64,000 bases of DNA from Bacillota bacterium (lineage in GTDB: Bacteria > Bacillota > Clostridia > Oscillospirales > Oscillospiraceae): positions 17,040-81,039 of the forward strand of contig JAQXVF010000045.1 in NCBI GenBank assembly GCA_029224785.1. Reading direction: 5' to 3'. The translations under genes were made by a program, and so were the position numbers. Shown here one piece after another: positions 1 to 64,000 of the stretch. Position 1 is the stretch's first letter; every line of letters starts with the position of its first letter. The notes beneath the pieces were generated by a model that had not been told where the DNA came from, did not search any database, and worked only from the letters and a program-made list of their open reading frames with translations.

Positions 1-1
1 C

Positions 2-136
2 CACGAGAAGAATACCGCTATGCGCCGGGCCATCCTTCGGCAGGGTTTTTCCTACTGCGGAATGATCCGCGCGGAGGACGGAACCCTGCGGCTTGCCTTT
101 GACCGGCTGCGGGAAAATGGAATTTCTGACCGCTGA
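2..136 (+). CDS. C-terminal fragment of a GNAT-like acetyltransferase (truncated by window edge)
   Basis: Open frame from the window edge: HEKNTAMRRAILRQGFSYCGMIRAEDGTLRLAFDRLRENGISDR*; the N-x-A-M-R/x-x-x-GF-x-x-CG pattern resembles a GNAT C-terminus. Confidence 0.55.
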   Translation, partial: HEKNTAMRRAILRQGFSYCGMIRAEDGTLRLAFDRLRENGISDR

Positions 137-229
137 CGATTCCAAAGTGACGGAAAAACGGCGGAAATGTGTTTCGGTTGCGCCATATTTCTGCCGGGAA
201 TCCGGGATTTTCTTGGCAAATATACTGGA

Positions 230-258
230 TTGACAGAGAGCGGTTTTTCCAATAAAAT
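230..258 (+). promoter_or_regulatory. Sigma-A-like promoter for glnA (TTGACA-N17-TAAAAT)
   Basis: TTGACA at 230-235, TAAAAT at 253-258, 17-bp spacer, upstream of the glnA start at 323. Confidence 0.6.
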
Positions 259-322
259 GGGGGTAGTATGCAGCCGGCGGCCATGGACACTGCCGGCCAC
301 TTTTTCAGGAGGGGTATTTCGG

Positions 323-2413
323 ATGGAAGTGAAGGACAGAATTCCGGAGATGTTTGGCAGCATGGTCTTTAATGAGGCGGCCATGGCCCAGTATGTACCG
401 ATCGATGCCATGAATGCCTGGCGCCAGTGCCTGAAGAGCGGACACGCTCTGACGCTGGAAGTTGCCAACGACATTGCCGAAGGTATGAAGACCTGGGCTC
501 TTTCCAAGGGGGCCACCCACTATACCCACTGGTTCCAGCCCATGACCGGCATTACCGCGGAAAAGCACGACAGCTTTGTGACCCCGGTGGGCGGCGGAAA
601 GATCATGATGGAGTTTTCCGGCAAGGAGCTGGTCCGGGGAGAGCCGGATGCCTCCAGCTTCCCCTCCGGCGGCCTGCGGGCTACATTTGAGGCAAGAGGC
701 TATACCGCCTGGGATCCCACCTCCTTTGCCTTTGTCAAGGGTACGTCCCTGTACATCCCCACTGCCTTCTGCTCTTACTCCGGCGAGGCTTTGGACAAAA
801 AGACCCCGCTGCTGCGCTCCATGGAGTGTGTCAGCAAGGAGGCCCTCCGGATCCTCCGGCTGTTCGGAGACACCACCACGAAAAAGGTCATTCCCCAGGT
901 AGGACCGGAGCAGGAGTATTTCCTGGTGGATCGGGAACTGTACGAGAAGCGGGAGGATCTGAAACTCTGCGGCCGCACCCTGTTCGGCGCAAAGCCCCCC
1001 AAGGGACAGGAACTGGACGACCATTATTTTGGTGCCATCAAGCCCCGTGTGGCGGCCTTTATGCGGGAGCTGGACGAGGAACTGTGGAAGCTGGGAATCC
1101 TTTCCAAGACCAAGCATAACGAGGCGGCTCCGGCACAGCACGAAATGGCCCCCATCTACTCCGATGCCAACACTGCCTGCGATCACAACCAGCTTGCCAT
1201 GGAGATCATGAAAAAGGTGGCGGCCCGGCACAATCTGGTGTGTTTGCTTCACGAGAAGCCCTTTGCCGGCGTCAACGGCTCCGGCAAGCATGACAACTGG
1301 TCCCTGGGCACCGATACCGGGAAAAACCTGTTCTCTCCGGGAAAGACTCCCCGACAGAACGCCCAGTTCCTGCTGTTTTTGGCGGCCTTTCTGCAGGGCG
1401 TGGATGAATACCAGGAGCTGCTGCGCTGCTCCGTGGCCTTTGCCGGAAATGATCACCGGCTGGGTGCCCTGGAGGCACCTCCCGCCATCGTCTCCGTTTT
1501 CCTGGGGACGGAACTGGAGGGAATCGTGGATTCCATCATCCATGATACGCCCTATCTGGAGCGGGAGACCGGTGCTCTGCAGATCGGCGTGGATATCCTG
1601 CCCACCATTCCTCTGGACACCTCCGACCGGAACCGTACTTCTCCCGTGGCCTTCACCGGCAACAAGTTCGAGTTCCGGATGCCCGGCTCCAGCCAGTCCA
1701 TTGCCGGCCCCAACACCGTGCTCAACACCATCATGGCGGAAGAACTGGGACGCTTTGCCGATATTCTGGAGCAGGCCGAGGATTTCGACACGGCGCTGCA
1801 TGATGTGGTCCGCAAAGCGTTTACCGAGCATAAGCGCATCATCTTCAGCGGCAACGGCTACGACGATGCCTGGGTGATGGAGGCCCAGGGACGGGGACTT
1901 GCCAATCTGGTCAGCGCGGCGGATGCCCTGCCTGCCTATGTACTGCCCAAAAATGTGGAGCTGATGACCCGTCACGGCGTGTATACCGAGCATGAGATGT
2001 ATGCCAGAAACGAGGTCCACATGGAAAAGTATTGCCATGTGGTTCAGATCGAGGCCAAGACCATGCTGGATATGATCCAACATGGGATCGTGGGGGCCGC
2101 CACGGCGTACAGCGCGGCCCTGTGTGACGGCATCCTGGCAAAGAAGGCCTGCGGTATCAGCTGCCGCAGCGAAAAGGCTCTGGCGGAGACCATCAGCGAG
2201 CTGACCGATTCCCTGATGGAAAAAACCCTGGAACTCAAGACCGCAGTGGCCACCGTGCCCTCCGGTACGGCAGAGGAGACCATGATCTATTATCACGACG
2301 TGGTGGTATCCAGGATGAATCGGCTCCGGGGTATCGTGGATCAGTTGGAGACCCTGGTGGATTCCTCCTACTGGCCCTATCCCACCTACTACGATCTGCT
2401 GTTTTCCGTGTAA
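323..2413 (+). CDS. glnA: Glutamine synthetase type III (GSIII)
   Basis: ~696 aa; GSIII-type motifs (GPEQEYFLVDRELYEKREDL, KTKHNEAAPAQHEMAPIY, NDHRLGALEAPPAIVSVFLG, NRTSPVAFTGNKFEFRMPGSSQ); start set at the ATG after AGGAGGGG. Confidence 0.95.
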   Translation: MEVKDRIPEMFGSMVFNEAAMAQYVPIDAMNAWRQCLKSGHALTLEVANDIAEGMKTWALSKGATHYTHWFQPMTGITAEKHDSFVTPVGGGKIMMEFSGKELVRGEPDASSFPSGGLRATFEARGYTAWDPTSFAFVKGTSLYIPTAFCSYSGEALDKKTPLLRSMECVSKEALRILRLFGDTTTKKVIPQVGPEQEYFLVDRELYEKREDLKLCGRTLFGAKPPKGQELDDHYFGAIKPRVAAFMRELDEELWKLGILSKTKHNEAAPAQHEMAPIYSDANTACDHNQLAMEIMKKVAARHNLVCLLHEKPFAGVNGSGKHDNWSLGTDTGKNLFSPGKTPRQNAQFLLFLAAFLQGVDEYQELLRCSVAFAGNDHRLGALEAPPAIVSVFLGTELEGIVDSIIHDTPYLERETGALQIGVDILPTIPLDTSDRNRTSPVAFTGNKFEFRMPGSSQSIAGPNTVLNTIMAEELGRFADILEQAEDFDTALHDVVRKAFTEHKRIIFSGNGYDDAWVMEAQGRGLANLVSAADALPAYVLPKNVELMTRHGVYTEHEMYARNEVHMEKYCHVVQIEAKTMLDMIQHGIVGAATAYSAALCDGILAKKACGISCRSEKALAETISELTDSLMEKTLELKTAVATVPSGTAEETMIYYHDVVVSRMNRLRGIVDQLETLVDSSYWPYPTYYDLLFSV

Positions 2414-2460
2414 TAGCATGCCCCCGGGAAGGATATGGCCTTCCCGGGGGCATTGGCATG

Positions 2461-2500
2461 AAAAAACCGATTGCGTTGACCGGACGCAATCGGTTTTTTC
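2461..2500 (+). terminator. Intrinsic terminator downstream of glnA
   Basis: Perfect 16-bp inverted repeat AAAAAACCGATTGCGT/ACGCAATCGGTTTTTT; preceded by a second GC-rich hairpin (TGCCCCCGGGAAGG...CCTTCCCGGGGGCA) at ~2419-2452. Confidence 0.85.
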
Positions 2501-2705
2501 AAAAGAAAAGAGAGGTAAGAGAATGAAAAAAACTCGAAATCAGTTTCTGAATCAATTCTGTTGATTTGCCCTCATTATACCCCTCAAATTTTAATGAGAA
2601 TAGCGTGAAATTATTAAAGAAGTATGAAGCTGGTAGAATATAAAGGAGATTTCTTGTGCACAATTAACAGAAAATGAATTTTTTGCGAACAATCGGTGCG
2701 CCCTC

Positions 2706-2733
2706 TTGACAAAAACGGAAAATGCGCTATAGT
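2706..2733 (+). promoter_or_regulatory. Promoter for clpB (TTGACA-N16-TATAGT)
   Basis: TTGACA 2706-2711 and TATAGT 2728-2733 immediately upstream of CIRCE. Confidence 0.6.
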
Positions 2734-2746
2734 TTAGGAAAAAGAA

Positions 2747-2773
2747 TTAGCACTCGAATGATGAGAGTGCTAA
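2747..2773 (+). promoter_or_regulatory. CIRCE element (HrcA operator)
   Basis: TTAGCACTC-N9-GAGTGCTAA, exact match to the CIRCE consensus, just upstream of the clpB RBS/start. Confidence 0.95.
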
Positions 2774-2786
2774 AAGGAGTGAGTGT

Positions 2787-5372
2787 ATGAATTTCAATTC
2801 TTATACGCAGAAATCCCTGGAGGCCGTCCAGGACGCACAAAAGCTGGCACAGAGCTGCCGGAATCAGCAGTTGGAGCAGGTGCACATCCTGCTGGCCCTG
2901 CTGCATCAGCAGGGTGGGCTGATCCCACAGCTGTTGCAGAAGATGGATGTAAACGTGGACGCGCTGGAAAACGGCGCCAATCAGGAGCTGCAGAAGCTGC
3001 CCTCTGTCAGCGGCAGTGTGGAGGCGGACCGGTTCTATGTATCTGCCGCGGCCAATGATACCCTGCTTCGGGCAGAGACGGAAGCGGAAAACATGAAGGA
3101 CTCCTTCGTGTCCGTGGAGCATCTGTTCCTGGCGCTGGTGGAGACCGCCAAGGGCGGCATCCGGGAGCTGCTTTCCGGGATCACCCGGGAGAAGTGCCTG
3201 CAGGCCCTGCAGACGGTCCGGGGCAACCAGCGTGTGACCACCGACAACCCGGAGGGCACCTATGACGCCCTGGAGAAATACGGAACCGATCTTGTCAAAC
3301 GGGCAAGGGAGCAGAAAATGGATCCCGTCATCGGACGGGATGAGGAAATCCGAAATGTGATCCGGATCCTTTCCCGGAAAACCAAGAACAACCCTGTGCT
3401 GATCGGCGAACCCGGCGTGGGCAAAACCGCCATTGCCGAGGGGCTGGCCCAGCGGATTGTCAGCAAGGATGTGCCCAAGAGCCTCCAGGATAAGTCTATC
3501 TTTTCCCTGGACATGGGTGCCCTGATCGCCGGTGCCAAATATCGGGGTGAGTTTGAGGAACGTCTGAAAGCGGTCCTCAATGAAGTCAAGCAGTCCGAGG
3601 GCAGGATCCTTCTGTTCGTGGATGAGCTGCACACCATCGTGGGCGCCGGAAAAACCGAGGGAAGCATGGATGCGGGCAACCTGCTCAAGCCCATGCTGGC
3701 GAGGGGCGAGCTGCACTGCATCGGCGCAACGACCCTGGACGAATACCGCCAGTATATTGAAAAGGATCCGGCTCTGGAGCGCCGTTTCCAGCCTGTGATG
3801 GTAGCGGAGCCTTCCGTGGAGGACACGGTGGCAATCCTCAGGGGTCTGAAGGAACGCTATGAGGTGTTCCACGGCGTGAAGATCTCCGATCCTGCCCTCA
3901 TCGCTGCCGCGACCCTGTCTCATCGGTATATCACCGACCGGTTCCTGCCGGATAAGGCCATCGACCTGGTGGATGAGGCCTGCGCACAGATCCGCACGGA
4001 AATGGATTCCATGCCTACGGAGCTGGACGGGGTTTCCCGGAAGATTATTCAGCTCGAGATCGAGGAGGCCGCGCTGAAAAAGGAGGAGGATCCTCTGTCC
4101 GTGGCCAGACTGGGAGAGGTCCGGAAGGAGCTGGCAGAGCAGCGGGATCGGTTCAATGCCATGAAGGCCCGCTGGGAGAATGAGAAGAACGCCATCGGCC
4201 GGGTGCAGCAGCTTCGGGAGAAGATCGAGGATCTGAACCGGCAGATCGAGCAGGCGGAACGCAACTATGATCTGGAAAAGGCTGCGGAACTGAAGTACGG
4301 ACGGCTGCCGGAGGCACAGAAGGCCCTGCAGGAGGAGGAGAAAAAGACACAGAATGCCAAGGAGGATTCTCTGCTGCGGGATCGGGTCACGGAGGAAGAG
4401 ATTGCGAAGATTGTGGAACGCTGGACCGGGATCCCCGTATCCCGGCTGGTGCAGGGAGAGCGGGAAAAGCTGCTGAACCTGTCGGACACCCTGCATCAGC
4501 GGGTAGTGGGACAGGACGACGCAGTGACTGCCGTGACGGAGGCCATTCAGCGCAGCCGCGCCGGCATTCAGGATCCCAACCGTCCCATCGGTTCCTTCCT
4601 GTTCCTGGGACCCACCGGTGTGGGCAAGACGGAGCTGGCAAAGACCCTGGCACAGGCGCTGTTTGACGATGAGAACAACATGGTCCGGATCGATATGTCC
4701 GAGTATATGGAGAAATACTCCGTATCCCGTCTGATCGGAGCGCCTCCCGGCTATGTGGGCTACGAGGAGGGCGGCCAGCTCACCGAGGCTGTTCGCCGGA
4801 AGCCCTACTCCGTGGTGCTGTTTGACGAGGTGGAGAAGGCCCATCCCGATGTGTTCAATGTACTGCTGCAGGTGCTGGATGACGGACGGATCACCGACTC
4901 CCAGGGCAGAACGGTGGACTTCAAGAACACCATTTTGATCCTGACCTCCAATCTGGGCTCCGAATACCTGCTGGAAGGGATCCGTCCCGACGGCAGCCTG
5001 GAGGAAAAAGCCAAAGACCAGGTAATGGCTCTGCTGCGCCGCAGCTTCCGCCCGGAGTTTTTGAACCGGCTGGATGAGATCGTATTCTACAAGCCTCTGA
5101 GCCGGGAGAACGTAGAAAAGATCATCGACCTGCAGATCGGTAAGCTCAATGAGCGGCTGGAAGCCCAGCAGATCCACTGCACCCTGACGGAGGCGGCGAA
5201 GCGCCACATTGTGGACAATGCCTACGATCCCCAGTACGGTGCCCGTCCGCTGCGCCGGTATGTGCAGCATACGGTGGAGACCATGCTGTCCAGGAGGATC
5301 CTGGAGGGCACGATCCTTCCCGGAAAAGAGGTCGTGGTGGATGCCGAAGGCGGAGACCTGATCCTGAAATAA
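2787..5372 (+). CDS. clpB: ATP-dependent disaggregase ClpB
   Basis: 861 aa with two AAA+ modules ([33 protein letters not shown]), coiled-coil middle domain and conserved N-domain. Confidence 0.95.
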
Positions 5373-5380
5373 GCGATCGG

Positions 5381-5418
5381 ATCCCCTTTGCCCGGAAACG
5401 GGCAAAGGGGATTTTTTC
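5381..5418 (+). terminator. Intrinsic terminator of clpB
   Basis: ATCCCCTTTGCCC/GGGCAAAGGGGAT stem followed by TTTTTT. Confidence 0.9.
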
Positions 5419-5619
5419 TTTCTGTATCCAACACATGAATATGCAGAATATATATACGAATATTCACAAATACAGGTGTTGTATGCATAATTAAGGAAAA
5501 AATAATGAAAAAGTATTCATAAAAGGGATTGACAAACAGACAGGGAAATGGTATCATGTCAACAATCCGATTGACCGACGGATGAAATCCCAATCTCCAT
5601 ATGAAAAGAGGAACCTGTG

Positions 5620-6570
5620 ATGAAGAGTTTGAAAAAAGTATGTTGTGCAGTTCTTGCAGTTATGATGCTCCTGTCCCTGTGTGCCTGCGGAAGCGGCGCA
5701 CCGGCAACGACCACGGCTGCCCCTGAGACCACTGCAGCCCCGGAAACCACCGCTGCTCCGGAGACCACGGCTGCTCCCGAGACCACTGCCGCTCCCGCAG
5801 AAAAGACCATGCTGGAGCAGATCAAGGAGTCCGGTGTTCTGAGCGTGGCCCTGTCTCCTGACTTCGCCCCCATGGAGTTCGTGGACATCTCCAAGACCGG
5901 TCAGGATCAGTATGTTGGCTTTGATGTCACCCTTGCCAAGTTCATTGCTTCCGAGCTGGGCGTGGAGCTGGAGATCCAGCCTATGAACTTTGACGCCTGC
6001 CAGACCGCTGTGTACACCGGAGCAGTGCCGATGTCCATCTCCGGCTTCAGCTGGACCGAAAAACGGGCACAGAACTATGAAATGTCCGATCCCTATTACG
6101 CAGGTGACAACGAAACCGAACAGGTCATTCTGATCCGTGCAGAGGATGCCGATACTTACAAGGATGCTGCCGATTTTGCCGGCAAGGATGTGGGCGCACA
6201 GAATGCATCTCTGCAGATGCAGCTTCTGACCAGCCAGATTCCCGATGCCAATCCCATCACCATTACCGATATCGGACAGGGCGTCCTGGAGCTGAAATCC
6301 GGCAATATCGAGGCACTGGCGGTTGCCAAAGGCAATGCCGAGGCCATCATGGTCAACAATCCCGAGCTGGTGATCTGCGATTGGCAGTTTGAGGTGGCTT
6401 CCGAGTTTGAGAACAACGTGATTCTCATCCATAAGGGCGAGACCGATCTGCTGGAGGCTGTCAACGCGATTCTTGCAAAGGCTTATGCCGCAGGTTACTA
6501 CGGCCAGTGGTATGCCGATGCCGAGGCACTGTCCAAAGGCGAAAATGCGCAGGAAGTCAGTGTGGACTGA
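5620..6570 (+). CDS. Amino-acid ABC transporter substrate-binding lipoprotein
   Basis: Lipobox LLSLCAC, AAPETT linker, SBP_bac_3-like sequence (LSVALSPDFAPMEF...GFDVTLAKFIASELGVELEIQPMNFD); followed by permease and ATPase genes. Confidence 0.9.
   Translation: MKSLKKVCCAVLAVMMLLSLCACGSGAPATTTAAPETTAAPETTAAPETTAAPETTAAPAEKTMLEQIKESGVLSVALSPDFAPMEFVDISKTGQDQYVGFDVTLAKFIASELGVELEIQPMNFDACQTAVYTGAVPMSISGFSWTEKRAQNYEMSDPYYAGDNETEQVILIRAEDADTYKDAADFAGKDVGAQNASLQMQLLTSQIPDANPITITDIGQGVLELKSGNIEALAVAKGNAEAIMVNNPELVICDWQFEVASEFENNVILIHKGETDLLEAVNAILAKAYAAGYYGQWYADAEALSKGENAQEVSVD
5716..5787 (+). repeat. Four tandem 18-bp repeats encoding (AAPETT)4 in the lipoprotein linker
   Basis: Translated as AAPETTAAPETTAAPETTAAPETT directly after the lipobox. 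Confidence 0.9.
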
Positions 6571-6628
6571 ATGAATATGGACACCCCGCATCGCGGGGTG
6601 TCTGAACTGTTTGTGAAGGGAAAGATAT

Positions 6629-7315
6629 ATGAAACTGTTTTCGTTCGAAAAAATCATCATGCTGCTGGAGCAGTATTGGCAGAAGTTCCTGCTGGAGGGC
6701 GTCGGCTATACATTATCCATGGCAGCCATTACCGTTGCATTCGGTGCGATATTTGCATCTCTGATTGCACTGCTGAAAATGTCAAAAATTGCGCCCTTCC
6801 GCTGGGTTTCCAATGTTTATATTGAGATCATCCGGGGCACGCCCATGCTCCTGCAGCTCTATATTTTCTATTTTGCCCTTCCCATGCTCATTCCCGTTCT
6901 GAATAAACAGAAGTATGTCTGTGTATGCATCGCTTTGATCTGCAACAGCGCCGCCTACCTCTCTGAGGTGATCCGTTCCGGCATCCAGGCTGTGGATGGA
7001 GGTCAGACCGAAGCCGCTTTGAGCCTGGGCTTTAATTCCAGAAAAACCATGTGGTACATCGTGCTGCCTCAGGCAATCAAAAATATTCTGCCTGCCCTGG
7101 CAAATGAGTTTATTATGATCATCAAGGATACTTCCCTGGCCTCTACATTTTTCATCGGTGACGTGATGACCCAGTGCCTTTTGGTAAAGGGTGCCACATA
7201 TCTGCCCATCGAGCCAATGATCATTGTTGCAGTGATTTACTTTGTGCTGACCTTTACCCTGAGTAAGATTGTCGGTGCCTTTGAAAGGAGAATGAGCCGT
7301 GGCTACAAGCGGTAA
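6629..7315 (+). CDS. Amino-acid ABC transporter permease (HisM/GlnP family)
   Basis: [20 protein letters not shown] and [24 protein letters not shown] motifs; overlaps the next CDS by 17 nt. Confidence 0.93.
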
Positions 7316-8066
7316 TGCGATCATCCAGGTGAAAAACCTGAAAAAATACTATAACAAAGGGGAAATCAAGGCCCTGGACGGGGTCACTGTGGACATTCAC
7401 AAGGGGGATGTGGCCGTCATCATCGGACCCTCCGGCTCCGGAAAGTCTACATTCCTGCGGTCATTGAACCTGCTGGAGCAGCCCACCTCCGGTGAGATCA
7501 TTTTCGAGGGCGTGGACATCACCAAGAAGCGGGATCAGAGCGGCAAGAAGATCGATCTGCCCAAGCACCGGGAAAAGATGGGCATGGTGTTCCAGCATTT
7601 CAATCTGTTCCCGCACATGACCCTGCTGGACAACATGACCATTGCTCCCATTCAGATCAAGGGAATTCCCAAGGAGCAGGCGGAGGCCAGAGCACGGGAA
7701 CTGCTTGCCCGGGTAGGACTGGGAGACCGGGCAGATGCCTATCCCCTGCAGCTTTCCGGCGGACAGAAGCAGCGTGTGGCCATCGTCCGGGCCCTGGCTA
7801 TGGATCCGGATGTGATGCTGTTTGATGAGCCTACCTCCGCACTGGACCCGGAGATGGTGGGCGAGGTGCTGGACGTTATGAAGGAACTGGCCGGCACCGG
7901 CATGACCATGGTGGTGGTGACCCACGAAATGGGCTTTGCCCGGGAAGTTGGAAACCGGGTGCTGTTTATGGATGAAGGCAAACTGGTGGAAGAGGGGACT
8001 CCCGAGGAAATATTCAATTCCCCCCAAAGCCCCAGACTGCAGGACTTTTTAAGCAAGGTGTTGTGA
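7299..8066 (+). CDS. Amino-acid ABC transporter ATP-binding protein (GlnQ-like)
   Basis: Walker [10 protein letters not shown], signature LSGGQKQR, Walker [18 protein letters not shown] start overlaps the permease end. Confidence 0.93.
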
Positions 8067-8067
8067 T

Positions 8068-9507
8068 ATGGAAACCATCAAAGCTGCCGCCCTGGCGGAA
8101 ATCGAAGAGAAAAAGGATATCTGCATCGGCGTGTCCGATGCCATCTGGGACCATCCGGAGCTTTCCCTGAAGGAGTTTTACGCAACGGAGCTGTACTGCA
8201 AGGTCCTGCGGGAGCAGGGATTTGCCGTGACCGAGAATCTGGGCGGCATCCAGACCGCTTTTTCCGGCTCCTTTGGCTCCGGAAAGCCGGTAATCGGCAT
8301 CCTTGCGGAGTATGATGCCCTGTCCGGCCTGAGCCAGAAGGAAAATGCCACGGAAAAGGAGCCTCTGCCCGGAGACGGCGTAGGCCATGGCTGCGGCCAC
8401 AATCTGCTGGGCGGCGGATCCCTGGCGGCTGCCCTGGCAGTCAAAAAGTATCTGGAGCTGTCCGGAAAACCCGGTACGGTGGTGTTTTTCGGCTGCCCCG
8501 GTGAGGAAGGCGGCGCCGGCAAGGCCTTTTTGGCCCGGGAAGGGATGTGGAAATCCCTGGACGCTGCCCTGACCTGGCACCCCAACACCGCAAATGAGGT
8601 GTCCACCGGCACCTGCAATTCCTGCATTCAGGTGCTGTACAACTTTAAGGGCATCGCTGCTCATGCAGCAGGCAATCCCCACATGGGCCGTTCCGCTCTG
8701 GATGCGGTGGAGCTGATGAATATCGGTGTCCAGTTCCTGCGGGAGCACTCCACCTCCGACTGCCGCATCCACTATGCCATTACCAATGCCGGCGGCGTCT
8801 CTCCCAACGTGGTGCAGAGCGAGGCCTCCGTGCTGTACATGACCCGGGCCAACAAGGTGTCCGATACGGTGGCCCTTCAGAAGCGGGTGGATGACATCGC
8901 CCGGGGAGCGGCCATCATGACGGGCACCACCTACGACCGGGTGTTCATCGATGGTACGGCAGAGACCCTGCCGAACTATACACTGGAAAAGACCATGTAC
9001 GACAATTTCCAGGCCATCGGTGTGCCCCAATATACCCCGGAGGAGATGGAATTCGCCGCCCAGGTGCAAAAGAGCTACCCGGCTCCCACCCAGCTTCCGG
9101 GCTATGCCGCAAAGCACAGCGTGGAGGATGCCAGACTGGTGCGGGGCAAAACGGAGAATCTGACCCGGCCCCTGAATGACTTCCTGCTGCCTTATTACAG
9201 CGGTGAGGACTTCGGCGCGGGAAGCACCGACGTGGGAGATGTGAGCTGGCTGACGCCTACGGTTCAGGCCCATGTGGCCTGCTGGCCTGCCGGCGCTCCC
9301 GGCCATAGCTGGCAGGTGGTCACCTTCGGAAAAAGCAGCATTGCCCACAAGGGCCTGCTGTGCGCCGGAAAGGTGATTGCCGCCACCGCCATCGACCTTT
9401 TCGAGGATCCGGAGCTGCTGGAAAAGGTCCGGGAGGAGTTTTTGGAGCGCTCTGCCGAGGGGTACACCTGCCCCATCGAGCCGGATGCGGTGCCCATTGC
9501 TCTGTAA
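8068..9507 (+). CDS. M20-family amidohydrolase (AbgB-like aminobenzoyl-glutamate hydrolase type)
   Basis: HPELSLKEF, AEYDALSGLSQ, GHGCGHNLLGGGS motifs; starts 1 nt after the ABC ATPase stop. Confidence 0.85.
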   Translation: METIKAAALAEIEEKKDICIGVSDAIWDHPELSLKEFYATELYCKVLREQGFAVTENLGGIQTAFSGSFGSGKPVIGILAEYDALSGLSQKENATEKEPLPGDGVGHGCGHNLLGGGSLAAALAVKKYLELSGKPGTVVFFGCPGEEGGAGKAFLAREGMWKSLDAALTWHPNTANEVSTGTCNSCIQVLYNFKGIAAHAAGNPHMGRSALDAVELMNIGVQFLREHSTSDCRIHYAITNAGGVSPNVVQSEASVLYMTRANKVSDTVALQKRVDDIARGAAIMTGTTYDRVFIDGTAETLPNYTLEKTMYDNFQAIGVPQYTPEEMEFAAQVQKSYPAPTQLPGYAAKHSVEDARLVRGKTENLTRPLNDFLLPYYSGEDFGAGSTDVGDVSWLTPTVQAHVACWPAGAPGHSWQVVTFGKSSIAHKGLLCAGKVIAATAIDLFEDPELLEKVREEFLERSAEGYTCPIEPDAVPIAL

Positions 9508-9554
9508 TGACGGGATACAGCCCGGTTCCGATATTCCTCTTCCCAACAGCATAG

Positions 9555-9602
9555 TGTTTTTCCGCCAACGCGTTCTTTTCGTTGGCGGAAATGCTCTTTT
9601 TG
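9555..9602 (+). terminator. Intrinsic terminator after M20 gene
   Basis: TTCCGCCAACG/CGTTGGCGGAA stem followed by a T-rich tract. Confidence 0.75.
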
Positions 9603-9649
9603 GCGCTGTGCTTGACAAAAATCCGAAAGAATGAGATAATTGCAGTATA

Positions 9650-10792
9650 GTGATTTCGGCGGCAGACAGATGGAAATGGATGAGGGATGCTATGGCAGTT
9701 CAAAGGAAGGAAAAGACGGTTTACTATGAACTATTAAGAATCATTGCGATTCTGTGCGTGGTTTTTAACCATACCGCAGGGTTTTACAGCTTTACCTATG
9801 CCGATTTCGGGAGCTGGGCGTGGTTTGTCCGGCTTCTTGTTTCTCTGTTCAGTAAAATCGGTGTACCGGTGTTCTTTATGATTTCCGGTGCGCTTCTGCT
9901 GAATCGGGATCGCTCTCTGTCTTGGCTGCTTTCCCGCGTGGTTCATACAGGGCTGCAGCTTGCGGCGATTACGGCGCTGATCATGGTAGGGAAGTATTTT
10001 GTATACGGCGTGCGGCCGACGCTGAAGAGTTATATCATATTTCTCTATACCGGAACCAAACTCAGTTCCCAGTTGTGGTTCATGTATGCGTATCTGGCAT
10101 TCCTTTTGTCAATTCCGCTGTTGGATCGATTTGTGAAAAACTTTGACCGGGTGGGAATGAGGTATCTGATCTTCTGCTATGTGATCAGCCAAATTGCACT
10201 GATTGCCCAGTATGTGTTCCTGAATGACAAGTATTCGTTCAATAGCCGCCTCTTTCCGACCTGGATGGCAACGGATATCTTTCTCTATCCGGTCATCGGC
10301 TGGTACTTGGCAAAGCATCCTGAGGAGACGACCAGAAGACGTGTGGCAGTCTGGACGATATCTGCCGGATTGTTCATTGCGCTGTTGTGCGGGACCGTGT
10401 ATTTAATGGGGTACCGCAATGGGGGCAGCATGGAAGATCTAAACTATCAGCGGTTCCATAATTATTTTGTGCTGTTTCCCTCTGTGGCTGTTTTCCTGAT
10501 TGTGCAGAAGCTGGATGCTCATATTCCCCCAAAGCTGTATCCGGTCATTCGCGTATTGGGAGGCGCTTCTTTTGGCGTTTATATGATCCATATTCTGGTA
10601 AAAGACCTGCCCTTCATGAAGCGCGGACTGGATTACCTGAGCAACAGTCTGGGTATGGATCATCTGCTGTCCAACATTCTCTATGTAGTGGCAGCGTGGC
10701 TGCTCAGTACGTTTTTTGTGGTTATTTACCAGACGATCGTTCGCCTGCTGTCCGAATGTATCCGAAAGATCCGGAATCAGAAATTGTCGTAA
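9650..10792 (+). CDS. Acyltransferase-3 family membrane protein
   Basis: Multi-TM; YYELLRIIAILCVVFNHTAGF, PVFFMISGALLL, SFGVYMIHILV motifs; true start probably an internal ATG (9680 or 9692). Confidence 0.85.
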   Translation: MISAADRWKWMRDAMAVQRKEKTVYYELLRIIAILCVVFNHTAGFYSFTYADFGSWAWFVRLLVSLFSKIGVPVFFMISGALLLNRDRSLSWLLSRVVHTGLQLAAITALIMVGKYFVYGVRPTLKSYIIFLYTGTKLSSQLWFMYAYLAFLLSIPLLDRFVKNFDRVGMRYLIFCYVISQIALIAQYVFLNDKYSFNSRLFPTWMATDIFLYPVIGWYLAKHPEETTRRRVAVWTISAGLFIALLCGTVYLMGYRNGGSMEDLNYQRFHNYFVLFPSVAVFLIVQKLDAHIPPKLYPVIRVLGGASFGVYMIHILVKDLPFMKRGLDYLSNSLGMDHLLSNILYVVAAWLLSTFFVVIYQTIVRLLSECIRKIRNQKLS

Positions 10793-10820
10793 AAGGGGCT
10801 GCAAAAAAATTGCCTCAAAA

Positions 10821-10848
10821 GCAGGCTGTGCCGAAAGGTGCAGCCTGC
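10821..10848. repeat. GAAA-capped hairpin
   Basis: GCAGGCTGTGCC-GAAA-GGTGCAGCCTGC, 12-bp stem counting two G.U pairs. Confidence 0.7.
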
Positions 10849-10855
10849 AAAATAT

Positions 10856-10919
10856 GGTTCTATCATAAATGTTGGGGTCAGGCGGTGAGCCTGGCCCCAA
10901 CATTTATGATAATAGAACC
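10856..10919. repeat. Long imperfect inverted repeat
   Basis: GGTTCTATCATAAATGTTGGGGTCAGG (10856-10882) pairs with CCTGGCCCCAACATTTATGATAATAGAACC (10890-10919); one G.U and a 3-nt bulge. Confidence 0.9.
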
Positions 10920-11000
10920 TTTATACGACTGTGACTGTTAACTGTCTTATGAACATCGGGCTTTTCGGGCGGGGGCGTGTTGCCTGTTCAGGCCGAACGG

Positions 11001-13067
11001 TCAGTCGTTTGGGGGTGTGATCCCAAGGAGATCATAAATATCCTCTGCGCTGGTGAAGTAGCAGGTCTCCGTCTCCCAGAGACTCCAGACGGCGCCGGAT
11101 TCTCCGTGGATATCAAAGTTTTTCGCCGCCAGAAAACCGTAGAGCACGACACTCCCCTGATAGTCGGACAGGTCCAGCAGGACGGTCACCACCGTTTTCT
11201 TGCCTTCCTCCATGGTGATGTCGGCAACCGGACCGTCGGACACCGGCAGGTTGTTGACAAAGAGGTTCAGCCCATATTCTCCCCGGGGATCGCCGAAGAC
11301 TTCAAAGGTCACCTCCAGGGGCTCGTGGGCGGTGTAGCCGTAGAACATCATTCCACCGGGATCCTTTCCGTAGTCTCCGACTTTGCCGTGGATGGTCAGG
11401 CGGTAGGGCAGCTCATAGGCCAGGTCGCGGGATTCCAGCATGGCGGATTCGCTCTGTGTCAGTTCCACGGTTTTTTGAGATACGGAAAGAACGCGGCTGG
11501 TGACAAGGGGATTTCCGGCGGAGCCGGAGGACTCCAGCACACGGACATTGGCGTTGGCGGTGCTGATCATGCCGGTATACTTGCAGAAGGTGATCCCGTC
11601 TTCCAGGAAGAAATTGGGCTCGGAGAGACAGACTACCTGCATGGACAGCAGATCGCCGGGATCGCCGGTGTTGGGGATGAAATAGAGATCGTAGGAGGCC
11701 CTCACCGGCAGGGTCTGGGAGAAAATATGCAGATACTTGTAACTGCTGTGGGGCTCGTCATCCGGTACCTGTACCCGATAGGTTTGGGGCTTCCCATTCA
11801 GGAACAGCAAAATGCCGGTTTCATTGACATTCCGCGGATCCACGGAGACACGCAGATGCAGTTCGCCGCCTTGATAGGAAAATTCCGGTACGCTCTCATT
11901 TCGCATCTCCGGGGTAGATAACAGGGACACTTTCAGGGAGTAGGATTGTTCCTTGGGACCTCTCCAGTCTTCCAGGAGCTTTGCCTCCAGGGCAGCTTTT
12001 TCCGCCTCCAGGGCAGCTTTCTCCGCCTCAAAACGCTCTGTTTCCTGCCGGATGTCTTCGGGTGACACGGTGCCCGGCACCGCAGTTTCCGAAGGCAGGG
12101 TGGTTTCCGGGGGAAGTGTGGCCGAATCCGGCACGGGATTGGTGGCAAGACAGGCAGAAAGCAGGATGCAGAACACGAGAGTCATGGAAATGACACCGAT
12201 ACCTGCCTTTTTCCGGACGGCCAGGTTGCGGATCCGGCACTTGGCGTTTCCTCCGAAGGTCAGAGGGATCCCCATCAGGTTTCGGCGACCGGCGGCAAGA
12301 CTCAGAAGGGAAGTGCAGTAATCTGCCCGGATCCCGTCGCCCATTTTTCGGATGACTGCTTCATCACAGCACATTTCCATATCTTTCGCGGATAGAGAGA
12401 ATGCCAGCCATACCATCGGATTGAACCAATGAATGGAAAGGGCCAGGAATGCCAGCATTTTTACAACGTAATCCAGCCGGGCAATATGCTGCTTTTCGTG
12501 CAGCAGGATGTATGCCTGCTCATTCTCGGTCAGACCGGCAGGAAGATAGATCCTGGGACGGAAAATGCCCAAAACAAAGGGAGAGCGGATCCCGTCTGCC
12601 AGAAAAATCTGTTTCCCGACAGGAATGGCGGCGGCGGTTTTCCGCCGGATGTGCAGACCGGCAATGAGAATATAGGCTCCCATGGCGGCAACGCCCGCAA
12701 GCCAGATCCGGCAGGGAAGGGAGAGCGCTGCTTTCACAGGCTCGGCCTCCATGACGATGTCTTCGGAGGACTTGCCTTCCGGGGCGGGAGAGTCCGTATT
12801 GCCCGGGATGTCCCGGATTTCGAAGTGAGAATTCAGAGTGACGGTATCGGACCACCGGGAGGCGGCGAGGGATACCTGTTGGGGGATGAGAGATATCGGA
12901 GACGGCAGGGACAGAGGACACAGCAGCCGGAACAGTACCACAGCCCAAAGAACATAGGAGAGCGCCCTGGGCGCTTTTTTCAGCGCATAACGGGCGAGAC
13001 AGACAATGGAAATTGCAATGCAGGCCGTCAGGCTCATGCCAAGGACTGTTTGAAAAACCATTTCCAT
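11001..13067 (-). CDS. BlaR1/MecR1-type M56 metallopeptidase with large extracytoplasmic C-terminal domain
   Basis: HEKQHIARLDYVVKMLAFLALSIHWFNPMVWLAF and DMEMCCDEAVI motifs; adjacent BlaI-type repressor; long C-terminal region with coiled coil then beta-rich sequence. Confidence 0.88.
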   Translation of the reverse strand: MEMVFQTVLGMSLTACIAISIVCLARYALKKAPRALSYVLWAVVLFRLLCPLSLPSPISLIPQQVSLAASRWSDTVTLNSHFEIRDIPGNTDSPAPEGKSSEDIVMEAEPVKAALSLPCRIWLAGVAAMGAYILIAGLHIRRKTAAAIPVGKQIFLADGIRSPFVLGIFRPRIYLPAGLTENEQAYILLHEKQHIARLDYVVKMLAFLALSIHWFNPMVWLAFSLSAKDMEMCCDEAVIRKMGDGIRADYCTSLLSLAAGRRNLMGIPLTFGGNAKCRIRNLAVRKKAGIGVISMTLVFCILLSACLATNPVPDSATLPPETTLPSETAVPGTVSPEDIRQETERFEAEKAALEAEKAALEAKLLEDWRGPKEQSYSLKVSLLSTPEMRNESVPEFSYQGGELHLRVSVDPRNVNETGILLFLNGKPQTYRVQVPDDEPHSSYKYLHIFSQTLPVRASYDLYFIPNTGDPGDLLSMQVVCLSEPNFFLEDGITFCKYTGMISTANANVRVLESSGSAGNPLVTSRVLSVSQKTVELTQSESAMLESRDLAYELPYRLTIHGKVGDYGKDPGGMMFYGYTAHEPLEVTFEVFGDPRGEYGLNLFVNNLPVSDGPVADITMEEGKKTVVTVLLDLSDYQGSVVLYGFLAAKNFDIHGESGAVWSLWETETCYFTSAEDIYDLLGITPPND

Positions 13068-13071
13068 AAGA

Positions 13072-13431
13072 TCACCTCCGCATCCCCTCGATCACCTTCA
13101 GAAGCTCTTCGATCTCGACGTCGGATAGCTTGTTCCGGGTGCCGAAGGCGGTAAGAAACGCAGGCAGAGAGCCGCCGAAGGTCTCCTCCACATACTGCCG
13201 GCTGTGGCGGGCATAGAAGTCCTCCCGGGAGAGGAGGGACGTAACGGTTCCCCCCTGATTCCGGAAGATTCCGCGGTCGCAGAGCCGTTTGAGAACGGTG
13301 AAGGAAGTGGTCTTTTTCCAGCCGAACTCGGTTTCGCACAGCTTTGCAAGCTGACCGGAAGAGATGGGCTCGTTTTCCCAGATCAGATCGGCAACCCGGG
13401 CCTCAGCGGTGCCCATTTTCAAATCAGACAT
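13072..13431 (-). CDS. BlaI/MecI/CopY-family transcriptional repressor
   Basis: MGTAEARVADLIWENEPISSGQLAKLCETEFGWKKTTSFTVLKRLCDRGIFRNQGG winged-helix signature; start 4 nt upstream of the M56 gene region. Confidence 0.92.
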   Translation of the reverse strand: MSDLKMGTAEARVADLIWENEPISSGQLAKLCETEFGWKKTTSFTVLKRLCDRGIFRNQGGTVTSLLSREDFYARHSRQYVEETFGGSLPAFLTAFGTRNKLSDVEIEELLKVIEGMRR

Positions 13432-13457
13432 AGGGATTCCTCGCTTTCAAGTGGATT

Positions 13458-13470
13458 CTACAATCTGTAG
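13458..13470 (-). promoter_or_regulatory. BlaI-type operator dyad 1 (CTACAatcTGTAG)
   Basis: 5-bp perfect arms with 3-nt centre, 27 nt upstream of the blaI-like start. Confidence 0.75.
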
Positions 13471-13480
13471 TATGACAATA

Positions 13481-13497
13481 TACTACATCCTGTAGTA
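13481..13497 (-). promoter_or_regulatory. BlaI-type operator dyad 2 (TACTACAtccTGTAGTA)
   Basis: 7-bp perfect arms, close to known TACTACA/TGTAGTA Bla/Mec operators. Confidence 0.85.
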
Positions 13498-13529
13498 CGA
13501 TTTGTCAACAGGCTTTTTGAAAGAAGCAC

Positions 13530-13560
13530 AAAAAAACTCCCCGATCCGTGGATCGGGGAG
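13530..13560 (-). terminator. Terminator of rpsB-tsf operon
   Basis: CTCCCCGATC/GATCGGGGAG stem followed on the minus strand by a T7 run. Confidence 0.88.
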
Positions 13561-13575
13561 CCTGGAAATGTGAAA

Positions 13576-14505
13576 TTACTTGCCGGCGTTGGCGATCTGA
13601 GCGGCGACTTCAGCGGCGAAGTCATCCACCTTCTTCTCAATGCCCTCGCCCTTGACGAAGTGGATGGCGTCCACGAACTTCACGGAAACGCCCAGCTTCT
13701 TGGCGGCATCGGCGATATAGCCCTCGACGGAACCGGTGAACAGGTCGCTGCGGACGAAGTCCTGCTGCAGCAGGCAGTTCTCCTTGTAGAAAGCGTTGAT
13801 CTTGCCGGCGGCGATCTTCTCCTTGATCTGAGCGGGCTTGTTGGCCATTTTGGGATCGTTGTCCATCAGGGCAACCTGAACCTGCAGCTCGTGGTCCACG
13901 TCAGCCTGGGGAACCAGGGACTTGTCCCAGAACTTGGGATTCATGGCGGCGATCTGCATAGCCACGTTTTTGCCGATCTCGGTGATGTCGGCGTCGCCCT
14001 CCACGGCCAGGTTCACCAGAACGCCGTGGGTGCCGCCTGCATGGACATAAGCCACGCTGACGTTGTCTGCAAAGCGGGCGAAACGGCGGATCTGCAGGTT
14101 CTCACCGATGGACATGACCTTCTCCTGCATGACCTCGGTAACGGTCAGGTCGGTGCCGGGATACTTGCAGTTCTTCAGGGCCTCCACGTCAGCGGGGGCG
14201 TCGGTTGCCACAATGGCAGCCAGGTTCTTCACCAGATCCAGGAAAGCGTCGGTCTTGGCGGCAAAGTCGGTCTCGGTGTTGACCTCGATGACCACACCGG
14301 TGGAGCCGATGACGGCGGCATAGGCAACGCCCTCAGCGGCGATGCGGCCGGCCTTCTTGGCAGCCTTGGCCAGGCCCTTCTCGCGGAGCCAGTCAACAGC
14401 CTTATCCATATCACCGTCGGTAGCCTGGAGTGCCTTTTTGCAGTCCATCATGCCCACGTTGGTCATTTCACGCAGCTTCTTCACATCTTGAGCAGTAAAA
14501 GCCAT
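13576..14505 (-). CDS. tsf: Translation elongation factor Ts
   Basis: MAFTAQDVKKLREMTNVGMMDCKKALQATDGDMDKAVDWLREKGLAKAAKKAGRIAAEG; start re-set from ORF track. Confidence 0.97.
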   Translation of the reverse strand: MAFTAQDVKKLREMTNVGMMDCKKALQATDGDMDKAVDWLREKGLAKAAKKAGRIAAEGVAYAAVIGSTGVVIEVNTETDFAAKTDAFLDLVKNLAAIVATDAPADVEALKNCKYPGTDLTVTEVMQEKVMSIGENLQIRRFARFADNVSVAYVHAGGTHGVLVNLAVEGDADITEIGKNVAMQIAAMNPKFWDKSLVPQADVDHELQVQVALMDNDPKMANKPAQIKEKIAAGKINAFYKENCLLQQDFVRSDLFTGSVEGYIADAAKKLGVSVKFVDAIHFVKGEGIEKKVDDFAAEVAAQIANAGK

Positions 14506-14570
14506 TAGTATGTCCTCCTTAGTATTTGAAGTAGGGGGGTGTCCGGCGGTGCCGGACACCTTACGGATTC

Positions 14571-15314
14571 TTACTCAGCGGCGGGTGCCTCGGAAGCGGG
14601 CTCCACAGCCTCGGCAGCCTCAGCGGCATCCTCACCCTGACGGCCCTCGATGGCGGCATTGGCCATGGTGGCGGCGATGAGGCGGATGGCGCGGATGGCA
14701 TCATCGTTGCCGGGGATCACGTAATCGATCTCATCGGGATCGCAGTTGGTGTCCACGATGGCCACGATGGGGATGTTCAGCTTCCGGGCCTCAGCAATGG
14801 CGTTGCGCTCTTTGCGGGGATCCACGATAAACAGAGCAGCGGGAATCTTCTTCATTTCCTTCACGCCGCCCAGGTACTTCTCCAGCTTTTCAATCTCGCC
14901 CTGATGCTTGATGACTTCCTTCTTGGGCAGCATGGCGAAGGTGCCGTCCTCTTCCATCTTGCGAAGCTGAGCCAGACGGTCGATACGGGTGCGCATGGTG
15001 CGGAAGTTGGTCAGCATACCGCCCAGCCAGCGGGCGTTGACGTAGTAACCGCCGCAGCGGGCAGCTTCCTCGCGGATGGCGTCCTGGGCCTGCTTCTTGG
15101 TGCCGACGAACAGGATATTGCCGCCGTTGGCAGAGGTCTCACGGACAAAGTTGTAGGCCTCTTCCAGCTTCTTCACGGTCTTCTGCAGGTCGATGATGTA
15201 GATACCGTTGCGCTCAGTGTAGATGTAGGGGGCCATTTTGGGGTTCCAGCGGCGGGTCTGATGACCGAAGTGCACGCCGGCTTCCAGCAGTTGCTTCATG
15301 GATACGACAGACAT
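14571..15314 (-). CDS. rpsB: 30S ribosomal protein S2
   Basis: [41 protein letters not shown]; start re-set to the ATG at 15314. Confidence 0.97.
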
Positions 15315-15552
15315 GGTTTTATTCTCCTTTGTTTTTGTTTTTCCTCCACCCCGATCATCCCGCAGATCCGTCCCTTTCGGAACACGGGAACCTGCGATCC
15401 CCGGGTGTGTGGTTTCGTCACGGGCTTTGCCCATGCTGATTCATTATAGCCAATCAAATCGAATTTTGCAAGTATTTTTTCCAATTTTTTTCTGTTTCAT
15501 GCGTCATTTCCGGAAGAAAGGCGAGGATCGGCACCTCTGTTGGGAAAGTCGC

Positions 15553-15831
15553 CTAAAACAGACCGATTTTGGCCCTGGGAACCAGGCACTCGGTGGGTTT
15601 TATGTCAACTAAAATGATATCCGGGCCGATCCGGCGGATGCATCCCCAGGGAATGCAGTAATCGTCCTTCCTGCCGAAAAGCCCGAAATAGCGGCATTTT
15701 CCGGGTACGGTCACCGAGAGAACGTCCCCCTCCGGGGACTTGATGGAAAGGTCGGAGACAAAGCCCAGACGGCGGCCGTCATTGAGGCAGATGACCTCTT
15801 TGCAGCGCAGTTCGGAATAGCAGACGGTCAT
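15553..15831 (-). CDS. YlmC/YmxH-family sporulation-associated PRC-barrel protein
   Basis: SELRCKEVICLNDGRRLGFVSDL...CIPWGCIRRIGPDIILVD; next to sigG. Confidence 0.85.
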   Translation of the reverse strand: MTVCYSELRCKEVICLNDGRRLGFVSDLSIKSPEGDVLSVTVPGKCRYFGLFGRKDDYCIPWGCIRRIGPDIILVDIKPTECLVPRAKIGLF

Positions 15832-15885
15832 AAGATCCCTCCCCTGATGATAGAGTCATTCTATGCACCGGGGGAGGGGAAAATG

Positions 15886-16662
15886 TCAGCCTGCCATGGA
15901 TTTACGCATTGCGGAAATGGCGCCTTTTTCCAGCCGGGAGACCTGGGCCTGGGAGATCCCCACCATCTTTGCCACTTCCATCTGGGTCTTGCCGTCGAAA
16001 AAACGCAGGGAGAGGATCTGTTTTTCCCGGCGTCCCAGCTTGCGGAAGGCATCCCGCAGGGTGATGCGCTCCAGCCAGGTCTCATCGGTGTTCCGGGTGT
16101 CGCAGACCTGGTCCATAACGGTCAGAGGATCTCCGCCGTCGGAATACACCGGATCATACAGGCTTACCGGGGCACAGATGGCATCCAGAGCGGTGCTGAC
16201 CATCCGGGCAGGCAGCTCCAGGGCGTTGGCGATCTCCTCCAGCGTGGGATCCCGGTCGCTTTGTGCGAGGAGGGCCTCCTTGCACTGCAGCACCCGGTAG
16301 GCAATGTCCCGAAGGGACCGGGAGACCCGGATGGCGCTGTTGTCCCGGAGGTAGCGCCGCACCTCCCCGGCGATCATGGGAACACCGTAGGTGGAAAACC
16401 GGACGTTTTTCTCCGTATCAAAATTGGCGATGGCTTTCATCAGCCCGATGCAGCCCACCTGGAACAGGTCGTCGGGGTTTTCGCCCCTGCGGTCAAAACG
16501 GGAAATGACACTGAGGACCAGCCGGAGATTTCCCTCGATCAGCCGGTTGAAGGCGCTTCGGTCACCGGATTTGGCTTTTTTCAGCAGATCTGTGGTTTCG
16601 CTCTGGGTCAGCGTAGACAGTTCGGCGGTGTTCACACCGCAAATCTCAACCTTTCCCTGCAT
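15886..16662 (-). CDS. sigG: RNA polymerase sporulation sigma factor SigG
   Basis: KVEICGVNTAELSTL N-terminus, DDLFQVGCIGLMKAIANFD, VPMIAGEVRRYLRDNSAIRVSRSLRD, MEVAKMVGISQAQVSRLEK; start re-set to 16662. Confidence 0.95.
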   Translation of the reverse strand: MQGKVEICGVNTAELSTLTQSETTDLLKKAKSGDRSAFNRLIEGNLRLVLSVISRFDRRGENPDDLFQVGCIGLMKAIANFDTEKNVRFSTYGVPMIAGEVRRYLRDNSAIRVSRSLRDIAYRVLQCKEALLAQSDRDPTLEEIANALELPARMVSTALDAICAPVSLYDPVYSDGGDPLTVMDQVCDTRNTDETWLERITLRDAFRKLGRREKQILSLRFFDGKTQMEVAKMVGISQAQVSRLEKGAISAMRKSMAG

Positions 16663-16898
16663 AAGAATCCTCCTTGGTGTGGTGCTAACAGTATTTCCCG
16701 GCGGAAAAAAATGATACCTGCGGGGTTTTGTCTGATTTTCACAAAAATTATTTTCCGCAAGGAAACGAAAGGGAAAGATTCCGGCGGCATCGGCCAGATC
16801 CGTCAAGATTTTTCTTCTGAAAAGGGATAGGGTAGACAAAACTGCACCCTGTTTTTTTTCCCGCGAAAAAGAGGAAAAGGCAAGGGGAGAAAGGGCAT

Positions 16899-17126
16899 TT
16901 TTCCACAGAAAAATGGACAGGCATTGTTGTGGAAAAAACTGTTCAGGGTGTGGAAAACAGAAACTTTTCCACATTCTCCACAGGGTTTTCCACAACGGTT
17001 TTCCACAGGACAATCCCCGGACAGCCGGCAGGGACCGTTTACATAAGAGATTTGACCCCTTTTTCCAAAAAGCCAACTTTTTCTCTCTCGGTATTTCGCC
17101 CATAGACTGTCGGGGGGTGTGGAAAA
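16899..17126. promoter_or_regulatory. Cluster of DnaA-box-like 9-mers (7x TTTTCCACA, 1x TTCTCCACA)
   Basis: + strand: 16899, 16965, 16974 (variant), 16986, 16999; - strand: 16928, 16949, 17118; all but the variant match relaxed DnaA box TTWTNCACA. Confidence 0.7.
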
Positions 17127-17295
17127 AAGGACTTGACAGGAAACGGAGCCTCTCAACCGGCCCAAGAGCATCCGAAAAACAGACGGAGAAAAAGAAAAAT
17201 ATTTTTAAAAAAAGGATTGATTTTAGAGAAAAAATTCGTTATAATGAGTAACTGCGTAAAGCTGTACTTTACCATTGGAATTGGAGGTGGAACGA

Positions 17296-17559
17296 ATGCC
17301 CAACATTAAGTCCGCAAAGAAGCGCGTAGAGCTGAGTAAGGTTGCTTACGAGAAGAACAAGGCCGACAAGTCCGAAATGAAGACTGCTATTAAGAAGTTT
17401 GACGCTGCCGTCAGCGGCGGAGACAAGACCGCTGCCCAGGCTGCCTACAAGCTGGCAGTGAAGAAGGTGGACCAGGCTGTGATCAAGGGACTTCTGCACA
17501 AGAACAATGCCGCCCGGAAAAAGAGCAGCATGACTCTGAAGCTGAACACCCTGGCTTGA
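17296..17559 (+). CDS. rpsT: 30S ribosomal protein S20
   Basis: MPNIKSAKKRVELSKVAYEKNKADKSEMKTAIKKF...VDQAVIKGLLHKNNAARKKSSMT; promoter TTGATT-N17-TATAAT at ~17217-17245. Confidence 0.96.
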   Translation: MPNIKSAKKRVELSKVAYEKNKADKSEMKTAIKKFDAAVSGGDKTAAQAAYKLAVKKVDQAVIKGLLHKNNAARKKSSMTLKLNTLA

Positions 17560-17575
17560 TTCTCTCTGAAAATAT

Positions 17576-17606
17576 CTCCTTCCGATCCGTCGGAGGGAGT
17601 TTTTTC
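17576..17606 (+). terminator. Terminator of rpsT
   Basis: CTCCTTCCGA-TCCG-TCGGAGGGAG followed by TTTTTT. Confidence 0.88.
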
Positions 17607-17663
17607 ATTTTGTCCGGTGGTGGACAGACGGGCGGTCCTGTGGTACACTGAAAAAAAGGGGGG

Positions 17664-19718
17664 ATGTCCATGGCCCGGCTCACAGATCCGATCTCCATGC
17701 TTCGGGGGATCGGCCCGGCAAAGGCGAAGCTGTTTGAACAACTGAACATCCGGACTCTGGGGGATTTGCTCTGTCACTTTCCCCGGGGATACCAGGACCG
17801 GACGAAAATGGTGACCGTCTCCCAGCTTCAGGCGGACGAGCCTGCCTGCTTCCGGGCGACGGTGATGAATACTCCCCGGACGGCCCACATCCGTAAGGGG
17901 CTGGATCTGACCCGGGTTCAGGTGGCGGACCACTCCGCCAGGCTGACTCTGACCTTTTTCAACCGGAAATTTACGGCGGATCAGCTTCAGTACGGGAAGG
18001 AATATGTGTTCTACGGCGCTCTCAGCGGCGATTTTTCCGGCTATCAGATGACCAACCCGGTGTTCGAATCTCCCGATGCGCCTCCCGGAGCTACCCGAAG
18101 GATCCTGCCGGTCTATCCGCTGACGGCGGGGCTGACCAATGGCGTGGTGCAGAAGGCGGTGGCCCAGGCGCTGGCCCTGTGCGATCCGCCGGAGGAGATC
18201 CTGCCGGAGCGGATCCGGCAGCAGTACGGCATTCTGCCTGCCGAAACCGCTTACCGGGCCATCCACGATCCTCAATCCATGGAAGAGGCGGAGCAGGCAA
18301 AAAGAAGGATGGTTTTCGAAGAATTCTTCGTGTTCTCTGCCGGCCTGGCCATGATGCGCAGCGCCCGCACATCGGTGCAGCGAATGCCTTACGAAAACAC
18401 GAACCTGAGGCCGCTGCTGGATGCGCTGCCCTTTACCCTGACATCCGCCCAGATGCGGGCGGTGGAGGAGATCCGGTCAGACCTGTGCGGGGGAACGGTG
18501 ATGAACCGACTGGTGCAGGGAGATGTAGGCAGCGGCAAGACCATGGTGGCGGCGGCAGCAGCATGGCTGGCGGTGCAGAACGGGGACCAGGCGGCGCTGA
18601 TGGCACCTACGGAGATTCTGGCAGAGCAGCATTATGCTACGCTGTCGAAGCTTTTGACGCCTCTGGGGGTCCGCACGGCCCTGCTGACCGGTTCTCTGAA
18701 AACAGGGGAGAAGCGGGAGCTTCGCCGGAGGCTTGCGGCAGGACAGATCGACTTTGCTGTGGGCACCCACGCGCTGGTTACGGACGCTACGGATTTTTCC
18801 CGGCTGGGCCTGGTGATCACCGACGAGCAGCACCGCTTCGGCGTTGCCCAGCGGGCGGCCCTGGCGAAAAAGGGTCGAGATGTGCATACTCTGGTCATGT
18901 CAGCAACACCCATTCCCAGAACCCTGGCCATGCTGATGTACGGAGATCTGGATGTATCCATTCTGGATGAGCTTCCTCCCGGGCGTCAGGCGGTGGACAC
19001 ATTCCTGGTGGGAGAGTCCTACCGGCCCCGGATCAATGCCTTCATCCGAAAACAGGCGGCGGAGGGGCACCAGTGCTTTGTGGTGTGTCCGGCGGTGGAG
19101 GAGAATGAGGAGCTGGATCTTCGCTCCGCCGCGGCCTGGGCGGAGACGCTGCAGAAGACCGTGTTCCCGGACCTGCGGGTCATGCTTCTCCATGGACAGA
19201 TGAAAGCCGGTGAGAAAGAGCGGATCATGGGTGCCTTCTCCCGGGGAGAGGGGGACGTGCTGGTGGCCACCACGGTGATCGAAGTGGGAGTGGATGTGCC
19301 CAACGCTACCCTGATGGTGATTGAGGACGCAGACCGCTTCGGCCTTTCCCAGCTTCATCAGCTTCGGGGCCGGGTAGGCCGGGGGGACAGCAAGAGCTAT
19401 TGCATTCTGGTGTCCCACAACCGGAATCCTGAGACCCTTGCCCGGCTGAAAGCCCTGTGTGCCACGTCGGACGGCTTCCAAATCGCAGAAGAGGACTTGA
19501 AAATGCGGGGACCTGGTGACTTTTTCGGCTCCCGGCAGTCCGGGCTGCCGGCTTTTCGGGCAGCGGATCTGGGGTTTGGCCTGCAGACCATGAAAGAGGC
19601 CCAGGAGGCATCGGTCCGGTGGATCGACAGCCGGGAGTATGTCCAGAGCCGGGAGGGACAGGCCCTTTTGAAGCGGATCGCTGCCCTGTTTGCCGGCGGC
19701 GAGGCCACAATGAACTGA
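17664..19718 (+). CDS. recG: ATP-dependent DNA helicase RecG
   Basis: RLVQGDVGSGKTMVAAAAAWLAVQNGDQAALMAPTEILAEQHY, ITDEQHRFGVAQRAAL, QLRGRVGRG, MRGPGDFFGSRQSGLP. Confidence 0.97.
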   Translation: MSMARLTDPISMLRGIGPAKAKLFEQLNIRTLGDLLCHFPRGYQDRTKMVTVSQLQADEPACFRATVMNTPRTAHIRKGLDLTRVQVADHSARLTLTFFNRKFTADQLQYGKEYVFYGALSGDFSGYQMTNPVFESPDAPPGATRRILPVYPLTAGLTNGVVQKAVAQALALCDPPEEILPERIRQQYGILPAETAYRAIHDPQSMEEAEQAKRRMVFEEFFVFSAGLAMMRSARTSVQRMPYENTNLRPLLDALPFTLTSAQMRAVEEIRSDLCGGTVMNRLVQGDVGSGKTMVAAAAAWLAVQNGDQAALMAPTEILAEQHYATLSKLLTPLGVRTALLTGSLKTGEKRELRRRLAAGQIDFAVGTHALVTDATDFSRLGLVITDEQHRFGVAQRAALAKKGRDVHTLVMSATPIPRTLAMLMYGDLDVSILDELPPGRQAVDTFLVGESYRPRINAFIRKQAAEGHQCFVVCPAVEENEELDLRSAAAWAETLQKTVFPDLRVMLLHGQMKAGEKERIMGAFSRGEGDVLVATTVIEVGVDVPNATLMVIEDADRFGLSQLHQLRGRVGRGDSKSYCILVSHNRNPETLARLKALCATSDGFQIAEEDLKMRGPGDFFGSRQSGLPAFRAADLGFGLQTMKEAQEASVRWIDSREYVQSREGQALLKRIAALFAGGEATMN

Positions 19719-19734
19719 AACATGACGCTTTTTC

Positions 19735-19772
19735 AAAACAGCATCGGATCAAGCGGGATCCGGTGCTGTTTT
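19735..19772 (+). terminator. Terminator of recG
   Basis: AAAACAGCATCGGATC ... GATCCGGTGCTGTTTT inverted repeat. Confidence 0.75.
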
Positions 19773-20004
19773 CATGTCCCCGAAGGGAATGTATTTGACT
19801 GCATTTCCGGCGCAAAATGGGATCATTTGCCGGTTCTATGGCGCATTTATCCAAAGGTGGAAATTCTTTTTCCTTCATTTTTGTTCCGGTTGGGAATTTT
19901 TCAAAAATAGGTTGTAAGTTTTGGGGAAATGATGTAAAATGAGATAACCGATACAATGTAATTCCATAAGATATCGATCTGATTTCGAATACGGAGGTTT
20001 CAGA

Positions 20005-21567
20005 ATGAAAAAACCAATTGTTCTGGTTGTGATGGACGGTGTGGGCAAGGGTGACGGCGGCAGCGGAGATGCGGTTGCCGTAGCCAAGACCCCTACCCTG
20101 GATACCCTGCTGGCAACCTGCCCCCATACTTACCTGAAGGCACACGGCACCGCCGTGGGTCTGCCCAGTGACGACGACATGGGCAATTCCGAGGTAGGTC
20201 ACAATGCGCTGGGCTGCGGTCAGGTGTATTCTCAGGGCGCCAAGCTGGTGGGAGAGTCCATTGAGAACGGAAATCTGTTCGCATCCGACACCTGGAAAGA
20301 CCTGGTGGCAAATGCTGCGGAGGGACGGGCAATGCACTTTTTGGGCCTGCTGTCCGACGGCAATGTCCATTCCAATATTCACCATCTGATCGCCCTTCTC
20401 CGGAAGGCAAGAGAAGAGAACCTGAAGAAGGTCTACTGCCACATTCTGCTGGACGGCCGTGACGTACCTGCCACCTCTGCTCTGGAGTATGTGGAAATGC
20501 TGGAGAACACTCTGGCGGAGCTGCGGGGAGAGGGCTATGACTATGCCATCGCCTCCGGCGGCGGCCGTATGCAGATTACCATGGACCGTTATGAGGCAAA
20601 CTGGGGGATGGTGGAAGCCGGCTGGAAGGTCCACGTCCAGGGCATCGGCCGTCAGTTCCCCTCTGCCAAAGAGGCCATCGAGACCTACCGGGCCGAGACC
20701 GGCTGCATCGACCAGGATCTGCCTGCCTTTGTGGTGGCGAGGGACGGCCGGCCCGTGGCGAAGATCGCCAATGGCGACAGCGTGGTGCTGTTCAACTTCC
20801 GGGGTGACCGTGCCCAGGAGATCTCCCTGGCATTTGACCGGAAGGAATTTGACAAGTTTGACCGCGGAGACTACACCGGTGTGAAGTTTGCCGGCATGCT
20901 GCAGTACGACGGAGATCTGAAGATCCCCGAGCATTATCTGGTGCAGCCTCCCGTGATCCAAAACACCCTGACGGAGGTCCTGGTGGCCGCCGGTATCAAC
21001 GAATATGCCGTGTCCGAGACCCAGAAATACGGCCACGTGACCTACTTCTGGAATGGCAACCGTTCCGGCAAGGTCTGTGAGGAGCTGGAGACCTATGAGG
21101 AGATCCCCTCTGATGTGGTTCCCTTCGAGCAGGCGCCTGCCATGAAGTCCAGGGAGATCACGGAGCACCTGGTGGCGGCCATGGCCTCGGGAAAGTACCA
21201 GTTCCTGCGCTGCAACTACCCCAACGGCGACATGGTGGGTCACACCGGCGTCATGGACGCGGTGGTCTATGCCATGGAGTGCGTGGATGCTTCCGTGAAG
21301 GCCGTGCTGGAGGCTGCCGACAAGTACGGCTACACCGTGCTGATCACTGCCGACCACGGCAACGCAGACCAGATGACCGAAACCAAGAAGGGGAAGACCT
21401 CCGTGCGGACGGCCCATTCCCTGAACCCGGTTCCGTTCATCATTTATGACAAGGACCAAGCCTGGACGGTGAAGGAAGGCAGCTTCGGTCTGGCCAACGT
21501 GGCTCCCACCGTGGTGAAGATGATGGGACTGGAAGTGCCCGCTGTGTGGGAGGAGAGCATGGTCTGA
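20005..21567 (+). CDS. gpmI: 2,3-bisphosphoglycerate-independent phosphoglycerate mutase
   Basis: KPIVLVVMDGVGKG, DDMGNSEVGHNALGCGQVYSQGAKLV, HILLDGRDVPATSA, MVGHTGVMDAVVYAME, TADHGNADQM. Confidence 0.96.
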   Translation: MKKPIVLVVMDGVGKGDGGSGDAVAVAKTPTLDTLLATCPHTYLKAHGTAVGLPSDDDMGNSEVGHNALGCGQVYSQGAKLVGESIENGNLFASDTWKDLVANAAEGRAMHFLGLLSDGNVHSNIHHLIALLRKAREENLKKVYCHILLDGRDVPATSALEYVEMLENTLAELRGEGYDYAIASGGGRMQITMDRYEANWGMVEAGWKVHVQGIGRQFPSAKEAIETYRAETGCIDQDLPAFVVARDGRPVAKIANGDSVVLFNFRGDRAQEISLAFDRKEFDKFDRGDYTGVKFAGMLQYDGDLKIPEHYLVQPPVIQNTLTEVLVAAGINEYAVSETQKYGHVTYFWNGNRSGKVCEELETYEEIPSDVVPFEQAPAMKSREITEHLVAAMASGKYQFLRCNYPNGDMVGHTGVMDAVVYAMECVDASVKAVLEAADKYGYTVLITADHGNADQMTETKKGKTSVRTAHSLNPVPFIIYDKDQAWTVKEGSFGLANVAPTVVKMMGLEVPAVWEESMV

Positions 21568-21616
21568 GGACCGCATTCCCCCTGCATAAGCTTTGAATCA
21601 AACAGGAGGTTATGAT

Positions 21617-21970
21617 ATGATTCGTCACAACAATGAGAACGGCTCTGTTTGCATCAGCTCCGGTGTGTACACCGATATCGCCGGCACTGCCGCAGCCAAC
21701 TGCTTCGGTGTCAAGGGCATGGCTGCCCGTTCGGTCACCGATGGAGTCTACCACCTGCTGCGCAAGGAATCTGCCAGTAAGGGTGTGAAGGTAACATTCC
21801 ACGAGGACAACAGCATTTCCATCGACCTGCACGTGATGGTGGACCACGGTGTGAACCTGTCCGCCGTTGGCGCGTCCATTATTTCCGAGGTGCGGTATGT
21901 GGTCAGCAGCACCACCGGTACGGAGGTTCGTGCCGTCAATGTCTATTTCGATTCCATGATGATTGAATAA
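21617..21970 (+). CDS. Asp23/Gls24-family envelope stress response protein
   Basis: ~117 aa; GSVCISSGVYTDIAGTAAANCFGVKGMA and SIDLHVMVDHGVNLSAVGASIISEVRYVV; upstream of DAK2 gene as in yloU-yloV. Confidence 0.85.
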   Translation: MIRHNNENGSVCISSGVYTDIAGTAAANCFGVKGMAARSVTDGVYHLLRKESASKGVKVTFHEDNSISIDLHVMVDHGVNLSAVGASIISEVRYVVSSTTGTEVRAVNVYFDSMMIE

Positions 21971-21988
21971 CTGTCGGAGGTGTAACCA

Positions 21989-23617
21989 TTGAGGCAAACC
22001 ATTAACGGGGCCGATTTTCGCAGACTGGTGATCAGCGCTGCCGCCTCGATTGAGATTCATAAACAGACCCTGAACGATCTGAACGTGTTCCCGGTGCCTG
22101 ACGGAGATACGGGCACCAATATGTCCATGACCATCCATGCCGCCGCGGCGGATCTTCGGAAGATTGAGGATCCCTCCTTGGAAAAAGCAGCCTCCGCTGC
22201 GGCTTCTGCCATGCTCCGGGGTGCCCGGGGTAACTCCGGCGTGATCCTGTCCCTGCTGATGCGGGGCATTTCCAAGCGCCTGAAGGGCGCGGAGGAGTGC
22301 GACGGTGTCCTGTGGGCTAATGCCCTGCAGGAGGGAGTGGACGCTGCCTACAAGGCGGTGATGAAGCCTGCGGAAGGCACCATCCTCACCGTTGCCCGGC
22401 TGGCAGCGGCCAAAGCTCTGGAGGCGGCAGGAGAAAACAGCTACTTCGAGTTTGTCCACGAGGCGGCACTGGAGGAGGCCAAGACTGCCCTTGCCAACAC
22501 CGTGAACCAGAACCCGGTGCTGAAAAAGGCCGGCGTGGTGGATGCCGGCGGAAAGGGCTGGGTCTATGTGCTGGAGGCGATGCTCAGCGCCCTGCGGGGT
22601 GAGGACATTGTGGTTCCCGAGGACGGTGCTCCGGAGGTGAAGGAGCAGGCATCCTTTGCGGATTTCGAGGATGAGGACATTACCTTCACATACTGCACCG
22701 AGTTCATCGTATCCCGGGAGAACGGGAACGATCCCGACGAGCTGCGGAGTTTCCTGGCAGAGCTGGGCGACAGCCTGGTGCTGGTGGACGACGATGAGAT
22801 CATCAAGGTCCATGTTCACACCGATCAGCCCGGCACTGCCCTGCAGGAGGCACTGAAATACGGCTCTTTCGTCACCGTAAAGGTGGAGAATATGCGGCTT
22901 CAGCACACCGAGAAGGTGCTGACCGAGCAGGAAAAGGCACCGGAAATCGCCGAGCCGGAGAAGGCGCTGGGCGTGGTGGCCGTCTGTGCCGGCGCTGGCC
23001 TGAAGGACGTGTTCGCCAACCTGGGAGTGGACGGCGTGATCTCCGGCGGCCAGACCATGAACCCCAGCACCCAGGATATCCTGGAGGCGGTGAACAAGGT
23101 CCCCGCAGAGACGGTGTTCGTCCTGCCCAACAACAAAAACATCATCATGGCGGCCCAGCAGGTGGATGCCCTGACCCCCAAGAATGTGGTGGTCATCCCC
23201 AGCAAAACGGTTCCCCAGGGTGTGACGGCAATGCTGAGCTTCAATCCGGAGGGCGCCGTGGAGGAGAACGTCGAGGCCATGGAAGGTGCTCTGGAGACGG
23301 TGGACACCATGCAGATCACCTATGCCGCCCGGAACTCCGATTTCGACGGCTATGACATTCACGAGGGCGATTATCTTGCCCTGTACGGCAGTGCCCTGTT
23401 CGGTACCAGCCGGGATATCAAGGTCCTGCTCCGTTCCCTGGCAGAGAGGGTCCGGGACGAGGGCAAGGAGTACGTCACCATCTACTACGGCGAGGACATC
23501 AGCGAAAAGGCTGCCCAGAAGGCGGCGGACCTGTTTGCCGACATCTGCCCGGAGGCGGATGTGACACTGCTGTCCGGCGGCCAGCCGGTATACTACTACC
23601 TGATCTCGGCGGAATAA
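21989..23617 (+). CDS. DAK2-domain protein (YloV/FakA-like fatty acid kinase)
   Basis: NVFPVPDGDTGTNMSMTI, LRGARGNSGVILSLLMRGISK, DAGGKGWVYVLEAM; TTG start inferred. Confidence 0.92.
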   Translation: MRQTINGADFRRLVISAAASIEIHKQTLNDLNVFPVPDGDTGTNMSMTIHAAAADLRKIEDPSLEKAASAAASAMLRGARGNSGVILSLLMRGISKRLKGAEECDGVLWANALQEGVDAAYKAVMKPAEGTILTVARLAAAKALEAAGENSYFEFVHEAALEEAKTALANTVNQNPVLKKAGVVDAGGKGWVYVLEAMLSALRGEDIVVPEDGAPEVKEQASFADFEDEDITFTYCTEFIVSRENGNDPDELRSFLAELGDSLVLVDDDEIIKVHVHTDQPGTALQEALKYGSFVTVKVENMRLQHTEKVLTEQEKAPEIAEPEKALGVVAVCAGAGLKDVFANLGVDGVISGGQTMNPSTQDILEAVNKVPAETVFVLPNNKNIIMAAQQVDALTPKNVVVIPSKTVPQGVTAMLSFNPEGAVEENVEAMEGALETVDTMQITYAARNSDFDGYDIHEGDYLALYGSALFGTSRDIKVLLRSLAERVRDEGKEYVTIYYGEDISEKAAQKAADLFADICPEADVTLLSGGQPVYYYLISAE

Positions 23618-23692
23618 AAAGACAAACGCAGAGGGCGTGCCATGCAGATCGTATGACACGCCCCTATGCTTTTGGAAAGGAGGAACCGGGGC

Positions 23693-24532
23693 ATGAAGGA
23701 GTTTCCCAGGGGAGGACTGATCGGAAAAACGGTCCACGCCATCCGCAGGATCGGAGACCTGAATATCCCCGCCCATGCGGCCGGATGCTGCTACTTCCTG
23801 GCGATCTCCGTGTTTCCCTCCGTGGTTCTGTTCCTGGCAGCCCTGCGGTATCTGCCCTTTGGGGTGGAGGACCTGATAGAGCTGCTGGACGGGGTGATGC
23901 CGGTCGTGCTGCTTCCCTATGTGGAACGGCTGCTGAAAAGCGCGTATAACCACAGCTCGGAGACCATGGTGTCCGTTTCTGCGGTGATGGCCCTTTGGTC
24001 GGCCAGCCGGGGAGTCTACGGCCTTCAGCGGGGACTGAATTCCGTCTACGGCGTGCGGGAGACCCGAAGCTACCTGACGGTCCGGGGGATCAGCGTGCTG
24101 TACACCTTCCTGCTGCTTGCGGTGCTGCTGCTGACGCTGGTGCTTCATGTGTTCGGCACCACCATTCTGGGCTATCTGCCGGTGGTCACCGATCCGGTGC
24201 TGTCGGTGGTGGCGGAGGTTATCGATTTTCGGTTTTTCCTTCTTTTAATTCTGCAGACCCTTTTCTTTACAGTGCTGTATATGAAGCTGCCCAACCGGCA
24301 CAATTCCTTCCGTGCCAGCTTTCCCGGAGGGCTCCTGGCGTCTTTGGGCTGGCTGATCTTTTCGGATGTGTTTTCCATTTATGTGAAAAATATGCAGAAA
24401 TACTCCCTGATTTTCGGTTCCGTGTATGGCGTGGCACTTTGCCTTTTGTGGCTGTATAGCTGTATCTCCATTGTGTTTTTCGGGGGAGCGCTGAATTGCT
24501 GGCTCAGCCGAAAGGAAGAGGATAAAGGGTAG
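23693..24532 (+). CDS. YihY/BrkB-family inner membrane protein
   Basis: NIPAHAAGCCYFLAISVFPSVVLFLAAL, ASRGVYGLQRGLNSVYGVRETRSYL, GALNCWL motifs; strong AAAGGAGG RBS. Confidence 0.88.
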   Translation: MKEFPRGGLIGKTVHAIRRIGDLNIPAHAAGCCYFLAISVFPSVVLFLAALRYLPFGVEDLIELLDGVMPVVLLPYVERLLKSAYNHSSETMVSVSAVMALWSASRGVYGLQRGLNSVYGVRETRSYLTVRGISVLYTFLLLAVLLLTLVLHVFGTTILGYLPVVTDPVLSVVAEVIDFRFFLLLILQTLFFTVLYMKLPNRHNSFRASFPGGLLASLGWLIFSDVFSIYVKNMQKYSLIFGSVYGVALCLLWLYSCISIVFFGGALNCWLSRKEEDKG

Positions 24533-24582
24533 CTTTGTTTATTTCCAGTTCATAACTGTTTTGTAAAAAGGAGGAAACGGCG

Positions 24583-25419
24583 ATGTTTGGTTTCGTCAAT
24601 GCCAGCATGGATGAACTGACGGAGGACCGGAAAAAGCGGTACACGCAGGTTTACTGCGGTATCTGCCGGGATATCCGTGCTTCGGCGTCCCAGACGGCCA
24701 GACTCAGCCTTTCCTATGACATGGTATTTCTGGCTCTGCTGCTGGAGAGCCTGTACGAGCCGGAGACAAAAACCGGCAGCCGTGCCTGTATGCTGCATCC
24801 CTGCAGTCCCCGGGGCTGGTCTTCCAGTCCCTACACCGCGTATGCGGCGGATATGAATGTTGCTCTGTCCTATTACAAGTGCCTGGATGACTGGCAGGAT
24901 GACCGAAAAGCCGTTTCTCTGCTCATGGCAAAGGCCCTGAAGCCTCAGATGCCCGGCCTGGAGCAGCGGTATCCCCGGCAGTGCGGGGCCATTTCCCGGT
25001 GTATCCGGGAGCTGTCCCGACTGGAAAAGGAAAACTGCAGCAACCCGGACCTGCCGGCGGGCTGCTTCGGCAGCCTGATGGAAGAGCTGCTGGTCTACCG
25101 CACGGATCACTGGGAGGGCTACCTGCGGCAGATGGGAAATGCTCTGGGCAGGTTTATCTACCTATGCGACGGGGCCATGGACTTCCGGGAGGACCGGAAA
25201 AAAGGCCGCTACAACCCGTTCTTGGCCATGGGCATGGAGCAGGAGGACTACCAAAGGTGGGATCAGTACCTGATTCTGACCATGGCTGCCTGTACCCGGG
25301 CGTACGAAATGCTGCCCCTGGTCCAGGACAAGGAGATCCTGGATAATATCCTGTACAGCGGTGTTTGGCTGCAATACCGCAGAAAGCAGAAAAGAGACAG
25401 CCGGGAGGAATCAGAATGA
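24583..25419 (+). CDS. DUF5685-like family protein of unknown function
   Basis: Conserved start [31 protein letters not shown], paired with downstream DnaJ-domain gene. Confidence 0.7.
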
Positions 25420-26069
25420 GAGACCCATATGAAGTGCTGGGCGTGTCCAGAGATGCCTCGGATGAGGAGATCAAGCGGGCCTACCGCCGGCTTGCCAAGA
25501 AGTATCACCCGGACATCAATCCCGGCGATCCGGTTGCTGCGGCCAAAATGCAGGAGATCAATGCAGCCTATGAGCAGATCAAGGATCCCTCCAAGGCGTC
25601 CTCCCAGGACAGCGGACCCTACGGCGGGTACAATCCCTATGGCAATCCCTATGGCAACCCCTTCGGCGGCGCTTATGGCGGCGGCTACCGCACCCAGACG
25701 GAACAGACAGGCGACAACTACCAGCAGGCTGCCCGGAATTACATTCGCTACGGCCGCTATCAGGAGGCTCTCAATGCGCTGCAGAATGCCAAAAACCGGG
25801 ATGCGGCCTGGTATTACCTCAGTGCCGTGGCCAATCAGAATCTGGGCAACCAGGTGACGGCCCTGGAACATATCCGCAGGGCGGTGTCCATGGATCCCGA
25901 GAATGCGGAATATCTGCAGACCCTCCGGATCATTGAAGGCGGCGGCAGTGTATACCAGCAGCAGGCGGGAAGCTTTATGGGTATGAATTTCGGCGGCGAT
26001 CTGTGCAGCCGTCTGGCCCTGTGTATGTGCATCAATTTCCTCTGCGGCGGAAGATGTCTGATCTGCTGA
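25416..26069 (+). CDS. DnaJ-domain protein with TPR-like region and Cys-rich tail
   Basis: [39 protein letters not shown] (HPD motif); ATGA overlap with previous gene. Confidence 0.88.
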
Positions 26070-26079
26070 GAAGAAAAAT

Positions 26080-26127
26080 ATCCCCCGGGAGACTCGGTTC
26101 CGTTCCGGAATCCGGTCCCCCGGGGGC
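26080..26127. terminator. Bidirectional terminator-like hairpin between convergent genes
   Basis: TCCCCCGGGAGAC ... GTCCCCCGGGGGC inverted repeat. Confidence 0.65.
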
Positions 26128-26136
26128 TTGCTTGTT

Positions 26137-27963
26137 TTAGGATACGCTGTCGAACTGGGAATGGTAAAGGCTGCTGTAAAACCCGTTTTGGGCCATCAGG
26201 CTGTCGTGGGTGCCCTGTTCCACGACTTTTCCTTCGTTCAGGACCAGAATGTGGTCCGCAGAGCGGATGGTGGACAGACGGTGGGCGATGATGAAGCAGG
26301 TCTTGCCCTGCATCAGCTTCCGCATGGCGTCCTGGATTTTTTGCTCCGTCCGGGTATCCACATTGGAGGTGGCCTCATCCAGGATCAGCATATTGGCATC
26401 CAGCAGCATGGCTCTGGCAATGGTCAGAAGCTGCTTCTGGCCCTTGGATATGCTGGTGCCGTTGTCGGACAGAACGGTGTTGTACCCATCGGGCAGCCGG
26501 GAAATGTAGGAGTGGATATGGGCTGCTTTGGCGGCGGCAACCACCTCTTCCATGGTGGCACCGGGCTTTCCGTAGACCAGGTTGTCGTAAATGGTGCCGT
26601 GGAACAGCCAGGTGTCCTGAAGGACCATGGTGTAGGCTTTCCGCAGGGATGCCCGGGTCAGGGTGCGGATGTCCTTGCCGTCCAAGTAGATGCATCCGCT
26701 GTCGGTGTCGTAGAACCGCATCAGCAGGTTGATGATGGTGGTCTTGCCGGCTCCGGTGGGGCCGACAATGGCGGTCATGGAGCCGGGAGGGGCATGGAAG
26801 CTCAGATCTTCGATGATGGGGGTTCCGGGAACAAAGGAAAAGTCCACCTTTTCCAGCCGCACATCCCCCTTCACATCCGTCAGCTCCTCCGCATCCTCGG
26901 CATCCGGTACTTCCGGCTGGGCGTCGATCAGGGAGAACACACGCTCCGCGGCGGCGAAGGCGCTTTGCAGCTCGGCGATGATGTTGGCAAACTCGTTGAT
27001 GGGCCCGGAGAACCGGCGGGAGTACTGCACGAAGCTGGACAGATGACCCAGCAGAAGATGGCCCCGAAGGAACAGCACGGAACCAAAGACGCACACCATG
27101 GACAGGGAAATGTTGTTGATAAAGTTGACGGAGGGCCCGGTGATGGTACCGTTGGCCTCTGCAACGGTGTAGGCATCCACAGCCTCCTGGTTCCGCTCAT
27201 CAAACTGCTTCAGCACCGCCTCTTCCCGTCCGTAGGCCCGGATGGTCTTCTGACCGGAGAGCATCTCCTCCACAAAGCCGTTGAGCTGTCCCAGCTTGGC
27301 GCTGCGGCGGCGGAACAGAGGACGAACCCGCTTTGTCAGCCATTTGGTGAAGAAGATCGTCATGGGAACGGTGACGGCAAAGACCAGGACCAGCTTCGGT
27401 GCGATGGAGAGCATCATCCAAAAGGAAACCGTCACGGTAACGATGCTCTGCAGTACCTGCAGCAGATCCGTGGAAATGGACTGGTTCACGGTGTCCACAT
27501 CATAGGTGATGGTGCTGATGATGTCACCGGTCTGGTACCGGTCAAAGAAGCTGACGGGAAGGGTGGTCAGTCGCTCGAAAACGTCCCGGCGCATCTGCCG
27601 GGAGATCCTCCGGGAGAGGCGGATGACGACCACCTGCAGCAGGAAGGACAGCAGACTGGAGCATATGTAGAATACGGCCATCAGAAAGGCACAGCGGTAT
27701 ACGACGGGGAAATCCACGTTCCCGGCCCCGGAAATGGCATTGATGGCCTGACCGGAGAGCTTGGGCCCGTACAGGTTCAGCACGCTGCTGCTGACAGACA
27801 GGAAAAGAGCCAGAATCAGCAGCAGCCGGTTCCCGCCCAGATAGCGCCAGAGGCGGCGCAGAAGCTGCCCTTTTGGGATCTTCGCGGCTTTCTGGGCCCG
27901 GTTGTCACCGTTCATTTCACCGCGGCTGTACCGGTTGCCGCCGATGATGTTGGGATTGGCCAT
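26137..27963 (-). CDS. ABC exporter half-transporter (permease/ATPase), subunit 2
   Basis: TM domain plus GPTGAGKTTIINLLMRFYD, SKGQKQLLTIARAMLLDANMLILDEATSNVDTRTE. Confidence 0.93.
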   Translation of the reverse strand: MANPNIIGGNRYSRGEMNGDNRAQKAAKIPKGQLLRRLWRYLGGNRLLLILALFLSVSSSVLNLYGPKLSGQAINAISGAGNVDFPVVYRCAFLMAVFYICSSLLSFLLQVVVIRLSRRISRQMRRDVFERLTTLPVSFFDRYQTGDIISTITYDVDTVNQSISTDLLQVLQSIVTVTVSFWMMLSIAPKLVLVFAVTVPMTIFFTKWLTKRVRPLFRRRSAKLGQLNGFVEEMLSGQKTIRAYGREEAVLKQFDERNQEAVDAYTVAEANGTITGPSVNFINNISLSMVCVFGSVLFLRGHLLLGHLSSFVQYSRRFSGPINEFANIIAELQSAFAAAERVFSLIDAQPEVPDAEDAEELTDVKGDVRLEKVDFSFVPGTPIIEDLSFHAPPGSMTAIVGPTGAGKTTIINLLMRFYDTDSGCIYLDGKDIRTLTRASLRKAYTMVLQDTWLFHGTIYDNLVYGKPGATMEEVVAAAKAAHIHSYISRLPDGYNTVLSDNGTSISKGQKQLLTIARAMLLDANMLILDEATSNVDTRTEQKIQDAMRKLMQGKTCFIIAHRLSTIRSADHILVLNEGKVVEQGTHDSLMAQNGFYSSLYHSQFDSVS

Positions 27964-29681
27964 CAGGCGCCCTCCTTTCCGTCGCCCATCTGGGTCTGGG
28001 CGATGATCCGGTACTCTTCGCAGGTTTCCATGAGCTGCTCATGGGTGCCTGCGCCGATGACCTGGCTGTCGGAGAGGACCAGGATCAGGTCTGCGTGCCG
28101 CAGAGAGCTGATCCGCTGGGCCACCAGCACAGTGGTGGTATCCCGGTAGTGCTGCCGAAGAGCTTTGCGCAGCAGGGAGTCTGTCCGGTAGTCCAGGGCA
28201 GAGGACGCATCGTCCAAAACCAGGATTTCCGGATTGCCTGCCAAGGCCCGGGCGATCAGAATACGCTGCTTCTGGCCGCCGGAAAGGTTGTTGCCCCGCA
28301 TGACCACGCTGGCATCCATCTGCCCTTCCTTTGTCCGGATAAAATCGGCTTGGGCGTGATGGGCAGCCTGGGAAACAGCCTCCTGGGGAAGATCCCGGAA
28401 GAACCGGATGTTTTCTCCGATGGTGCCGGCGGCAAGAAAGTCATTTTGGAACACAATACCGAACTTTTTTCGCAGGGTTTCATAGGGGATGGAGCGGATG
28501 TCCTGCCCGTCCAGCAGGATCTTGCCCTCCTGAGGATCGTAGAGCCGCAGGAGCAGATTCAGGATGGTGGTTTTGCCGGAGCCGGTGGCACCCAGAATAC
28601 CCAGGGTCTGGCCGTGCTCCAGACGGAAGGAGAGATGGTCCACATTTTTGCCGATGCCGGTGTAGGAAAAGCTCACGTCCCGGAACTCGATGTGGGGAGC
28701 ATCCGGTTCCGGTTCCCGGGCGGGGATCACGGTCAGATCGTCCGGAGTGGAAAGGGCCTGAGCCACCCGCTTTGCGCTGGCTTCCCCCTTGGACCACATG
28801 ACGAAGATCCGGGTAACGCCCATCATGCCGTTGAGGATCATCACAAAGTACTGCAAAAACGCCACGATGACACCGCTTTTGCAGGCACCTGCGTCCACCC
28901 GGAAGGCACCGATGAGCACCACCAGGGTCAGGCCGATGTTCAGCGTCAGGGAGGAGGCGGGATTGGTGACGGAGGTGACGATACCCGCCTTCTGATCCAC
29001 CTGTGTCAGCTCGTCGTTCACATTGTGGAAGCGCTGCTTCTCATACTCGGACTTGCTCAGGGCCTTGATGACCCGGATGCCGGTGATGTTCTCCTGGACC
29101 ACCCGCACCACCTTGTCCAGCACAAACTGCTGTTTGGTGTACAGGGGTACGCTGGTTTTCGTGACAAAACAGACCACAAGTGCGATGACAGGCAGCAGAG
29201 CAATGAGCACCAAAGCCAGCACCGGTTCCATTTTCAGCATCATGATGGTGCCGCCCAGCAGCAGGATGGGGGCGCGGATGCCCAGACGCTGAAGCCGGGC
29301 AAGGAGCTGGTTGATGTTGTAGGTGTCGCTGGTGAGACGGGACTCTGCGGAGGAGACCGTCATGGCATCCATCTGAGCCGCGGAGAGGGTGCCCAGCCGC
29401 CGGAACAGGTCGTGGCGGATGGCTTTTGTGATCTTTCCGGAGCTGAAGGCGCTCATCCGGTTGGCGATGATGTTCAAAACGAGGCAGAGCACCGCGCACA
29501 GAAGCATCAGTCCGCCGTAGAGGTAAATGCCTTGCAGGTCACCCTCGGCGACCTTCACATCCAGCATGGTCTCCATCAGGTCGGGGATCAGAAGCTCCAT
29601 CACAGCGCCCCCCAGCTTGATCAGGGTGGTCAACAGGATAATGGGAAGGTAAGGCAGAATGTATTTCTTCAGTTGAAGCAT
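27963..29681 (-). CDS. ABC exporter half-transporter (permease/ATPase), subunit 1
   Basis: TM domain plus [51 protein letters not shown]; overlaps partner by 1 nt. Confidence 0.93.
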   Translation of the reverse strand: MLQLKKYILPYLPIILLTTLIKLGGAVMELLIPDLMETMLDVKVAEGDLQGIYLYGGLMLLCAVLCLVLNIIANRMSAFSSGKITKAIRHDLFRRLGTLSAAQMDAMTVSSAESRLTSDTYNINQLLARLQRLGIRAPILLLGGTIMMLKMEPVLALVLIALLPVIALVVCFVTKTSVPLYTKQQFVLDKVVRVVQENITGIRVIKALSKSEYEKQRFHNVNDELTQVDQKAGIVTSVTNPASSLTLNIGLTLVVLIGAFRVDAGACKSGVIVAFLQYFVMILNGMMGVTRIFVMWSKGEASAKRVAQALSTPDDLTVIPAREPEPDAPHIEFRDVSFSYTGIGKNVDHLSFRLEHGQTLGILGATGSGKTTILNLLLRLYDPQEGKILLDGQDIRSIPYETLRKKFGIVFQNDFLAAGTIGENIRFFRDLPQEAVSQAAHHAQADFIRTKEGQMDASVVMRGNNLSGGQKQRILIARALAGNPEILVLDDASSALDYRTDSLLRKALRQHYRDTTTVLVAQRISSLRHADLILVLSDSQVIGAGTHEQLMETCEEYRIIAQTQMGDGKEGA

Positions 29682-29682
29682 T

Positions 29683-30111
29683 TCACAGCGCCTCCGTCCA
29701 GTTGGGCGCCTTTTGACGGAGTTTGTGCAGCATGGTCAGAAGCTGCTCCTGTTCTTCCGGGGTCAGATCGGACGTGAGGAAATCGCGCCAATCCCCCAGA
29801 ACCTTGCGGATCGCAGGGAGGACATCCAGCGCTTTCTGGGTGGGAAACAGCATAATGACCCGCCTGTCCTCTTTGGAGGGCGTGCGGGTAATAAAGCCGT
29901 CCTCTTCCAGAGAAGCCACCTGACGTGCAACGTTGCTTTTGTTGATGCAGATCCTCTGAGCAAGCTTGTCCTGAGAGATGCCCGGCTCATCACAGATGAC
30001 CAGAAGGTAGCTTCCGTGGCAGGATTTCAGTCCCAGCGGTGCCAGACGCTCCGTGCGGTACTGGGCAGCACAGCGAGAGATTTCCGTAATGTCCCGGCTG
30101 ATACTGGACAT
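29683..30111 (-). CDS. MarR-family transcriptional regulator
   Basis: ICDEPGISQDKLAQRICINKSNVARQVASLEEDGFITRTPSKEDRRVIMLFPTQKA wHTH. Confidence 0.93.
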   Translation of the reverse strand: MSSISRDITEISRCAAQYRTERLAPLGLKSCHGSYLLVICDEPGISQDKLAQRICINKSNVARQVASLEEDGFITRTPSKEDRRVIMLFPTQKALDVLPAIRKVLGDWRDFLTSDLTPEEQEQLLTMLHKLRQKAPNWTEAL

Positions 30112-30131
30112 ATAATCGCCTCCTTGCATAT

Positions 30132-30149
30132 TAGTTGCATATGCAACTA
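30132..30149. promoter_or_regulatory. MarR-type operator palindrome
   Basis: Perfect 18-bp palindrome TAGTTGCATATGCAACTA 20 nt upstream of marR start. Confidence 0.85.
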
Positions 30150-30353
30150 TATTACTTTCTTTTCTTCGGAAAGTCAAGGGTTCCGGGATGAAAAACCGGA
30201 AAAAGGACCATCCTAAGTGGGGGGTGAGCACATGAAAGAGAAGGACCGGCCCATTACCGAGGAGATCCGGGATCCGGAGGTTCCGGTGATCCGGGCAGAA
30301 AAGAAACCGGAGAAATAAAGAACGGATCAGGGTCTGTTCGGCGAAAAGAACAG

Positions 30354-30385
30354 AAAAAGCAGGACCGGAGAACCGGTCCTGCTTC
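30354..30385. terminator. Bidirectional terminator
   Basis: AGCAGGACCGG-AGAA-CCGGTCCTGCT with A-run on the left side. Confidence 0.75.
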
Positions 30386-30407
30386 TACATACGCATTCTG
30401 CAAAAAA

Positions 30408-30686
30408 TCAGCCGTTGGCACGCATCTGAGCGAAGCACTCGCTGCAGTACACGGGACGGTCGGACTTGGGCTCGAAGGGAACCTTTGCCTCGCCGCCGCA
30501 GCGTGCGCAGGTAGCGGTGAAGAACTCACGGGGACCACGGGCATTGTTTTTGCGAGCATCACGGCATGCCTTGCAGCGCTGGGGCTCGTTCTGGAAGCCG
30601 CGCTCTGCGTAGAATTCCTGCTCACCGGCGGTGAAAACGAATTCCTTGCCGCACTCTTTGCAAACTAAAGTCTTGTCTTCGTACAT
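30408..30686 (-). CDS. Zinc-ribbon protein (zinc-binding, CxxC motifs)
   Basis: MYEDKTLVCKECGKEFVFTAGEQEFYAERGFQNEPQRCKACRDARK...CARCGG...YCSECF. Confidence 0.88.
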   Translation of the reverse strand: MYEDKTLVCKECGKEFVFTAGEQEFYAERGFQNEPQRCKACRDARKNNARGPREFFTATCARCGGEAKVPFEPKSDRPVYCSECFAQMRANG

Positions 30687-30872
30687 GGATAATACCTCTC
30701 TTCGGATAGTTGTTGCCCCGTAAGTGACTACCAAACACTGGTGGTAACGCGGAGTCAAATAATATATGTGGCGTGACCACAAACCGGATTATAGCATAGG
30801 AATAGCGGAATTGTCAATCCTTTATGAAAAATATTTTATTCTGAAAAAAGATTTATGCACTTTTTCCATATT

Positions 30873-31910
30873 TCAGATCTCAAACTGATCCTGAGAGACA
30901 TGGTCGATGTGCAAATGCTCGTATGCCAGGGAGGTGACACAGCGGCCCCGGGGAGTCCGGGTCAGAAATCCAAGCTGCATCAGATACGGCTCGTACACGT
31001 CCTCCAGGGTCACGGCTTCCTCCCCGATGGTGGCTGCCAGGGTCTCCAGACCTACGGGACCGCCGGAATAATTGCGGATGATGGCGGTGAGCATCCTGCG
31101 GTCGATGTTGTCCAGCCCCAGCTTGTCCACCTCCAGCCGGGAAAGCGCCAGATCCGCCGCCTCCTTGGTGATGACTCCGTCTCCCATGACCTGGGCGAAG
31201 TCCCGGACCCGGCGGAGGAAACGGTTGGCGATCCGGGGGGTGCCCCGGCTTCGGGAGGCAATCTCCATTGCACCCCGTGGGTCAATGTCCATACCCAGAA
31301 TGGCGGCGGAACGAGTGACGATCCGTGCCAGCTCCTCCGGGGTGTACAGCTCCAGCCGCAGGCTGACACCAAACCGGTCCCGCAGGGGAGCGGAAAGCTG
31401 TCCTGCCCGGGTGGTTGCGCCGACCAGCGTGAACTTGGGAAGATCCAGCCGGATGGAATTGGCGGAGGGACCCTTGCCCACGATGATATCGATGGCAAAA
31501 TCCTCCATGGCAGGGTAGAGGATCTCCTCCACCACCCGGTTCAGGCGGTGGATTTCGTCGATGAACAGGATGTCGCCGGGGTTCAGATTGGTCAGCAGAG
31601 CTGCCAAATCACCCGGCTTTTCAATGGCGGGACCGGAGGTGATGCGGATGTTTACCCCCATCTCATTGGCGATGACCCCCGCCAGAGTGGTTTTGCCCAG
31701 ACCGGGAGGACCGTAGAGCAGGGTGTGGTCCAGCGGCTCGTTTCTGCGGCGGGCCGCTTCAATATAGACGGACAGGTTGCCCTTGGCTTTCTCCTGACCG
31801 GTGTAGTCCGACAGCAGCTTCGGGCGCAGGCCGATTTCTCCGGCATCCTGTGGAGCAAAGGTGGGAGAGATGATGGGGCTGTCCAGTTCTTCGGAAAATT
31901 CAAGACTCAT
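30873..31910 (-). CDS. ruvB: Holliday junction branch migration helicase RuvB
   Basis: [54 protein letters not shown]. Confidence 0.97.
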
Positions 31911-31925
31911 TTCGTTCTTTCCTCC

Positions 31926-32525
31926 TTAGCCCTTCATGACCATGGCCCGCAGCGCATAGCGGACCATTTCCTCGGTGGTGGCACCGGGATCCACGCCCTT
32001 CAGGGCGGTGCTGATTTCCCCGGAGGAATAGCCCAGCTCCTGCAGCGCAGCAGTGGCCAGGGAGAGCGCACCGGAGGGGGCAGGGGCAGCGGAGACGGTG
32101 ACGCCGGAGAAATCCAGCTCCGCCGTGCCGCCCAGCTTGTCCTTCAGCTCCAGAATGATGCGCTGAGCCAGCTTTTTGCCTACACCCTGGGCAGCAGTGA
32201 GCATTTTCTCATCCCCGGTCATGACTGCCAGAGTGAAATTCTGAGGTCCTCCGGCAGAGAGAATGGAGATTGCGGCCTTGGGGCCTACGCCGTTGACGGA
32301 GGTCAGCAGGTTGAAGCACCGCTGCTCCTCCCGGGAGGAAAAACCGAACAGATCATAGGCGTCCTCCCGGATGGATTCGGTGACAAACAGCCGCGCATTT
32401 TGGTTCAGCTTCAACTGTGCAGCAGTATAGGCGGTGATGTGGCACTCATACCCCACGCCGCCGCAGTCGATCACGGCGATCCCCGGCTCCAAAAGGGCCA
32501 CTTTTCCGGATACATAGTATAGCAT
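31926..32525 (-). CDS. ruvA: Holliday junction branch migration protein RuvA
   Basis: MLYYVSGKVALLEPGIAVIDCGGVGYECHIT; NLLTSVNGVGPKAAISILSAG. Confidence 0.95.
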   Translation of the reverse strand: MLYYVSGKVALLEPGIAVIDCGGVGYECHITAYTAAQLKLNQNARLFVTESIREDAYDLFGFSSREEQRCFNLLTSVNGVGPKAAISILSAGGPQNFTLAVMTGDEKMLTAAQGVGKKLAQRIILELKDKLGGTAELDFSGVTVSAAPAPSGALSLATAALQELGYSSGEISTALKGVDPGATTEEMVRYALRAMVMKG

Positions 32526-32527
32526 GG

Positions 32528-33040
32528 TCAAAAACCTCGTTTGTTTTCATTTGCCACCCGTCCCAGAAGGGAGGTGGCGCAGCGGGCGTGGCAAAGGGCA
32601 ATGGCAATGGCATCGGCGGCGTCATCCGGCTTTGGCATCCGCTCCAGATGGAGCAGCCGTCTGGTCATGTCCATGACCTGATGCTTGGTGGCGTTGCCGT
32701 AGCCCACCACTGCCTGCTTGACCTGCATGGGCTTGTAGGAAAAAAGCTCCACGCCGGCCTGACGGACAGCCAGCAAAATCACCCCACGACTCTGGGCAAC
32801 GCCGATGCCGGTGGTAACGTTGTGGCCGAAGAACAGCTCTTCAATGGCCACGGCATCCGGCTTCGTCACGGCAAGAAGCTGCCGCATATCCTCGTAGATC
32901 ATCTCCAGGCGGGCGGAGAAATCCGCTCCCGGCGGGGTGGTGATGGCTCCGCATTTCAGCAGGCGGTATTGGCCCAGGTCCCCTTCAATGACCCCGAAGC
33001 CGGTGATCCCGTAGCCGGGATCGATCCCCAGAATCCGCAT
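32528..33040 (-). CDS. ruvC: Crossover junction endodeoxyribonuclease RuvC
   Basis: MRILGIDPGYGITGFGVIEGD; VAIEELFFGHNVTTGIGVAQSRGVILLA; start re-set to 33040. Confidence 0.95.
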   Translation of the reverse strand: MRILGIDPGYGITGFGVIEGDLGQYRLLKCGAITTPPGADFSARLEMIYEDMRQLLAVTKPDAVAIEELFFGHNVTTGIGVAQSRGVILLAVRQAGVELFSYKPMQVKQAVVGYGNATKHQVMDMTRRLLHLERMPKPDDAADAIAIALCHARCATSLLGRVANENKRGF

Positions 33041-33189
33041 CAGGCACCTCCGAAGGCAATGTTGCGGAAGTACAGGGCCAGCAGAATCAGAAAGACCACA
33101 AGACCGATCCGGGCACACCAGACCTGCCAGACGGGGCGGGGGACGTATTTTGTTTCTTCCTGGGGGTTGGCGTTTTCTTCGTTTTCCAT
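33040..33189 (-). CDS. Small single-TM protein upstream of ruvC (49 aa)
   Basis: MENEENANPQEETKYVPRPVWQVWCARIGLVVFLILLALYFRNIAFGGA*; stop overlaps ruvC start (TGATG); below ORF-track length cutoff. Confidence 0.65.
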   Translation of the reverse strand: MENEENANPQEETKYVPRPVWQVWCARIGLVVFLILLALYFRNIAFGGA

Positions 33190-33310
33190 GGCAATTCACC
33201 TCATTTCCTCTATGATAGCACATTTGTTCTTGTTTTCCTACAACTATTTTTTCTTCTGCACATGATTTTCCTCAAACTGGGAATGCTACCAGAGAAAAGG
33301 CGGTGTAAAT

Positions 33311-34390
33311 GTGGTTAGCTTTTCCTGTAAAACAAAGATCATCGGCGGAGACGGAGCGGTCCTTGCCCTGAAAGAGATGGATATCCGGCGGCTTTTTATG
33401 GTGGCGGATCCGTTCTTCGTCAAAAACGGCACGGCGGAGCGAATCGCCTGCATGACCGGGGCGGAGGAAACCGGGTATTTCGACGGTGTTACGCCGGATC
33501 CCGATGTGCGCACCGTGGCGGAGGCGGCCTCTCAAATGCAGAAATTCCGGCCGGATACGGTGCTGGCTCTGGGAGGCGGCAGCGCTATGGACTGCGCCAA
33601 GGCGGCACGGTTCTTTTCGGGGATCGGCAGCACTCTCGTAGCGGTGCCCACCACCTCCGGCTCCGGAGCAGAGGTGACGGACTTTGCGGTGATCACCGCA
33701 GGGCAGACCAAATACCCCCTGGTGGACTCGGCGCTGACCCCGGAAGTCGCCATTCTGGATGGGGACCTGCTGCGGGAGCTGCCCGCCGGCCTGATCGCGG
33801 ACAGCGGATATGACGCGGCGGCACACGCGGTGGAGGCATTTGCAGCTCTGGGGCACAGCCCTCTCAGCGACAGTCTGGCGGCATCGGCGCTGAGGGAGAT
33901 TCTGGAAAAGCTCCCTCTTTCCCGAAACGGGATGGTGTCCGTCCGGATGGATCTGCACTATGCCTCCACCATGGCAGCCTGCGCCTTTTCCCAGGCAGGG
34001 CTGGGGGCCTGCCATGCCCTGTCCCACAGCCTGGGCGGAGCATTCCATGTGCCCCACGGCAGACTCAACGCCGTGCTGCTGCCGGCGGTGGTGGAGTGCA
34101 ACAGCAAGCGGGCACCGGAGCGGTATGCCCGGCTTGCCCGGCAGGCGGGGATCCCCGGGGCCTCGGACTTTATGGCTCTGCGGAATCTGAAAAATGCCCT
34201 GAAGGAGCTGCGAAGGCAGCTTGGCCTGCCGGAGACCCTATCCCAGGCAGGGATTCCGGTTCCGGAGCTTCGTTCGCGGCTGCCGGGGATCCTCCGCACG
34301 GCGTGCCAGGATGCCTGCGCCGGAAGCAATCCGGTTCCGGTGACGGAAACCTTCCTCCGGGAGATCCTGGGGGAGGTGGCGGACCTGTGA
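33311..34390 (+). CDS. eutG: Iron-containing alcohol dehydrogenase, EutG-like
   Basis: ALGGGSAMDCAKAARFF, VPTTSGSGAEVTDFAVIT, DAAAHAVEAF, ACHALSHSLGGAFHVPHG; first gene of eut operon. Confidence 0.88.
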   Translation: MVSFSCKTKIIGGDGAVLALKEMDIRRLFMVADPFFVKNGTAERIACMTGAEETGYFDGVTPDPDVRTVAEAASQMQKFRPDTVLALGGGSAMDCAKAARFFSGIGSTLVAVPTTSGSGAEVTDFAVITAGQTKYPLVDSALTPEVAILDGDLLRELPAGLIADSGYDAAAHAVEAFAALGHSPLSDSLAASALREILEKLPLSRNGMVSVRMDLHYASTMAACAFSQAGLGACHALSHSLGGAFHVPHGRLNAVLLPAVVECNSKRAPERYARLARQAGIPGASDFMALRNLKNALKELRRQLGLPETLSQAGIPVPELRSRLPGILRTACQDACAGSNPVPVTETFLREILGEVADL

Positions 34391-35748
34391 AAACCCTTGT
34401 CAGCGTGGGCCTGGATGTGGGAACCACCTCCACCCAGATGGTGGTATCCCGGCTTCTGGTGGAAAACCGGGCCTCTGCCTTTTCCGTTCCGGAGATGGAG
34501 ATCGGAAGCCGGGAGATCCTGTACGAAAGCCCGGTCTACTTTACTCCGCTGCTGGACGAAAGCCATATCGACGGACCCGGGCTCCTGGAGCTGGTGCAGC
34601 GGGAGTACCGCAGCGCCGGCATTGCCCCGGGGGATGTGGATACCGGCGCGGTGATCATCACCGGGGAGACAGCCCGTCGGGAAAATGCCGATGCGGTGCT
34701 GCGGCAGCTATCCGGCATGGCGGGAGACTTTGTGGTGGCCACCGCCGGACCGGATCTGGAGAGTGTGCTGGCAGCCAAAGGCGCCGGTGCCGATGTATGG
34801 TCCGAACAAACCGGGGGCTGGGTGCTGCATTTTGACATCGGCGGGGGCACCGCCAACATGGCGCTGATCCATGAGGGGCAGATCCTGCAGACCGGGTGCC
34901 TGAACGTGGGCGGCCGGCTGATCATACTGGGAGAAGACGGCAGAGTTTCCTATGTGTCCCCCGTTCTTCAGAATCTTACGGACCTGCGGCCCGGAGATCA
35001 TCCGGAGGAGGAGAAGATCTGGGCGGTGACGGAACTGCTGGTTCATTCTCTGGAAGCCGCAGCAGGGCTGCGGCCGGATTTTACGATTCCCCGGAGCCTG
35101 ATCACCAACCGGACGGTGACCCTTCCGGATGCGTCGGTAACGATCTCCTTTTCCGGAGGCGTGGCGGACTGCATCGAAACACCCCGGAAGAATTGGGAAT
35201 TCGGGGATATCGGTCCGGCATTGGGATCGGCCATCCGGAAAAGCCGCCTGTGCGCAGGGGACTACAGGCTGGGCACTCATACGATCCGGGCTACGGTCAT
35301 CGGGGCCGGAAGTCACAGCACCACTCTGTCAGGCAGCACGGTGTACTATGAGGGAGTCAAGCTCCCACAAAAGAATCTTCCCGTTGCCTGTATGGAAGAA
35401 GAGGATCTGCGGCGATCATCGGAGGACATTTTTCGGCGGATTCAGAAGGAGATCTCCCAATGGGACGAGCCGGTGCTTCTGTTTTTTCCGGGGATGGGAA
35501 AGACGGGGTATGATGACGTGGAGCGGCTGGCCCGGGGGATTGCCGGAGCCGGGGAGAGCCTTGCCGGGGTGGTGCTGGAGCGGGATATGGCCAAATCCCT
35601 GGGACACGCCCTCCGTCTTTTACAGCCGGAAAAGACGCTTTTGTGCGTGGATCGGGTGCGCCTGCATCCGGGGGACTATCTGGATGTGGGAAATCCGGTG
35701 GGCGGTGCGCTGCCGGTGGTGGTAAAAACATTGATTTTGTCACGATAA
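34387..35748 (+). CDS. eutA: Ethanolamine ammonia-lyase reactivating factor EutA
   Basis: VSVGLDVGTTSTQMVVSRL, FDIGGGTANMALIHEGQILQTGCLNVGGRLI, AGSHSTTLSGSTV; GTG start overlaps the ADH stop. Confidence 0.93.
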   Translation: MKTLVSVGLDVGTTSTQMVVSRLLVENRASAFSVPEMEIGSREILYESPVYFTPLLDESHIDGPGLLELVQREYRSAGIAPGDVDTGAVIITGETARRENADAVLRQLSGMAGDFVVATAGPDLESVLAAKGAGADVWSEQTGGWVLHFDIGGGTANMALIHEGQILQTGCLNVGGRLIILGEDGRVSYVSPVLQNLTDLRPGDHPEEEKIWAVTELLVHSLEAAAGLRPDFTIPRSLITNRTVTLPDASVTISFSGGVADCIETPRKNWEFGDIGPALGSAIRKSRLCAGDYRLGTHTIRATVIGAGSHSTTLSGSTVYYEGVKLPQKNLPVACMEEEDLRRSSEDIFRRIQKEISQWDEPVLLFFPGMGKTGYDDVERLARGIAGAGESLAGVVLERDMAKSLGHALRLLQPEKTLLCVDRVRLHPGDYLDVGNPVGGALPVVVKTLILSR

Positions 35749-35758
35749 GAGGGAAGTT

Positions 35759-37123
35759 ATGCTGCTGAAAACAACATTATTGGGAAAAACCTACACATTT
35801 CGGGATCTCAAAGAGGTGCTGGCAAAGGCCAACGAGGAAAAGACCGGGGATCGGCTGGCAGGTCTGGCGGCGGAAAACGCCAAGGAACGGGTGGCGGCAA
35901 AGGTGGTGCTGTCTGCCGTGAAGCTGGAGGACCTGCGGGAGAATCCTGCGGTGCCCTACGAACAGGACGAAGTGACCCGGATCATCCAGGATGATGTGAA
36001 CGAGCAGGTCTACCGGCACATTCGCCGCTGGACGGTCAGTGATCTGCGGGAGTGGATCCTGTCGGAGACCACCACCGGGGATGACATCCGAAAACTGAGC
36101 CGGGGGCTGACCTCGGAGATGGTGGCGGCGGTGGCCAAGCTCATGGGCAACCTGGATTTGATCTATGCCGGGGCAAAAATCCGGGTTACCGCCCACTGCA
36201 ACACCACCATCGGCCTGCCTGGTACCCTTTCCTGCCGGCTGCAGCCCAATCATACCACCGATGACCCGGAGGGGATCACGGCCTCGGTGCTGGAAGGACT
36301 CAGCTTCGGCGCCGGGGATGCGGTGATCGGCCTGAACCCGGTGACGGATTCGGCGGAGCAGGCGGGGAGGATCCTTCGCCGCTTCCGGGAGATTCAGGAA
36401 AAGTGGGAGATCCCCACCCAGACCTGCGTGCTGGCCCATGTGACCACCCAGATGAAGGCGGTGGAACAGGGCGCACCGGCGGACCTGATCTTTCAGTCCA
36501 TCGCCGGAAGCCAGAAGGGCAACGAGGCTTTTGGCTTTACCGCCCAAACGCTGAAGGATGCCCGGGATCTTTTGCTGCATCAGGGGACAGCAGAGGGTCC
36601 GAATGTGCTGTATTTTGAAACCGGTCAGGGCTCCGAACTGTCCTCCGATGCCCACTTCGGAACGGATCAGGTGACTATGGAGGCCAGGTGCTACGGCTTT
36701 GCAAAGCACTATTCTCCCTTCCTGGTGAATACGGTTGTGGGGTTTATCGGACCGGAGTATCTGTATGATGCACGACAGGTCACCCGTGCCGGGTTGGAGG
36801 ATCACTTCATGGGCAAGCTCACCGGAATCTCTATGGGCTGTGACTGCTGCTACACCAACCATATGAAGGCGGACCAGAACGACATCGAAAACCTGGCCAC
36901 CCTGTTGACGGCGGCAGGCTGCAACTACTTTATGGGCATTCCCCACGGGGACGACATTATGCTCAATTACCAGACCACCGGCTTCCGGGAGACGGCGGCC
37001 TTGCGGGAGATCACGGGCAAGACCGCCATCCCGGAGTTTCAGCGTTGGCTGGAGAAGATGGGCTTCGTGGAAAACGGACATCTGACGCAGAAGGCCGGCG
37101 ACGGCTCCAGCCTGATTTTTTAG
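35759..37123 (+). CDS. eutB: Ethanolamine ammonia-lyase large subunit
   Basis: RLQPNHTTDDPEGITASVLEGLSFGAGDAVIGLNPVTDS; ISMGCDCCYTNHMKADQNDIENLATLLTAAGCNYFMGIPHGDDIMLNYQTTGF. Confidence 0.96.
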   Translation: MLLKTTLLGKTYTFRDLKEVLAKANEEKTGDRLAGLAAENAKERVAAKVVLSAVKLEDLRENPAVPYEQDEVTRIIQDDVNEQVYRHIRRWTVSDLREWILSETTTGDDIRKLSRGLTSEMVAAVAKLMGNLDLIYAGAKIRVTAHCNTTIGLPGTLSCRLQPNHTTDDPEGITASVLEGLSFGAGDAVIGLNPVTDSAEQAGRILRRFREIQEKWEIPTQTCVLAHVTTQMKAVEQGAPADLIFQSIAGSQKGNEAFGFTAQTLKDARDLLLHQGTAEGPNVLYFETGQGSELSSDAHFGTDQVTMEARCYGFAKHYSPFLVNTVVGFIGPEYLYDARQVTRAGLEDHFMGKLTGISMGCDCCYTNHMKADQNDIENLATLLTAAGCNYFMGIPHGDDIMLNYQTTGFRETAALREITGKTAIPEFQRWLEKMGFVENGHLTQKAGDGSSLIF

Positions 37124-37131
37124 GAGGCAAT

Positions 37132-38028
37132 ATGAACAAAGAGGAATTAAAGGCCATGGTGGCGGAGCTGCTGGGGCAGATGGAGCCTCAGGTCAAAGGC
37201 GGTGATTACCGCCCTACGGCGCCCCAGCCGGAGCAGAAAGAGGGCTGCAGCCAGGCCTTTGTGCCGGATGTGACGCAGATTGACCTGCGGAAGCTATACC
37301 TGACAGAGAACCCGGAAAACGGGCAGGAATTTCGGAAGCTGAAGAGCCGGACCCCTGCCCGGCTGGGCTGCGGAAAGGCCGGTGCCCGGTACAAGACGCT
37401 GACGATGCTGCGCTTCCGGGCAGATCATGCGGCTGCCCAGGATGCGGTATTCTCCCAGGTGCCGGAGGATTTTCCGGAGAAAAACGGGATGATAGCGATT
37501 CAGACCTGCTGCGAGGACAAGGAGCAGTACCTGACCCGGCCGGATCTGGGCAGGATCCTGTCCGAAAAGACGGCGGCTGCCCTGAAAGCAGCCATTCCCA
37601 CGGCACCCCGGGTGCAGATCGTGGTTGGGGACGGCCTTTCCTCCGCCGCCATCACCGCCAATGCGGTGGACTGCATGAAAGCCCTGCAGGCAGGATTGCG
37701 GTCCAAGGGCATCGAAACCGGAAAACCCATCTTCGTGCGGTATTGCCGGGTAGGAGCGGGAGATGCCATCTCCGATGTGATCGGCTGTGAGGTGGTGTGT
37801 ATGCTGGTGGGGGAGCGGCCCGGCCTGGTAACGGACAAGAGTATGTCCGCCTATATCACCTACAAGGCCCACCGGGGGATCCCGGAGTCCGCCCGGACGG
37901 TGATCTCCAACATCCACGATCAGGGCACTCCTGCAGTGGAGGCGGGGGCCTTTGCCGCTGACCTGATTGAGACCATCCTGCAGCGCCGAACCTCCGGCGT
38001 GGCCCTGCAGTCGGAGGCAGGAGCATGA
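37132..38028 (+). CDS. eutC: Ethanolamine ammonia-lyase small subunit
   Basis: TPARLGCGKAGARYKTLTMLRFRADHAAAQDAVF; VVGDGLSSAAITAN; GEVVCMLVGERPGL-like region; N-terminal amphipathic extension. Confidence 0.94.
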   Translation: MNKEELKAMVAELLGQMEPQVKGGDYRPTAPQPEQKEGCSQAFVPDVTQIDLRKLYLTENPENGQEFRKLKSRTPARLGCGKAGARYKTLTMLRFRADHAAAQDAVFSQVPEDFPEKNGMIAIQTCCEDKEQYLTRPDLGRILSEKTAAALKAAIPTAPRVQIVVGDGLSSAAITANAVDCMKALQAGLRSKGIETGKPIFVRYCRVGAGDAISDVIGCEVVCMLVGERPGLVTDKSMSAYITYKAHRGIPESARTVISNIHDQGTPAVEAGAFAADLIETILQRRTSGVALQSEAGA

Positions 38029-38663
38029 TCCCGGTTCGGGTGTTGGCGGTAAGGTATCTTGCCAACGCGGAGGAGCTGGGAAAGGCACTGGGTGCGCCGG
38101 CGGGATACCCTGCCCTGGGAATGCTGACCACGGACTGCGACGATGCCACCTATATCGCCCTGGATGAGGCGACCAAGGCTGCCGAGGTGACGGTATGCTA
38201 CGGCAGGAGCTTTTATGCCGGTGCCGCAAACGCCTCCACACCCAATGCCGGGGAAGTGATCGGGATTCTGGCGGGGAAAACCCCCGGGGCAGTCCGCAGC
38301 GGCATGGAGGCGGCACTGGGAGCCCTGAAGCGGGTAGGCTTTTCCCAAGCAGGAGAGGTTCCCTATCTGGCCCACACGGTCAGCAGCGCAGGAAGTTATT
38401 TGTCCGCGGAGGCGGGAGTGCCGGAGGGATCGGCCCTTGCCTATCTGATTGCCCCGCCGCTGGAGGCCATGTATGCCATGGATGCGGCACTGAAGGCAGC
38501 GGACGTCAAGTTATGTAAACTATATGAGCCGCCCAGCCAGACAAACTTCGGCGGCGGGCTGGTCAGCGGCAGCCAATCGGCCTGCGACGCAGCCTGCAGG
38601 GCATTTGCGGATGCGGTGGCGGAGGTGGCTCAGAATCCAAGGGGGAATGACAGTGGAACTTGA
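38025..38663 (+). CDS. eutL: Ethanolamine microcompartment shell protein EutL (tandem BMC domains)
   Basis: LALDEATKAAEVTVCYGRSFYAGAANASTPNAGEVIGILAGKTPGAVRSGMEAAL; SYLAYLIAPPLEAMYAMDAALKAADV-type sequence. Confidence 0.93.
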   Translation: MIPVRVLAVRYLANAEELGKALGAPAGYPALGMLTTDCDDATYIALDEATKAAEVTVCYGRSFYAGAANASTPNAGEVIGILAGKTPGAVRSGMEAALGALKRVGFSQAGEVPYLAHTVSSAGSYLSAEAGVPEGSALAYLIAPPLEAMYAMDAALKAADVKLCKLYEPPSQTNFGGGLVSGSQSACDAACRAFADAVAEVAQNPRGNDSGT

Positions 38664-40077
38664 TCGGGATCTGCAGGCGCGGCAGGAGGCAAGGTGCCTA
38701 AGCCGCAGGGCAAAGGAGGCCCAGAGGCGGCTTGCCTCGTTTTCTCAGGAGCAGATCGACGGGATCTGCACCGCCATAGCAAAGGCTTTTTCGGAGAAGG
38801 CGGAATGGCTGGCAAGGATGGCGGTGGAAGAGACCGGATTCGGCAATGCGGCAGACAAAACGGAGAAAAACCTGTTTGCATCCGAGACGGTGCTTCATCG
38901 GATCCTGCCCATGAAAACGGCAGGCGTATTAAAGCGGGACACATCGCAGAAGCTATGGGAGATCGGTGTGCCCATGGGCGTGGTGGCCGGCATCGTACCC
39001 AGCACGAACCCCACCTCCACAGTGTGCTACAAGGCGCTGATCTGCCTGAAGGCAGGGTGCACCGTGGTGTTTTCGCCTCACCCAAAGGCGGCAAAATGCA
39101 CCCTGGAGGCGGCGAAGATCGTGGCCCGGGCGGCTGAGGCGGCAGGTGCTCCGGAGGGCAGCGTAGGTTGTCTCTCCATCCCCTCCATGGCAGGCTGCCA
39201 GGAGCTGATGGCGGCACCGGAGGTCAATCTGATCCTGGCTACCGGCGGACCGGGCATGGTGAAGGCGGCCTATTCCTCCGGAAAGCCTGCCATCGGCGTG
39301 GGAGCGGGCAACGGGCCGGCCTATATCCACAGGTCGGCGGATGTGAACCATGCCCTTTCCTGCATTCTTCAATCCAAAACCTTTGACAACGGTACGGTGT
39401 GTGCCTCGGAGCAGAGCATGATCGTGGAACGGTGCATGGAGGAGAAGGTTCGAAAGGCCGCTTCCGCCATGGGATTCTACTTCATGGATTCCTCCCAGGC
39501 GGGAATGCTGGCAAAGCTGCTGTTCAAGCCCACCGGGGGCCTGAATCCGGAGATCGTGGGAAAAACCGCCGGACAGCTTGCCCGGATGGCCGGATTTACC
39601 GTGCCGGAAGGGACGAAGATCCTGGTAGCCCGGGAGCAGGAAGCCGGTCCCACCCGGCCCTATTCCATGGAAAAACTCTGCCCGGTGCTGGCGTTTTTTG
39701 TGATGGAAAATGAGGATGCGGTGCTGGACAAGGCAGTGGAGGTGCTGACCCATGAGGGCAGCGGTCATACCTTCAGCTTTCATGGAACGGACGAGCAGGC
39801 CATCACCCGGTTTGCCATGGCGATTCCGGTATCCCGGTTTCTGGTGAACACTCCCTCTGCCCTGGGCGGCATCGGGAAGACCACCGGGCTGTTCCCGGCC
39901 CTGACCCTGGGCTGCGGGGCCGTGGGCGGCAGCAGCTCGTCCAATAACATCTCCCCCATGGATCTGATCAACATCCGCCGGGTGGCCTGGGGAACGGAGA
40001 CACCGGAAACCGCTGCGGTGATCTCCGATGACCTGGTGGAAAGACTTACGGAACAGATTTTGAAGCGGCTGAACTGA
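38647..40077 (+). CDS. eutE: Acetaldehyde dehydrogenase (acetylating), EutE-like
   Basis: [70 protein letters not shown]; overlaps eutL by 17 nt. Confidence 0.93.
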
Positions 40078-40090
40078 GAAAGGATGGATC

Positions 40091-40387
40091 ATGATGGACA
40101 CAAATGCTTTGGGAATGATTGAGACCAAGGGTCTGGTCGGGGCAATTGAAGCGGCAGATGCCATGGTAAAGTCTGCCAATGTGCAGCTCATCGGCAAGGA
40201 GCAGGTGGGCGGCGGCCTGGTCACCGTACTGGTACGGGGAGATGTGGGCGCCGTAAAGGCGGCAACGGATGCCGGCGCCGCGGCGGCGGAAAAGGTGGGG
40301 GAGCTGATCTCTGTCCATGTCATTGCCAGACCCCACAGCGAGGTGGACGCGATCCTGCCCCATAAGGGCGGCGCCCAGCAGGTCTGA
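40091..40387 (+). CDS. eutM: BMC-domain hexameric shell protein (EutM-like)
   Basis: [61 protein letters not shown]. Confidence 0.95.
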
Positions 40388-41079
40388 TGCTGCACACACT
40401 GGAGACCGTCAGAAGCACGGTACGGAACCGGGATGGAAAACGGGTGTTTTTTCTCCCCAAGGGGGACATCCTGACCAGCGAGGCCAGAGATTTTCTGACG
40501 GCGGAGCATATCGAGATCCGGGAGGGAAGGGGGGAGATCCCTTCCTACACCCGGATCGACGGGGGTGTTCTTGCGGAAAAACCGGAAAATCTGACACACC
40601 TGCGAGGGAATGTGCTGGTTCCCAAGACCCACCCCCGGATCGTGCTGCGGGGGCGGATGGATACGCTGGAGGCCTCGCTGCTGGTGGCTCAGAAGAACAG
40701 TCCGGCCCCCTTTGCCGGGGAACTGGGGGAGCTTCTGGATTTTGCAAGGCACCTGATCCGCTATGAGGTGATGGAGGAGCCGGTACCTCAGAAGCCGCTT
40801 CTGGGGTTGACCTCCCAGCAGCAGCGGGAGCACAGCCATCATCCGGAACGGTATTATGGCCAGGGGCACTTCATGCCCTCGGCGGAGGATAGTCAGGCGT
40901 TGCTTTCTGTAAATCTTGCCAGGTGTATGGCAAGACAGGCGGAGCTTGCAGCCGTAGAGGCCTTCACAGATCGGGACGGTCTTCTCCTTCGGGCAGATCT
41001 GGTGGAGGCGCTGAACCGTCTGAGCAGCCTTCTGTGGATCCTTATGATCCGCATGAAGGCGGAAAGCGGAAAGAGGTGA
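40387..41079 (+). CDS. eutT: Corrinoid adenosyltransferase EutT-like
   Basis: N-terminal VFFLPKGDILTSEARDFL(T) region and C-terminal HHPERYYGQGHFMPSAEDSQALLSVNLARCMARQAELAA; in eut operon. Confidence 0.75.
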   Translation: MLHTLETVRSTVRNRDGKRVFFLPKGDILTSEARDFLTAEHIEIREGRGEIPSYTRIDGGVLAEKPENLTHLRGNVLVPKTHPRIVLRGRMDTLEASLLVAQKNSPAPFAGELGELLDFARHLIRYEVMEEPVPQKPLLGLTSQQQREHSHHPERYYGQGHFMPSAEDSQALLSVNLARCMARQAELAAVEAFTDRDGLLLRADLVEALNRLSSLLWILMIRMKAESGKR

Positions 41080-41086
41080 CGGAAAA

Positions 41087-41686
41087 ATGGATCTGGATCA
41101 GCTTGCGGAGAAGATCCTCCGAAGCGGATTCGTGGAAATCGAGGCGTCGGGACGGCATGTGCACCTGACCAAAGAGCAGAGTATGACCCTGTTCGGCCAT
41201 CTTCTGACGCCGGAAAAGCCCCTGTCCCAGCCGGGGCAGTTTGTGGCCAGGGAGCGGGTTCGGGTGTTGGGGCCCCGGGGCCGGTTTGACAACGTGGCGG
41301 TGCTTGGCCCGGAGCGTTCGGAAGCGCAGGTGGAGGTGTCCCGGACCGATGCCGTGACTCTGGGACTGGATCCCCCGCTGAAGCAGTCCGGGGACACCGC
41401 CGGAAGCCCCGGCGCGGTGCTGGAGACGGAGCGGGGCTCCGTGGTACTGGATCACGGGGTCATCGTTGCCATGCGGCATATCCACCTGACGCCTGCGGAT
41501 GCGGAGCGTTTTCATGTGAAAGACGGAGATCAGGTGGCTCTGCAGACCACCGGCCCCCGGGGACTGGTGTTTTCCCACACGGTGATCCGGGTGTCGGAGA
41601 AGTTTGCTCCACGGGCCCACCTGGATTATGACGAGGCCAACGCCTGCGGCTTCCGAAAAGGAGATTTCGGGAGGATCCTGACATGA
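41087..41686 (+). CDS. pduL: Phosphate propanoyltransferase (PduL/EutD-type phosphotransacylase)
   Basis: ASGRHVHLTKE, FVARERVRVLGPRGRFDNVAVLGPERSEAQVEVSRTDA, IVAMRHIHLTPADAERF. Confidence 0.94.
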   Translation: MDLDQLAEKILRSGFVEIEASGRHVHLTKEQSMTLFGHLLTPEKPLSQPGQFVARERVRVLGPRGRFDNVAVLGPERSEAQVEVSRTDAVTLGLDPPLKQSGDTAGSPGAVLETERGSVVLDHGVIVAMRHIHLTPADAERFHVKDGDQVALQTTGPRGLVFSHTVIRVSEKFAPRAHLDYDEANACGFRKGDFGRILT

Positions 41687-42081
41687 AGCGGGCGCTGCTG
41701 CTGGGGCATCCGCCGGATCTGCCGGATCCGTGGGAATATGTGAAGGAAGCTCCCTACGAGGGAGTGGTCATTGGCTCGCTGACCCTGGGGCAGCTTCTGT
41801 GCTTCCGGGAGGAAGCAGTGCTGGAGGCACTGGCGGAAGGGAAACCCGTGATCCTCTACACGCCCGGTCTTCCGACAGGCGGGAAGAACCGAAGTCTTTG
41901 CTGTGCTGTGGCTTCGGCCCAGCGGCAGCTCAAGAATTGGGGGATCCTGTTTACCGACGGCGCCAGAAAGAATCTGGTCACCGCGGAACAGGCCCGGCAT
42001 CTGGCGGAAACCGGCATGGCTCCTCCGCCGGGGGCGGTGCTGACACCCCTTGCCAGGGAAATATTGGAGGGATTGCATTGA
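41683..42081 (+). CDS. Eut-operon protein of unknown function (132 aa)
   Basis: MKRALLLGHPPDLPDPWEYVKEAPYEGVVIGSLTLGQLLCFREEAVLEALAEGKPVILYTPGLP...; overlaps pduL and eutN ends. Confidence 0.8.
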   Translation: MKRALLLGHPPDLPDPWEYVKEAPYEGVVIGSLTLGQLLCFREEAVLEALAEGKPVILYTPGLPTGGKNRSLCCAVASAQRQLKNWGILFTDGARKNLVTAEQARHLAETGMAPPPGAVLTPLAREILEGLH

Positions 42082-42326
42082 AAATCGGAAAAGTGGTGGG
42101 ATCCGTGTGGGCCACCCGGAAGGCAGGCTGCCTGGCAGGACAGACCTTCCTGGTGATCCGCACCGGAACGGAGCAGCTTGTGGCTGCGGATCAGGTGGGT
42201 GCGGGAAACGGAGACAGCGTGCTGCTGGCTATGGGCACCGTGGCATCCCGATACTGCATGGATGCCCCCATTGATGCCGCCGTGGTTGCCATTATCGACG
42301 AGGGTCAGAGCCATGTCTGCCCATGA
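42078..42326 (+). CDS. eutN: EutN/CcmL-family pentameric BMC vertex protein
   Basis: KIGKVVGSVWATRKAGCLAGQTFLVIRTG...VAADQVGAGNGDSVLLAMGTVASR...PIDAAVVAIID; TTG start overlapping previous stop. Confidence 0.93.
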   Translation: MKIGKVVGSVWATRKAGCLAGQTFLVIRTGTEQLVAADQVGAGNGDSVLLAMGTVASRYCMDAPIDAAVVAIIDEGQSHVCP

Positions 42327-43398
42327 AATCCTCATCGGCATTATGGCCGTGTTTGCCGTCATCGGCGGGCTGGACCGGATTTTCGGAAACCGGCTGGGAT
42401 TCGGTCAGGAATTTGAAAACGGCATCCTGGCCATGGGCTCTCTGGCACTGGCCATGGTGGGAATCATCGCCCTGTCGCCGGTGCTGGCAGCCATTCTGCG
42501 GCCGGTGATCGTGCCGGTCTATCGTTTCCTGGGGGCAGATCCTGCCATGTTCGCCGGTACCATCCTGGCCTGCGATATGGGCGGCGGCTCCCTGGCTATG
42601 GAGCTGACGCCCAACCGGGATGCGGCCCTGCTGGGGGGTGTCATCACCGGCTCTATGCTGGGCGCCACCGTGGTCTTTACCATTCCGGTGGCAATGGGCA
42701 TTCTGAATCCGGAGGATCGCCCGGCTCTGGCAAAGGGGATCCTGTGCGGGGTGGTGACCATCCCGGTTGGCGTACTGGTGGGAGGACTTACCATGGGGAT
42801 GGCGTTGCTTCCGGTGCTGCGGAACCTGATCCCCATTGGGCTGATGGCGGTACTCATTGCCCTGGGGCTCTGGCGGGCGGAAAGGGCCATGATTCTCGCC
42901 TTTTCCGCCTTCGGAAAAGGGGTGGTTGCTGTGATTACCGTGGGACTGGCTGCCACCATTGTGGAAAATCTCACGGGATTTGTGGTAATTCCCGGCCTTG
43001 CACCCATTTCGGAAGGCTTTGAAACCGTAGGCTCCATTGCCATTGTGCTGGCAGGCGCCTTTCCGCTGGTGTTGGCGGCGACGAAACTGCTGCGCAAGCC
43101 CCTGAGCCTGGCAGGGCGTGCCCTGGGAATCAATGAGACTGCCGCCGCCGGCCTGGTAGCCAGCCTTGCCAATTCCATCGCCACCTTTGGTATGGTGAAG
43201 GATATGGACAGCCGGGGAAAGGTGGTCAACATTGCCTTTGCGGTGTCGGCGGCGTTTGTGTTCGGAGATCACCTGGGCTTTACCGCCGGGTTTTCTCCGG
43301 AGATCCTGCCGGCGGTGATTCTGGGAAAGCTGGCAGGGGGAATCAGCGCCGTGGCGCTGGCCCTGCTGCTGACGAGAAAATCACCGAATAAGGGTTGA
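42313..43398 (+). CDS. eutH: Ethanolamine transporter EutH
   Basis: AVFAVIGGLDRIFGNRLGFGQEFENGILAMGSLALAMVGI; ILACDMGGGSLAMEL; start at 42313 overlaps eutN. Confidence 0.95.
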   Translation: MSAHEILIGIMAVFAVIGGLDRIFGNRLGFGQEFENGILAMGSLALAMVGIIALSPVLAAILRPVIVPVYRFLGADPAMFAGTILACDMGGGSLAMELTPNRDAALLGGVITGSMLGATVVFTIPVAMGILNPEDRPALAKGILCGVVTIPVGVLVGGLTMGMALLPVLRNLIPIGLMAVLIALGLWRAERAMILAFSAFGKGVVAVITVGLAATIVENLTGFVVIPGLAPISEGFETVGSIAIVLAGAFPLVLAATKLLRKPLSLAGRALGINETAAAGLVASLANSIATFGMVKDMDSRGKVVNIAFAVSAAFVFGDHLGFTAGFSPEILPAVILGKLAGGISAVALALLLTRKSPNKG

Positions 43399-43424
43399 CA
43401 AAGGCTGGCTTTTGCGGCTATAAT
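43395..43424 (+). promoter_or_regulatory. Promoter for T-box/metG (TTGACA-N18-TATAAT)
   Basis: TTGACA 43395-43400, TATAAT 43419-43424; -35 overlaps eutH stop codon. Confidence 0.8.
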
Positions 43425-43429
43425 AGCAC

Positions 43430-43670
43430 TCAACAGGATAAAAAGCTGTGAAGAGGAGAGTATGCCGGACTGCCCGGTCAGAGAGCCGCGGATGGTGGAA
43501 AGCGGCACGGATGCAGACGGCGGAACATGGCCTCGGAGCCGGACCTTCGATAGGTAGGGGGTCCCGGGTGCGCCCGTGAAAGCGTGAAAGAGGCGGGCTT
43601 TCCCCGCGAAACAAGGTGGTACCGCGTCAGTTTTGTCGCCCTTGAGGATTCAAGGGCGATTTTCTTATTG
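43430..43670 (+). ncRNA. T-box riboswitch leader (Met specifier)
   Basis: T-box motif AAGGTGGTACCGCG at 43613-43626, candidate specifier ATG at 43527-43529 (GGAACATGGCCTCGGAG), terminator TCGCCCTTGAGGATTCAAGGGCGATTTTCTT, upstream of metG. Confidence 0.95.
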
Positions 43671-43685
43671 GAAGGAGAAATCAAA

Positions 43686-45635
43686 ATGTGTGAAAAATGC
43701 AAGGGGAATTTCTACATTACCACCCCGATCTACTATCCCTCGGACAAACTCCATATCGGCCACGCTTACAGCACGGTGGCTACGGACACCATGGCCCGGT
43801 ATAAACGGCTTCAGGGATACGATGTCATGTTCCTGACCGGAACGGATGAGCATGGACAGAAGATTGAAGATAAGGCAAAGAATGCCGGTGTGACGCCCAA
43901 GCAGTTTGTGGACAATATCGTGGAGGGAGAAGGCGGTGTCAAGGATCTGTGGAAGCTCATGAACATTTCCTATGACCGGTTTATCCGTACCACCGATGAT
44001 TACCACGTTGCCTCCATTCAGAAGATCTTCAAGATGATGTACGACAACGGCGACATCTACAAGGGCAAGTATGTGGGAAAGTACTGCAAACCCTGCGAGA
44101 GCTTCTGGACGGATGCCCAGTTGGTGGACGGCATGTGCCCCGACTGCGGCGGCGAGGTTCAGGAGGCAGAGGAGGAAGCCTACTTCTTCCGCCTGAGCAA
44201 GTATGCAGACCGGGTTCAGGACCTGCTGGAGAACACCGATTTCCTGGAGCCCAGAAGCCGTGTCAACGAGATGGTGAATAACTTCATCAAGCCAGGGCTG
44301 GAGGATCTGTGTGTGTCCCGTACCTCCTTTACCTGGGGTGTGCCGGTGGACTTTGATCCGGGTCATGTGGTGTACGTTTGGATTGATGCCCTGTTTAACT
44401 ACATGACTGCCCTGGGATTCCAGAACGACCGGTATCAGGATCTGGAGAAGTTCTGGCCTGCGGATGTCCATTTCATCGGCAAGGAGATCGTCCGGTTCCA
44501 TTCCATCATCTGGCCGGCCATGCTGATGAGCCTGAATCTGCCCCTGCCCAAGAAGGTGTTCGGCCACGGCTGGCTGCTGTTGGACGGCGGCAAGATGAGC
44601 AAATCCAAGGGCAATGTGGTAGATCCCTATGTGCTGTCCCAGCGCTTTGGGGTGGATGCCCTGCGGTTCTTCCTGCTGCGTTCTTTCCCCTTCGGCTCCG
44701 ACGGCAACTTCTCCAACGAGCTGCTGATCTCCACCATCAACACCGACCTGGCCAATGACCTGGGCAACCTGGTTTCCCGTACCGTAGCCATGGCCCAGAA
44801 GTATTTCGGAGAGAAGCTGCCTGCTGAACAGACCGAAAATCCCGAGCTGGATACGGAACTGGTTTCCATGGTCTCCGGCCTGCGGGCAAAGTATGAGGAA
44901 CAGATGGAGCATTATGCCTTCCAGAATGCCCTGTCCGAGGTGTTCAAGGTCATTTCCCGGGCCAACAAGTATATCGATGAGAACGCACCCTGGGTTCTGG
45001 CCAAGAGCGAGGAGAATAAGCCCCGGCTGGCAAGAGTGCTGTATAACCTGCTGGAGACCATCCGTGTCTGCGGCGGATTGCTGACGCCGTTCATGCCCCA
45101 AACTGCCGGGGAAATCGGCAAGCGTCTGGGCGGTGCCAGAATGGATTGGGAGAGTCTGGGCGTATTTGGTGTACTGCCGGCGGATGTGGCGACCGTCAAC
45201 GGCCCGGCTTTGTTCCCCAGAATTGACATGGAGAAGGAATTGGCTGCCCTGGAAGCGCTGAGCAAGCCCAAGAAGGCCGAGCCGGAGCTGCCTCTGGCGG
45301 AGCCGAAAGCAGAGATCGCCTTTGACGACTTTGAGAAGGTGGATATGACCGTGGTGAAGGTGCTCTCCTGCGAAAAGGTGAAAAAGAGCGACAAGCTGCT
45401 GAAGTTCACCCTGGATGACGGCACCGGTACCCCCAGAACCATCCTTTCCGGCATTGCCAAGTACTACCAGCCGGAAGAACTGGTGGGCAAGACCCTGGTT
45501 GCGGTGACCAACCTGGCACCCCGGAAGATGATGGGTCAGCTGAGCTGCGGTATGCTGCTGAGCGCCGAGCGGGGCGACAAGCTGAACCTTGTGATGGTGG
45601 ATGACAAGATCCCCGCCGGTGCAAGGCTGGTGTAA
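43686..45635 (+). CDS. metG: Methionyl-tRNA synthetase
   Basis: NFYITTPIYYPSDKLHIGHAYSTVATD; KMSKSKGNVVDP; C-terminal tRNA-binding domain; start re-set to 43686. Confidence 0.96.
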   Translation: MCEKCKGNFYITTPIYYPSDKLHIGHAYSTVATDTMARYKRLQGYDVMFLTGTDEHGQKIEDKAKNAGVTPKQFVDNIVEGEGGVKDLWKLMNISYDRFIRTTDDYHVASIQKIFKMMYDNGDIYKGKYVGKYCKPCESFWTDAQLVDGMCPDCGGEVQEAEEEAYFFRLSKYADRVQDLLENTDFLEPRSRVNEMVNNFIKPGLEDLCVSRTSFTWGVPVDFDPGHVVYVWIDALFNYMTALGFQNDRYQDLEKFWPADVHFIGKEIVRFHSIIWPAMLMSLNLPLPKKVFGHGWLLLDGGKMSKSKGNVVDPYVLSQRFGVDALRFFLLRSFPFGSDGNFSNELLISTINTDLANDLGNLVSRTVAMAQKYFGEKLPAEQTENPELDTELVSMVSGLRAKYEEQMEHYAFQNALSEVFKVISRANKYIDENAPWVLAKSEENKPRLARVLYNLLETIRVCGGLLTPFMPQTAGEIGKRLGGARMDWESLGVFGVLPADVATVNGPALFPRIDMEKELAALEALSKPKKAEPELPLAEPKAEIAFDDFEKVDMTVVKVLSCEKVKKSDKLLKFTLDDGTGTPRTILSGIAKYYQPEELVGKTLVAVTNLAPRKMMGQLSCGMLLSAERGDKLNLVMVDDKIPAGARLV

Positions 45636-45853
45636 TACGGCAAGAACGGAGATGGTGGCGGGAAATCGGATGGATTCCGTTCTTTCTCCACGATCCTTGT
45701 TCCGTCCCCGTTTTCCCGCAGCGATGACGGAACCATCCGCCGGGTGGCTCTGGGCATCTGCATTGCAGACGGTACCGTGATGCTGCTGTCCGGTCTTCCT
45801 GCGGTGAAGGCGTTGAAAAACACCTTCCATGAGGACGAAGCCCGGAAATGATC

Positions 45854-45895
45854 AAACCCCCACCATGGAACATGGCTCCATGGCGGGGGTTCTTT
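45854..45895. terminator. Bidirectional terminator
   Basis: AACCCCCACCATGGA ... TCCATGGCGGGGGTT inverted repeat followed by TCTTTCT. Confidence 0.8.
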
Positions 45896-45910
45896 CTCTG
45901 GATCTTTCGA

Positions 45911-47620
45911 TTACGGACGTCCGAAGCCTCCCTTGCCACCTCCGGGACCGCCCGTTCCTCCGGGGCCTCCCATGCCGCCGCCGTAGAGGGTGGAGGTCAT
46001 GGTGATCCGGGTCTCAAAGGTGCCTGCCGTGACGGTATAGGTGCCGCCTACGGTGATCCCAGGGCAGGAGATGACCACGCAGTCATAGGATGCTTCTGCG
46101 GTCATCTGCGCCAGAACGTTGCCGCTTCCGTCCCGAATGGCGATTTCCGTTCCGGCATTTTGTGCGCCGGTGGAGACAAGAATGCTGCCCTGGTTTTCTG
46201 CCTGAGAGAAATTCTGGCTCATTCCGGCGGAGCCTGCTGCAAGGATGGTGCCCCCGGTGACGGTGCCTCCTGCATCGTAGTCCAAGGCACCATTGCCGGG
46301 ATTGGTGGGACCGGATACATAGACCTGTCCGCCGGAGACGGTGAGGGTGCCGTTGGCGTCCAGACCGTCCCCGCCTGCGTTGACAAACAGGGTGCCCCCG
46401 GAAATGGTCAGTGAGGCGGAGCCTCCGCCGAACCGGTCCCCGCCAAAGAAGCCGCCGAATCCGCTTCCGTCTGTGCCGCCGGCGGCGTTGATGCCGTCAT
46501 CGGAGGATTTGAGCGCCACATACCCGCCGGAAATGTGGATCGTCTGTCCTTCCAGTCCTTCATAGCTGGTGAGGATCTGAATCTGGCCGTCGGAAAGGGA
46601 CAACATCTCGTCGGCGTGGATTCCGTCATCTCCGGTGGAAAGGGTGAAACTGCCGCCGTCAATGGTGACATTTCCCCCGTGAATGGCATCATCGGCGCTG
46701 TCAATGTGGAAAACACCCTGGGTGATGGTCACATCGGCAGCCTTGATGCCTTTTGTGCTGGAAGTGGCTGCCGTTCTGCTGCCGGATCCACCGCCGGCTG
46801 TGATGGTGAAGTTGCCGCCGGAGACACACAGTGCCGTGGATGCGCTGACACTGTCACCTTGGGACTGAATCCGGAAGTCTCCGCCGCTGACAGTGATGGA
46901 CCCCAGGGAGATATCGTCCTTGTTTTCTCCGTGGAGACCATCTTTTCCCGTTTGCAGGGTGAAGTCTCCTCCGATGATCGTGAGAGAGTCCTTGGCGGAG
47001 ATCCCATGTTCCTGGGAAACCACGGAATAGGTGCCGGACAGGAAAGTGACGGTGTCTTTGCCTACGATGCCGTGCCCGGCCGGGGAGGAGACCGTAAGAG
47101 ATCCGCTGCCGTCAAAAATCAGATCCGCTTTGGAGAAGATGACGCCGTCCACATTGCTGTCGCCGGAATTCTCAAAGCTGCTGCCGTTGGAAAGAGTGTT
47201 GGAGGTTCCGGCCCCGGTGGTGATCGTCACCGTCTCGGCACTCTGGATCCAAACGGGGGCGCCGGTGCTGCAGCTCAGCTCCAGTCCGGACAGAAGAAGG
47301 ATGACGGTTTCTCCCTTGGCATCGACGATGACCTGACCGTCGGACAGAGAACCGGAGAGCAGATAGGTACCGGACCGGGAAATGATCGCCTGATTGCCGC
47401 TGATTTCCACACCATCACCGGAGACGGTAATCCCGGAGCCGGAGAAGGACAGACTTGTGTCACCGTCGGCAGCAGGCAATGAGGAAACGGCCGGAACCGT
47501 TTCCGGGGCAGCAGTTGTGCCGGAGGAAGGGGGTTCGGTGGGGGCGTCTCCTGCGGTGGCGCAGGCGGTCAGAAAAAGGGAAAGGCAAAGGAAGAGAAAT
47601 AGGAACCGATGTTTTTTCAT
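45911..47620 (-). CDS. Cthe_2159-like carbohydrate-binding-domain lipoprotein (beta-helix), Gly-rich C-terminus
   Basis: MKKHRFLFLFLCLSLFLTACA lipobox; repeated (T/S)I-GG-F-(L/I)-S-DGIHA/DGLHGEN beta-helix repeats; tail GGGMGGPGGTGGPGGGKGGFGRP. Confidence 0.8.
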   Translation of the reverse strand: MKKHRFLFLFLCLSLFLTACATAGDAPTEPPSSGTTAAPETVPAVSSLPAADGDTSLSFSGSGITVSGDGVEISGNQAIISRSGTYLLSGSLSDGQVIVDAKGETVILLLSGLELSCSTGAPVWIQSAETVTITTGAGTSNTLSNGSSFENSGDSNVDGVIFSKADLIFDGSGSLTVSSPAGHGIVGKDTVTFLSGTYSVVSQEHGISAKDSLTIIGGDFTLQTGKDGLHGENKDDISLGSITVSGGDFRIQSQGDSVSASTALCVSGGNFTITAGGGSGSRTAATSSTKGIKAADVTITQGVFHIDSADDAIHGGNVTIDGGSFTLSTGDDGIHADEMLSLSDGQIQILTSYEGLEGQTIHISGGYVALKSSDDGINAAGGTDGSGFGGFFGGDRFGGGSASLTISGGTLFVNAGGDGLDANGTLTVSGGQVYVSGPTNPGNGALDYDAGGTVTGGTILAAGSAGMSQNFSQAENQGSILVSTGAQNAGTEIAIRDGSGNVLAQMTAEASYDCVVISCPGITVGGTYTVTAGTFETRITMTSTLYGGGMGGPGGTGGPGGGKGGFGRP

Positions 47621-47783
47621 GGAATGACCTCCTTTGCCGGTAGTATAGCCGGAAAATCTTAAACGTACATGAAAGAAACGGAAAAGGATCTGTGAACACG
47701 GCTTCATAAGTTTTCTATGATGGTTTCACCGGGATCTGGATTCTCCGCGTTTTCCTTTCGGTAAAAATGAATAAATAGTGGAC

Positions 47784-47812
47784 ATTTCAAAACAGATCTG
47801 CTATAGTATTTG
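47784..47812 (+). promoter_or_regulatory. Promoter of BspA-like gene (TGGACA-N17-TATAGT)
   Basis: TGGACA and TATAGT separated by TTTCAAAACAGATCTGC; implies a ~190-nt leader. Confidence 0.5.
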
Positions 47813-48008
47813 CAATACAAAGCGGGATGATGCTTGAAGAGCAAGTGCTTTTGCGCTTGCTTGTGTATCAGATCCTTGGCACCATTTCGCCTGGAGTATG
47901 GTACAGGAATGGATGGGGGGAGATGTGGTACTTTTCAACGGTTTGAGCGTTTTATTTGACGCGTGGAATCCTTTATCCTCAAAAAAACATTAGATTGGAG
48001 ATTGTAGA

Positions 48009-50480
48009 ATGGCAAAAGCGAAGCATAGGATTGCAGCGAGGATTCTCTGCGCTGCGATGGTATTCCTGATTTGCGTTTCATTCCTTCCGGTGGGTGCCAA
48101 AGCCGCGTCCACCGCAAGCATCTACGTGGATCCTTCCGACAATGTGACGGAGTTTGACGCAAGAGAAACGATTCATTTTTACGTAAGAATTCGCAAGTAC
48201 AGCACCAGCGATACCGGAAACTATTATGTGTATATTTATAATGAATCCGGCAACAGAGTGGCTTACACCAGCGGCTCCATCAGCAACCTTTCTGTCGGAG
48301 TCACCAGAATTGATACCTTCTGGGATTATACCAGTGATCCCCATGAGATTGGCAAATACAGCGTTCGTTATTATACCTCCAACGATACCGGTGGCACAGA
48401 GTATTTCAGCGTTGTACATGACGAGGCTTCCTTTGGCTCCGGTTTGAAATATGAAATGGATCGCAACGGATTGCTGACGATTTCCGGAAGCGGCGCAATG
48501 CCTTCCTTCGGATACAGCGACCAGCCCTGGAGAGGCCAGGAAAACGCAGTGAAAGAGGTCGTCATTGAAGACGGAGTTACCGGAATCGGTGATCACTGCT
48601 TCTATGACTTCCCCAATATCCAGAAAGTGACGATTGCGGGGTCCGTGCGCAGTATTGGCGAGTATGCATTCTCGTATGATGGCGGACTGCAGGAAGTTGA
48701 GATCAAAAGCGGAACGAAGATCATTGGCAGACGGTCTTTTTCGAATTGTACCGCCTTGTCAAAGCTGACTCTGCCGTCAACGGTTACTTCAATTGAAATC
48801 GCCGCATTTGACGGCGTTTATTTGGATGATATTTACTATCTTGGCAGCCAGGAGCAGTGGAACAATATCAGCATTAAGAGTCTCAATGATTGTCTGTCCA
48901 CTGCCAATCTTCATTTCGAAGGCTTTAGCTGGAAGCTGAGCAACGGGGTCCTGACGATTTCCGGCAAAGGCCCCATGCCGGATTATGACAACGAATCAGC
49001 CCCGTGGGATACGGAGCAGGTTAGGAGCATTGTGATTTCCGATGGCGTGACATCGATCGGAAACTCCGCATTTCTTTCCTGTGATTATGCAACCAGTGTT
49101 TCTATCCCCACAAGTGTAACCAGCATCGGCGACTACGCGTTTGCGTGGTGTTCGCGTCTGAACACCATCGACATTCCGAAAAACGTTACCAACATCGGTG
49201 ATTGGTCCTTTGTCGGATGCACTGGTTTGACTGGGATCAACGTGGATACAAACAATACAAAATATACATCCAAAGACGGTGTGCTTTTCTCCAAAGACAT
49301 GACGCAACTGATTTGCTTCCCCGCGAAAAAAAGCAGAGCTTATCAGATCCCCTCAGGCGTGACCACGATCGGGCTCGCGGCGTTTAATAACAGTGGAATT
49401 ACAAGCGTTTCTATTCCTGACAGCGTTACGGAGATTGGCATGCAAGCATTTGCGTGGTGTAAAGGGCTTACAAGCATCACGATTCCCAAAAATGTGGTTA
49501 CGATCGATTCGTTTGCGTTTTTCGAAGCCGGCTTGAAGAGTATTGTGTTCAAAAGCTGTCCCAGCATCGATGACTACGCATTCGCTGATGTCACCGCTAC
49601 GGTATATTATCGTTCCACAGACGGATGGACTTCCTCCAATCGGAAGAGCTTTGGCGGAACGCTCACCTGGAAGCTGCTGCAGAACGGCTGGAACAATCTG
49701 GGTGGAAAGTGGTATTATTTTGTAAACGGTGAGGAAGTGACCGGCTGGAAGCAGATCAGCAGCAAGTGGTACTATTTTGATGCCTCCGGTGTCATGCAGA
49801 CCGGTTGGAAGCAGATCAGCGGAAAGTGGTACTATTTCAATGCCAACGGTGCGATGCAGACCGGATTTGTCAAGATCAACAGCAAAACCTACTATTTCAA
49901 CGCCAATGGTGTCTGGCAGAAATATGTTGGCTGGCAGCAGGTCTCCGGGAAGTGGTATTACTTCAATCAGGACAGCGTGATACTGACCGGCTGGCAGCAG
50001 ATCAATAGCAAGTGGTATTACCTGGGCACCGACGGCGCGATGCAGAAGGGCCTGCTGAAGATCAACGGCAAGCTGTACTACTTCAATGACAACGGTGTTT
50101 GGCAGAAGTATGTTGGCTGGAAGCAGATCGACGGGAAATGGCATTACTTCAATCAGGACAGTGTTGCAGTGACCGGTTGGCAGCAGATCAAGACCAAGTG
50201 GTACTACTTCGGTACCGACGGCAGTATGAAGACCGGTTGGCTGGAGCTCAATGGCAAGAAGTATTACCTGGATGCCGATGGCGTCATGCAGACAGCGTGG
50301 ACGCAGATTGACGGCCAGTGGTATTACTTCAATGCCGGCGGCGATATGAAGACTGGCTGGCTGCAGCAGGGCTCGACCTGGTATTATTTCAAGGCCGACG
50401 GTGTCATGGCCTGTGACGAGACCCTGACCATTAACGGAAAGACCTACACATTCAGCTCCACCGGCGCGTGGATCCAGTAA
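48009..50480 (+). CDS. Secreted BspA-type leucine-rich-repeat surface protein with C-terminal CW-binding (choline/glucan-binding-like) repeats
   Basis: Signal peptide; LRR_5 repeats (VTSIGNSAFLSCDYATSVSIPTSVTSIGDYAFAWCSRLNTIDIPKNVTNIGD); ~13 GWKQI-GKWYYF-A-G-MQT repeats. Confidence 0.93.
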   Translation: MAKAKHRIAARILCAAMVFLICVSFLPVGAKAASTASIYVDPSDNVTEFDARETIHFYVRIRKYSTSDTGNYYVYIYNESGNRVAYTSGSISNLSVGVTRIDTFWDYTSDPHEIGKYSVRYYTSNDTGGTEYFSVVHDEASFGSGLKYEMDRNGLLTISGSGAMPSFGYSDQPWRGQENAVKEVVIEDGVTGIGDHCFYDFPNIQKVTIAGSVRSIGEYAFSYDGGLQEVEIKSGTKIIGRRSFSNCTALSKLTLPSTVTSIEIAAFDGVYLDDIYYLGSQEQWNNISIKSLNDCLSTANLHFEGFSWKLSNGVLTISGKGPMPDYDNESAPWDTEQVRSIVISDGVTSIGNSAFLSCDYATSVSIPTSVTSIGDYAFAWCSRLNTIDIPKNVTNIGDWSFVGCTGLTGINVDTNNTKYTSKDGVLFSKDMTQLICFPAKKSRAYQIPSGVTTIGLAAFNNSGITSVSIPDSVTEIGMQAFAWCKGLTSITIPKNVVTIDSFAFFEAGLKSIVFKSCPSIDDYAFADVTATVYYRSTDGWTSSNRKSFGGTLTWKLLQNGWNNLGGKWYYFVNGEEVTGWKQISSKWYYFDASGVMQTGWKQISGKWYYFNANGAMQTGFVKINSKTYYFNANGVWQKYVGWQQVSGKWYYFNQDSVILTGWQQINSKWYYLGTDGAMQKGLLKINGKLYYFNDNGVWQKYVGWKQIDGKWHYFNQDSVAVTGWQQIKTKWYYFGTDGSMKTGWLELNGKKYYLDADGVMQTAWTQIDGQWYYFNAGGDMKTGWLQQGSTWYYFKADGVMACDETLTINGKTYTFSSTGAWIQ
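49863..50234 (+). repeat. Two tandem 186-bp (62-codon) higher-order repeats within CW-binding region
   Basis: G[FL][VL]KIN-K-YYFN-NGVWQKYVGW-Q--GKW-YFNQDSV--TGWQQI--KWYY-GTDG-M at 49863-50048 and 50049-50234. Confidence 0.88.
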
Positions 50481-50550
50481 TCGAAATTGAGGCCGCCCGC
50501 CTGGGCGGCCTCCACCTACGATTGCGCAAATATCCGTTGATAGGAAGAAT

Positions 50551-50588
50551 CAAGCCCTCCGTTACCGGAGGGCTTGCAGTGTTTTTTG
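50551..50588. terminator. Bidirectional terminator
   Basis: CAAGCCCTCCG-GTTA/TTA-CGGAGGGCTTG then GTTTTTT; a second hairpin GAGGCCGCCC/GGGCGGCCTC at 50489-50512. Confidence 0.8.
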
Positions 50589-50593
50589 GAAGA

Positions 50594-51979
50594 TCAGGCG
50601 GTTTCGGCTGCGTCAAGAGCCTCGGCCTCCGACAGACGCTTCATGGTCTTTCTGTAGACAGGGATGGCCAGGAACAGGCTCAGGAAATCGGCAACGCCCT
50701 GAACGCAGACAACACCGACTGCCTTGAACAGGTAGGCCAGCAGATGAACGATGGGCAGGAAGCAGGTGCCCTGGCGGCAGGTGGAAAGAAGCAATGCGCC
50801 CTTGGCGTCACCCAGACCGGCACAGAGCATATTGACGGTTGCCACCCAGGCGTGGATCGGCATTGCCAGACACTGGATGCGGATGCACAGGGCACCAAGG
50901 CGCTGCATTTCCGGATCTGCCTTGGCAAAGAGGCTGATAAAGCCGTTGGCAAAAACGCCCAACACCACTGCCATGATCAGACCGCCCACGACTGCCACCC
51001 TGGAAGTGAAGTGGAAGGACTCCCGGACCCGATCATACCGCTTGGCGCCCCAACAGAAGCCTGCCACAGGCTGGAAGCCGGTGCCCATGCCCAGAATAAT
51101 GCCGAAGGGGAACATCATGACCTTGTTGGACACGCCGATACCGGCCAGAACGGAGTCGGAAATGCTGCCGGCGATGTTGTTGAGCACGATGGCAGCCACC
51201 ACGGCCAGGCCGGAACGGAACATGGAGGAGGAACCGACACTGACGATCTGCTTCATGATCTCAACGGTGGGCTTGAAATTCCGGATGGAGATCCGCAGGA
51301 TGCTGCGGTGGGTGATGTAGGGGTAGATCAGAATGGAGAAGCTGATGAGCTTGGAAATGGCAGTTGCCATGGAAGCGCCGGCCACACCCAGGTTCAGCTT
51401 GATGATGAAGATGGGATCCAGGAAGCAGTTGATGATGCCGCCGATGCCCATGCCCACCATGGACAGCATGGAGTTTCCTTCCGCCCGGAGGCACTGGTTC
51501 ATGACAAAGTTGGCAGCCATGAAGGGAGCTACCAGCAGAATGTAGGTGGCGTAGTCGATGGCATACTTTTCACAGGTTGCGGTGGCGCCCAGCATCCGGA
51601 CCATGGGGGTCATGAATGCGATGCCCAGAACCATGACCAGCATACCGAAGAATATGGCCAGGAAGAAAGCGGAGGAAAGGACCTGATCGGCCTTTTTCTT
51701 GTTTCCCTGGCCCAACAGTCGGGCGATATAGCTGTTGGCACCTACGGCCAGCAGGGAACCGGCCATCATGATGATCTGGTCCAGAGAGCTGTTGACACTG
51801 ACTGCGGCAGTGGCGTTGGTGCCCAGGCCGGAGACGAAGTAGGTGTCAGCGAGAGAATAGATGGCGTTGATGAGAAATGCGATGATGGATGGCAGAGACA
51901 TGGAGGCGATCAGCTTCGGCATGGGCATGGTGAGCATTTTGTTCTGCCGAAGACTGGTATCCTTGGACGTGCTTGGCAT
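50594..51979 (-). CDS. MATE-family multidrug efflux transporter
   Basis: Multi-TM; MPMPKLIASMSLPSIIAFLINAIYSLADTYFVSGLGTNATAAVSV; GFQPVAGFCWGAKRYDRVRES. Confidence 0.93.
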   Translation of the reverse strand: MPSTSKDTSLRQNKMLTMPMPKLIASMSLPSIIAFLINAIYSLADTYFVSGLGTNATAAVSVNSSLDQIIMMAGSLLAVGANSYIARLLGQGNKKKADQVLSSAFFLAIFFGMLVMVLGIAFMTPMVRMLGATATCEKYAIDYATYILLVAPFMAANFVMNQCLRAEGNSMLSMVGMGIGGIINCFLDPIFIIKLNLGVAGASMATAISKLISFSILIYPYITHRSILRISIRNFKPTVEIMKQIVSVGSSSMFRSGLAVVAAIVLNNIAGSISDSVLAGIGVSNKVMMFPFGIILGMGTGFQPVAGFCWGAKRYDRVRESFHFTSRVAVVGGLIMAVVLGVFANGFISLFAKADPEMQRLGALCIRIQCLAMPIHAWVATVNMLCAGLGDAKGALLLSTCRQGTCFLPIVHLLAYLFKAVGVVCVQGVADFLSLFLAIPVYRKTMKRLSEAEALDAAETA

Positions 51980-52155
51980 AATGAATCCCTTCTTTTTCCC
52001 AGAATAGAAAATCGTTGCGAATGCAACATAATGATTTCCTATTCTACCATGCGATAGGGGATGCTGTCAAGGGAACGGGGGAAATTTGTGTAGTATGCTA
52101 CTTATCGGTTTTCATACCCCGGGGATTCTGCACGAAAAACAAAAATATGTCCAAT

Positions 52156-52186
52156 CAAAACAGCCTGCCGTTTTCCGGCAGGCTGT
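52156..52186 (-). terminator. Terminator of pepF-like gene
   Basis: CAGCCTGCCG-TTTT-CGGCAGGCTG stem followed on the minus strand by TTTTG. Confidence 0.8.
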
Positions 52187-52202
52187 CAGAATGGACTACG
52201 AA

Positions 52203-53894
52203 TCAGAATCCGGAGGACTCCAGCACCTTCAGAACACCGGAGACGGACTGGGCTACGCTGCCGGGGACGAAGGGATTGCAAAGACCGGCGTATTCCAGAG
52301 TGTCGAAATACCCGCGCATTCCGCCGCTGCGGCACAGCTTCAGATAGTCGTTCCACGCGGCATCCCGGTTTTCCAGCATCTTCGTGTAGAACTCGAAGGC
52401 GCAGGTCTGGGCCAGGGCATAGTCGATGTAATAGAAGGGATACATGAAAATGTGCTGCTTCTGCATCCAGAAGCCGCCCTCTTCCAGGAAGGCGTTGCCG
52501 TCATAGTCCCGCCAGGGCAGGTATTTTCGCTCCAGCTCATGCCAGACCCGACGGTAGTCTTTCCCGGTCATTTCCGGATTCTCATAGATCCGGTGCTGGA
52601 ACTCATCCACGGCGCACATATAGGGCATACAGGCCAGGGAATCCACCAGATGGGCATAGCGGTACTTATCGGCTCCCTCTCCGAAGAACAGCTCCATCCA
52701 GGGGAAGGTGAAGGTCTCCATGGACATGGAGTGGATCTCGTTGATCTCGGAGGTGGAATTGCACAGGCTGTCGATGGGAATGGTCTTTCCGGCGGTGTAG
52801 GCCTGGAAAGCGTGGCCGGCCTCATGAGTCAGCACGTCGGTGTCGGCGGAGGTGCCGTTGAAATTGGAGAAGATGAAGGGCACCCGTTCGTTGGGGATCC
52901 GGGAGCAGTAGCCCCCCAGCCGCTTTCCGGGCTTGGTTTCCAGATCAAAGAGCTGATGCTCCACCATGTAGTCGAAGAATTCTCTGGTCTCGGGGGACAG
53001 CTCGGCATACATTTTCCGGGCCGCGGCAACCATGAATTCCTTGTCGCCGTGGGGATCGGAGTTGCCCTCCGGGAAATAGAGGTTTTCGTCGTAGTAGTGC
53101 ATCTTGTCGATGCCCAGACGCTGGGCCTGCGCCTGCCGCAGCTTCGCCACGGCGGGGGTGATCACTTCCTGCACCTGCTTGCGGAAGGCGGCAGCCTGCT
53201 CTGCACCGTAGTCAAAGCGGCCCCGGCACAGGTAGATGTAGGGGATGTATCCGTCAAAGCCCATCTTGTTTGCCATGCGGATGCGCAGCTTAACCATGCG
53301 TCCGAGAATGTCGTCCAGTTTGTCGGCAACCCCTTCGTAGAGCCTGGACCACTGCTGGAAAGCGGCTTTGCGCACCTGCCGGTCCGGGTGTTCCATAAAG
53401 GCCAGCAGACCGTAGAAATTGCAGGACTTGCCCATGAATTCCACGCTGCAGCCGGCTACGGCCCGGGAGTATTCGTCCACCAGCAGGGACTCCTCCACCA
53501 GATCCTGAGAAATGGCCGGATCCTTGGTACGGACCTGGTTTTCCAGCAGAACGAACACCCGGTCTCCGAACTCCCGGGAGAAATCCTTCCGGTAGGGAGA
53601 GTCCAGCAGGGCCTGGTTCCATGCCTTTTCATAGGCGATCAGCCCCGGCTGCTCCCGGTTGATGAATTTCTTCTCTTCGGCATAGAAGGGATCGGCGGTA
53701 TTGATGTCTGCCCGGATCATGCACACGGAGGCCATGGTGGCAGGCTCCCGCATAGCCTTCTGCCGTTCGAAAAACACCTGCCTCATTTCTTCGTAGGAAG
53801 CGGCATTTTTCAGCTTTTCCGTGTAGGAGGAGAGCATCTCGGCCACGGCCTTGTAGTCCGGCCGGCAGTAGGGGATTTCTGCGAATGTTTTCAA
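52203..53894 (-). CDS. M3-family oligoendopeptidase (PepF-like)
   Basis: HEAGHAFQAYTAG (HExxH) and M3-type flanks; TTG start with GGAAGG RBS inferred from minus strand AAAGGAAGGTCGATCCCC-TTG. Confidence 0.92.
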   Translation of the reverse strand: MKTFAEIPYCRPDYKAVAEMLSSYTEKLKNAASYEEMRQVFFERQKAMREPATMASVCMIRADINTADPFYAEEKKFINREQPGLIAYEKAWNQALLDSPYRKDFSREFGDRVFVLLENQVRTKDPAISQDLVEESLLVDEYSRAVAGCSVEFMGKSCNFYGLLAFMEHPDRQVRKAAFQQWSRLYEGVADKLDDILGRMVKLRIRMANKMGFDGYIPYIYLCRGRFDYGAEQAAAFRKQVQEVITPAVAKLRQAQAQRLGIDKMHYYDENLYFPEGNSDPHGDKEFMVAAARKMYAELSPETREFFDYMVEHQLFDLETKPGKRLGGYCSRIPNERVPFIFSNFNGTSADTDVLTHEAGHAFQAYTAGKTIPIDSLCNSTSEINEIHSMSMETFTFPWMELFFGEGADKYRYAHLVDSLACMPYMCAVDEFQHRIYENPEMTGKDYRRVWHELERKYLPWRDYDGNAFLEEGGFWMQKQHIFMYPFYYIDYALAQTCAFEFYTKMLENRDAAWNDYLKLCRSGGMRGYFDTLEYAGLCNPFVPGSVAQSVSGVLKVLESSGF

Positions 53895-53987
53895 GGGGAT
53901 CGACCTTCCTTTTCTTTGAAGCTGAAGACAGTATAGCATATTTTCCTCCGGCTGTCATCTGTTTGCCCACGGAAAACAGAGGATTTT

Positions 53988-54893
53988 TCAGGAAAGCTCA
54001 GAAAGATACTGCTGGGCTCCTGCGGCAGCGACTGCCCCGTCGGCGGCTGCGGTGATGATCTGCCGCAGAGGCTTCCTGCGCACGTCCCCGGCGGCAAAGA
54101 CCCCGGGCAGGTTGGTCCGGGTGGACTCGTCGGCCATGATATAGCCTTCCTCATCCAGGATAAGCTGTCCCCGGGCCAGCCCGGAAGCGGGGGCGGTGCC
54201 CACAGCCACAAAAAGTCCGTCGCAGGAAAGGGTTTTTCCTGTGCTCAGGGTCAGGCCGGTGAGCCGGTCGGTATAGGACAGGGACTGGATGCCGGCATTC
54301 AGGCAGAATTCCACGTTGGGTTTTCCTCGCAGCCGCTCCACATCCCCGGGACTTCCCCGGAAGGCATCCCTTCTGTGGATGAGATACACCCGGCTGCAAA
54401 GGCCGGAAAGGTACAGAGCGCTTTCCAGAGCCGTGTTGCCGCCGCCCACCACGGCAACGGGTTTGCCCCGGTAGAAATTGCCGTCGCAATGGGCACAGTA
54501 ATGGAGGCCCCGGCCCACCAGCCGGGACTCCCCGGGCAGATCCAGCCGTTTGGGTTCGGCACCGGTGGCCAGGATCACCGTTTCCCCCAGGAAGGTTCCT
54601 GCGGAAGTGACGGCGGCTTTGCGCCGGGGGAGAAGCTGAAGCTCCGTCGCCTGGGCGTAGAGGGTCCGGGCACCGGCTGCCTCGGCGGCGGAGCGCATGG
54701 CATCAGCCAGGGAATATCCGGCGATGGACGCAATACCGGGATAGTTTTCCACCGTGTCGGTAAGCAGCATCTGTCCGCCGGCGCAGAGTTTTTCCAGCAC
54801 CAGCACCGACAGCCCTGCTCTTGCGCCGTACAGCGCTGCGGAATAACCTGCAGGACCGCCTCCGATGATCAGAATTTGGTAAACAGAATCCAT
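53988..54893 (-). CDS. trxB: Thioredoxin-disulfide reductase
   Basis: IIGGGPAGYSAALYGARAGLSVLVLEK; HYCAHCDGNFYRGKPVAVVGGGNTALESALYL; GVFAAGDVRRKPLRQI. Confidence 0.95.
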   Translation of the reverse strand: MDSVYQILIIGGGPAGYSAALYGARAGLSVLVLEKLCAGGQMLLTDTVENYPGIASIAGYSLADAMRSAAEAAGARTLYAQATELQLLPRRKAAVTSAGTFLGETVILATGAEPKRLDLPGESRLVGRGLHYCAHCDGNFYRGKPVAVVGGGNTALESALYLSGLCSRVYLIHRRDAFRGSPGDVERLRGKPNVEFCLNAGIQSLSYTDRLTGLTLSTGKTLSCDGLFVAVGTAPASGLARGQLILDEEGYIMADESTRTNLPGVFAAGDVRRKPLRQIITAAADGAVAAAGAQQYLSELS

Positions 54894-54954
54894 GGTTCTC
54901 CCCCTTTTCCATAGCTTTTCCACCTGTGGGGAAAATCATTCGGAAGGACGGGGA

Positions 54955-54990
54955 ACAATAATACCCTGCCGGACTGATCCGGCAGGGCGC
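54955..54990 (-). terminator. Terminator between trxA and trxB
   Basis: CCCTGCCGGA-CTGA-TCCGGCAGGG followed on the minus strand by TATTATT. Confidence 0.7.
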
Positions 54991-54993
54991 TTT

Positions 54994-55308
54994 TCAATGC
55001 TTGTCTACAAACTCCAGGATCTCCTGCTTGGGCATGGCGCCTACGGTCTGGGCGACGACGGCGCCGTTTTTCACCAGTACCAGCATGGGGATACTCATGA
55101 CCCCAAAACGGGCGGCAAGCTCGGCTTCCTCGTCCACGTTGACCTTGCAGACCAGAAGATCCGGCCGCTCCCGGCCGATCTCCTCAATGGCAGGGGCGAT
55201 CATTCTGCAGGGGCCGCACCAGGGTGCCCAGAAATCCATGAGGACAGGCTTGGTGCTTTCGGCAACCAGGGAGTTGTAGGTTTCTTTGGTAATGTGTGTT
55301 ACGGACAT
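54994..55308 (-). CDS. trxA: Thioredoxin
   Basis: PVLMDFWAPWCGPCRMIAPAIEEI (WCGPC), MSIPMLVLVKNG; start re-set to 55308. Confidence 0.96.
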   Translation of the reverse strand: MSVTHITKETYNSLVAESTKPVLMDFWAPWCGPCRMIAPAIEEIGRERPDLLVCKVNVDEEAELAARFGVMSIPMLVLVKNGAVVAQTVGAMPKQEILEFVDKH

Positions 55309-55376
55309 AACAATTCCTCCATTTCTGTTGTATTCTTTGGTAATCGCACCGCGGAAGGGCACGATTTGTAAACATT

Positions 55377-55781
55377 TCAGCATTCCCGAACCGAAAGAAG
55401 GTCATCCATGGGAATCAAAGTCCCATCTTTGAGCAGGATGGATCTGGAATTCGGGTCCACCTTTTGCAGGACGCCCCGCACGGTCCGGTATGCGCCGCCG
55501 GCTTTTCGGATATCCTCCACAAAATAGGTGATCTCTGCGGTGATCCCCTGGGAGATCCGGGAATGCATCTCCTGCAGAAGATCGTTGATCTGCAGCTTAT
55601 GCTCTTCCGACAGCAGGATCTTTCCGTCGGTGAGCCGTGCGGCTTCCTGCATTTGGGCATCCAGTCCGGTCAGTGCCGCAAAGGGGGCAAACTGAGCGGC
55701 CCGGTCCTCCGGGGACATCCGGGGATGCCGGACGGACTCATGGTGAGGAAGGTACAGAAGATCGTCGTATTTTCCGCTCAT
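55377..55781 (-). CDS. YolD-like family protein
   Basis: RHPRMSPEDRAAQFAPFAALTGLDAQMQEA; overlaps Y-family polymerase gene. Confidence 0.85.
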   Translation of the reverse strand: MSGKYDDLLYLPHHESVRHPRMSPEDRAAQFAPFAALTGLDAQMQEAARLTDGKILLSEEHKLQINDLLQEMHSRISQGITAEITYFVEDIRKAGGAYRTVRGVLQKVDPNSRSILLKDGTLIPMDDLLSVREC

Positions 55782-57289
55782 GCCTTGTGCCCTCCGATGG
55801 TGCCGTTCCGTTCCATGGAAGTGGCGCCTTCCCGCAGGTTTTCCCCTCTGAAGATGGCGTTTTTTCCATATTTTGTCCGGATAGTGAGAACGGCCTTCTG
55901 CCGGCGCTTCTCCCGCTCCAGCCGGGCTTCTTCCGCTTCTTTCCGGCGCTCTTCCTCGGGGTCGGAGAACAGATCCATCTGCCGGAACGCCTCCGGCTCA
56001 CTCTGCGGAATCTCCGGGAGCAGGTGAGCGGCACACAGGGTGATCCTCCGCACCAGAAGATTCGGATTGGCGATCCGGTCAAACAGATCCGTCACCGCCT
56101 TGGCAATCAGAGTCCCCGAAGCGGTGCGGCGGGGGAGATTGGCGGTGCCGTGGGAGTGTTTGGGGATCAAACGTCCGTAGACATCCTGAGTCACCGGGCC
56201 ATGGTACTGCTTTCTGCGGACCGGGTCGTCCAGATTCTCCCGGTCATAGCCTATGGTCAAAACCACCTGATCGGTGGATAGTCCCTTGGCAAACAGGTCC
56301 ATTGCCAGGTTGTCAGCCATTTCCCAGGTGACGAGCCGGGCTTTCTCCCAGGGATAGGGGGTGGACAGGACCTGCCCGGAGCTGACACTGTTGGTTTCGG
56401 GACGGTAAGCCTTGATCTGGGCAATGGTGCATGGCTCCCAACCCCAGGCGTGATCGATGAGCAGCTCGGCATTGACACCGAAAAGACGGTACAGCAGTTC
56501 CTCATTGTAGAAATCATCCGGCTTTCCCACGGAGCAGCGGGCAATGTCTCCCATGGTATACAGTCCATTGTCGGCAAGCCGCTTGGCGGAGCCCCGGCCT
56601 ACCCGCCAGAAATCCGTAATGGGTTGGTGGTCCCAGAGGGATCTGCGGTATTCCAGTTCATTGAGTTCTGCAATCCGTACTCCGTTTTCATCCGGGGGCA
56701 TCCGCTTGGCAAGGATGTCCATGGCGATCTTTGCCAGGTAAAGATTGGTGCCGATCCCTGCGGTGGCGGTGATGCCGGTGGCTTCCAGTACCTGACGGAT
56801 CATGGTCATGGCAAGCTCGTGGGGGGACATACGGTAGGTTTTCAGATAGGGAGTCAGATCCATAAAGACCTCGTCCACGGAGTATTGATGGATATCCTCC
56901 GGGGCAAGGTATTTGAGATAGATGCTGTAAATGGCGGTGCTGTGTTCCATGTACAGAGCCATTCGGGGAGGGGCAACAAGATAGTCCACCAGCAGCGTCG
57001 GATCCGCCTTCAGTTGGGTGGCATCCGTAGAGGAGCCGGTCATGGTTTTTCCGACGGAGCGAAGCGCATTGACTTTCCGAATGGTCTCCACCACTTCAAA
57101 GAGCCTTGCCCGGCCGGAGATCCCGTAGGTTTTCATGGAAGGGGAGACTGCCAGACAGATGGTTTTCTCTGTGCGGCTCTCGTCAGCCACCACCAGATTG
57201 GTGGTCAGGGGGTCCAGGCCACGCGCCACGCACTCCACAGAGGCATAGAAGGACTTCAGGTCAATGCACAGATAGGTCTTTTCTTCCAA
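55778..57289 (-). CDS. Y-family DNA polymerase (DinB/UmuC/UvrX-like)
   Basis: YLCIDLKSFYASVECVARGLDPLTTNLVVADESRTEKTICLAVSPSMK; YSVDEVFMDLT; TATAGIGTNLYLAKIAMDILAKRM. Confidence 0.92.
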   Translation of the reverse strand: MEEKTYLCIDLKSFYASVECVARGLDPLTTNLVVADESRTEKTICLAVSPSMKTYGISGRARLFEVVETIRKVNALRSVGKTMTGSSTDATQLKADPTLLVDYLVAPPRMALYMEHSTAIYSIYLKYLAPEDIHQYSVDEVFMDLTPYLKTYRMSPHELAMTMIRQVLEATGITATAGIGTNLYLAKIAMDILAKRMPPDENGVRIAELNELEYRRSLWDHQPITDFWRVGRGSAKRLADNGLYTMGDIARCSVGKPDDFYNEELLYRLFGVNAELLIDHAWGWEPCTIAQIKAYRPETNSVSSGQVLSTPYPWEKARLVTWEMADNLAMDLFAKGLSTDQVVLTIGYDRENLDDPVRRKQYHGPVTQDVYGRLIPKHSHGTANLPRRTASGTLIAKAVTDLFDRIANPNLLVRRITLCAAHLLPEIPQSEPEAFRQMDLFSDPEEERRKEAEEARLEREKRRQKAVLTIRTKYGKNAIFRGENLREGATSMERNGTIGGHKA

Positions 57290-57391
57290 GCAGCTCCCCC
57301 CTTTGTCCCATTTCTCTCATCATACAATACAGATGTGAATATTTCAAGAACGACTCCGAAAGGAATCCCACACTTCTCTGCCCTGAGGGGT

Positions 57392-57934
57392 TCAGTTTTC
57401 CATCTGTTTTCCGAGAAATTCGGCGGCTGCCCGGACCAGGTTCTGATCCCCTTCCTGCAGAGGACTGTCATTTTCCCCCAGCAGAAGGAGGAAACATCCC
57501 ATCAGATCTCCTTGGGAGAGAATGGGGGCGGCTGCACCCAGATAGTATTTTTCCGATCCTTCGGATGGCCGGATCCGGGAGTCCCCCTGCTTGTATCGGT
57601 AGATTTTCCGCTGCTCCATCAGTTTTTCCATCTCCGGGGAGTTGGGTTTGTCCATCAGTTCCCGCTTGGGGGCTCCGGAAAGGGCGATGATGGCATCCCG
57701 GTCGGCAACTGCAGCAATGTGCCCGGTTGCACTCCCGACGGCATCACACATCTGAGCGGCGAATTCCTGCAGATCTCCCATGGGGGAGTATTTTTTGAAA
57801 ATCACTCCGCCGTCACGGTCCGTGAAAATCTCCAGCGGGTCGCCCTCCCGGATTCGGAGGGTGCGGCGGATCTCCTTGGGGATGACGATCCGGCCCAAGT
57901 CGTCCACCCGGCGCACGATTCCTGTTGCTTTCAT
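57392..57934 (-). CDS. spoVT: Stage V sporulation protein T (AbrB-like + GAF)
   Basis: MKATGIVRRVDDLGRIVIPKEIRRTLRIREGDPLEIFTDRDGGVIFKKYSP. Confidence 0.95.
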   Translation of the reverse strand: MKATGIVRRVDDLGRIVIPKEIRRTLRIREGDPLEIFTDRDGGVIFKKYSPMGDLQEFAAQMCDAVGSATGHIAAVADRDAIIALSGAPKRELMDKPNSPEMEKLMEQRKIYRYKQGDSRIRPSEGSEKYYLGAAAPILSQGDLMGCFLLLLGENDSPLQEGDQNLVRAAAEFLGKQMEN

Positions 57935-58217
57935 TTGTCTTCTCTCCTTATTCTGTCCTGCCCCTATTGTTTGCAGAATCTGGCTGATTATGCGGGAGAA
58001 AGGCGTAGAAGCGGCGGTCGAGAATGACCGGATGGCGGTTTTTCATGACCACCTTGTCCTCCGTTTCCGGCATGATCTCTCCCGGTTCGGTTTGCACGAT
58101 TGTCAAATCCGGTCATATTCTCTCCGGAATTCCATTATGTTCGGACAAGCATAGCCGCCAATCTGCTTCTTTTGGTATCTGATGCACCCATTTTTGTGAT
58201 TTATTACAGGTCTCTCT

Positions 58218-58246
58218 TGATTTTTGACTCACTATTTGTTATAATC
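58218..58246 (+). promoter_or_regulatory. Promoter of carboxylesterase (TTGATT-N17-TATAAT)
   Basis: TTGATTtttgactcactatttgtTATAAT upstream of the 58307 start. Confidence 0.65.
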
Positions 58247-58306
58247 ATAAAAAGTGTGCCATGTATCCGTTTTACATAGGCTCAATACAAAAAGGAGGCA
58301 AATTCT

Positions 58307-59869
58307 ATGTTGCGCACAACAAAAACCGAAAATGGACTTGTACGCGGTGTTGTCGGTACCGATGCCAGGATTACCGTCTACAAGGGCATCCCCTTCGCTG
58401 CCGACACTTCCGGCAAGAACCGCTGGCGTCCCCCGCAGCCTGCTGAAAACTGGGAAGGCGTTCGTGATTGCTCTGAGTTCGGTCCCATCCCCATGCAGCG
58501 CAAGCCCGGCCTGAATCCCGAAGGATTCTATTCCAAAGAATGGCATGTGGATCCCGATGTTCCCATGGGTGAGGATTGCCTTCGTGTCAATATCTGGACA
58601 CCGGCAAAATCCACAGACGATAAGCTCCCCGTCATGGTGTGGATCTTCGGCGGCGGTCTGCAGGAAGGCTACCCCCACGAAATGGAATTTGACGGCGAGC
58701 GCATTGCATCCCGGGGTGTGATCCTCTGCTCCATCGGCTATCGTGTCAATGTGTTTGGCCTGCTGGCACATCCCGAAGTCACCGCCGAGAACCCGGAGGC
58801 TCCCGCCAACTTCTGCTATCAGGACCAGGCAGCCGGTATCGCATGGGTCAAGCGCAATATTGCAAACTTCGGCGGCGATCCCGACAATATCACCGTGTTC
58901 GGTCAGTCCGCAGGCGGCGGCTCCACCCTGACCCAGATGCTCTCTCCCAAGACCAAGGGCCTGTTCCGCAAGGGCATTGTGGAGTCCATTGGCGCCATGA
59001 GCTTTTCCATTCCTCCCCGTGTTCCCGCCAGAGTGGTCAATACACTGGCACAGCAGGAGCAGGAAGGCGTCAGGTTCTTTGAGGCGCTGGGCGTGAAAAA
59101 CCTGGAAGAAGCACGCGCGCTGGACGGCAAGTACCTCTCTGAGCGTTTCAACGAAATGTTCATCCGCTGGGGCTCCTGCATTGACGGGAAGTTTGTTGTC
59201 AAGCCCAACGATCAGGCGATTCTGGACGGCGATCTTCACGCGGATGCCATCATGGTAGGCAACACAAACAATGAGTTCTGGATTGAACCCGACGGCGATG
59301 CCAAGACGCAGAAGATGTTCGCCTTCAACAAGGTCAGCGAAGAAATTGTGACCGAGCAGATCGATGAAGAGACCAAGGTGGACCGCTGGATCGATGCCAA
59401 TTTCGGTGAGCACGCTGAGGAATATAAGAAGATCGTCAAGGCGATGCCCGGCAGCTACTATGACAATGCGAAGGTCAGCATGATGTGGCTGGGCAACCAG
59501 ATTTTTGCAGAGCAGTTTGCAAAGCAGGGAATTCCGTTCTATACATATGTCTTTGGTCCCACCATGCCCGGCGATGATGCAGGTGCCTTCCATTCCTCCG
59601 ACCTGTGGTTTGAGTTTGAGACCCTGATGAAGTGCTGGAGACCCTTCGACGGACATCACTTTGATCTGTCCCGGAAGATGTGCAACTACTGGACCAATTT
59701 TGCCAAGACCGGTGATCCCAATGGCCTGGACAAGGACGGCACTCCCATGCCCCAGTGGACGCCCTACACAAACGAGAATCCCCGCTCCATGCAGTTCCTG
59801 GATGAGATCTCCATGGATGACGGCATCAGCCGGCGCGACCGCTTCCTCATCGATATCAACCTCAAATAA
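58307..59869 (+). CDS. Type-B carboxylesterase/lipase family protein
   Basis: YKGIPFAADTSGKNRWRPPQP; EDCLRVNIWTP; NFGGDPDNITVFGQSAGGGS (GxSxG). Confidence 0.93.
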   Translation: MLRTTKTENGLVRGVVGTDARITVYKGIPFAADTSGKNRWRPPQPAENWEGVRDCSEFGPIPMQRKPGLNPEGFYSKEWHVDPDVPMGEDCLRVNIWTPAKSTDDKLPVMVWIFGGGLQEGYPHEMEFDGERIASRGVILCSIGYRVNVFGLLAHPEVTAENPEAPANFCYQDQAAGIAWVKRNIANFGGDPDNITVFGQSAGGGSTLTQMLSPKTKGLFRKGIVESIGAMSFSIPPRVPARVVNTLAQQEQEGVRFFEALGVKNLEEARALDGKYLSERFNEMFIRWGSCIDGKFVVKPNDQAILDGDLHADAIMVGNTNNEFWIEPDGDAKTQKMFAFNKVSEEIVTEQIDEETKVDRWIDANFGEHAEEYKKIVKAMPGSYYDNAKVSMMWLGNQIFAEQFAKQGIPFYTYVFGPTMPGDDAGAFHSSDLWFEFETLMKCWRPFDGHHFDLSRKMCNYWTNFAKTGDPNGLDKDGTPMPQWTPYTNENPRSMQFLDEISMDDGISRRDRFLIDINLK

Positions 59870-59910
59870 GCTGCACGGGGGCGTTTTGCAGAATGCGCCC
59901 CAAAAGAATA

Positions 59911-59948
59911 ACCACATCGGCCATCCCGAAAGGGGTGGCTGATGTTTC
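59911..59948 (+). terminator. Terminator of carboxylesterase gene
   Basis: CATCGGCCATCCC-GAAA-GGGGTGGCTGATG followed by TTT. Confidence 0.7.
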
Positions 59949-60259
59949 ATCCCCCTGTTTTCCGACAATTCTGCCTTAAGTTTTCCGCAAAAAGACTGGC
60001 AAGAGGATTCTATCCCGCAGGGCTCCCGCGATGGAAGAAAACCGGGAAGTCCCAATTCCTGCAGGGATTTCCCATTTTGTTCAATGCAATCTGGTGATAC
60101 AATGGGTCTGTTGACAACGCTGCCAGTGGATGCTACCATGGGAACAGGAAAACGAGGCTTCGTTTTCACGGGAAAACCCGGGGAAAACGGAGAGAGGCAA
60201 GCCCGAACAAGGCTGTGAAAGGGAAGCGTATCAGACACCCCGTTGAAAAGGAGAACACA

Positions 60260-62407
60260 ATGGATCGAACGATCGCACAGCAAAAAGCAAAGGCGCTGGT
60301 GGCACAGATGACCCTGGAGGAGAAGGCCGGTCAGCTCCGATTTGATGCCCCGGCCATTCCCAGGCTGGGGATCCCGGCCTATAACTGGTGGAACGAGGCG
60401 CTCCATGGGGTCGCCCGTGCCGGCACCGCCACCAGCTTTCCGCAGGCCATTGGAATGGCGGCCATGTTTGATGACGAGCTTCTGGAGAAATTAGGAGATG
60501 CAGCCTCCACCGAAGGCCGGGCCAAATACAATGCCCAGTCCCGGGAAAACGATCGGGATATTTACAAGGGACTGACCTTCTGGTCCCCCAACATCAACAT
60601 TTTCCGGGATCCCCGCTGGGGCCGGGGACATGAGACCTATGGGGAGGATCCTTACCTTACCTCCCGGATGGGAAAAGCCTACGTTCGCGGTCTCCAGGGA
60701 CAGGGGGAGACACTGAAAGCGGCTGCCTGTGCGAAGCATTTTGCGGTGCACAGCGGCCCGGAATCGCTGCGCCACCGCTTCAATGCAGAGGCCACCCCCA
60801 AGGATATGGAGGAGACCTACCTGCCTGCCTTTGAGGCCTGCGTCCGGGATGCCGGGGTGGAAGCGGTCATGGGTGCCTACAACCGGACCAACGGAGAGCC
60901 CTGCTGCGGAAGCAGGACACTGCTGGTGGACACCCTCCGGGGGAAATGGGGCTTCCGGGGACACGTTGTGTCCGACTGCGGAGCCGTCTGCGACTTCCAC
61001 AAGGGCCATATGGTCACGTCCACCCCTGCCGAGTCTGCCGCCCTGGCCATGCAAATGGGATGTGATCTGAACTGCGGCAAAACCTATCTCTCCATTCTGA
61101 ACGCGTATGCCCAGGGATTGGTCACGGAAGAGCAAATCACCTGCGCTGCCGAGCGGCTGTTTACCACCCGTTATCTGCTGGGCATTCTGGGGGAAGGCAG
61201 TGAATATGATCAGATCCCTTATGAAGCCGTGGAGTGCGATGCCCACCTTGCACTGGCACAGGAAGCGGCACGGAAATCCTGCGTTCTGCTGAAAAACGAC
61301 GGGCTTCTGCCCCTGGATGCGGATACGGTGGGTACGGTGGGGGTCATCGGTCCCAATGCCAACAGCCGTGCCGCACTCATCGGCAATTACCACGGCACCG
61401 CGTCCCGATATATCACCGTGCTGGAGGGCATCCAGGACGCCGTGGCAGGAAAGAGTCGGGTGCTCTATTCCGAGGGGTGTCATCTGTTCCGGGACAGGAC
61501 GGAAGCGCTTGCCATGGAGGATGACCGGGTTGCGGAGGCGGTGACGGTTGCCGGGCACAGTGATGTGGTGATTCTGGTGTTGGGACTGGACGAGACTCTG
61601 GAAGGGGAAGAGGGAGATGCCGGCAATGCCGACGCTTCCGGCGACAAGCAGGATCTTTTGCTGCCCAAGTCCCAGCGCAATCTGCTCCGAAGGGTTCTGG
61701 AAGTGGGAAAGCCCACCGTTGTTTTGTTGATGGCAGGCAGTGCCATTGATCTTTCCGAAGCGCAGGAAAAGGCAAATGCCATTCTGCTGACCTGGTATCC
61801 CGGTGCCGGCGGCGGAAGGGCGGTGGCGGATCTGCTGTTCGGCAAGTCATCGCCTTCCGGAAAGCTTCCGGTTACATTTTATACGAATCAGGCTTTGAAG
61901 GAGATTCCGGATTTCACGGATTATTCCATGAAAAACCGGACCTATCGTTATTATTCCGGTGTCCCGCTGTATCCCTTCGGCTATGGCCTGACCTATGGGG
62001 ATGTGACGGTTATCCGGGTTTCTGCGAATCGTTCTTTCGCTTCGGTCACGGTGGAAAACCGGGGAAGCCGGGCAACGGAGGATGTGGTGCAGCTTTACCT
62101 CCGGGACAACGGATCCTGCGACGCACCTCCCAACCCCATTCTGTGCGGATTCCGGCGGGTGGCACTGGCTCCGGGAGAGAGAAAAACCGTGGAGATCGGA
62201 GTGGATCCCGCTGCGTTGACGGTGGTCAATGAAATGGGACAGAGGGTTCCCGGAAGCGGGAACTGGACGCTGTTTGCCGGTGTTGGCCAGCCGGATGCCC
62301 GGACTGCCGAATTGACTGGGCATACGGCTGCGGAAACGGAGCTGCGATCAGATAATCGCCCCTCGGGGGCGAAGAACGGTCACGGAATGGCAGGACCTTG
62401 TTTTTGA
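60260..62407 (+). CDS. Glycoside hydrolase family 3 protein (beta-xylosidase/beta-glucosidase type)
   Basis: YNWWNEALHGVARAGTATSFPQAIGMAAMFD; FRGHVVSDCGAV (catalytic Asp region); followed by xylulokinase. Confidence 0.92.
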   Translation: MDRTIAQQKAKALVAQMTLEEKAGQLRFDAPAIPRLGIPAYNWWNEALHGVARAGTATSFPQAIGMAAMFDDELLEKLGDAASTEGRAKYNAQSRENDRDIYKGLTFWSPNINIFRDPRWGRGHETYGEDPYLTSRMGKAYVRGLQGQGETLKAAACAKHFAVHSGPESLRHRFNAEATPKDMEETYLPAFEACVRDAGVEAVMGAYNRTNGEPCCGSRTLLVDTLRGKWGFRGHVVSDCGAVCDFHKGHMVTSTPAESAALAMQMGCDLNCGKTYLSILNAYAQGLVTEEQITCAAERLFTTRYLLGILGEGSEYDQIPYEAVECDAHLALAQEAARKSCVLLKNDGLLPLDADTVGTVGVIGPNANSRAALIGNYHGTASRYITVLEGIQDAVAGKSRVLYSEGCHLFRDRTEALAMEDDRVAEAVTVAGHSDVVILVLGLDETLEGEEGDAGNADASGDKQDLLLPKSQRNLLRRVLEVGKPTVVLLMAGSAIDLSEAQEKANAILLTWYPGAGGGRAVADLLFGKSSPSGKLPVTFYTNQALKEIPDFTDYSMKNRTYRYYSGVPLYPFGYGLTYGDVTVIRVSANRSFASVTVENRGSRATEDVVQLYLRDNGSCDAPPNPILCGFRRVALAPGERKTVEIGVDPAALTVVNEMGQRVPGSGNWTLFAGVGQPDARTAELTGHTAAETELRSDNRPSGAKNGHGMAGPCF

Positions 62408-62447
62408 AAGGATGCGTTCCGAAAGATTCAAAACAGGAGTGATGAAC

Positions 62448-63926
62448 ATGAGTCTTTATATCGGTATCGACCTGGGTACTTCAGCGGTCAAGCTGCTGCT
62501 GATGAATGCCGGAGGAAAGATCCTGAATGTGGTTTCCCGGGAGTATCCCCTGGAGTTCCCACAGCCCGGCTGGAGTCAGCAGAACCCGGAGGACTGGCGC
62601 AGGGCCATCCTGGAGGGGATCCCGGCGCTGCTGAATGGCTTTGACGGCGGGGAGGTTGCCGGCATCGGCTGCGGAGGCCAGATGCACGGCCTGGTGGTGT
62701 TGGATGCGCATGATAACGTCATCCGTCCCGCGATTTTGTGGAATGACGGCAGAACTGCCAAACAGGTGGACGATCTCAACAACGAAATCGGAAAGGAAAA
62801 ACTCTCTGCATGGACGGCAAATATTGCCTTCGCCGGCTTTACCGCCCCGAAGATCCTCTGGATGCGGGAGAACGAACCGGAGAACTTTGGACGCATTGCC
62901 AGGATCATGCTGCCCAAGGATTACATCAATTACATCCTGACGGGAATCCATTCCTGCGATTATTCCGATGCCTCCGGAATGCTGCTGCTGGACGTGGAGC
63001 ACAAGCGGTGGAGCCGGGAAATGATGGACCTGTGCGGAATCTCGGAAGAACAGATGCCCCGGCTTTTTGAAAGCTATGAAAGCATCGGCACCGTGAAGCC
63101 GGAGATCGCGCAGGCGCTGGGGATCCCTGAAACGGTCAAAGTCTGCGCCGGTGCCGGCGACAATGCGGCTGCCGCTGTGGGCACCGGCGTGGTGGGGGAA
63201 GGCGGCTGCAACATCAGCCTGGGCACCTCCGGCACCGTGTTCATTTCCTCGGAGAAATTCGGTGTGGATAAAAACAATGCCCTCCATGCCTTTGCGCACG
63301 CCGACGGAGGTTATCATCTCATGGGCTGTATGCTCTCTGCTGCCTCCTGCAACAAATGGCTCATGGAGGATATCCTGAAGACCTCTGATTATATTGGAGA
63401 GCAGGCAGCGATCTCCCAGGAGAAGCTGGGGGAGAATCCCGTGTTTTTCCTGCCCTATCGGATGGGAGAGCGCAGTCCCATCAACGACACCACCGCCCGG
63501 GGCACTTTCATCGGCATGACCTTGGACACCACAAGAGCCGACCTTGTGCAGGCGGTACTGGAGGGTGTGGCGTTTGCCATCCGGGACAGCGTGGAGGTTG
63601 CCCGCAGCCTGGGCATCGAAATCCGCACCTCCAAGATCTGCGGAGGCGGAGCCAAAAGCCCCCTGTGGAAGAAGATCATTGCCAGTGTGCTGAATATCGA
63701 GCTGGAGTGTCCTGTATCCGAGCAGGGGCCCGGCATGGGCGGCGCCATGCTGGCTATGGTGGCTTGCGGGGAGTACCCCGATGTGCAGTCCGCCTGTGAA
63801 AAGCTGGTCCATGTGGCGTCTGTGGTAAAACCGGAACCGGAGCTGGTTGCGAAATACGAAACGAGGTATCGGAAATTCCGAATCATCTATCCTGCGGTGA
63901 AGAATCTATTCCCGAAGATTCGATAG
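62448..63926 (+). CDS. xylB: Xylulokinase (FGGY family)
   Basis: LYIGIDLGTSAVKLLLMNAGGKI; EYPLEFPQPGWSQQNPEDWRRAI; GIGCGGQMHGLVVLDAHDNVIRPAILWNDGRT. Confidence 0.93.
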   Translation: MSLYIGIDLGTSAVKLLLMNAGGKILNVVSREYPLEFPQPGWSQQNPEDWRRAILEGIPALLNGFDGGEVAGIGCGGQMHGLVVLDAHDNVIRPAILWNDGRTAKQVDDLNNEIGKEKLSAWTANIAFAGFTAPKILWMRENEPENFGRIARIMLPKDYINYILTGIHSCDYSDASGMLLLDVEHKRWSREMMDLCGISEEQMPRLFESYESIGTVKPEIAQALGIPETVKVCAGAGDNAAAAVGTGVVGEGGCNISLGTSGTVFISSEKFGVDKNNALHAFAHADGGYHLMGCMLSAASCNKWLMEDILKTSDYIGEQAAISQEKLGENPVFFLPYRMGERSPINDTTARGTFIGMTLDTTRADLVQAVLEGVAFAIRDSVEVARSLGIEIRTSKICGGGAKSPLWKKIIASVLNIELECPVSEQGPGMGGAMLAMVACGEYPDVQSACEKLVHVASVVKPEPELVAKYETRYRKFRIIYPAVKNLFPKIR

Positions 63927-63960
63927 GAAAAAACTGCAGTGACTCGAACGCTCCATAAAC

Positions 63961-63999
63961 GGCCATGAAGGCACACCTGTGTGTCTTCATGGCTTTTTG
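63961..63999 (+). terminator. Terminator after xylB
   Basis: GGCCATGAAGGCACAC-CT-GTGTGTCTTCATGGC followed by TTTTT. Confidence 0.85.
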
Positions 64000-64000
64000 T

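Follow-up and report, generated by a model that had tools for sequence, protein, structure and literature searches.

A cluster of DnaA-box-like repeats between sigG and rpsT

The window (the whole stretch of DNA that was analysed, 64,000 nt in length) lies on contig C45 of the genome assembly of a gut bacterium, which amounts to 1.96 Mb in 89 contigs and is 96% complete. Within it, the divergent genes sigG and rpsT are separated by a gap of 633 bp that contains a dense cluster of DnaA-box-like 9-mers (Table 1). An earlier note on this DNA had counted seven exact copies of TTTTCCACA and one TTCTCCACA within 228 bp, and we recovered all eight with the same coordinates and strands. The exact TTTTCCACA word occurs nine times in the window, against 0.57 copies expected from dinucleotide shuffles, none of which (0/100) reached nine. 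Genome-wide there are 83 copies, versus 12 of the reversed word; the densest other spot is oriC, and even there only three exact copies fall within 200 bp. The concern that the 9-mer might simply be common in intergenic DNA was therefore not borne out. The gap has the attributes of a DnaA-box cluster (DBC), in that a short piece of intergenic DNA outside oriC contains several words that closely match the DnaA box of the organism itself.

The gap also contains the promoters of both neighbours, that of sigG being one whose class we take from its likeness to the known sigmaF consensus. The core of the array lies approximately 300–345 bp from the start of sigG and 290–330 bp from the start of rpsT and overlaps neither promoter, and the box cluster is at least approximately 180 bp away from the conserved sigmaF-type sigG promoter. 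Further conserved blocks are visible in the consensus of the relatives: CTTGACA (17132–17138), which is nearly invariant and has no −10 element behind it, CCCACTTTTT (17073–17082), CGGTGACGTAACACG (16837–16851) and CCAACTTTTT (16804–16813). A long open frame (15886–17103) running upstream of sigG was judged to be due to chance, as conservation falls in short blocks and not in codons. An Rfam scan of positions 16000–18500 returned nothing meaningful.

Table 1. Genes, promoters and sequence elements at the sigG–rpsT junction (positions in the window)
Feature	Position	Strand	Basis or remark
sigG	15886–16662	−	NF006071 SigG over cut-off
sigG promoter GGTATC...GGAAATACTG, sigmaF/sigmaG-type	16689–16718	−	Conserved, 56 sequences
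Outer DnaA box TTTTCCACA	16899–16907	+	Exact word; offset not kept in most relatives
Outer DnaA box TTTTCCACA	16928–16936	−	Exact word; lineage-specific
DnaA box TTTTCCACA, inverted relative to core	16949–16957	−	Often near-box TGTTGAAAAC/TGTTGATAAC in relatives
Core DnaA box 1 of tandem array, TTTTCCACA, offset 0	16965–16973	+	Each column approximately 90% identical or more, 56 sequences
Core DnaA box 2, TTCTCCACA, offset 9	16974–16982	+	56-sequence alignment
Core DnaA box 3, TTTTCCACA, offset 21	16986–16994	+	56-sequence alignment
Core DnaA box 4, TTTTCCACA, offset 34	16999–17007	+	Only some relatives have it
Companion box GTTTACATAA (reverse complement TTATGTAAAC), probable XerD-binding half-site	17037–17046	+	Conserved as GTTNACATAA
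Degenerate TTTGACC, counterpart of relatives' TTCGACA block (= Spo0A-box word TGTCGAA)	17051–17057	+	Alignment of relatives
Outlying DnaA box TTTTCCACA	17118–17126	−	TTTTGCACA here in several relatives; lineage-specific
rpsT sigmaA promoter TTGATT (17217–17222)-17-TATAAT (17240–17245), AT-rich upstream	17217–17245	+	Conserved, 56 sequences
rpsT (ribosomal protein S20)	17296–17559	+	TIGR00029 over cut-off

Conservation of the core array

We compared 80 related sigG loci and aligned 56 sequences; most of the genomes used in this study are metagenome assemblies. At most of the 80 loci rpsT is divergent from sigG and the boxes lie in between. The core, TTTTCCACA-TTCTCCACA-N3-TTTTCCACA(-N4-TTTTCCACA), is among the best-conserved blocks of the alignment, level with the promoters of both genes. 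Its offsets (0, 9, 21 and 34) are kept at the junction in dozens of relatives, contrary to the lack of conservation that the earlier note had said would tell against its reading, and at least two strict boxes are present in 21 of the 23 genus members in which sigG is adjacent.

The element can also be found at a distance from either neighbour. Two genes separate it from rpsT in L034, and a GPR protease-like gene (named by a curated model for L047) does so in L047 and L079; at all three loci the boxes and a companion box, described below, are still together. On the other side, two genes stand between the element and sigG in L042, again with boxes and companion box together, and a single gene in L081, where a reduced form with few boxes retains the companion box. 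Such persistence beside either neighbour argues against the element being a fixed operator of sigG or rpsT. The GPR germination-protease-like gene is a neighbour of rpsT (L047, 3744–4575; L079, 3702–4707), an order that recalls rpsT–gpr of B. subtilis.

In genomes in which sigG and rpsT lie apart, the array was not found upstream of rpsT, and upstream of sigG it is mostly absent. Some link between the array and the junction therefore exists, and this counts against the explanation that we favour below.

The repeats share the words of the organism's own oriC

The earlier note saw no dnaA gene in the window, and dnaA indeed sits on contig C8, where the gap between dnaA and dnaN includes an AT-rich stretch and forms a canonical oriC. 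This oriC contains TTTTCCACA three times, TTCTCCACA twice and TTATCCACA once. Among closed genomes of the family, rpsT lies mostly 12–48 kb from dnaA (approximately 13–38 kb in G285, G296, G298, G307, G323, G336 and G347), and those with rpsT near dnaA have neither a sigG–rpsT junction nor the array. A search for a closed genome of the genus, or for one with the junction, found none.

In a few relatives the boxes at both places have changed in the same way. All core sigG–rpsT boxes of L068, L069 and L072 are TTTTGCACA, and oriC in the genome of L072 (G003) likewise consists mostly of TTTTGCACA and TTATGCACA. The array of G261 and G321 (genus g14) is composed of TTCTGCACA, TTATGCACA and TTTTGCACA, and G stands at position 5 in 4/4 of their oriC boxes, versus C at both oriC and the array in approximately 15 other genomes. 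The change from TTNTCCACA to TTNTGCACA is seen both at oriC (L094, L251, L256 and L259) and at the remote cluster (L195, L196, L068, L069 and L072), and it may represent one or two evolutionary switches. This co-variation supports the idea that the same DnaA protein reads the boxes of oriC and of the sigG–rpsT gap.

Because oriC has the same words, and because the sigG–rpsT boxes changed along with those of oriC, the repeats are best read as DnaA boxes, a reading to which their deep conservation also contributes. A transcription factor other than DnaA with a DnaA-box-like site would fit the fact that TTTTCCACA is one base off the classic TTATCCACA, but such a protein would explain neither the presence of the same word in the organism's own oriC nor the co-switching of position 5, and we consider it very improbable.

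The earlier note had also raised the possibility of a non-canonical replication origin. A second origin could be suggested by the number of boxes (eight, equal to that of oriC), by the divergent genes and by the AT-rich tract alongside. The tract (17185–17250) is present as described, but it corresponds to the conserved rpsT promoter rather than to an origin element. GC skew is positive over all 64 kb, and neither a skew switch, nor a position linked to dnaA, nor an AT-rich unwinding element beside the boxes was found in the window. With a canonical origin elsewhere in the genome, we give this idea almost no credence.

Recurrence of the array at other loci

A scan for the three-box pattern (steps of 9 and 12 bp, one mismatch allowed) matched 89 of 249 genomes of the order, often at two loci per genome, versus 0 matches for the reversed pattern. 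The genome studied here has a second array (C9:57192; L130) on the 3′ side of tsaD/gcp, approximately 165 bp from the end of the gene. Arrays also lie by tsaD in L142, L143, L146 and L149, before mnmE/trmE in L131, upstream of dnaA in L140, inside oriC in L148 and at various other genes; the neighbours of L143, L149 and L131 were named by curated models, and the rest were read by eye. According to PMC4447404, the 3′ ends of gcp/ydiF and the DNA upstream of trmE are among the strongest B. subtilis DnaA sites outside oriC, and the second array of our genome occupies the same place as the first of these.

These findings bear on the suggestion that DnaA serves as a transcription factor at this site, with the cluster tying the expression of sigG (sporulation) or rpsT (growth) to the state of replication, in the manner of sda. 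The array is nearly confined to loci at which sigG and rpsT adjoin in divergent orientation, Spo0A-type boxes stand near it in many relatives, and B. subtilis DnaA regulates sda and other genes beside its clusters (PMC4447404). However, the core array is remote from both gene starts and overlaps no promoter, the element survives the insertion of genes on either side, and tsaD has the same array at its 3′ end, a place in which a promoter is not expected. Transcriptional control is in our judgement unlikely, and the proposal of the earlier note that the boxes couple replication to sporulation by controlling sigG is disfavoured, both by the distance to the sigG promoter and by the way in which the element outlives separation from sigG or from rpsT.

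A companion box resembling the XerD arm of dif

Shortly after the array in the alignment stands a second conserved word, GTTNACATAA. The form TNACATAA is present in 67 of 68 homologous flanks, with 77 copies versus 2.3 in shuffles, a comparison that overstates certainty, as do all shuffle counts for the sigG–rpsT set, since the related genomes are not independent. A cleaner test is provided by 48 arrays from other loci, which played no part in defining the box, though several come from related genomes: here there were 23 copies versus 2.8 (100 shuffles, maximum 7), an approximately eightfold excess, with the box present at 14 of the 48 arrays.

The complement, TTATGTNAAC, is identical to the XerD arm of dif, free base included (E. 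coli TTATGTTAAAT, B. subtilis TTATGTAAACT, Frankia TTATGTCAAGT). Published dif sequences carry the XerD arm TTATGTNAA(C) (PMC3025954), and GTTTACATAA at 17037 matches it. The base after GTT is free and ACATAA is fixed; the former is also the variable base of known XerD arms. This pattern led us to reject a −35 element, for which there is also no −10 behind, as well as a PhoP, WalR or GlnR box.

In approximately 11 genomes, tandem copies of the box at an interval of 14 bp precede either xerD or its upstream neighbour gene (XerD named by a curated model), and our own genome has one copy in such a position. The arrangement GTTNACATAA-N4-GTTNACATAA, followed by a degenerate third repeat, can be seen at L172, L173, L263–L272 and L274. 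Tandem boxes ahead of xerD suggest that XerD regulates its own expression. The identity with the dif arm and the tandem copies upstream of xerD together make XerD the best candidate for the protein that would bind the companion box; another regulator of the xerD operon is possible.

Several observations restrict how the box can be read. The genome contains 38 copies of GTTNACATAA versus 4 of the reversed word, and most of the matches inspected lie inside genes, so the word is not specific by itself. No XerC arm adjoins the companion box, and the box is not part of a 28 bp dif. A search of our genome for a B. subtilis-like dif with up to three mismatches found none, and a looser search returned mainly the tandem boxes again (L315 clearly upstream of xerD) and not the dif of this lineage. 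On closed chromosomes, tandem XerD-like repeats lie roughly opposite dnaA (L321, L323, L322 and L315, in G323, G296, G307 and G347), so that xerD and its surroundings may be close to the terminus. A passage in PMC12322038 cites B. subtilis XerD as unloading SMC at the terminus. At the array, SMC unloading or an architectural role is possible for XerD.

A third type of word accompanies the array in many relatives. The Spo0A-box word TGTCGAA was found 26 times in the flanks of 68 relatives versus 3.3 expected (with the same overstatement of certainty), and 9 times versus 2.7 at the arrays of other loci. Next to the array in our window there is no match to TGTCGAA, and the corresponding word is degenerate. 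Spo0A boxes also occur in the oriC of B. subtilis (PMC5295017).

A model for the function of the element

With some reservation, we favour the reading, made from sequence comparison, that the sigG–rpsT element is an extra-origin chromosomal DnaA-box cluster that acts on replication initiation and not on the neighbouring genes, with a probable XerD site beside it. Such a cluster would probably help to time DNA replication. In our model, the three or four head-to-tail boxes, at fixed steps of 9, 12 and 13 bp, would hold a small DnaA oligomer; the array would take DnaA away from oriC by titration, perhaps with datA-like inactivation, and DnaA binding would delay initiation. Passage of the fork doubles the site, and re-initiation would be damped as a result. 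A second chromosome protein, most likely XerD, would bind the box beside the array, and Spo0A boxes come next in many relatives.

The suggestion of the earlier note that this could be a titration site like the clusters of B. subtilis gains support from the oriC words, the co-switching, the deep conservation and the sister arrays at gcp/tsaD and trmE/mnmE. Passages in PMC5295017 and PMC13220808 describe early initiation upon loss of six B. subtilis clusters. The opposite effect would be expected of a DARS-like site, at which DnaA oligomers on the array swap ADP for ATP and so promote initiation. Three fixed core boxes with an inverted box alongside recall DARS, where core box I is inverted relative to boxes II and III (PMC5742627). 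However, the three core boxes here run head to tail, an arrangement shared by datA and oriC (PMC5742627), many relatives have lost the inverted box or have only a degenerate form of it, and a passage in PMC5295017 describes the B. subtilis clusters as acting negatively. We consider reactivation of DnaA at this site improbable.

The fixed 9/12 bp three-box grammar with its GTTNACATAA companion is described here. To our knowledge, B. subtilis, E. coli and Streptomyces are the main sources of known DnaA-box clusters outside the origin, and IHF, datA and DARS are absent from Firmicutes. A fixed grammar that is kept in place in dozens of Clostridia, at loci in common with B. subtilis, offers a comparative handle on which features of such clusters matter. 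The companion box is a testable candidate for the site of a second protein at Firmicutes DnaA clusters and, if it is a XerD site, would tie the control of replication initiation to XerD. More tentatively, the extra-oriC DnaA arrays and XerD half-sites of Oscillospirales, with Spo0A boxes in many sporulating relatives, might form a recurrent composite element that couples the initiator DnaA to XerD, a recombinase and SMC unloader. If this were true, a few dedicated chromosomal sites would bring together the control of the initiator, the segregation of the chromosome and the onset of sporulation.

Comparison with known systems

The element shares with E. coli DARS1 and DARS2 a three-box core with fixed spacing, and DARS2 likewise has regulatory sites for other proteins; it differs in that its three core boxes share one orientation, whereas box I of DARS is inverted. 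The likeness to E. coli datA lies in head-to-tail DnaA boxes outside oriC (here at 16965, 16974, 16986 and 16999, all on the forward strand) together with the site of a second DNA-binding protein, putative in our case (PMC5742627). The second protein at datA is IHF, which B. subtilis does not have (PMC13220808), whereas our companion box looks like a site for XerD, and the layout is different.

As in the oriC of B. subtilis, Spo0A-type words lie close to DnaA boxes in many relatives, but these words are outside oriC, and the one in our window is degenerate. With dif and the B. subtilis XerD sites used for SMC unloading at the terminus, the element has in common that its companion box is identical to the XerD arm TTATGTNAA(C) of known dif sites, but the box has neither a XerC arm nor a 28 bp dif around it, and it is found at DnaA clusters and not only at the terminus.

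Lastly, the DBCs of B. subtilis (gcp/ydiF, trmE/jag, ywlC, ywcI, yydA and sda) are likewise intergenic, multi-box and outside oriC. No site at sigG or rpsT is among the strong B. subtilis DnaA peaks of PMC4447404, so the sigG–rpsT array itself has no counterpart in the same place, and the 9/12 bp three-box grammar with its companion is a property described in this analysis. The sister arrays, both in our own genome and in its relatives, do stand where the B. subtilis clusters stand, 3′ of gcp/tsaD and 5′ of trmE/mnmE.
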